This document shows positions 1 through 21,137 of a stretch of 21,137 bases of DNA, in pieces. Origin of the DNA: a virus. The translations under genes and the position numbers were made by a program. The notes beneath the pieces are model-generated. The model worked only from the letters and a program-made list of their open reading frames with translations. It made no database searches and was not told the DNA's origin. The stretch lies in IMG/VR virus record IMGVR_UViG_3300020162_000365, positions 1 to 21,137 of that record. One strand, 5' to 3'. Position 1 is the stretch's first letter. Each line of letters begins with the position of its first letter.

Positions 1-13
1 CTTGCTCCTATAC

Positions 14-96
14 TTATCCACAATTTTTAAGTTATTTCCCTATTTTTCCGAGTTATCCACAGGTTATCCACAGAAGTTATCCCCATTTTATCCACA
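14..96. other. DnaA-box array, candidate replication origin or DnaA-binding site
   Basis: Four perfect copies of the 9-mer TTATCCACA lie at 14-22, 53-61, 64-72 and 88-96, plus a one-mismatch copy TTATCCCCA at 77-85. All have the same orientation, and the last four are spaced 11, 13 and 11 bp start to start, close to one helical turn. TTATNCACA is the canonical bacterial DnaA box, so the host initiator should bind here. The flank at 97-110 is AT-rich and could unwind. The array could be a phage origin, a DnaA-titrating site or a DnaA-controlled regulatory site. An open frame of 38 codons on the minus strand (143 down to 27) runs through the boxes. Apart from that frame I see nothing else in 97-155. 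Confidence 0.75.
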
Positions 97-155
97 AAAT
101 ATTTTCTTTGTTGCATCATGCTTGATTGATAACGATTAGTCATAGCTTGTACCTA

Positions 156-593
156 TTACCTTGTCATGTTGTTACATATTCTTATGTAGTCATCACCAGT
201 GTATTCAGTAATGCCATGCGCTGTGTAGTGTAGGTATTTGCCTTTGCTTTCGTCTTGCGTTTTTAGCGTGTGGCATGGCGTACATAAGGATTGGAATAGG
301 TTTACTTTGAAGGCATCGGCATCACGCCTGTGTGGGAACACATGGTCAACTGTATTTGCTGCCGTAATTTTGCCCTCGATGTAGCATTTGGCGCATAAAG
401 GATTTTTGCTTAGTTGCCTTGTACGGATGTTAGCCCATGCTTTCTGTCCATATAGTTTACTGTTAGCTTTACCCTTGTCTGTTATGCCGCCGCCATGCTC
501 AACGCAATAAGCAGACCGATTGGTCTTAGGGTTGCGGCATTGGTACTCTTTACATTCAATATTAAGTGGTGCTACTGGCATAACCCACGCCAT
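156..593 (-). CDS. HNH endonuclease
   Basis: This 145-residue protein reads as an HNH-family nuclease, a metal-dependent DNA-cleaving fold common beside phage packaging genes. The core is visible: a CxxC pair at C67/C70, the VDH motif with D83-H84, N98 in the central helix, and a second pair C104/C107 followed by H108. A further Cys pair near residues 14-19 and C30/H33 may bind another zinc. It is the last gene of the leftward operon and overlaps the preceding gene by 22 nt. The start at 593 has no good Shine-Dalgarno sequence; an in-frame ATG at 581 is an alternative. Small free-standing HNH proteins can be homing endonucleases or packaging cofactors; the sequence does not decide which. Family sure, role unsure. 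Confidence 0.85.
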   Translation of the reverse strand: MAWVMPVAPLNIECKEYQCRNPKTNRSAYCVEHGGGITDKGKANSKLYGQKAWANIRTRQLSKNPLCAKCYIEGKITAANTVDHVFPHRRDADAFKVNLFQSLCTPCHTLKTQDESKGKYLHYTAHGITEYTGDDYIRICNNMTR

Positions 594-850
594 TCAAGCG
601 TTTGGAAATAACTATTATGACAATCAACCCTAACTTTAAATGCTTCATCAGGCGTTGATGATATTAGTTTCCATTTCTTGCCATTCCAATAGCTGAAGTG
701 CGCGAATCCAAATGTAGATCGGCGTTCATACACGCCAATATGGACAGGTTTAATCCTGCCATCAAACCATGTTGTCAGTGTCATATCTTGTCTTATCTTA
801 TATTGTGTTTTATTCGGCAGCAGGTTCTTCAGTGATTGCAATAGGTTCAT
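572..850 (-). CDS. conserved small phage protein, function unknown
   Basis: The product is about 92 residues. The conserved-looking part is the C-terminal 70 residues, with a WFDG...KPVHIGVYERR stretch, a YWNGKKWK segment and a final LEWRGL. It resembles small phage proteins I have seen with a W-x-DG...P...GVY plan, but no function is known to me. The start is uncertain. ATG 850 has a good GAGG Shine-Dalgarno sequence 6 nt upstream and is chosen, giving 41 nt of overlap with the previous gene. ATG 862 lies just upstream without such a site. ATG 784 would remove the overlap but has only a weak AAGACAAG site. No membrane segment or signal peptide is seen. Confidence 0.65.
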   Translation of the reverse strand: MNLLQSLKNLLPNKTQYKIRQDMTLTTWFDGRIKPVHIGVYERRSTFGFAHFSYWNGKKWKLISSTPDEAFKVRVDCHNSYFQTLEWRGLCQ

Positions 851-1061
851 TGATAACCTCAATTGGTGCGCTGTTCTTTAATTGCAGCAAATTGTTTAAT
901 TGCTCTAGTGCAACATATTCAGCCGTATCTGATTTAGCTTTCTTTAATGCGGCAGCAACTTCTTTAGCGTCTAGCGTGTTTATGTATCCGGCAGCAGCTT
1001 GTGCTAATGATTGGTAAGTGGTTGTTAAATGTTTAATCGCATCGTCTAATTGTTTGCTCAT
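810..1061 (-). CDS. small hypothetical protein
   Basis: This 83-residue protein is not recognised. Residues 1-60 are Ala-, Leu- and Lys-rich and should be helical, possibly a short coiled coil. The C-terminus is acidic and Pro/Glu-rich (EPIAITEEPAAE). The start at 1061 is well supported by AAGGAATAATT before the ATG. It sits 9 nt downstream of the DUF5856-like gene and its 3' end overlaps the next gene, so it is part of the leftward operon. No catalytic motif, Cys pair or membrane segment is visible. Confidence 0.6.
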   Translation of the reverse strand: MSKQLDDAIKHLTTTYQSLAQAAAGYINTLDAKEVAAALKKAKSDTAEYVALEQLNNLLQLKNSAPIEVINEPIAITEEPAAE

Positions 1062-1070
1062 AATTATTCC

Positions 1071-1472
1071 TTATTTAAAACGTCTAAGTTTGTACATTGT
1101 TGAATCGATCAAATCAGCAATCGCATCAACTAAATTTTGAACTTCTGATATATCCCCAAACATTGCGCGACCAGTTGCTAACTTTACATTTAAATATTCC
1201 ATGTAAGCCAATGGTGTCATTTGTTCGTATGCTTCCATATCTACAGGAAAGCCACGCAAGATAATGCTTGTCTTGCCTTGATATGCTTCAATAACTTGGT
1301 CAATCAATTCAGGTATTTCACTGTAATATTCGCCCAATGCTTGATGGGCAGCATACGATTCTGTCTGCCAATGCATAATATGGGTAACGGTTGCGCTATG
1401 CAGCAAACACATTACCAAATCCGTTAACGATTCATCTTCTACAGCTTCTTTACCAATTTTATATGTAACCAT
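1071..1472 (-). CDS. DUF5856-like, ferritin/Dps-like helical protein
   Basis: From ATG 1472 the product is 133 residues. This start is preferred over 1508 because AAGGAATAACA stands right before it and it leaves a 2-nt gap to the upstream gene. The segment with LLHSATVTHIMHWQT followed by SYAAHQALGEYYSEIPELID (about residues 24-58) matches the phage DUF5856 family as I remember it. That family has a Dps/ferritin-like first helix pair with conserved His, Trp and acidic residues (H31, H34, H43, E48 here). What the family does in phages is unknown; metal binding or DNA protection is inference from the fold. The C-terminal third has a second helical pair ending in a basic tail. Confidence 0.7.
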   Translation of the reverse strand: MVTYKIGKEAVEDESLTDLVMCLLHSATVTHIMHWQTESYAAHQALGEYYSEIPELIDQVIEAYQGKTSIILRGFPVDMEAYEQMTPLAYMEYLNVKLATGRAMFGDISEVQNLVDAIADLIDSTMYKLRRFK

Positions 1473-1474
1473 TG

Positions 1475-1765
1475 TTATTCCTTTGTTTGATTCAGTATTT
1501 CTAGCCATGCTGATTCAGGCGAATTTACCACAGCAACTTGCCCTTTCCAATCATAATGCCAAATGCGTTGCTCTGGTGTTAAATTTTGCGCTGATAACGG
1601 TTTTGCTCCATCTTTTAATTCCAAAAGAATGTTTTTACCACGATAACCGCATACTAAATCGGGAAAACCTTTACCAGTAGCACTAGTAATGCTTACAGAC
1701 ACGCCTTTATCACGCAAAAATCGCACAATTTGCTTTTGATTGTCATCTATTCGGGCGATTCTCAT
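1475..1765 (-). CDS. VRR-NUC domain nuclease
   Basis: This 96-residue protein is a minimal VRR-NUC (PD-(D/E)xK) nuclease. The catalytic triad is visible: D36 in GKGFPDLV, then E49 and K51 in LLELKDG, followed by the usual LTPEQ (residues 62-66) and GQVAVV strand (75-80). Stand-alone phage VRR-NUC proteins are structure-specific nucleases, thought to process replication or recombination intermediates such as Holliday or flap structures. The length is typical for the phage form. It overlaps the small Cys protein upstream by 23 nt, and GGAT precedes the start by 8 nt. It fits an early operon that also makes the initiator and loader. The exact substrate cannot be read from sequence. Confidence 0.85.
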   Translation of the reverse strand: MRIARIDDNQKQIVRFLRDKGVSVSITSATGKGFPDLVCGYRGKNILLELKDGAKPLSAQNLTPEQRIWHYDWKGQVAVVNSPESAWLEILNQTKE

Positions 1766-1943
1766 ACCATTTTATCCTTTTTTCAATCTTTTCCTGTTCC
1801 GTTTCTAAGTACATTTGGCAGGCATGATCTTTAATTAGTGCGTAAAACGTGGTGAACTTTTCTTTCATACATCTACCCAAACCAACCTGTGCATGACTTG
1901 GGTAAGCCTTGATTGATATATGTTCACAGTTAATGCATTTCAC
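1743..1943 (-). CDS. small Cys-containing phage protein, possible zinc knuckle
   Basis: The 66-residue product begins MKCINCEH and has further Cys at about positions 25 and 42, so C3, C6, C25 and C42 could form a zinc site. The C-terminal third is a charged helix (KIEKRIKWYENR). Proteins of this plan, with an N-terminal CxxC, a Gly-x-Gly-x-C motif, a later Cys and a terminal KWxE helix, occur beside phage replication and methyltransferase genes in my memory, without assigned function. It overlaps the end of the methyltransferase by 14 nt and the nuclease start by 23 nt, which suggests translational coupling. Only a weak AAGTG-type ribosome site is seen. Confidence 0.7.
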   Translation of the reverse strand: MKCINCEHISIKAYPSHAQVGLGRCMKEKFTTFYALIKDHACQMYLETEQEKIEKRIKWYENRPNR

Positions 1944-2742
1944 TTAAAATTTTCCATGCTGTAGCGGCACATAATGGCACTTGGGCGTTTCCAATGGCTT
2001 TAAGTCTGTCCACCCTAGCGGAAACCCCATTAGCCATTCGACCCACGTTGGGTTCAAACTGCCACCAACTGCGTTCGGAAGCGTATCCAATGGATTGCCC
2101 TTCCGTTCCTGTCTGCCTGCACCGCTTTGCCCTTTGTAATCTCGCGTAGTTGGCGTAGGGAAATTCTTTACTTGCGTTGCCAATCCATCGCCACTTTTTT
2201 TGCTGATTCCCTTTTGATTGTAATTCCCATGCACTGTCGGCGTTGCCCATAAATTTTGAAACAATCCATATTCTGTCGCGCTTATGGTTTGCGCCGATGT
2301 CGGCAGCAGATATAACCCCCCACCGACTGTCATACCCCATTGCGGTAAGGTCTGCAAGGATTCGTTCAAGTCCTCTAGTAACGAGCATTGGACTGTTCTC
2401 CACAAATGTGAATCGCGGTCTAACTTCCCCAATAATACGCGACATTTCTCGCCACATTCCTGATCTTTCTCCTTCAAGACCATCGCCGTTCCCTGCGACT
2501 GATATATCTTGGCATGGAAACCCGCCAGATATAACGTCAACAATTCCTCGCCATTTTGTTGCATCAAAGGTTTGTACGTCATCCCAAATCGGGAAAGGCG
2601 CGAGTAATCCATCATTTTGTCGGGCGCACAATATGCTTGCTGGGTATGCTTCCCACTCAACGGCGCAGATTGTTCGCCATCCGAGTAATTTTCCCCCAAG
2701 TATTCCGCCACCAATGCCTGCGAATAGAGCCAACTCATTCAT
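1930..2742 (-). CDS. dcm: DNA (cytosine-5)-methyltransferase
   Basis: This 270-residue enzyme should transfer methyl groups from S-adenosylmethionine to C5 of cytosine. The family motifs appear in order: FAGIGG (7-12, SAM binding), GGFPCQ (73-78, catalytic C77), ENSP (115-118, motif VI), KRDRIWIV (154-161, motif VIII) and AIGNAQVP (249-256, motif X). The stretch ENSPML..RGL is usual for the phage branch, so the S in motif VI is not a defect. The target-recognition part is short (about 165-235), as in small phage enzymes. Its likely role is protection of phage DNA from host restriction; no partner restriction gene is seen. AAGGA lies 8 nt before the ATG. Almost the whole gene is overlapped by a second open frame in +1. 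Confidence 0.93.
   Translation of the reverse strand: MNELALFAGIGGGILGGKLLGWRTICAVEWEAYPASILCARQNDGLLAPFPIWDDVQTFDATKWRGIVDVISGGFPCQDISVAGNGDGLEGERSGMWREMSRIIGEVRPRFTFVENSPMLVTRGLERILADLTAMGYDSRWGVISAADIGANHKRDRIWIVSKFMGNADSAWELQSKGNQQKKWRWIGNASKEFPYANYARLQRAKRCRQTGTEGQSIGYASERSWWQFEPNVGRMANGVSARVDRLKAIGNAQVPLCAATAWKILSEMH
1944..2738 (-). CDS. overlapping-frame protein nested in the methyltransferase gene
   Basis: This 264-codon frame lies wholly inside the methyltransferase gene in the +1 frame. Its ATG is 4 nt downstream of the methyltransferase ATG (shared string ATGAATG), and AAGGG sits 7 nt upstream of it. The protein looks ordered: SRLSRFGMTYKPL (46-58), CSLLEDLNESLQTLPQWG (118-135), two ATPT/PTPT-type motifs (LWATPTVHGNY at 163-173, FPTPTTRDYKG at 193-203) and NPTWVEWLMGFPLGW (229-243). 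I believe I have seen this motif set in uncharacterised phage proteins beside or overlapping such methyltransferases, but cannot verify that here. No known catalytic site is recognised. A modifier or partner of the methyltransferase is inference. It could be a non-expressed frame, though its length and motif density argue against that. Confidence 0.65.
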   Translation of the reverse strand: MSWLYSQALVAEYLGENYSDGEQSAPLSGKHTQQAYCAPDKMMDYSRLSRFGMTYKPLMQQNGEELLTLYLAGFHAKIYQSQGTAMVLKEKDQECGEKCRVLLGKLDRDSHLWRTVQCSLLEDLNESLQTLPQWGMTVGGGLYLLPTSAQTISATEYGLFQNLWATPTVHGNYNQKGISKKSGDGLATQVKNFPTPTTRDYKGQSGAGRQERKGNPLDTLPNAVGGSLNPTWVEWLMGFPLGWTDLKPLETPKCHYVPLQHGKF

Positions 2743-2753
2743 AAGCCCTTTCC

Positions 2754-3443
2754 TTAATAATCTTTAGCGGCAAGCGCATCCTTTGCCATGCTTAACTGAA
2801 TGTGTGTCAATGTCTTATCGCCATCTTTATGCCGTTGCATTATCTTTTTAGCCCATAGTTTGTGGTCTGTTTTAGATTCCTGCTTTTTGATTATCTGCGT
2901 TTCTGCCAGATACTTGTCGGCAACATCCTTTGTCGCTTGCGTAACGGGCGCAGGTAGGGCAATCTGCGCTTTGGGTATATCAGACCATTGACCCTTGTTT
3001 ATTTCCTCGTCTAATGCCCTTTCCCATCGTGATTTGATGTTGCTATACGTCTGGTTCTTTAAATCAAACGCGCCAACCTTAACCGATGCCCAAAATATAG
3101 CCGGATGTGACCATTCGCCCATTTCACCTTTGTCACGCGCCACTACACCGTTCACTGCTTCATAGTAAGCAGCAACCGAATCAATCTTAATGCGGCATAA
3201 GTTTATAAATTGCGGCAATGTTGGGCAATACTCTTGGTTGACCAGTGAATTTGCACCTTTAACAATTTCATCACGCGATAGTTTAGATAGTTCCTGTGTC
3301 CATACTGCTTTTACCTGATTCAAATCTGAATCGCCCCACATCAATCTAAACTTATTGCCGTAAAAATTAGCCATCTTTATGAATAAGGCATCAATCCATG
3401 ATGTAGGGATTTGATTAGTCTGCATTGATTGTATATTGCTCAT
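2754..3443 (-). CDS. replication protein P-like helicase loader
   Basis: The 229-residue protein resembles lambda P and relatives, which recruit the host DnaB helicase to the initiator at the phage origin. The recognisable block is the segment with FYGNKFRLMWGD followed by WTQELSKLSRDEIVKGANSL and CPTLPQFINLCR (about residues 28-85). The C-terminal part is helical, Lys-rich and variable, as usual. The start at 3443 has AAGGG 8 nt upstream and overlaps the initiator gene by 29 nt, the same O-P order as in lambdoid phages. The methyltransferase follows 11 nt downstream. The alternative role, a generic phage replication protein with another helicase partner, cannot be excluded. Confidence 0.75.
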   Translation of the reverse strand: MSNIQSMQTNQIPTSWIDALFIKMANFYGNKFRLMWGDSDLNQVKAVWTQELSKLSRDEIVKGANSLVNQEYCPTLPQFINLCRIKIDSVAAYYEAVNGVVARDKGEMGEWSHPAIFWASVKVGAFDLKNQTYSNIKSRWERALDEEINKGQWSDIPKAQIALPAPVTQATKDVADKYLAETQIIKKQESKTDHKLWAKKIMQRHKDGDKTLTHIQLSMAKDALAAKDY

Positions 3444-4167
3444 CTTTTACGCCCTTCCCATAAAGTTGTTCATAAAATTCCCTTGCTTTACGATCTTTTT
3501 CTGTTTCTACAGGTTTTGATTCAGTAATTTCATCATCCCAACATTTTTGGTTAAGCCATGTTGCCGGATGTTTTCTGTATTTCTTGTCAGGCGTGTTTCT
3601 TACATAAGCATAAACGGCATGAAGTATTGTTGAAAGCAAAGCATCATCAACACCAATTTGTTTCCATGCTTTTTGTGCCATTGGTTTTGATTTCTTATGA
3701 TCGTATGCAGACCAAAAATCTTCAAAGCCTAAAAGAGTATCTTTATTATTATTCTTTATTCCTAATTCATTATTAATAATTCTTAATTCTTTATTAGTTA
3801 TTAGGGTTATGTCTGGGTTATCAGAATTAACCGACTGGGTTTCTTTCACTTTCTTAGGTCTGCCGCCTTTCTTACCATTGTTTTTATTGGTATTTCCTTT
3901 GGCGTGATACTCGATTATTTTTAAATCACAATGTTTTTGATGCCAACCATCATCATGCAATTCAAAAAATTCATTAAGAATCTGCGCGACAATTTCAGAA
4001 TATTCTGTAAGGCGTAACCTACGAATAACCGAATGGGTTTCTGTTGGGATAGGTGATTCTGTATCGTAATAAAAGTTTATTAAGCGGAAATAAACCGCTT
4101 CTTCAATTAACGATAAATGGGAAGTATGAAGATGCCAAACGGCAATCTCAAATTTGTAGTAATGCAT
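3415..4167 (-). CDS. O-like replication initiator with DUF1376 N-terminal domain
   Basis: From ATG 4167 the product is 250 residues. Residues 1-85 match DUF1376 (YdaU-type): MHYYKFEIAVWHLHTSHLSL, then YFRLINFYYD and a winged-helix-like region. Residues 97-108 are a basic linker (GKKGGRPKKVK), then a low-complexity Asn/Ile/Lys linker at 120-142. Residues 148-215 carry FWSAYDHKKSKPMAQKAWKQI and KHPATWLNQKCWDDE, typical of the C-terminus of phage O-type replication proteins. It should bind the phage origin and recruit the P-like loader encoded next. The start was chosen because AAAGG lies 5 nt upstream and the DUF1376 match begins there; the frame is open upstream to a GTG at 4254. It has its own promoter and a structured leader. 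Confidence 0.8.
   Translation of the reverse strand: MHYYKFEIAVWHLHTSHLSLIEEAVYFRLINFYYDTESPIPTETHSVIRRLRLTEYSEIVAQILNEFFELHDDGWHQKHCDLKIIEYHAKGNTNKNNGKKGGRPKKVKETQSVNSDNPDITLITNKELRIINNELGIKNNNKDTLLGFEDFWSAYDHKKSKPMAQKAWKQIGVDDALLSTILHAVYAYVRNTPDKKYRKHPATWLNQKCWDDEITESKPVETEKDRKAREFYEQLYGKGVKDEQYTINAD
3741..3802. repeat. AT-rich tract with short direct repeats inside the initiator gene
   Basis: About 62 bp with only about eight G or C, encoding the low-complexity linker of the O-like protein. It contains ATTCTTTATT twice (3751-3760 and 3786-3795) and related TAATTC blocks between. In lambda the origin lies in the middle of gene O next to an AT-rich tract, so this is a possible unwinding element. 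It could equally be only the coding of a flexible linker. Confidence 0.45.
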
Positions 4168-4267
4168 TAATGCCTTTCTCATGGAATTGTCAATTCCGGC
4201 ACTCACAAAATAAATCAAGGCAGAGCGGTGAGAAATCGCCTTTTCGGGTTGCACTCCCTAGCCTTCA
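4168..4267 (-). ncRNA. candidate structured leader RNA upstream of the replication operon
   Basis: A promoter at 4273-4301 should start RNA near 4266-4268, leaving about 100 nt before the initiator ATG at 4167. In the leader, UGCCUU (4222-4217) can pair with upstream AAGGCG (4242-4237, one G-U pair) or with AAGGCA (4176-4171), which contains the Shine-Dalgarno core of the initiator gene. The first pairing forms a hairpin with a 14-nt loop followed by a U-rich run; the second would hide the ribosome site. Between them lies the 15-bp dyad GGAATTGACAATTCC (4197-4183), and GCATTAATGC (4173-4164) overlaps the start codon. This resembles a translational or transcriptional attenuator. The frame is also open and codes an Ash-like peptide. 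Inference from pairing only. Confidence 0.4.
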
Positions 4268-4272
4268 TCGTC

Positions 4273-4301
4273 ATTATATCAAGCGACCACGACTATACCA
4301 A
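4273..4301 (-). promoter_or_regulatory. sigma70-type promoter for the replication genes
   Basis: On the minus strand TTGGTA (4301-4296) is followed after 17 nt by a perfect TATAAT (4278-4273). TG stands one base before the -10, an extended -10 element. It overlaps the end of the DUF1364 gene and points at the initiator gene, so replication genes can be expressed apart from the upstream regulators. Confidence 0.6.
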
Positions 4302-4578
4302 GCATAAACATAGCAAGCAAAGTACGTTCAAACCCTTGCTGCCAATAATATAACTTATCTTCTTTGCTCATATTGCCTTGATCTATTGTGGCATGACAGG
4401 CACTACAAGCCCATGCAATATAACAATCATGAGCTTTTAAACTTGTGCCTTTCCCATGTATCAATTGATTAGAATGAGCCGCCACTGTAGTGTCATTATC
4501 GCCATTACATATATAAGGAATTCTTACCATACAGGATTGCCCTTGTGCCGCTTTTAAAAGCCTTTTACTTCGATACAT
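4279..4578 (-). CDS. DUF1364 (YbcO-like) putative nuclease
   Basis: From ATG 4578 the product is 99 residues. The DUF1364 pattern is clear: RLLKAAQGQSCMVRIP (about 6-21), CNG (24-26), TTVAAHSN, then HDCYIAWACSACHATID (about 49-65) with the CxxCH pair. YbcO-type proteins of lambdoid phages have an HNH-related zinc fold and are listed as putative nucleases in the nin/replication region. The position beside O/P-like genes fits. The frame is open upstream to 4731, but that part does not match the family. The chosen start overlaps the HTH gene by 14 nt and lacks a good Shine-Dalgarno sequence, so coupling to the upstream gene is likely. The hydrophobic tail (LLAMFMLGIVVVA) is slightly unusual. Confidence 0.75.
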   Translation of the reverse strand: MYRSKRLLKAAQGQSCMVRIPYICNGDNDTTVAAHSNQLIHGKGTSLKAHDCYIAWACSACHATIDQGNMSKEDKLYYWQQGFERTLLAMFMLGIVVVA

Positions 4579-4798
4579 TGGCACGAATAAACCCCGCAAT
4601 TGTTCTATCGTGCTGATCTTCAAGCAGTGATTCCATCTTGATTGCACCATTACTACCAAACTCGATTGCGGCAGCACTAGCAAACGTAATTTTCTTTTTG
4701 CCAGTACGCAGGCGTGATATTTCAGGCGCACTTATGCCTGATTTGTTTGCCAATCGTTTTGCTGCGCCATGCTGTTTAAGAAATTCATTTAAATCCAT
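4565..4798 (-). CDS. Cro/YdaS-like helix-turn-helix regulator
   Basis: From ATG 4798 the product is 77 residues, the size of Cro or YdaS-type phage regulators. The helix-turn-helix is at about 10-40: HGAAKRLANKSGISAPEISRL followed by a basic RTGKKK. The next helix (SAAAIEFGSNGAI) matches the YdaS/Cro pattern. It should bind operator DNA, probably in the divergent region at 5157-5350 or near the replication promoter. The start has AAGGGG 8 nt upstream; the longer frame to 4837 lacks this. It overlaps the winged-helix gene by 14 nt and the DUF1364 gene by 14 nt. YdaS proteins can also act as antitoxin-like regulators, but no toxin gene is seen beside it. Confidence 0.75.
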   Translation of the reverse strand: MDLNEFLKQHGAAKRLANKSGISAPEISRLRTGKKKITFASAAAIEFGSNGAIKMESLLEDQHDRTIAGFIRANVSK

Positions 4799-5156
4799 TT
4801 TCGTAACCCCTTTTGTTTCTAAAAAGTTTAGCTTCATAACCCTTCATTTCAGGCGTAAAAACATTCCTGTAAGCAGGTTGCACCACGTCTTTAGGTTTGT
4901 AATTTCCTTCCATCTTTAGCACCGAATCAATGTGTCCTGCAACATCAGATGTGACCTTGTATTTCTCACCTACCATGTATAAATAACCATGATCTAGCGC
5001 ATTTGTGAAGAATTTATTCATTTCTGCTGTGCTATTTCTGCTGCTTATATTGCCAATTTCTGCAATCACATCGGCATAAGTTGCACCGCCTAATTCGTAA
5101 ATGCATTCCAATAATGTAAACATTTTCATGCTTCTGCGAGGCATTATTCTTGACAT
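4785..5156 (-). CDS. small winged-helix-like protein, first gene of the leftward operon
   Basis: The 123-residue product begins with a basic stretch (MPRRSMKMF) and a helical block, TLLECIYELGGATYADVIAEI, then a second helix and a short beta-hairpin-like segment (GYLYMVGEKYKVT), which together read as a winged helix-turn-helix (about 10-75). The C-terminal 45 residues are basic and likely disordered. I do not recognise the exact family. A DNA-binding regulator, in the place where lambda has cro or cII, is inference from fold and position. The start has AAAGGA 6 nt upstream. It is transcribed from the leftward promoter at 5197-5226 with a leader of about 34 nt. Confidence 0.6.
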   Translation of the reverse strand: MSRIMPRRSMKMFTLLECIYELGGATYADVIAEIGNISSRNSTAEMNKFFTNALDHGYLYMVGEKYKVTSDVAGHIDSVLKMEGNYKPKDVVQPAYRNVFTPEMKGYEAKLFRNKRGYENGFK

Positions 5157-5193
5157 TTTGTTTCCTTTTCATCAATAAAAAAATGATACAAAG

Positions 5194-5226
5194 ACAATTA
5201 TTGTGCATTTTCCATCAAAATAGCAA
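5194..5226 (-). promoter_or_regulatory. leftward early promoter with operator dyad
   Basis: On the minus strand TTGCTA (5226-5221) and AATAAT (5202-5197) are 18 nt apart, a plausible sigma70 promoter for the leftward operon. The -10 lies inside the perfect dyad ACAATTATTGT (5194-5204, 5-bp arms around one base), which is the size and place of a repressor operator. The -35 overlaps one copy of ATCAAAATAG (5214-5223). Confidence 0.45.
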
Positions 5227-5262
5227 GTATTTTTGGAATATTTAAAAAAATGTACAAAATTA

Positions 5263-5302
5263 ATCAAAATAGTTTGCACAGAATACAATTTATCTGTATA
5301 TT
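5263..5302 (+). promoter_or_regulatory. rightward early promoter
   Basis: TTGCAC (5274-5279) and TATATT (5297-5302) are separated by exactly 17 nt, a good sigma70 promoter for the rightward operon, with start expected near 5309. A second copy of ATCAAAATAG (5263-5272) ends one base before the -35; the first copy is at 5214-5223 next to the leftward promoter. The direct repeat may be a shared regulator site. The rest of 5157-5350 is AT-rich and without a convincing gene. Confidence 0.6.
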
Positions 5303-5350
5303 TCTTTACATACCGCAGCAACTTAGCGGGTTCAATGTGAAGGAAACAAA

Positions 5351-5659
5351 ATGAAATATGCAAACCACATCGGTTATTCAGACGTAGAACCATTTGAAGT
5401 TATTCGTGTCATTAGCGAACAAACATTAGAAATTCGCGAAATGGATGCAGTGCGTGACGATTCAGTTAAACTTGAATTTCACGTTGGCGGTTTCAGCGCA
5501 CATTGTTCAAACCAAAATGAACAAAAATGGGCAATTAGCAGCAATCCAAACAATCGTGTGGTACGCATCCGTAAAGGCAAAAAAGGTTGGAAGGATGCAC
5601 ATGGGCGCAGATTTGTTTTAGATAACGAGCCAATCAAATTCTACGACTACAACTTTTAA
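5351..5659 (+). CDS. conserved phage/plasmid hypothetical protein
   Basis: This 102-residue soluble protein is the first gene of the rightward operon. It has the pattern of a conserved family found in phages and plasmids: an N-terminal GYSDVEPFEVIRV segment, then EIREMDA, GGFSAHCSNQNEQKWAISSNP (about 48-67), RVVRIRKGKKGW and a final FYDYNF. The family, as I remember it, has no known function. There is no membrane segment and no catalytic signature; the single Cys sits in the SAHCSNQ motif. The start is fixed by AAGGAA 5 nt upstream. Its leading place suggests an early, abundant product, perhaps acting on the host; that is inference. Confidence 0.75.
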   Translation: MKYANHIGYSDVEPFEVIRVISEQTLEIREMDAVRDDSVKLEFHVGGFSAHCSNQNEQKWAISSNPNNRVVRIRKGKKGWKDAHGRRFVLDNEPIKFYDYNF

Positions 5660-5666
5660 TTAACCC

Positions 5667-5680
5667 GCCCCGAAAGGGGC
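5667..5680 (+). terminator. short GNRA hairpin, weak terminator or mRNA-stability element
   Basis: GCCCC, GAAA tetraloop, GGGGC forms a compact 5-bp all-GC stem, followed by only three T. It lies between the first two genes of the rightward operon. The short U run argues for partial termination or protection of the mRNA end and not for a full stop. Confidence 0.4.
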
Positions 5681-5701
5681 TTTCAATGTGAAGGAAATAA
5701 A

Positions 5702-5842
5702 ATGAAAAAAGGAATTGTAGTTTATGTATTATCTGAAGAAGTTGATGTCATTGGCGTATATTTAAAACGTGAAGATGCATACGCAGCCGCTAAAAAATAC
5801 GATTTGTACAATTGGACAGTCGTAGAAAAAACCCTAAATTAA
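5702..5842 (+). CDS. small protein resembling DUF7336
   Basis: This 46-residue frame starts at 5702 behind AAGGAAATAA. It reads MKKGIVVYVLSEEVDVIGVY and then KREDAYAAAKKY, the pattern of small phage DUF7336-like proteins: a first strand with VYVL, then IGVY, then a helix beginning with a charged R-E-x-A. The function of that group is unknown. It lies 43 nt after the previous gene, with the GC hairpin between them, and 18 nt before the next, and it shares the repeated leader. The family match is from memory and the protein is short, so moderate certainty. Confidence 0.6.
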   Translation: MKKGIVVYVLSEEVDVIGVYLKREDAYAAAKKYDLYNWTVVEKTLN

Positions 5843-5860
5843 TTTCAATGTGAGGAAAAA

Positions 5861-6130
5861 ATGCAAATCATACCAATCCACCTTTCCGGCAGTTACCGCA
5901 CTGGCACTATCGCCAAATACACCAAACAACAAATTATTGCCATACTTGGCTTTGCGCCCAATGTAGAAGATGATGAAGAAAAAGTTGTCAATTCATGGGC
6001 GTTCATGGTTGATGGTGCTGAATGCGCCATTTGGGATTACAAAGGCAGCCATCATTATAATATTTGGTCTGTATATGACCCGCACAAAATTCTAGACAAA
6101 CTTTTTGTGATGGAGAAATTCCCATGCTAA
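5861..6130 (+). CDS. conserved small phage protein, function unknown
   Basis: The 89-residue product contains TIAKYTKQQIIAILGF (about 16-31), a Asp/Glu-rich NVEDDEEKV turn, WAFMVDGAECAIWDYKGS (about 46-63) and a C-terminal helix. This plan, a helix that ends in GF/GxP, an acidic loop, then a strand with W-x-F-x-V-D-G and IWDYK, recurs in small early phage proteins I have seen without assigned role. GAGG stands 6 nt before the start. Its last codons overlap the next small gene (ATGCTAA), which suggests coupled translation. No motif tells its function. Confidence 0.65.
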   Translation: MQIIPIHLSGSYRTGTIAKYTKQQIIAILGFAPNVEDDEEKVVNSWAFMVDGAECAIWDYKGSHHYNIWSVYDPHKILDKLFVMEKFPC

Positions 6131-6231
6131 ACAAATTGTTTAATACCAATGATTGGTTGTCGCAGCATCCAAAAGTATTGTTTGCTTTAATTGCTTTATG
6201 TTTTTTAGTGGTTGCATATATGGAAGGATAA
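6124..6231 (+). CDS. tiny single-pass membrane protein
   Basis: This 35-residue frame has GGAG 8 nt upstream of ATG 6124. Residues 1-16 are polar (MLNKLFNTNDWLSQHP) and residues 17-33 form one hydrophobic helix (KVLFALIALCFLVVAYM) with a two-residue tail. It overlaps the previous gene by 7 nt, and the next start lies 5 nt after its stop. Tiny one-helix proteins are common in early phage operons; superinfection exclusion or membrane remodelling would be guesses. Confidence 0.5.
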   Translation: MLNKLFNTNDWLSQHPKVLFALIALCFLVVAYMEG

Positions 6232-6236
6232 AAATA

Positions 6237-6437
6237 ATGGTAACAAAATCGAGTGAATTTATTTGGACAGGCGCATCAACCGACATAACAATTAGATGGA
6301 AGTTGTTATATGGTTGGATTCCACCAAGCGAAAACCCTGAAGTACAAAAAAAATGGGCAGAAGTACGCACTTTAAGCATCAAAGGCATTGAAAGTTTGAA
6401 AGACCCTAACAAAATCAAAGTGAAGGAAAATACATGA
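6237..6437 (+). CDS. small hypothetical protein
   Basis: From ATG 6237 the product is 66 residues; AAGGA lies 8 nt upstream, which favours this start over the longer frame to 6153. It has a WTGASTDITIRWKLLYGWIPPSE stretch (about 10-32) and a charged C-terminal helix ending in KIKVKENT. The family is not recognised. The stop overlaps the ERF start in ATGA, so it is translationally coupled to the recombinase gene. Confidence 0.6.
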   Translation: MVTKSSEFIWTGASTDITIRWKLLYGWIPPSENPEVQKKWAEVRTLSIKGIESLKDPNKIKVKENT

Positions 6438-7105
6438 AAGTTTATGAATCAATTAATAAAGTACAAAAAGCATTGTCTGTAATGGGCATTAGCAAAAGCA
6501 ATAAAAATCAGCAGCAGGGATACAATTTTAGGGGCATAGATGATGTGTATAACGCATTATCACCAATCCTAGCCGATTCTGGTTTGTGCATATTGCCAAG
6601 AATGTTATCGCGTGAATGCAATGAACGAATCACGCAGAAAGGCACAACTTTATTTTATGTAACGGTTGACGCTGAATTTGATCTTGTATCTGCTGAAGAT
6701 GGAAGCAAACATACAATTAAGACGTTTGGCGAAGCAATGGACAGTGGTGATAAGGCAACCAACAAAGCCATGTCAGCCGCTTATAAATACGCCTGTATGC
6801 AAGCGTTTGCTATACCAACTGAAGGTGATAATGATGCTGATTTAACTACGCAGCCAATGATTAAACCTGCGGCAGCCAAATCTGTCACGCAAGATATATT
6901 TGACAAAATGCCTGCTGCCGATCAAGAACACATCCGCAACTTTGCAATGGAAGTAATTATCATGGCAGAAAGAAATGACATTGAAGGTTGCGTTGAATAT
7001 GTTAAAAGCCTTGAACTTGATTCTGATTGGACTAGTGCGCTGTGGTCACAATTAGATTCAAAAATCCGTAGTGCAATCAAAAAATATAAAGAGGAAAATA
7101 AATAA
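6434..7105 (+). CDS. erf: ERF-family single-strand annealing protein
   Basis: This 223-residue protein belongs to the ERF superfamily of phage recombinases, which anneal complementary single strands during recombination-dependent replication and repair. The family block is complete: [17 protein letters not shown] (30-46), a strand-rich middle with [13 protein letters not shown] (72-84), and [22 protein letters not shown] (99-120) followed by [11 protein letters not shown]. The C-terminal part (about 140-223) is variable and ends in a basic helix. The gene overlaps its neighbours on both sides by 1-4 nt and is followed directly by ssb, the usual pairing. No exonuclease partner is seen in the operon, as is common in ERF phages. 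Confidence 0.92.
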
Positions 7106-7518
7106 TGGCATCCGTAAACAAAGTAATTCTTGTGGGCAATTTAGGTCAAGACCCTGAAATTCGTTATGCAACCAGTGGTGATGCAGTGGTTAATCTTAAC
7201 CTTGCAACAACAAGCAAATGGAAAGATAAAGCAACGGGCGGCATGAAAGAAGAAACCGAATGGCATCGGGTTTCTATATTTGGCAAGGCAGCCGAAGTTG
7301 CAGGGCAGTACCTTAAAAAAGGCAGTGCTGTATATGTGGAAGGCAAAATCAAATCCAAAAAATATACTGATAAGCAAGGCATTGAGCGCACCGCCTTTGA
7401 AATTGCCTGTGAAAATTTCCAAATGTTAGGCGGCAAAGCATCGGCAGACAAACCAGTACTAAAACAAAATGCAAAGCCTGCGGATGATTCATTTACGGAT
7501 GATTCTATACCGTTTTAA
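7105..7518 (+). CDS. ssb: single-stranded DNA-binding protein
   Basis: The 137-residue protein is a bacterial-type SSB. An OB fold covers about 1-112: [41 protein letters not shown] and [18 protein letters not shown] short flexible linker follows, and the C-terminal tip DDSIPF is the acidic-aromatic hook that binds SSB-partner proteins. It should coat single strands at the phage fork and load or cooperate with the ERF protein upstream, whose stop overlaps the start by 1 nt. The length is slightly below the E. coli protein because the linker is short. A second open frame (+1) overlaps the last 50 nt. Confidence 0.95.
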
Positions 7519-7627
7519 TTTAACAACTTTACGGGCAAAATCGGATGTTGGCGGCATAGCAAATGCGTGTCGAAAGTACCTTCCAAAAGTAGAGAGTAGC
7601 CCACCAATTTTCAAGGTGATGATATGA
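7469..7627 (+). CDS. candidate small protein overlapping the end of ssb
   Basis: A 52-codon frame in +1 relative to ssb starts at ATG 7469 inside ssb and ends with TGA at 7625-7627, overlapping the next start as ATGA. It fills the otherwise empty gap 7519-7623. The C-terminal half ([20 protein letters not shown], then PPIFKVMI) looks like ordered protein with usual amino acids, and the gap is more GC-rich than its neighbours. Against it: none of the three possible ATGs (7469, 7484, 7499) has a good Shine-Dalgarno sequence, and the N-terminal half is unremarkable. Translation might depend on ssb coupling. The gap could instead hold an untranslated element. Confidence 0.35.
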
Positions 7628-7962
7628 ATGAATTTGTAAAAGATGCAGATGCTCAAAAAGCATTAGATTTTTTAAGATTTCAAGCAGACGCAGCAGGAGA
7701 AGCAGAAGCGCATTTAGGTTATATAAAAGGTTATACAAAAGTTGTTATTGCAAATGAAATGCAAAAACATTTGGATAAACCTTTAGCAGCACAAGAACGT
7801 GAAGCGCATCGATCTCAAGCATATTTAGATAATATAAAAGCAGAACAAGAAGCAAAAAAAGCCCATACTGTTTTTACATGGAAAAAACAAGCGGCAGTAT
7901 TAACCCTTGAAGTTTGGCGTAGTTTAAATGCGACCAAAAGAAATGAAGGGAAAATGCAATGA
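7624..7962 (+). CDS. conserved phage protein next to erf/ssb, function unknown
   Basis: This 112-residue helical protein has the pattern of a family I have seen beside ERF and SSB genes in many phages: ALDFLRFQADAAGEAEA (about 13-29), GYTKVVIANEMQKH (36-49), AAQEREAHRSQAYLD (55-69) and a C-terminal AVLTLEVWRSLNATKR. Position suggests a recombination accessory role, but nothing in the sequence shows the activity. AAGGTG lies 5 nt before the start. It overlaps the next gene by 4 nt. Confidence 0.75.
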   Translation: MNEFVKDADAQKALDFLRFQADAAGEAEAHLGYIKGYTKVVIANEMQKHLDKPLAAQEREAHRSQAYLDNIKAEQEAKKAHTVFTWKKQAAVLTLEVWRSLNATKRNEGKMQ

Positions 7963-8288
7963 CACAAGAAGAATTAAGCATTCAAGAAAAAATGGAACGT
8001 GCAATTTATAATATGCGATTGGCAGAGTGGGAAGATTACCACCGCGAAAATCCTATGGTCTGGCAATACTTTCAAAAGTTTTCATTTGAAGCAATTGCTA
8101 AAAAACGCAAAAAGATTAGTCATTGGTTAATCATCAATCGTATTCGTTGGGAAGTTTACATGATTACCACTGGCAAAGAATTTAAAATCTGCAATAACTT
8201 TATTGGGTTTTATGCTCGTCATTGGCAAAAAACTTATCCTGCACATAAAACATTGTTTAACACTAAAAAAATGATAGGTGAACCATGA
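7959..8288 (+). CDS. conserved phage protein, function unknown
   Basis: The 109-residue product carries a block conserved in many phage proteins as I remember them: NPMVWQYFQKFSFEAIAKKR (31-50), a SHWLIINRIRWEVY segment, TTGKEFKICNNFIGFYARHW and a C-terminal region ending LFNTKK. The KxxNNxxxFYAR motif is the most diagnostic. It is basic and mostly helical, so nucleic acid binding is possible but not shown. It overlaps both neighbours by 4 nt, consistent with coupled translation within the recombination operon. Confidence 0.75.
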   Translation: MTQEELSIQEKMERAIYNMRLAEWEDYHRENPMVWQYFQKFSFEAIAKKRKKISHWLIINRIRWEVYMITTGKEFKICNNFIGFYARHWQKTYPAHKTLFNTKKMIGEP

Positions 8289-8470
8289 ACAAAGAACAAT
8301 TTAATAAACTGATTGATGAATTAAAAGGTTTTGGCGAAGCAGAAAAAAAACTATTAATTTCTAGTTATGAATTAGGATTTGTTGCAGGTTCACGAGCAAT
8401 GCAGGAATCAATTTGGGCAGATGAATTGCATTCTTACAATGCCATATCGAAAAGGAAATATGATGCGTGA
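8285..8470 (+). CDS. small hypothetical protein
   Basis: This 61-residue protein is not recognised. It is helical (EQFNKLIDELKGF, then KKLLISSYELGFVAGSRAMQESI) with no Cys pair or membrane segment. AGGTG precedes the start by 4 nt and the start overlaps the previous stop. Its tail overlaps the next small gene by 8 nt. Confidence 0.6.
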   Translation: MNKEQFNKLIDELKGFGEAEKKLLISSYELGFVAGSRAMQESIWADELHSYNAISKRKYDA

Positions 8471-8603
8471 CCCAACTTGGTTTAAAGAATTTGAACGTGA
8501 ATATAATGAGCGTGAAGATCGTATTGCAGAATTAAAAGAAAAGCATGAACAATGGCAGAAAGAATTAAAAGAAAAGGAACAACAAAAAAATGGAATGGAT
8601 TAA
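8463..8603 (+). CDS. small coiled-coil protein
   Basis: From ATG 8463 (AAGGA about 7 nt upstream) the product is 46 residues. After MRDPTWFKEF it is an almost uninterrupted charged helix of Glu, Lys, Arg and Leu that should form a coiled coil. An ATG directly before it (8460) is an alternative start. It has no recognised family. It overlaps both neighbours, so it is clearly in the operon. Confidence 0.55.
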   Translation: MRDPTWFKEFEREYNEREDRIAELKEKHEQWQKELKEKEQQKNGMD

Positions 8604-8697
8604 GCCTATTTACGTTTTGAGCGGAATATTTTTTGGTATATCATTAACCGCAATAGGTTGTGTAATTGCACTTGTTTATATTTTTAGGGATAAGTAA
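8590..8697 (+). CDS. tiny single-pass membrane protein
   Basis: This 35-residue frame starts at ATG 8590 inside the end of the previous gene. Residues 7-31 are hydrophobic with Gly and Ser (IYVLSGIFFGISLTAIGCVI), followed by a short basic tail (FRDK), so one membrane helix with N-out or N-in undecided. AAGGA is 11 nt upstream, slightly far. The stop overlaps the next start (TAATG). It is the second tiny membrane protein in this operon. Confidence 0.45.
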   Translation: MEWIKPIYVLSGIFFGISLTAIGCVIALVYIFRDK

Positions 8698-8870
8698 TGT
8701 TGTCGATGTATGAATTAGCAAGTACAAGCATGGAAGCATTTAGATACTGTAGCAATTGTACTTTAGAACGCCCATCGCTAGGCGGTTATTGGAAAATAGC
8801 AGATAACCGCAAATCAAGGCGATGGGTTTGCAAAGGATGTTATGACAAAAAGTTTAAACAAACGCCCTAG
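8697..8870 (+). CDS. small zinc-ribbon protein
   Basis: This 57-residue frame starts at ATG 8697, sharing one base with the previous stop. It carries two CxxC knuckles, CSNC (about 18-21) and CKGC (about 47-50), separated by a Gly/Lys/Arg-rich strand region with RRWVC, the plan of a zinc ribbon. Such small phage proteins often bind nucleic acid or RNA polymerase. It ends the rightward operon and its last 17 nt overlap the endolysin gene on the other strand. A large nested hairpin lies inside the coding region. Confidence 0.65.
   Translation: MLSMYELASTSMEAFRYCSNCTLERPSLGGYWKIADNRKSRRWVCKGCYDKKFKQTP
8771..8826. other. nested two-stem hairpin inside the zinc-ribbon gene
   Basis: CCCATCGC (8771-8778) pairs perfectly with GCGATGGG (8819-8826), and inside it GCGGTTAT (8782-8789) pairs perfectly with ATAACCGC (8803-8810) around a 13-nt loop. 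The internal loop is 3 and 8 nt. Two nested 8-bp stems are unlikely by chance. It lies just before the point where the two operons meet, so a termination or transcript-stability role on either strand is possible. Confidence 0.55.
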
Positions 8871-9306
8871 AACCTTTACTGTCGATAATTAACGCCTGCT
8901 TTCTTGGGGCAAGGTCTTTGCCATTTGGAATGCTAACGTGTGTCCAACCGCCGCCTTTGATTGGGTCTGAAAATTCCCGAATCACTTGGTCATAAGCCAA
9001 GCCGGATTTGATTATTGCCCGCACAACTTGATCTGGTGTCATGCCTTTAACCTTTATATCTGCGGCAGCCCCACGACAATGTTGTGACGTTTTTTTTCCA
9101 CCCACTGCTTCATTTGCAAGTGGACTACGATAGGCACTACTGATCTGTATTGGCTTATCTAAAACTTTCCGCACATCCTCTAAAAACAATGCTAACCGTC
9201 TAAGGTTCATTAGCACATCATTGGAAGGCGTTTGGTCAATGTTATGACGCGCAGCCGTTTCACTGGCAATCATTTCTTCTAGCGTAAAGTTTGGACTTAG
9301 ATTCAT
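8854..9306 (-). CDS. endolysin, M15-type zinc peptidase
   Basis: The 150-residue protein is a peptidase of the M15A/M15_3 group, which cleaves peptide cross-links of the cell wall. Zinc ligands are visible: H76 and D83 in SQHCRGAAADI and H123 in WTHVS; SAYRSPLANEAVGG (57-70) precedes them as usual. The N-terminal 55 residues (LSPNFTLEEMIASETAARH) are typical of the family too. No signal peptide is present, so release should need the holin encoded just upstream, whose stop overlaps this start by 4 nt (ATGA). It is the last gene of the late operon. Length is normal. Confidence 0.9.
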   Translation of the reverse strand: MNLSPNFTLEEMIASETAARHNIDQTPSNDVLMNLRRLALFLEDVRKVLDKPIQISSAYRSPLANEAVGGKKTSQHCRGAAADIKVKGMTPDQVVRAIIKSGLAYDQVIREFSDPIKGGGWTHVSIPNGKDLAPRKQALIIDSKGSRAFV

Positions 9307-9803
9307 TTTTTAGTCGCCAATAAATCTGCCTTGTCTTTGCTGCCTTGTGAGCTACCAAAATAAAATGAAATCACTTGTGTAGCAGCACTTGTTAGAAAGC
9401 CCAATGCGTAAATGACAATATTTTCCTGCGAGTCTGGAATATTAATAAACATTAAAACGCCAACAAGCGCAAACGCAACTCCTACAATACCTAATGCAAG
9501 GATTGGCAAAACAAGTTTTTCAAGCCAATGTACATTAGCATTTGTTGCTATAGCTAAATGCGCTGCTCTAGCATCGCCACGATCTTTTACTTCTTGCTCA
9601 AACATAAATTCTTCATGCTTCATTGCGGCTTCTTTTAATGAAGAAAGTTTTTCGTCTGATAGTTTGCCATCGGCATCAGGTGTTAATGTAATGCCAAGTT
9701 TATCCTCAACATGAGCAACACCTTTGTCTAATACAGAATCAACTACCTTCTGCATACCTGCACCTGCCAATTGGCTAAGAATGGGGACTAGTAATGGCAA
9801 CAT
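9303..9803 (-). CDS. holin of the GTA_holin_3TM type
   Basis: This 166-residue protein fits the three-helix holin family first described for gene transfer agents. There is an N-terminal hydrophobic or amphipathic stretch (MLPLLVPILSQLAGAGMQKV), a charged soluble middle (about 30-90), two strong membrane helices (about 96-118 and 128-150) and a C-terminus with YFGSSQGSKDK, which is characteristic. It should form membrane lesions that let the M15 endolysin reach the wall. It is followed directly by the endolysin gene. GGAATAAAAAATA precedes the ATG. Confidence 0.85.
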   Translation of the reverse strand: MLPLLVPILSQLAGAGMQKVVDSVLDKGVAHVEDKLGITLTPDADGKLSDEKLSSLKEAAMKHEEFMFEQEVKDRGDARAAHLAIATNANVHWLEKLVLPILALGIVGVAFALVGVLMFINIPDSQENIVIYALGFLTSAATQVISFYFGSSQGSKDKADLLATKK

Positions 9804-10063
9804 TATTTTTTATTCCTTTCTTCTAATAACTTTACTCTTACGTGAATGTCAAAAATTTCTTTATAAATTTCTTCTCGCATTTTTGCTCTACGCTCTGCCG
9901 ATATAGGACTATCAGTAGGCACTCCTTCTTGTGTAATTAATGCGGGCATTTTGCCTTCTATTTGGGTTAGTCTAGTTTGAAATGAACTAACTTGCCCTAA
10001 TAGCCAAGCAATACACATAACCAAAATAGGTATGACTGCTTTCATTATGTCTTGCATATTCAT
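9803..10063 (-). CDS. membrane-anchored coiled-coil protein, possible i-spanin
   Basis: The 86-residue product has one N-terminal membrane helix (about 8-25, VIPILVMCIAWLLGQV) and a polar, helical remainder ending in a charged coiled coil (RRAKMREEIYKEIFDIHVRV, then LLEERNKK). The plan fits an inner-membrane spanin or an accessory lysis protein, and it sits directly before holin and endolysin. No lipobox partner (o-spanin) was found in the overlapping frames, so the spanin role is inference. AAGGTG precedes the start. Confidence 0.55.
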   Translation of the reverse strand: MNMQDIMKAVIPILVMCIAWLLGQVSSFQTRLTQIEGKMPALITQEGVPTDSPISAERRAKMREEIYKEIFDIHVRVKLLEERNKK

Positions 10064-10684
10064 TTAGTAGCCACCTTGATTAAGCATCCATATCATTGAA
10101 GCAATAAAGCCATAAAGAATGGCAGTGATAACTATTGCGCCTGTAACCGTATAACAAAAATCATAAATCTTTTGCCGCCTGCGCTTTGCTTTCATTTGCT
10201 CGGCAGCAATTTGCAATCTTTTTTCTGTTTCTTCCTGTCGTTTTGCTTCCGCTTTAGCTTCACGATCTGCCCGAAGTTTATTTAGGCGTGACCAAAATTC
10301 ATCCCATAAGCCTGCTTCATCAAAATGGTAGATGAAGTAATGCTTTATTTGATCATAGTATTGTTTTATTTCCCTATCTATTGCCATCATTTCAATGACG
10401 TATTCAGCATCGCTGATAGGGTTATGTATTTTCATGCCTTGTTGCAAGGCAATATCTTGTGTGTGTTTTGCTTGTTCTAGTTTTGTTTTGTTTATTTCGT
10501 ATGTGCCTGCCAATGAAAAAAACTTAGTTATTGGTTTCATTGTTGCAGATAATTCTTTGCCGGAATCGACACATTTGTTTATCTCGTCAAATGTGCCACG
10601 CATTAATTCTGCGGTTTTTTTAATGCCTTCAATCGCTAATTTTGCGCCTTGAATAGCTAATCCGACTGCTGCTAATTCGATCAT
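10064..10684 (-). CDS. coiled-coil protein with C-terminal membrane helix, function unknown
   Basis: This 206-residue protein has an Ala-rich N-terminal helix (residues 1-30), a conserved-looking middle (DAEYVIEMMAIDREIKQYYD and YHFDEAGLWDEFWSRL, about 92-130), a long Lys/Arg/Glu coiled coil (135-170) and one membrane helix near the C-terminus (about 178-199). It resembles proteins I remember from aquatic phages between fibre and lysis genes, without assigned role. A late membrane-linked or virion-associated function is inference. GGTG stands 5-6 nt before the start. The 44-nt gap upstream (10685-10728) holds a 6-bp inverted repeat CACCAT/ATGGTG and no gene. Confidence 0.6.
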   Translation of the reverse strand: MIELAAVGLAIQGAKLAIEGIKKTAELMRGTFDEINKCVDSGKELSATMKPITKFFSLAGTYEINKTKLEQAKHTQDIALQQGMKIHNPISDAEYVIEMMAIDREIKQYYDQIKHYFIYHFDEAGLWDEFWSRLNKLRADREAKAEAKRQEETEKRLQIAAEQMKAKRRRQKIYDFCYTVTGAIVITAILYGFIASMIWMLNQGGY

Positions 10685-10728
10685 AAATCACCATTGCATT
10701 ACCCTTTTTGTTTCTATGGTGTCTTATA

Positions 10729-10911
10729 TTATTTAACAACAAGCGTAATAAGCAGCAAGATAATTGCGCCACCCGCACTAATTAAAATTGTTTCTAGCCG
10801 TTTTAATCGAGCATTAACGCCACGCATTTCACGTTCTATGCCTTCATAACGAACACTGCAAATATCAATGTGAGAATCAATTTTTGCGTTCACATCTTTC
10901 ACCGTTGCCAT
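10729..10911 (-). CDS. small XhlA-like coiled-coil/membrane protein
   Basis: The 60-residue protein has a coiled coil in residues 1-42 (with EIEREMRGVNARLKRLE-like heptads) and a C-terminal membrane helix (about 43-59, ILISAGGAIILLLITLVV). This is the plan of hemolysin XhlA-type accessory holin proteins. It lies in front of the lysis block, which fits. GGAATAATT precedes the ATG. The family call rests on architecture and not on specific residues. Confidence 0.6.
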   Translation of the reverse strand: MATVKDVNAKIDSHIDICSVRYEGIEREMRGVNARLKRLETILISAGGAIILLLITLVVK

Positions 10912-10913
10912 AA

Positions 10914-11279
10914 TTATTCCATTTCAACCCATGATTCAGTTTCTTCATCCCATGAATACATTTTTCCATCGGTAGGCATTGGCGTTGGTGCATCCCACAG
11001 GCAAGTTTCTTCATTCAATAGCCATGAAGCATAAGGTTGCGGCGGTATAAACGCATCCAATGTTTCATCGTAACTATAACCAATGCCCGCATAATTCTTG
11101 CGTAATGGTTCGCCGTCATCTGGTTGACCGTCTGCACCGTAGTGAACGCCGCCCCTAGTATTGTATGAAGTTTGAACCCATGATGCAGGGTCACCAACTA
11201 CACCAGTGCTAATAAAGTCTGATTCAGCAACTATTACCTGAACCACAATTCCGTTTTCTATTTTTGCAAAATGTGCCAT
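10914..11279 (-). CDS. conserved tail-associated protein of aquatic phages
   Basis: This 121-residue protein opens MAHFAKIENGIVVQVIVAES, then has WVQTSYNTRGGVHYG, RKNYAGIGYSYDETLDAFIP and a C-terminal WLLNEETCLWDAPTP with a final Trp-rich strand. This is a very recognisable small protein of cyanophages and other aquatic phages, usually placed among tail or fibre genes. The NYAGIGY-xYD-xxxDAFIPPxP block is diagnostic. The function is not established; a fibre accessory or structural role is inferred from position. AGGAAATAAC precedes the start. Confidence 0.8.
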   Translation of the reverse strand: MAHFAKIENGIVVQVIVAESDFISTGVVGDPASWVQTSYNTRGGVHYGADGQPDDGEPLRKNYAGIGYSYDETLDAFIPPQPYASWLLNEETCLWDAPTPMPTDGKMYSWDEETESWVEME

Positions 11280-11287
11280 GTTATTTC

Positions 11288-12364
11288 CTATTGTGCGTTT
11301 GCGTATTTAAATGGATTTTCAGCAAATGCTGCGTATATATATGTTACTGCTGAAGTATTCGGTGTGCCAGTAAAGCCACGCAATTTAAAACCATTAGATA
11401 AAACATCTACAACTGAAGGTGCTGTAGTTGTGCCTTCTTGGGCAGGCAAATTTGGGTAAAGCCATTGGTTAGTATTTACATTAACAGGATTTCTTGCTGT
11501 ATCAATAAAAATCCAATTTTCAGCAGAACCTATTGTTATGGCTTTTAATAATATTAATCTTGGCTTAAACCCCAAATAAACAAATGGTGCTGTAGCCCCA
11601 ACTCCAGTACCAACATAACTTCCAAATTTACTATATCCATCTACTTCATTCCAACAATAAGCGACATAATTGTTTGTGCTTCTATTAACTGTTAAATCTG
11701 TGCCAATACTAATAACAGTAGGTGATGGAACGATTGAATTCCAAAAATTAGCAGCACCAGATGCGCCTTTTGCAATTGTACTATCTAAATATAAATAATC
11801 TGTATTTGATGCAGTAACAAATGCGGAATGCCAAACTGGATGTGAATAAGCAAATCCTGTTGTGCGATTAAAAATAATTACCATTTTAGGCGCATTACTT
11901 AAACCATGCCCTACTGTAGCATTTGCACCTATTCCTGTATAAGTAACAATTGAAAAACCTGCTGTTGTATTAGCACTAACTTGTGATGATATAGAGCCTG
12001 CTGTATTAGTTACTGCTGCACCGCCTGCTTTCCATTGCCATGCAACTTCTAAATTTGTGCTTCCATTTAATGTCGCATCATTACCTACACTAAATCCAGT
12101 TGAAGTAAATGCTGAAACAACTTGTGCATTTGTTGCTTCTTGTGCTGTTGAATTTGATTGTAAAAAATTAGTTGCTCCTCTAACGCTATCTACCAAAACA
12201 TTTGATGTAGCAGTAGAACGATTTTTGCCCCATACAAAATCAGGTTGAAACGTAGTGCCTGAAGTGCTTGCGCCATTTGTTACAGTTTGTGATGTGCCAT
12301 TGCCTGTGTATAACGTAGCAGCAAATTGTGTAGCACCATTAGGTATTGCGTATGTTGTGGGCAT
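11288..12364 (-). CDS. DUF7483-like tail fibre protein
   Basis: The 358-residue protein is beta-rich, Thr/Ser/Asn-rich and poor in Lys. The first third (PDFVWGKNRSTATSNVLVDS at about 41-60, then FTSTGFSVG) and the last third (FVYLGFKPRLILLKAI, IFIDTARNPVN, VDVLSNGFKLR, YIYAAFAENPFKYANA) match the repeated strand pattern of DUF7483-type phage fibre domains as I know them. It is probably a distal fibre or adhesin that contacts the cell surface. It follows the large glycine-rich adhesin with a 10-nt gap and AAGG about 8 nt before ATG. No chaperone or peptidase domain is seen. Confidence 0.75.
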   Translation of the reverse strand: MPTTYAIPNGATQFAATLYTGNGTSQTVTNGASTSGTTFQPDFVWGKNRSTATSNVLVDSVRGATNFLQSNSTAQEATNAQVVSAFTSTGFSVGNDATLNGSTNLEVAWQWKAGGAAVTNTAGSISSQVSANTTAGFSIVTYTGIGANATVGHGLSNAPKMVIIFNRTTGFAYSHPVWHSAFVTASNTDYLYLDSTIAKGASGAANFWNSIVPSPTVISIGTDLTVNRSTNNYVAYCWNEVDGYSKFGSYVGTGVGATAPFVYLGFKPRLILLKAITIGSAENWIFIDTARNPVNVNTNQWLYPNLPAQEGTTTAPSVVDVLSNGFKLRGFTGTPNTSAVTYIYAAFAENPFKYANAQ

Positions 12365-12374
12365 TTTCTATACC

Positions 12375-15359
12375 TTACATATTGAATGTGTTTAGACGCA
12401 CAAAGCCAACAGGAATTGTCCCAATAAATGGTTGCTGTCCAAAATTAATAGCATATTGACTAGCAGAAGCACCTGTTGCACCTACAGCAGGAAATTTTAA
12501 ACCAGATAATCCAGTAATAATACCTTGACTTGCACCATTTTTATAAAATGTAATGCTGCCTGCATCGGCATCATAAGCAACACCAATAACATCGTTAGTT
12601 GTATATGTAGCACCATAGGCAGAAGCAACATTATTAGTATATTTTTGCCCTGTGCTGCTTAAGTATGACAATTCGCCTGCCGCGCCGCCTAAACCTGTTG
12701 TTGCGCTTGGTGCTGAACCATCTCCAACACCTACAACAGCAGCAGAACCTACAGCAATAATTGTAACTTCCCAATAAAATTTTCCGGATGTTATGCCAAA
12801 TGTTGCAAGTGGTTTTCCATAAGTTGTGGCAAATACAGTTGATGTAGCAAGATTTGCATTGCTATATGTAGTTGTCCCACCCGCTATTACTAAAGGGTTA
12901 AATACAGGATAGTTTGCCGCAGTTTCACTAGTCAATGTAGGAACGTCTGTCATTGAATCATAGTTAACACTTGTTGTTGGTGTTAGCGTAAAGCCGTTAG
13001 CAGTCCAATTGTTTTGGTTAGGACTAAAATCGTATCCAATGGTTGTGCTGCTTGCATTGTTTGTAAACGGTAAATAAAAACCATTTGTTCCGTAGCTGCC
13101 TAAATATTGCGTTGGTTGCCATACACCAAATGAATTGTATCCACCGAATGATGATGGTGTTAATGCTTGACCATTGACAAAATTAATTTCTGTCATATAG
13201 CCATCAAAATAATATCCGTAAGATGATTGCCCTGAACCTATGTAATGTGCAGTAGTATTGTTAATCCATCCGTCTGCATTTTGGCTTATATATGTAGCAC
13301 TAACATTGCTAGTAGTGGCAGATTGCAAAACTCCATTTACATACATCTTACACATATTGGCAACAGCCGCTTGGGTTGTGTCAAATGCAATCACAATATG
13401 ATACCAAGCAGCAGGGTCACGAAATACTGCGTTTGTTGACCAAAGTGTTTTTATACCTGCACTTAATTCAATGTAGGTAACTAAATTGTCATTGGTAGTA
13501 AAATAAAAATAATGAAGCCCGCCTGTTGTATTAAAGTTTGCAGCAAATAAACCGTGTGTAACACCTAACGCACCACGCTTAACCCAACCAGACCATGTCC
13601 ATGTTTTGCGATTGCCTGCAACAGTAGGGGTTCTTGTTAAACTAGAACTTGTGCTTGATTTAAAACGCAATGAATTATTAACTAATTTTAATGCGCTTAA
13701 ATATCCACTTGATGTAAATGTGTGAATGGTATTGCCGCCAACAAATGTAACAGTACCGCCTGCCATACGTTGTGCGCCTGCATAACTAATAATTACTATG
13801 CCGCTACCGCCTGCACCGCCTGCGTATGCAGCACCAGAACCGCCCGCACCACCGCCACCGCCGCCACCTAAACCTGCTGTGCCTGCTGTACCTGCTGCTG
13901 CGCTACCGCCACCACCACCGCCGCCAGTACCACCTGCACCTGCGCCACCTGTTTCTACGTTATAACGACCACCACCACCACCGCCCGCATAAATAACGGA
14001 TGCACCTGATAAAGATGATGCAGAGCCATTACCACCATTACCAAGTGCTACTGGTGAAACATTTGATGATGTACCTGCTGTGGATGCGCCACCACCACCT
14101 GAACCTGATGAACCTGTGATTGATTGTGCGCCTGCATTACCTTGCCCTGCAACACCTGTACCTGCGCCCGCTTTATAACCGCCACCGCCTGAACCACCGT
14201 TCAAACCTGTGTAAGTAGAATTACCGCCGCCACCACCGCCTGTTGATGTGACTATAGAACTAATATTAGATGTGCCGCCATTAGTGCCTTGAATGCCAAC
14301 AGTACCAGAACCGCCTGCACCTACTGTAATTATGTAGTTTGAATTTGTATCAAACGTTAAACCTGTGCCGCTTACAATACCGCCCGCACCCCCGCCACCG
14401 CCACCTGAACCAGTAACTATGCCACCACCGCCTGCACCGCCGCCCGCTACTAATAAATAATTTGCCGTAAAAGTAGTAGCAGGAACTAATGTGCCGGATG
14501 TAGTAAATGTATGAATCCAGTTGCCACCAGAATAAGTGACAGTACCACCACCAAATAATTGTGTAGGTGATGCGTATGAAACTATAACTACGCCCGAACC
14601 GCCGCCCGCACCGTTGAATGTTGAAACGTCAGCACCACCGCCGCCACCCCCGCCTAAATTAGCAATGCCAGAAACTGGCGCAGTAGAACTTGCTAGACCA
14701 CCCGCACCCCCGCCCCCGTTGCCGCCAAGACCCCGCGTTGTTCCAAATCCACCACCCCCGCCGCCGCCTGCATAAGTTACAGAAGAACCTGATATAGATG
14801 ATGCCGTACCATTGCCGCCTGAGCCTGTAGCACCAGTAGTTCCGCTACCACCTACGGCTGAAGAACCGCCACCGCCGCCTGCTGAACGATAAGTAGTGCT
14901 GTTTGTTATACCACTACCGCCATTATTACCTTGACCACTTGTGCCAGTACCGCCTGCGGTAGTTACAGTGCCGCCTGTTGCATTTGCTGCGCCACCGCCT
15001 GCTGAACCACCATCACCACCAATTGCGTTTGCACTAGATACATCAGGAGAAGAACCACCGCCGCCACCGCCAATTGCAGTTGCAAATGAACTAAATATAG
15101 AATTTGAACCTTGACTTCCTCTTAATGCATTAGATGATGAACCAGTGCCGCCTGCACCAACAGTTACAACATAATTTTGAGTAAAATTTAAACTTGTAAT
15201 ACCAAGAAGTAAACCGCCCGCACCCCCGCCACCGCCATAACCATCGCCGCCACCGCCACCGCCTGCTACAACAAGATAATTTGCAGTGATAGTAGATGTG
15301 CCTTGCGTATAACCAAAGGCAGCAAGGCAGGCAGCACCAATTTTAGATAGACGAGGCAT
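12375..15359 (-). CDS. giant tail adhesin: two glycine-rich modules, LamG-like and SPRY domains
   Basis: This 994-residue protein is modular. Two glycine-rich domains follow each other (about 25-295 and 296-555); each opens with TANYL(V/L)VAGGG and closes with SG(V/I)VI(V/I)SYA and IHTFT-SG. Next comes a LamG/concanavalin-like lectin domain (about 560-750, with WTWSGWVKRG, WYHIVIAFDT, MYVNGVLQ, YFDGYMTEINFVNG), then a SPRY-like domain (about 855-985, FYWEVTI, GVGDGS, IGVAYDADAGSITFYKNG). Polyglycine sandwich tips in phage adhesins bind host receptors, so this is a likely receptor-binding protein. The coding strand is a run of GGN codons, giving a strongly biased low-complexity DNA tract. AGGAT precedes the ATG. 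Confidence 0.8.
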   Translation of the reverse strand: MPRLSKIGAACLAAFGYTQGTSTITANYLVVAGGGGGGDGYGGGGGAGGLLLGITSLNFTQNYVVTVGAGGTGSSSNALRGSQGSNSIFSSFATAIGGGGGGSSPDVSSANAIGGDGGSAGGGAANATGGTVTTAGGTGTSGQGNNGGSGITNSTTYRSAGGGGGSSAVGGSGTTGATGSGGNGTASSISGSSVTYAGGGGGGGFGTTRGLGGNGGGGAGGLASSTAPVSGIANLGGGGGGGADVSTFNGAGGGSGVVIVSYASPTQLFGGGTVTYSGGNWIHTFTTSGTLVPATTFTANYLLVAGGGAGGGGIVTGSGGGGGGAGGIVSGTGLTFDTNSNYIITVGAGGSGTVGIQGTNGGTSNISSIVTSTGGGGGGNSTYTGLNGGSGGGGYKAGAGTGVAGQGNAGAQSITGSSGSGGGGASTAGTSSNVSPVALGNGGNGSASSLSGASVIYAGGGGGGRYNVETGGAGAGGTGGGGGGGSAAAGTAGTAGLGGGGGGGAGGSGAAYAGGAGGSGIVIISYAGAQRMAGGTVTFVGGNTIHTFTSSGYLSALKLVNNSLRFKSSTSSSLTRTPTVAGNRKTWTWSGWVKRGALGVTHGLFAANFNTTGGLHYFYFTTNDNLVTYIELSAGIKTLWSTNAVFRDPAAWYHIVIAFDTTQAAVANMCKMYVNGVLQSATTSNVSATYISQNADGWINNTTAHYIGSGQSSYGYYFDGYMTEINFVNGQALTPSSFGGYNSFGVWQPTQYLGSYGTNGFYLPFTNNASSTTIGYDFSPNQNNWTANGFTLTPTTSVNYDSMTDVPTLTSETAANYPVFNPLVIAGGTTTYSNANLATSTVFATTYGKPLATFGITSGKFYWEVTIIAVGSAAVVGVGDGSAPSATTGLGGAAGELSYLSSTGQKYTNNVASAYGATYTTNDVIGVAYDADAGSITFYKNGASQGIITGLSGLKFPAVGATGASASQYAINFGQQPFIGTIPVGFVRLNTFNM

Positions 15360-15370
15360 TTTTTATCCTA

Positions 15371-16036
15371 TTACGCAAATCTTGTTTGTGATGCAAGTAT
15401 AGTAAATGCAGCACTACCTGTTTTGACAATAACGTATGTGTAAGCATCAATTGAACTAGCGTTGCCTAATGTTGGTGCTGCGCCACCTTGCCATTTAGGC
15501 GTAACAGATGTGCCATCAACTTGCACCACGCTATTGTAATAAGCAGTTGCGCCGTTGGTATTTAAAAACGTAGCAGATAAAGATTCACCCACAGCCATTA
15601 TTGTATTTAATGCAGTACCGCTAGAACCTCTAAAATTAATTGTAAAGTTTGCCGCAGCATTGGTTGTGTAATACAAAACCGATTGTGTGGTTACATCAAA
15701 ATTAATTGTGCCTGTTGCCGCAATTGCAGATACGGTTGCAACTTCAAGTATGTTTGAAAATTTAGCGTCTGCATTAGCTGCTGTGCCAACAAAAGTTTGC
15801 AGTGCGGTAAATGTTTGTGCAGTATTAGTAAACGCAGTATTGGCATTGTATGCTTGAACATCTGTGCCAATAACCAAACCTAGTGCTGTTCGTGCCGCAG
15901 GCGGGCTTCCAGTTAACCCTAGCAGTCCAGTGACATAATCCCAAAGCGTTCCAAAGCCTGCCCGCGCCACCGCATTAGATGGGTTTGGGTATGTGTCTGA
16001 TATAGCCGTTTTGGCGGGCGGTGCTGTATATGGCAT
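15371..16036 (-). CDS. tail fibre protein of aquatic phages
   Basis: The 221-residue protein has an N-terminal attachment-like part (MPYTAPPAKTAISDTYPNPS, then GFGTLWDYVTGLLG), a Thr/Ala-rich shaft (about 55-95) and a conserved C-terminal beta domain. The diagnostic C-terminal strings are NFDVTTQSVLYYTTNAAANF (about 112-131), ATFLNTNGATAYYNS and KWQGGAAPTLGNASSIDAYTY, ending in ILASQTRF. This domain recurs in fibres of marine and freshwater phages as I recall. It lies directly after the tail-tip gene and before the large adhesin, so it may connect the two. GGATATTAAAA precedes the start. Confidence 0.8.
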   Translation of the reverse strand: MPYTAPPAKTAISDTYPNPSNAVARAGFGTLWDYVTGLLGLTGSPPAARTALGLVIGTDVQAYNANTAFTNTAQTFTALQTFVGTAANADAKFSNILEVATVSAIAATGTINFDVTTQSVLYYTTNAAANFTINFRGSSGTALNTIMAVGESLSATFLNTNGATAYYNSVVQVDGTSVTPKWQGGAAPTLGNASSIDAYTYVIVKTGSAAFTILASQTRFA

Positions 16037-16038
16037 TT

Positions 16039-18948
16039 TTAATATCCTTGTAAAACAATGTCAGCCAATGCGCCTGATGTGGCAATTTGACTAGAATTAT
16101 AACCTGTGATTGTAGGCGCAAGTGGTACAGATTTATCCACTCGAATTGTTACCACGCCAAGTGCGTTTTGTTGCAATGTTGCTTGTACATTAGTTATTGC
16201 TGTGAAATTTCTTGTGTAAGGAATTGCGCCACCATTAACCAAATGATTGTTTACAACCTCAACAATGTCTGGCACATCAATTGATAAATTGAATTCAGTA
16301 ACTTCACCAATCGTGCCAGTGCCTAATGAAATCCTAAATTGGTAAACGCCGTTTTGCATAACAATGCTACTAGGCATAGGCAGGAAATCGGTGTTCTCGC
16401 CATAGAATGATGCGTTGTCATCAAAGCCATATTTTGAATCACCGTCTGCGCCGTAAAAAGGCGTTGGGTAAATTTGCCTATATTCAACAACTGGATTGTT
16501 TCCTAATGCTGCCCAATTTAAAACCGCAAATGAACCTGCCAAAGCAGAGCCAATAAAAGTTTCTTCGGTTGTGTAAACCATCGCCTGCGATATTGCCGAA
16601 TCATATAAAGATTCAGCCGCCAACCCATAGAATGATTGCTCATCTTCGCCATAGAATGAATCTAATATGTCTGCTACAAGATTGCCACCGACAATTGAGC
16701 AATTTGTTCTAGTGCCTAACCAACCATCTGCTTTAAAATCAATAACTTCAATGACGTTTGGTACAAGCGAATCAGTGCTATTAACTTGTGTCGATGCTGA
16801 ATTAGGTGATTCATGCCCAACAGTATCAACCGCTTTAACCATTACGGTTGTTTGAATTCCTGATAATGCGGCAGCAAAGAAGTTTGTATCAGTTACTAGA
16901 CCACCAGATAAAGGCAGCGCAGTATTCCAATCTGTGTTTACGCCATATTGATAGCGCAATACATAACCCGCTATTCTCCAATTAAGAACCTCTGTCCATG
17001 ACAGATTTAAACCGTTAGCAGTTATTGTTAAAACATTATCAATAAAAGTTGGATTCCATATTATTGATGTGGCAGGCGAAAAGATACTTGTCTTAAGTGA
17101 ATTGCCAACACGCACAAAAAAGTAATATGTGCCTGCTTCAAATGTTGCAATTTCATAAGGGTCTAATGCTGTGCTTTGTTGGAAGCCTTGACCATTTAAT
17201 GAATTGTAAACAGTTAATAAAGTAAGTTGTTCGCTTGTTGGAATTGGTACAGTTGAATACCATATTTCCACAAATTCAATAATGCCGTTTGTGCTAGTTG
17301 TTGGCGTAACATCAAACTTAGGTTTAAAGCCAGATGTAATTATTCCATTAATAACAGGCGCAGGTACAGTGCCAAAAATAGATGGGTCTAAAAATCCACT
17401 GTTAGGCGTAGGCGCAAATTGTGTAACTTCGGTATCGGCAAAAACTTCAGGATTAAATTCAGATAACATTAAACTTGCAGTGACAGCACCATCATCGGCA
17501 AAATTTTCTGTTACTTTTTGAACCCTAAATAATTTATTATCAAACTGATAGTTTGTATTTGTGACACTTACAATATCGCCTGCTTCAAGTTGAATTCCTG
17601 AAAAATTTATCACGCATTGCATTTGCAAATCTTCGCGGCATGATTTTAAAAATCTGCTTGTTAATACTTGCGCCCTTACGCTGTCATTAACCAAAGGCAA
17701 AGTAATTGTTTGCTTATTAACTGGTTCATTTGGATACAGTAATAATGGTGCAATTTGAGCAAGGTCAAATATTGCACTTGCAAATGTATCTTGATTTGCA
17801 TTATCAACAAATTTAGTTTCAGCAACATTGAATGTGTTTGATATATCTAATGGTGATATATTTATTGCGCCAACTAAAACAGAATCATTAATTTGTAGTG
17901 CAACCTCATAAGTTGGTTGCTGAACTATAACGCCCCATTGACTAGTAATCTCATTATATTTAACCAAACAATCACAGCAATTAGCCATCATTTGAATGTT
18001 TGACATAATGGGTTGATCGGTTAGGATAGTCCCATTAAATTCAAATCTTTGCATTGAACCTGCTAACCCGCCTGATGTTAAATAATTTATTGGTTGTGCG
18101 GAATAAGTATTCAATGCAGATAAACTATTTACATTAACGCTAGACAATGACAATGCTGCACCGTATCTAGTTGATCTAAAGTAATCTAAAAATACATCGC
18201 CGGGATTTTTTCTAGGATTTATAACTTGGAATCTTGTTTGTTGCATTCCAGTTATATTTGCATCACGCGAATAAGTTAATTTTAAAATGACAAACGCGCA
18301 ATTAGTCATTAACTTTGAAGCATCCCATTTATAAACTAAATCAGGATTACTCATTACTTGTATTGCAGTTGATGAACTATTTGTTGGAGTGCTAGACCCA
18401 TTACGGTAAAAATAAAATTCCATTAAACCTGCAACCGTTGTATCCGTTACACCAGTTGATTCATCAAGCAAGCCAGTTACTTTGTAAGTTTGCCCTGCTG
18501 TTGTGCTAAAGATTACTTTCTTGCCGCCCCAATAAACATTTCCAAAACTAAATACATCGGCAGTGTTTCCATATTCTGAATTCGTAACTTCAGATAATGC
18601 CAAACAATAGTACAGTTGTTGATTGTTGCTAGTAATAGATAAATCAGTAATTGTGCCGCCAACATAAGCAGAGCCATAAACAACAGGTAATTTATTATCA
18701 GTTGCAGGCGGTATCTGTTGACGATTACCGGGATCGGGATATTTTGTTCCATCCCAAGAAGGCATATCCGGCGTAAATGCTCTTGATACTATGCTTGAAA
18801 CTACCACGTTGATAGCAAATGCAACTGCGTAATATGTAAATCCTTGAAGCGCAAAATATGTGGCAATCATAGTGCCGACAGCAAATGCAGGGGCAGCAAA
18901 TAAAAGCAGCGCAATCGCTAACCAAATTTTATTGAATCCAGTTTTCAT
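16039..18948 (-). CDS. tail tip protein, lambda J-like
   Basis: The 969-residue protein has the size and position of the lambda J host-specificity protein, which forms the tail tip and contacts the receptor. Residues 1-60 are hydrophobic with a signal-like stretch ending APAFA and a second hydrophobic segment. Residues 65-100 (NRQQIPPATDNKLPVVYGSA) are typical of J-like proteins. A hub region follows (about 240-500, with NPGDVFLDYFRSTRYGA and GDIVSVTNTNYQFDNKLFRV). Fibronectin-type III-like domains come next (about 530-730), then a FYG-repeat segment (about 763-855) and a beta C-terminus. AGGAAAATAG precedes the ATG. It overlaps the acetyltransferase by 20 nt. Confidence 0.85.
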   Translation of the reverse strand: MKTGFNKIWLAIALLLFAAPAFAVGTMIATYFALQGFTYYAVAFAINVVVSSIVSRAFTPDMPSWDGTKYPDPGNRQQIPPATDNKLPVVYGSAYVGGTITDLSITSNNQQLYYCLALSEVTNSEYGNTADVFSFGNVYWGGKKVIFSTTAGQTYKVTGLLDESTGVTDTTVAGLMEFYFYRNGSSTPTNSSSTAIQVMSNPDLVYKWDASKLMTNCAFVILKLTYSRDANITGMQQTRFQVINPRKNPGDVFLDYFRSTRYGAALSLSSVNVNSLSALNTYSAQPINYLTSGGLAGSMQRFEFNGTILTDQPIMSNIQMMANCCDCLVKYNEITSQWGVIVQQPTYEVALQINDSVLVGAINISPLDISNTFNVAETKFVDNANQDTFASAIFDLAQIAPLLLYPNEPVNKQTITLPLVNDSVRAQVLTSRFLKSCREDLQMQCVINFSGIQLEAGDIVSVTNTNYQFDNKLFRVQKVTENFADDGAVTASLMLSEFNPEVFADTEVTQFAPTPNSGFLDPSIFGTVPAPVINGIITSGFKPKFDVTPTTSTNGIIEFVEIWYSTVPIPTSEQLTLLTVYNSLNGQGFQQSTALDPYEIATFEAGTYYFFVRVGNSLKTSIFSPATSIIWNPTFIDNVLTITANGLNLSWTEVLNWRIAGYVLRYQYGVNTDWNTALPLSGGLVTDTNFFAAALSGIQTTVMVKAVDTVGHESPNSASTQVNSTDSLVPNVIEVIDFKADGWLGTRTNCSIVGGNLVADILDSFYGEDEQSFYGLAAESLYDSAISQAMVYTTEETFIGSALAGSFAVLNWAALGNNPVVEYRQIYPTPFYGADGDSKYGFDDNASFYGENTDFLPMPSSIVMQNGVYQFRISLGTGTIGEVTEFNLSIDVPDIVEVVNNHLVNGGAIPYTRNFTAITNVQATLQQNALGVVTIRVDKSVPLAPTITGYNSSQIATSGALADIVLQGY

Positions 18949-19363
18949 CTATTTTCCTAAACCCCAATTTTTCATATTTTAAATTTGGGCTTATTTCAAT
19001 TTTGCTCAAAGTAAAATATTTAATTCTGCCGCTATTTTTTAATTCATTTGCATATTCTAAATATGCTTTTAATAATTTATAACCTGATGTTCCATTTCTA
19101 TATTGTGGCAGTACATACCATGCAACTTCATGCAAAACTAAAACTTTTTTACTCCAAATGCTAGGCAATATTAAACAAAAAAATAATCCTTTTCCTTGCT
19201 CTATAAATATTTTTCCTTGCCCCGCAAATACATTTGTTAAAATCATTTCCCAATGTTCTATATCGTCATCTTGGAAATATTGTTTTATTGGGCTTTCATC
19301 CCTAAAACATTTCAACATTTCTATAATTTCTGTCTTATCGTATTTGGTTGCTTGTCTTATCAT
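18929..19363 (-). CDS. GNAT-family acetyltransferase inside the tail module
   Basis: This 144-residue protein reads as a GNAT N-acetyltransferase, an acetyl-CoA-dependent enzyme. The acetyl-CoA region is VAWYVLPQYRNGTSGYKLLKAYLEYA (about 82-107), with the R-N-G-x-x-G loop, and the last strands are FTLSKIEISPN and YEKLGFRKID, the usual GF-x-K ending. The substrate is unknown. It sits where lambda-type phages have gene K or I, between hub and tip proteins, and overlaps both neighbours (4 and 20 nt). The gene looks richer in A/T than its neighbours, which suggests late acquisition. Modification of a tail protein or of a host target would both be guesses. Confidence 0.75.
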   Translation of the reverse strand: MIRQATKYDKTEIIEMLKCFRDESPIKQYFQDDDIEHWEMILTNVFAGQGKIFIEQGKGLFFCLILPSIWSKKVLVLHEVAWYVLPQYRNGTSGYKLLKAYLEYANELKNSGRIKYFTLSKIEISPNLKYEKLGFRKIDENWIQ

Positions 19364-20034
19364 TCTTTACCAAAGGCATAGTTAATAGTTTGAATAAATG
19401 AAACTCTATTCATGCTTGTGTCATTAGGCGCATAAAACTGCCATGAATTATTATTTGTGTATCTGCCTGAAATTCTATTTTGCAAAATCAATTGAATGCT
19501 TGATGCACTTACTGTAATAGTCCCAAGATAACCGCGCACTTCTTCAAACCATTGCTCATTTATAGTAAATGAATTTATAAATCCAGTAAAAAATTTATAT
19601 AATGTTCCATTAGAATCGGATGTCCACGTTACATTTGAAGCAATTTGATTCTGCCAATTAACATTTAAACCCGAATTATTTTGCCAACCTACAGGCAATG
19701 CACCGCTAGTTAATTCACCATTGGCATTAAAAAACCCATGCCACATTTCTATTTGTGCGCCTTTTATTTGTGTGCCTAATACAAGCGCAAGCATTGCAGG
19801 TTCTATACCTGTTAACGTAACTGTAGTTTCATTGGCGGTTGATTTAATATCACGAATTGCATCACCAACTTTTACCAACTGCCCCAATGCTGTGAATGGT
19901 TCAGAGTCAACCGATGGAACTGTGATTGCAGTAGGCGTTGTGGCAAAACGATATGTTGCGGAAGGCGTAGTTATGCGAACAAAATCCGCATACCTAATAA
20001 GATTGGTATTTTCAACTGGTGCAATTTCATTCAC
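19360..20034 (-). CDS. tail hub protein, DUF2163/minor tail L-like
   Basis: The 224-residue protein has an N-terminal YADFVRITTPSATYRFATTP, a GQLVKVGDAIRDIKSTANET segment, then TVTLTGIEPAMLALVL and a C-terminal LQNRISGRYTNNNSWQFY with DTSMNRVS. This is the pattern of small tail hub proteins of aquatic siphophages, comparable in place to lambda L or DUF2163 proteins that join the tube end to the tip. The start is GTG 20034, with GAGG 7 nt upstream; it overlaps the preceding stop by 4 nt (GTGA). It precedes the acetyltransferase and J-like genes, matching the usual order. Confidence 0.7.
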   Translation of the reverse strand: MNEIAPVENTNLIRYADFVRITTPSATYRFATTPTAITVPSVDSEPFTALGQLVKVGDAIRDIKSTANETTVTLTGIEPAMLALVLGTQIKGAQIEMWHGFFNANGELTSGALPVGWQNNSGLNVNWQNQIASNVTWTSDSNGTLYKFFTGFINSFTINEQWFEEVRGYLGTITVSASSIQLILQNRISGRYTNNNSWQFYAPNDTSMNRVSFIQTINYAFGKE

Positions 20035-20711
20035 AGCACCACCTCATAACCCCTAAACTGCCCGCCCCATTGAATAAAACTGTCATTGGTCATTGGGATT
20101 AATGTGTAATCAGGATAATCACGCAAGATGATTGGAAATGTAATGCCTGTATAAGTAAGCAATCCTAATGGAACTGTTGTGCCATATTGACCAATGACCA
20201 CTGGAATGCCAGTGAAAACATTAGTTAAAATTGTTCTATGAACTGGTATGTTTACAGTTGTGCCAACTTCACGCAATACATCCGCAGTTGCTATATAAGC
20301 ATAACGATCAATTTGAATAAAATCGCCAACCTTTACAATGTAATCTGTTGATGCTATTGCAGGCAGATTTCCAAGAACAATTGTTTTGTTTCCGCTTGTT
20401 GCTTCATAAGTGCAAGCAGCAATTTCGCCGCTTGTCATATCACCTTGATAAGCAATGTAATTTATCCAACCAGTATTTCCAAAATTTAAATACTGCTCAT
20501 TAATTCTATCCGCTTCACGCAAGCTAGACAGCACCCCACGATTTTGCGAATACAACAGATAATTCATTGGTTTTATTGTGAATTCAAACGGTTGCACAGT
20601 TAAAACCTCTGATGTGCTGATACGCATATTGCGTGACAACATTTGTCCGGCAAACTTGTGGTCATTAATCCCAACCGATTCAGCAACAGATAGTATTGTT
20701 TGTAAACTCAT
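20031..20711 (-). CDS. distal tail or tail hub protein
   Basis: The 226-residue protein resembles tail hub proteins of aquatic phages that have a KVGDFIQIDRYAYIATADVL-type beta motif (about 127-146) followed by VNIPVHR, and end in a strand with FRGYEVV. The N-terminal part (FEFTIKPMNYLLYSQNRGVL, about 43-62) is typical of the same group. I place it at the lambda M position because the L-like gene follows with a 4-nt overlap; this is inference. No enzymatic motif is seen. GGA stands 6 nt before ATG 20711. Confidence 0.65.
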   Translation of the reverse strand: MSLQTILSVAESVGINDHKFAGQMLSRNMRISTSEVLTVQPFEFTIKPMNYLLYSQNRGVLSSLREADRINEQYLNFGNTGWINYIAYQGDMTSGEIAACTYEATSGNKTIVLGNLPAIASTDYIVKVGDFIQIDRYAYIATADVLREVGTTVNIPVHRTILTNVFTGIPVVIGQYGTTVPLGLLTYTGITFPIILRDYPDYTLIPMTNDSFIQWGGQFRGYEVVL

Positions 20712-20729
20712 AATAAATCCGATTGTGTT

Positions 20730-21137
20730 TTACCAAGAAATTGTACCTGTTCCTGCGGTAAATATATAAGTTTTATATCCTGCTCTAATTGCAGTGTTTG
20801 GCGTTGTATTGCCTGTGCTGCCATTGCAAGTAAGAGTCGCAGCTACACTTGCTAAATTATTAAAAGTATCAGGATAAGAAACAATAACAATGCCTGAACC
20901 GCCTGCACCTACTGTTCCAACATTTGTACCTGAACCGCCACCGCCTGAACCTGTGTTTGCGCCTGCGGAAGTAGCATTAGCATTGCCTATTGAACCATTG
21001 CCACCAATACTTGAACCGCCTGTGCCTGCGGTAACTACGGCAGGCGATGCGCCTGTAAAAATACCACCGCCACCGCCTGCGGCATAAGTCACGCTGTTTA
21101 TTGCAGATGTAGAACCTGAACCGCCGTTGCCGCCTGC
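20730..21137 (-). CDS. glycine-rich tail protein, 5' end beyond the window
   Basis: The frame is open to the right edge, so only the C-terminal 135 or so residues are seen. The GTG at 21092 is an internal Val, because the same glycine-rich pattern continues upstream of it without a stop. The visible part has runs of GGN codons (YAAGGGGGIF, GSGGGGSGT) and closes with GAGGSGIVIVSYPDTF, the same closing strand as both glycine-rich modules of the large adhesin at 12375-15359. It then adds a short beta tail (CNGSTGN to TAGTGTISW). It lies just before the tail hub genes, where a tape measure protein would often be. Likely another adhesin or fibre. Confidence 0.7.
   Translation of the reverse strand, partial: AGGNGGSGSTSAINSVTYAAGGGGGIFTGASPAVVTAGTGGSSIGGNGSIGNANATSAGANTGSGGGGSGTNVGTVGAGGSGIVIVSYPDTFNNLASVAATLTCNGSTGNTTPNTAIRAGYKTYIFTAGTGTISW

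Follow-up and report, generated by a model that had tools for sequence, protein, structure and literature searches.

Why should a phage gene for a cytosine methyltransferase be readable, almost from end to end, in a second frame? The question is posed by one locus of a 21 kb virus record (IMG/VR record IMGVR_UViG_3300020162_000365, positions 1 to 21,137; we refer to this whole 21,137-nt stretch of DNA as the window), where an earlier note had described two full-length proteins in overlapping frames. Both open reading frames are there, as are the motifs WATPT, FPTPT and LNPTWVEWLMGFPLGWTDLKPLE quoted from the second, and the openness of that second frame lies far beyond chance. From the distribution of motifs, we consider it very probable that the locus encodes one two-subunit C5-cytosine methyltransferase of the M.EcoHK31I type, made from two almost completely overlapping and separately initiated frames, here called alpha and beta:

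1930..2742, minus strand: putative alpha subunit gene, C5-cytosine DNA methyltransferase of 270 aa with motifs I-VIII and X, without motif IX
1944..2738, minus strand: putative beta subunit gene of 264 aa, read +1 relative to alpha, with motif IX and a probable target-recognition region
2746..2755, minus strand: Shine-Dalgarno-like sequence AAGGAAAGGG, directly before both start codons

The beta frame lies entirely inside alpha and starts 4 nt after it (ATGAATGAG), with the alpha ATG at 2740-2742 and the beta ATG at 2736-2738. At the other end, a small cysteine-containing ORF (1743-1943, minus strand; MKCINCEH) begins with a GTG inside the methyltransferase gene, whose last 14 nt it shares.

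Taken by itself, alpha looks like a methyltransferase with a part missing. It carries the motifs that define C5-cytosine DNA methyltransferases (I, IV with PCQ, VI with EN, VIII and X), and GFPC, EN, RxR and GN..VP are invariant in the alpha alignment A2. Two of these elements can be placed as follows:

2509..2517, minus strand: alpha motif IV with the catalytic PCQ (GGFPCQDIS); GFPC invariant and Q nearly so in alignment A2
1975..1992, minus strand: core of alpha motif X, GNAQVP; GN..VP invariant in alignment A2

Alpha matches phrog_363 (6e-66) and PF00145 (2e-31), the latter over residues 4-167 only, corresponding to profile positions 4-165 of 324 and thus to motifs I-VIII. Its AlphaFold model shows a catalytic domain at residues 1-165 with pLDDT mostly >90, a stretch at 180-240 predicted to be disordered (pLDDT about 43-50), and motif X helices at 243-268 (pLDDT about 87); the best Foldseek matches are M.HhaI (1.7e-14) and M.HaeIII. 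A beta motif-IX HMM gave no meaningful score anywhere in alpha (-5 bits), and alpha does not carry the target-recognition domain (TRD) and motif IX that a single-chain C5 methyltransferase has on its catalytic polypeptide. Profile matches and model thus agree in placing no small domain, motif IX included, on alpha.

Could the second frame be open simply because alpha is conserved? We collected 80 viral loci using alpha peptide patterns alone, a procedure with no bias to any synonymous codon, and reduced them, together with the window, to a non-redundant set of 54 sequences (the window and 53 loci). The beta frame is carried by all 80 loci; an internal stop occurs in one (L049) and the frame is open in the other 79, bearing out the openness among homologues that the earlier claim of overprinting implied. 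There are no internal stops in the 54 non-redundant sequences, whereas synonymous reshuffling of alpha in the same sequences predicts between 5.8 (own codon usage) and 8.5 (flanking-gene usage) per gene. When the synonymous codons of the window's alpha were shuffled in 300 trials with two codon tables, the second frame was never open, with 6.5-8.9 stops expected, and in five flanking control gene families the +1 frame averages 6-24 stops and is open in none. A passive echo of methyltransferase conservation would account for part of the similarity in the second frame, since a beta identity of about 0.32 is expected from selection on alpha alone (0.321), but 0.555 is observed. Stop counts, identity excess and the normal behavior of the flanking controls together refute this explanation, which we regard as hardly credible; chance and passive conservation do not explain the beta frame.

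The pattern of substitutions indicates what is being conserved instead. The wobble base of each alpha codon falls at the second position of a beta codon, so that a change silent in one protein can alter the other. Many loci were found via the pattern WVEWLMGF, which biases codon statistics computed over all loci, and the main tests were therefore rerun on the loci that methyltransferase patterns alone had retrieved. In this unbiased set, the wobble positions of alpha codons 229-250 are almost frozen (same-codon frequency 0.92 and 0.86 in two windows over 229-252, against 0.37-0.38 expected), a pattern absent from the flanking controls; this is the synonymous constraint that the earlier note had proposed looking for. 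N252, V255 and P256 of GNAQVP are equally conserved in the alpha protein and show far more wobble variation (AAC/AAT 59/49 at N252, all loci). Variants silent in alpha that change beta vanish (all loci: V233 GTG 95/95, V236 GTG 102/102, G239 GGG 108/108), and these three codons have a same-codon frequency of 1.0 in the unbiased set as well. Doubly silent changes persist (CGA 27/AGA 26 at R235, with R243 likewise varying): the first positions of arginine codons, often silent in both frames, are free to vary. Across the whole gene, arginine codons differ at the third position in 23% of comparisons and at the first in 34%, while arginine third positions in the control families differ in 52-75%, some of these families contributing few pairs.

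Could such a frozen block be a DNA or RNA element in the methyltransferase gene that constrains synonymous sites, with beta left untranslated? The compactness of the block would suit such an element, but doubly silent changes are common within it, at R235 and R243, the entire frame is open far beyond it, and both the start codon and the Shine-Dalgarno sequence of beta are conserved, making this explanation highly improbable. Across 12 close pairs, doubly silent differences are enriched nine-fold over the neutral expectation and differences altering both proteins are depleted six-fold, yielding an omega of 0.20 (0.14-0.29) for beta and 0.13 (0.09-0.20) for alpha. By thirds, the values are 0.41, 0.14 and 0.04 for beta and 0.03, 0.08 and 0.29 for alpha, figures that are rough because no more than 30 doubly silent changes underlie the ratios. 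Purifying selection acts on both frames, most tightly on the 5' part of alpha and the 3' part of beta. The earlier claim that one stretch of DNA is under selection in two frames is thus upheld by both omega values, each below 1, and by the excess of beta identity.

If both proteins are selected, how is the second one made? The beta ATG at +4 is kept in 54/54 sequences, whereas codon 1 of alpha is ATG in only 26/54; in 17/54 it is an unusable TTA, CTT or CTA, and the alpha start is there necessarily further upstream. A Shine-Dalgarno core precedes the beta ATG in 41 of 51 relatives. In the CTT class the order of the starts is mostly reversed, beta possibly starting at ATGTCATGG, five bases before the alpha ATG, with its MSW N-terminus kept. 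In distant relatives with a later opening of the beta frame, a Shine-Dalgarno core accompanies the first beta ATG in 24/46 cases, compared with 82/527 for other nearby ATGs. A programmed frameshift would offer another route, in which translation starts on alpha, slips by +1 after motif VIII and produces a single chain ending in the beta C-terminus. This would explain why beta is always in the +1 frame of alpha and why split annotated genes, such as Samy gp49/gp50, stand in the same relation. However, an ATG belonging to beta itself is conserved at or before the start of alpha, in most cases behind a Shine-Dalgarno core; the N-terminal third of beta is open and selected (omega 0.41), which a late shift does not need; and a single shift would drop motif X of alpha, which is invariant. 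We therefore consider a frameshift unlikely and favor two separately initiated subunits.

What, then, is beta? Three regions of the frame stand out:

2298..2426, minus strand: conserved block KLDRDSHLWRTVQCSLLEDL..LPQWGMTVGGGLYLLPT of beta, over alpha motifs VI-VIII, from an alignment of distant relatives
2148..2249, minus strand: WATPT...FPTPT region of beta, with P and T nearly invariant in alignment A1; probable target-recognition part
2001..2057, minus strand: putative beta motif IX, LNPTWVEWLMGFPLGWTDL, the same bases reading GRMANGVSARVDRLKA in alpha; N, E, W, L, M and G invariant in A1, in part an effect of the pattern by which many of its members were retrieved; alpha wobble positions almost frozen over this stretch in the unbiased set

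In the block over motifs VI-VIII, beta-frame identity exceeds expectation, and the C-terminal LNPTWVEWLMGFPLGWTDL is the most conserved part of the beta family. Beta matches phrog_1008 (5.1e-23, residues 44-220), as do all 75 members of the beta alignment A1, and also phrog_26627 (3e-14). The earlier note had linked this motif set to uncharacterised phage proteins near such methyltransferases; the association is real, more exactly with the second frame lying on top of them, in +1, and "uncharacterised" requires correction, given the two PHROGs families (5e-23 and 3e-14) and the fact that some phage annotators have called beta as a gene.

The most informative relatives are single chains. OldBen68 and Darolandstone38 run in one frame from motifs I-VIII through FxEWMMGxPxGW/H to GNGVxPQQ (motif X). 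OldBen68 has PTPT repeats between motifs VIII and IX, then EWMMGWPAGW, then motif X, and it matches the whole-beta profile at 5.9e-12. Split Samy gp50 aligns weakly to PF00145 positions 270-322 (E 0.2), and in two canonical methyltransferases the best match to the beta-motif profile is their motif IX (VERIMDFPDDWTD, LNGFRDNWTN), at marginal scores (7.5 bits in Haladaptatus and 1.1 in Paraclostridium, where the best shuffled sequence reached 5.2). Sequence searches of the PDB with the whole-beta profile and with a motif-IX-only profile returned no C5-methyltransferase, and the AlphaFold model of beta is weak (pLDDT 58), its fold search yielding no match. Because the annotated gene is without motif IX, we read beta as most likely the missing half of the methyltransferase, contributing motif IX and a probable target-recognition region.

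One might instead take beta for a protein with a separate role of its own, such as anti-restriction, overprinted by happenstance. No Pfam domain was found in the window's beta or in nearly all of its relatives, and the structural model is of low confidence, as one might see for such a protein. Yet its conserved end corresponds to the motif IX element of the single-chain relatives, the host gene is without exactly motif IX, and an alpha part lies beside beta at every scored locus, leaving this alternative quite unlikely. The functional guess of the earlier note was accordingly half right: beta does look like a partner of the methyltransferase, and an optional modifier of specificity or an anti-restriction factor fits poorly with a likely motif IX half.

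In the two-subunit reading, alpha would form the catalytic domain, made of motifs I-VIII with motif X closing it, and would have no small domain. Beta, initiated in the +1 frame at an ATG four bases after that of alpha, would provide that domain, in the form of the variable PTPT-rich region, probably the TRD, together with motif IX. The two chains would then assemble into one active enzyme that modifies phage DNA, most likely protecting it against host restriction, a role suggested by analogy to known phage methylases. A PHROGs search recognised no restriction partner in the flanks, where the neighbors include HNH and other nuclease matches, so the context does not constrain this role.

Judged by sequence, this doubly coded gene is met again in hundreds of phages, bacteria and archaea, and usually only one of its frames is annotated. 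A genome scan with the beta alignment returned 347 related loci, and the best 80 are spread over many bacterial phyla and include one archaeal genome. At 133 of the 134 viral and cellular loci where both could be placed, motif IX lies +1 relative to alpha; it was the motif IX pattern that retrieved these loci, so that the presence of the motif is by construction and its frame relative to alpha is free. Motif X is in the frame of alpha at 133/137 scored loci and in that of beta at four (L151, L227, L237 and L257). In the unbiased loci, I-VIII and X are in alpha and IX is in +1 in 80/80. An alpha part accompanies beta in every locus scored and a catalytic part in all but three, where it is cut short or undetected and motif X is still seen. 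Short Dcm proteins annotated on plasmids from an archaeon (L179), a Lacticaseibacillus (L180) and a Nostoc (L183) are likewise without motif IX, which lies in the +1 frame. A short Dcm on the Picosynechococcus plasmid pAQ5 (L174) has a long +1 frame with an IX-like SPEAMAMYMGFPWHL, which matches the whole-beta profile (2.2e-9) and gives no score with the motif profile; SPEAMAMYMGFPWHL is probably its motif IX.

Annotation of the family varies, with both frames called in Paenibacillus phage Leyra, beta only in Pseudomonas phage phPA-G, and alpha elsewhere. In Mycobacterium phage Llama (gp74/gp75, L164) and at one further locus (L112), the alpha and beta frames are apparently joined by an indel, and the annotated or open pieces mix both. 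The family phrog_1008 is named DNA methyltransferase yet matches the beta frame, so annotators may wrongly call that frame as the methylase itself. In open-licence papers, we found the overlap in phages nowhere described; published cases of out-of-frame HNH elements and of N4/N6 methylases were set aside.

Among known enzymes, M.EcoHK31I reportedly likewise has a small subunit encoded in another frame of the gene for its large subunit. The large subunit carries motifs I-VIII and X and a predicted TRD, and the small polypeptide carries motif IX (PMC3404938). This two-polypeptide enzyme (YGGCCR) resembles the window, at the sequence level, in having I-VIII and X on the large subunit and IX on a second polypeptide; it differs in the TRD, which in the window lies more likely in beta. 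The window is also distinguished by a beta start 4 nt after that of alpha, by near-complete overlap and by the lack of a recognised restriction gene adjoining; the likeness is one of motif distribution. Complete E. coli genomes were also searched with a Salmonella phage relative; four contained homologues, and M.EcoHK31I was not identified thereby. M.AquI is a C5-methyltransferase split after motif VIII, the small subunit comprising IX-X (PMC3404938). This second two-polypeptide enzyme (CYCGRG) shares with the window a motif IX on the small subunit but places motif X there too, whereas X is on alpha in the window, as in 80/80 close relatives; the four loci with motif X after IX in the beta frame resemble M.AquI in this respect.

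The single-chain actinophage methylases OldBen gp68 and Darolandstone gp38 share I-VIII, the IX element and X in order, and OldBen also the PTPT repeats, but consist of one chain of 540-560 aa in one frame. The families matched by alpha and beta, phrog_363 and phrog_1008, are both named DNA methyltransferase, and nothing in the PHROGs entries returned here indicates that they share the same DNA or make up a single enzyme. ShiLan offers another phage DNA methylase gene with a second frame inside it, where the out-of-frame element encodes an HNH protein (PMC11855218); that case differs in being a mobile homing-endonuclease insertion and not a methylase subunit. On a Vibrio IncC-type plasmid (L182:904-2148), a single-chain Dcm has motif X (GNAIVPA) before a C-terminal beta-like segment ending LNPVFAECMLGYPENHTRLAY; the C-terminus carries LNPVFAECMLGYPENHTRL after motif X in one chain, as expected of a circularly permuted C5-methyltransferase. 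We lean towards the view that overprinted split C5-methyltransferases, with catalytic and DNA-recognition subunits locked in one stretch of DNA, make up an old and large class, for the most part unannotated, in phages, bacteria and archaea, and that the M.EcoHK31I-like, M.AquI-like, fused and permuted methylases represent stages within one family.

To our knowledge, few long, near-complete overlaps on the same strand have both frames strongly selected, and the frames of this one seem to encode the halves of a single enzyme. In that case, hundreds of genes in phages and prophages, recorded as a short Dcm or, from the other frame, as a hypothetical protein, would be half-annotated, and specificity prediction, cloning and methylome matching from the annotated ORF alone should fail. 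The biochemical prediction is that short C5-methyltransferases without motif IX require the +1-frame product, and the family offers many natural replicates for the study of two proteins sharing one sequence.

Elsewhere in the window, on the minus strand, an HNH endonuclease gene (4282-4731, phrog_131) and a repressor-like ORF (4568-4837, phrog_35, a weak match) overlap by ~160 nt in different frames. Within a cluster of replication and nuclease genes, the minus-strand ORF at 1071-1508 matches phrog_858 (9e-22), named starvation-inducible transcriptional regulator. Two proteins very rich in glycine, with GGGG and VIVSY stretches that resemble each other, are encoded at 12375-15359 and 20730-21137, both on the minus strand; the first, of 994 aa, matches virion protein families, and the second runs past the end of the window.
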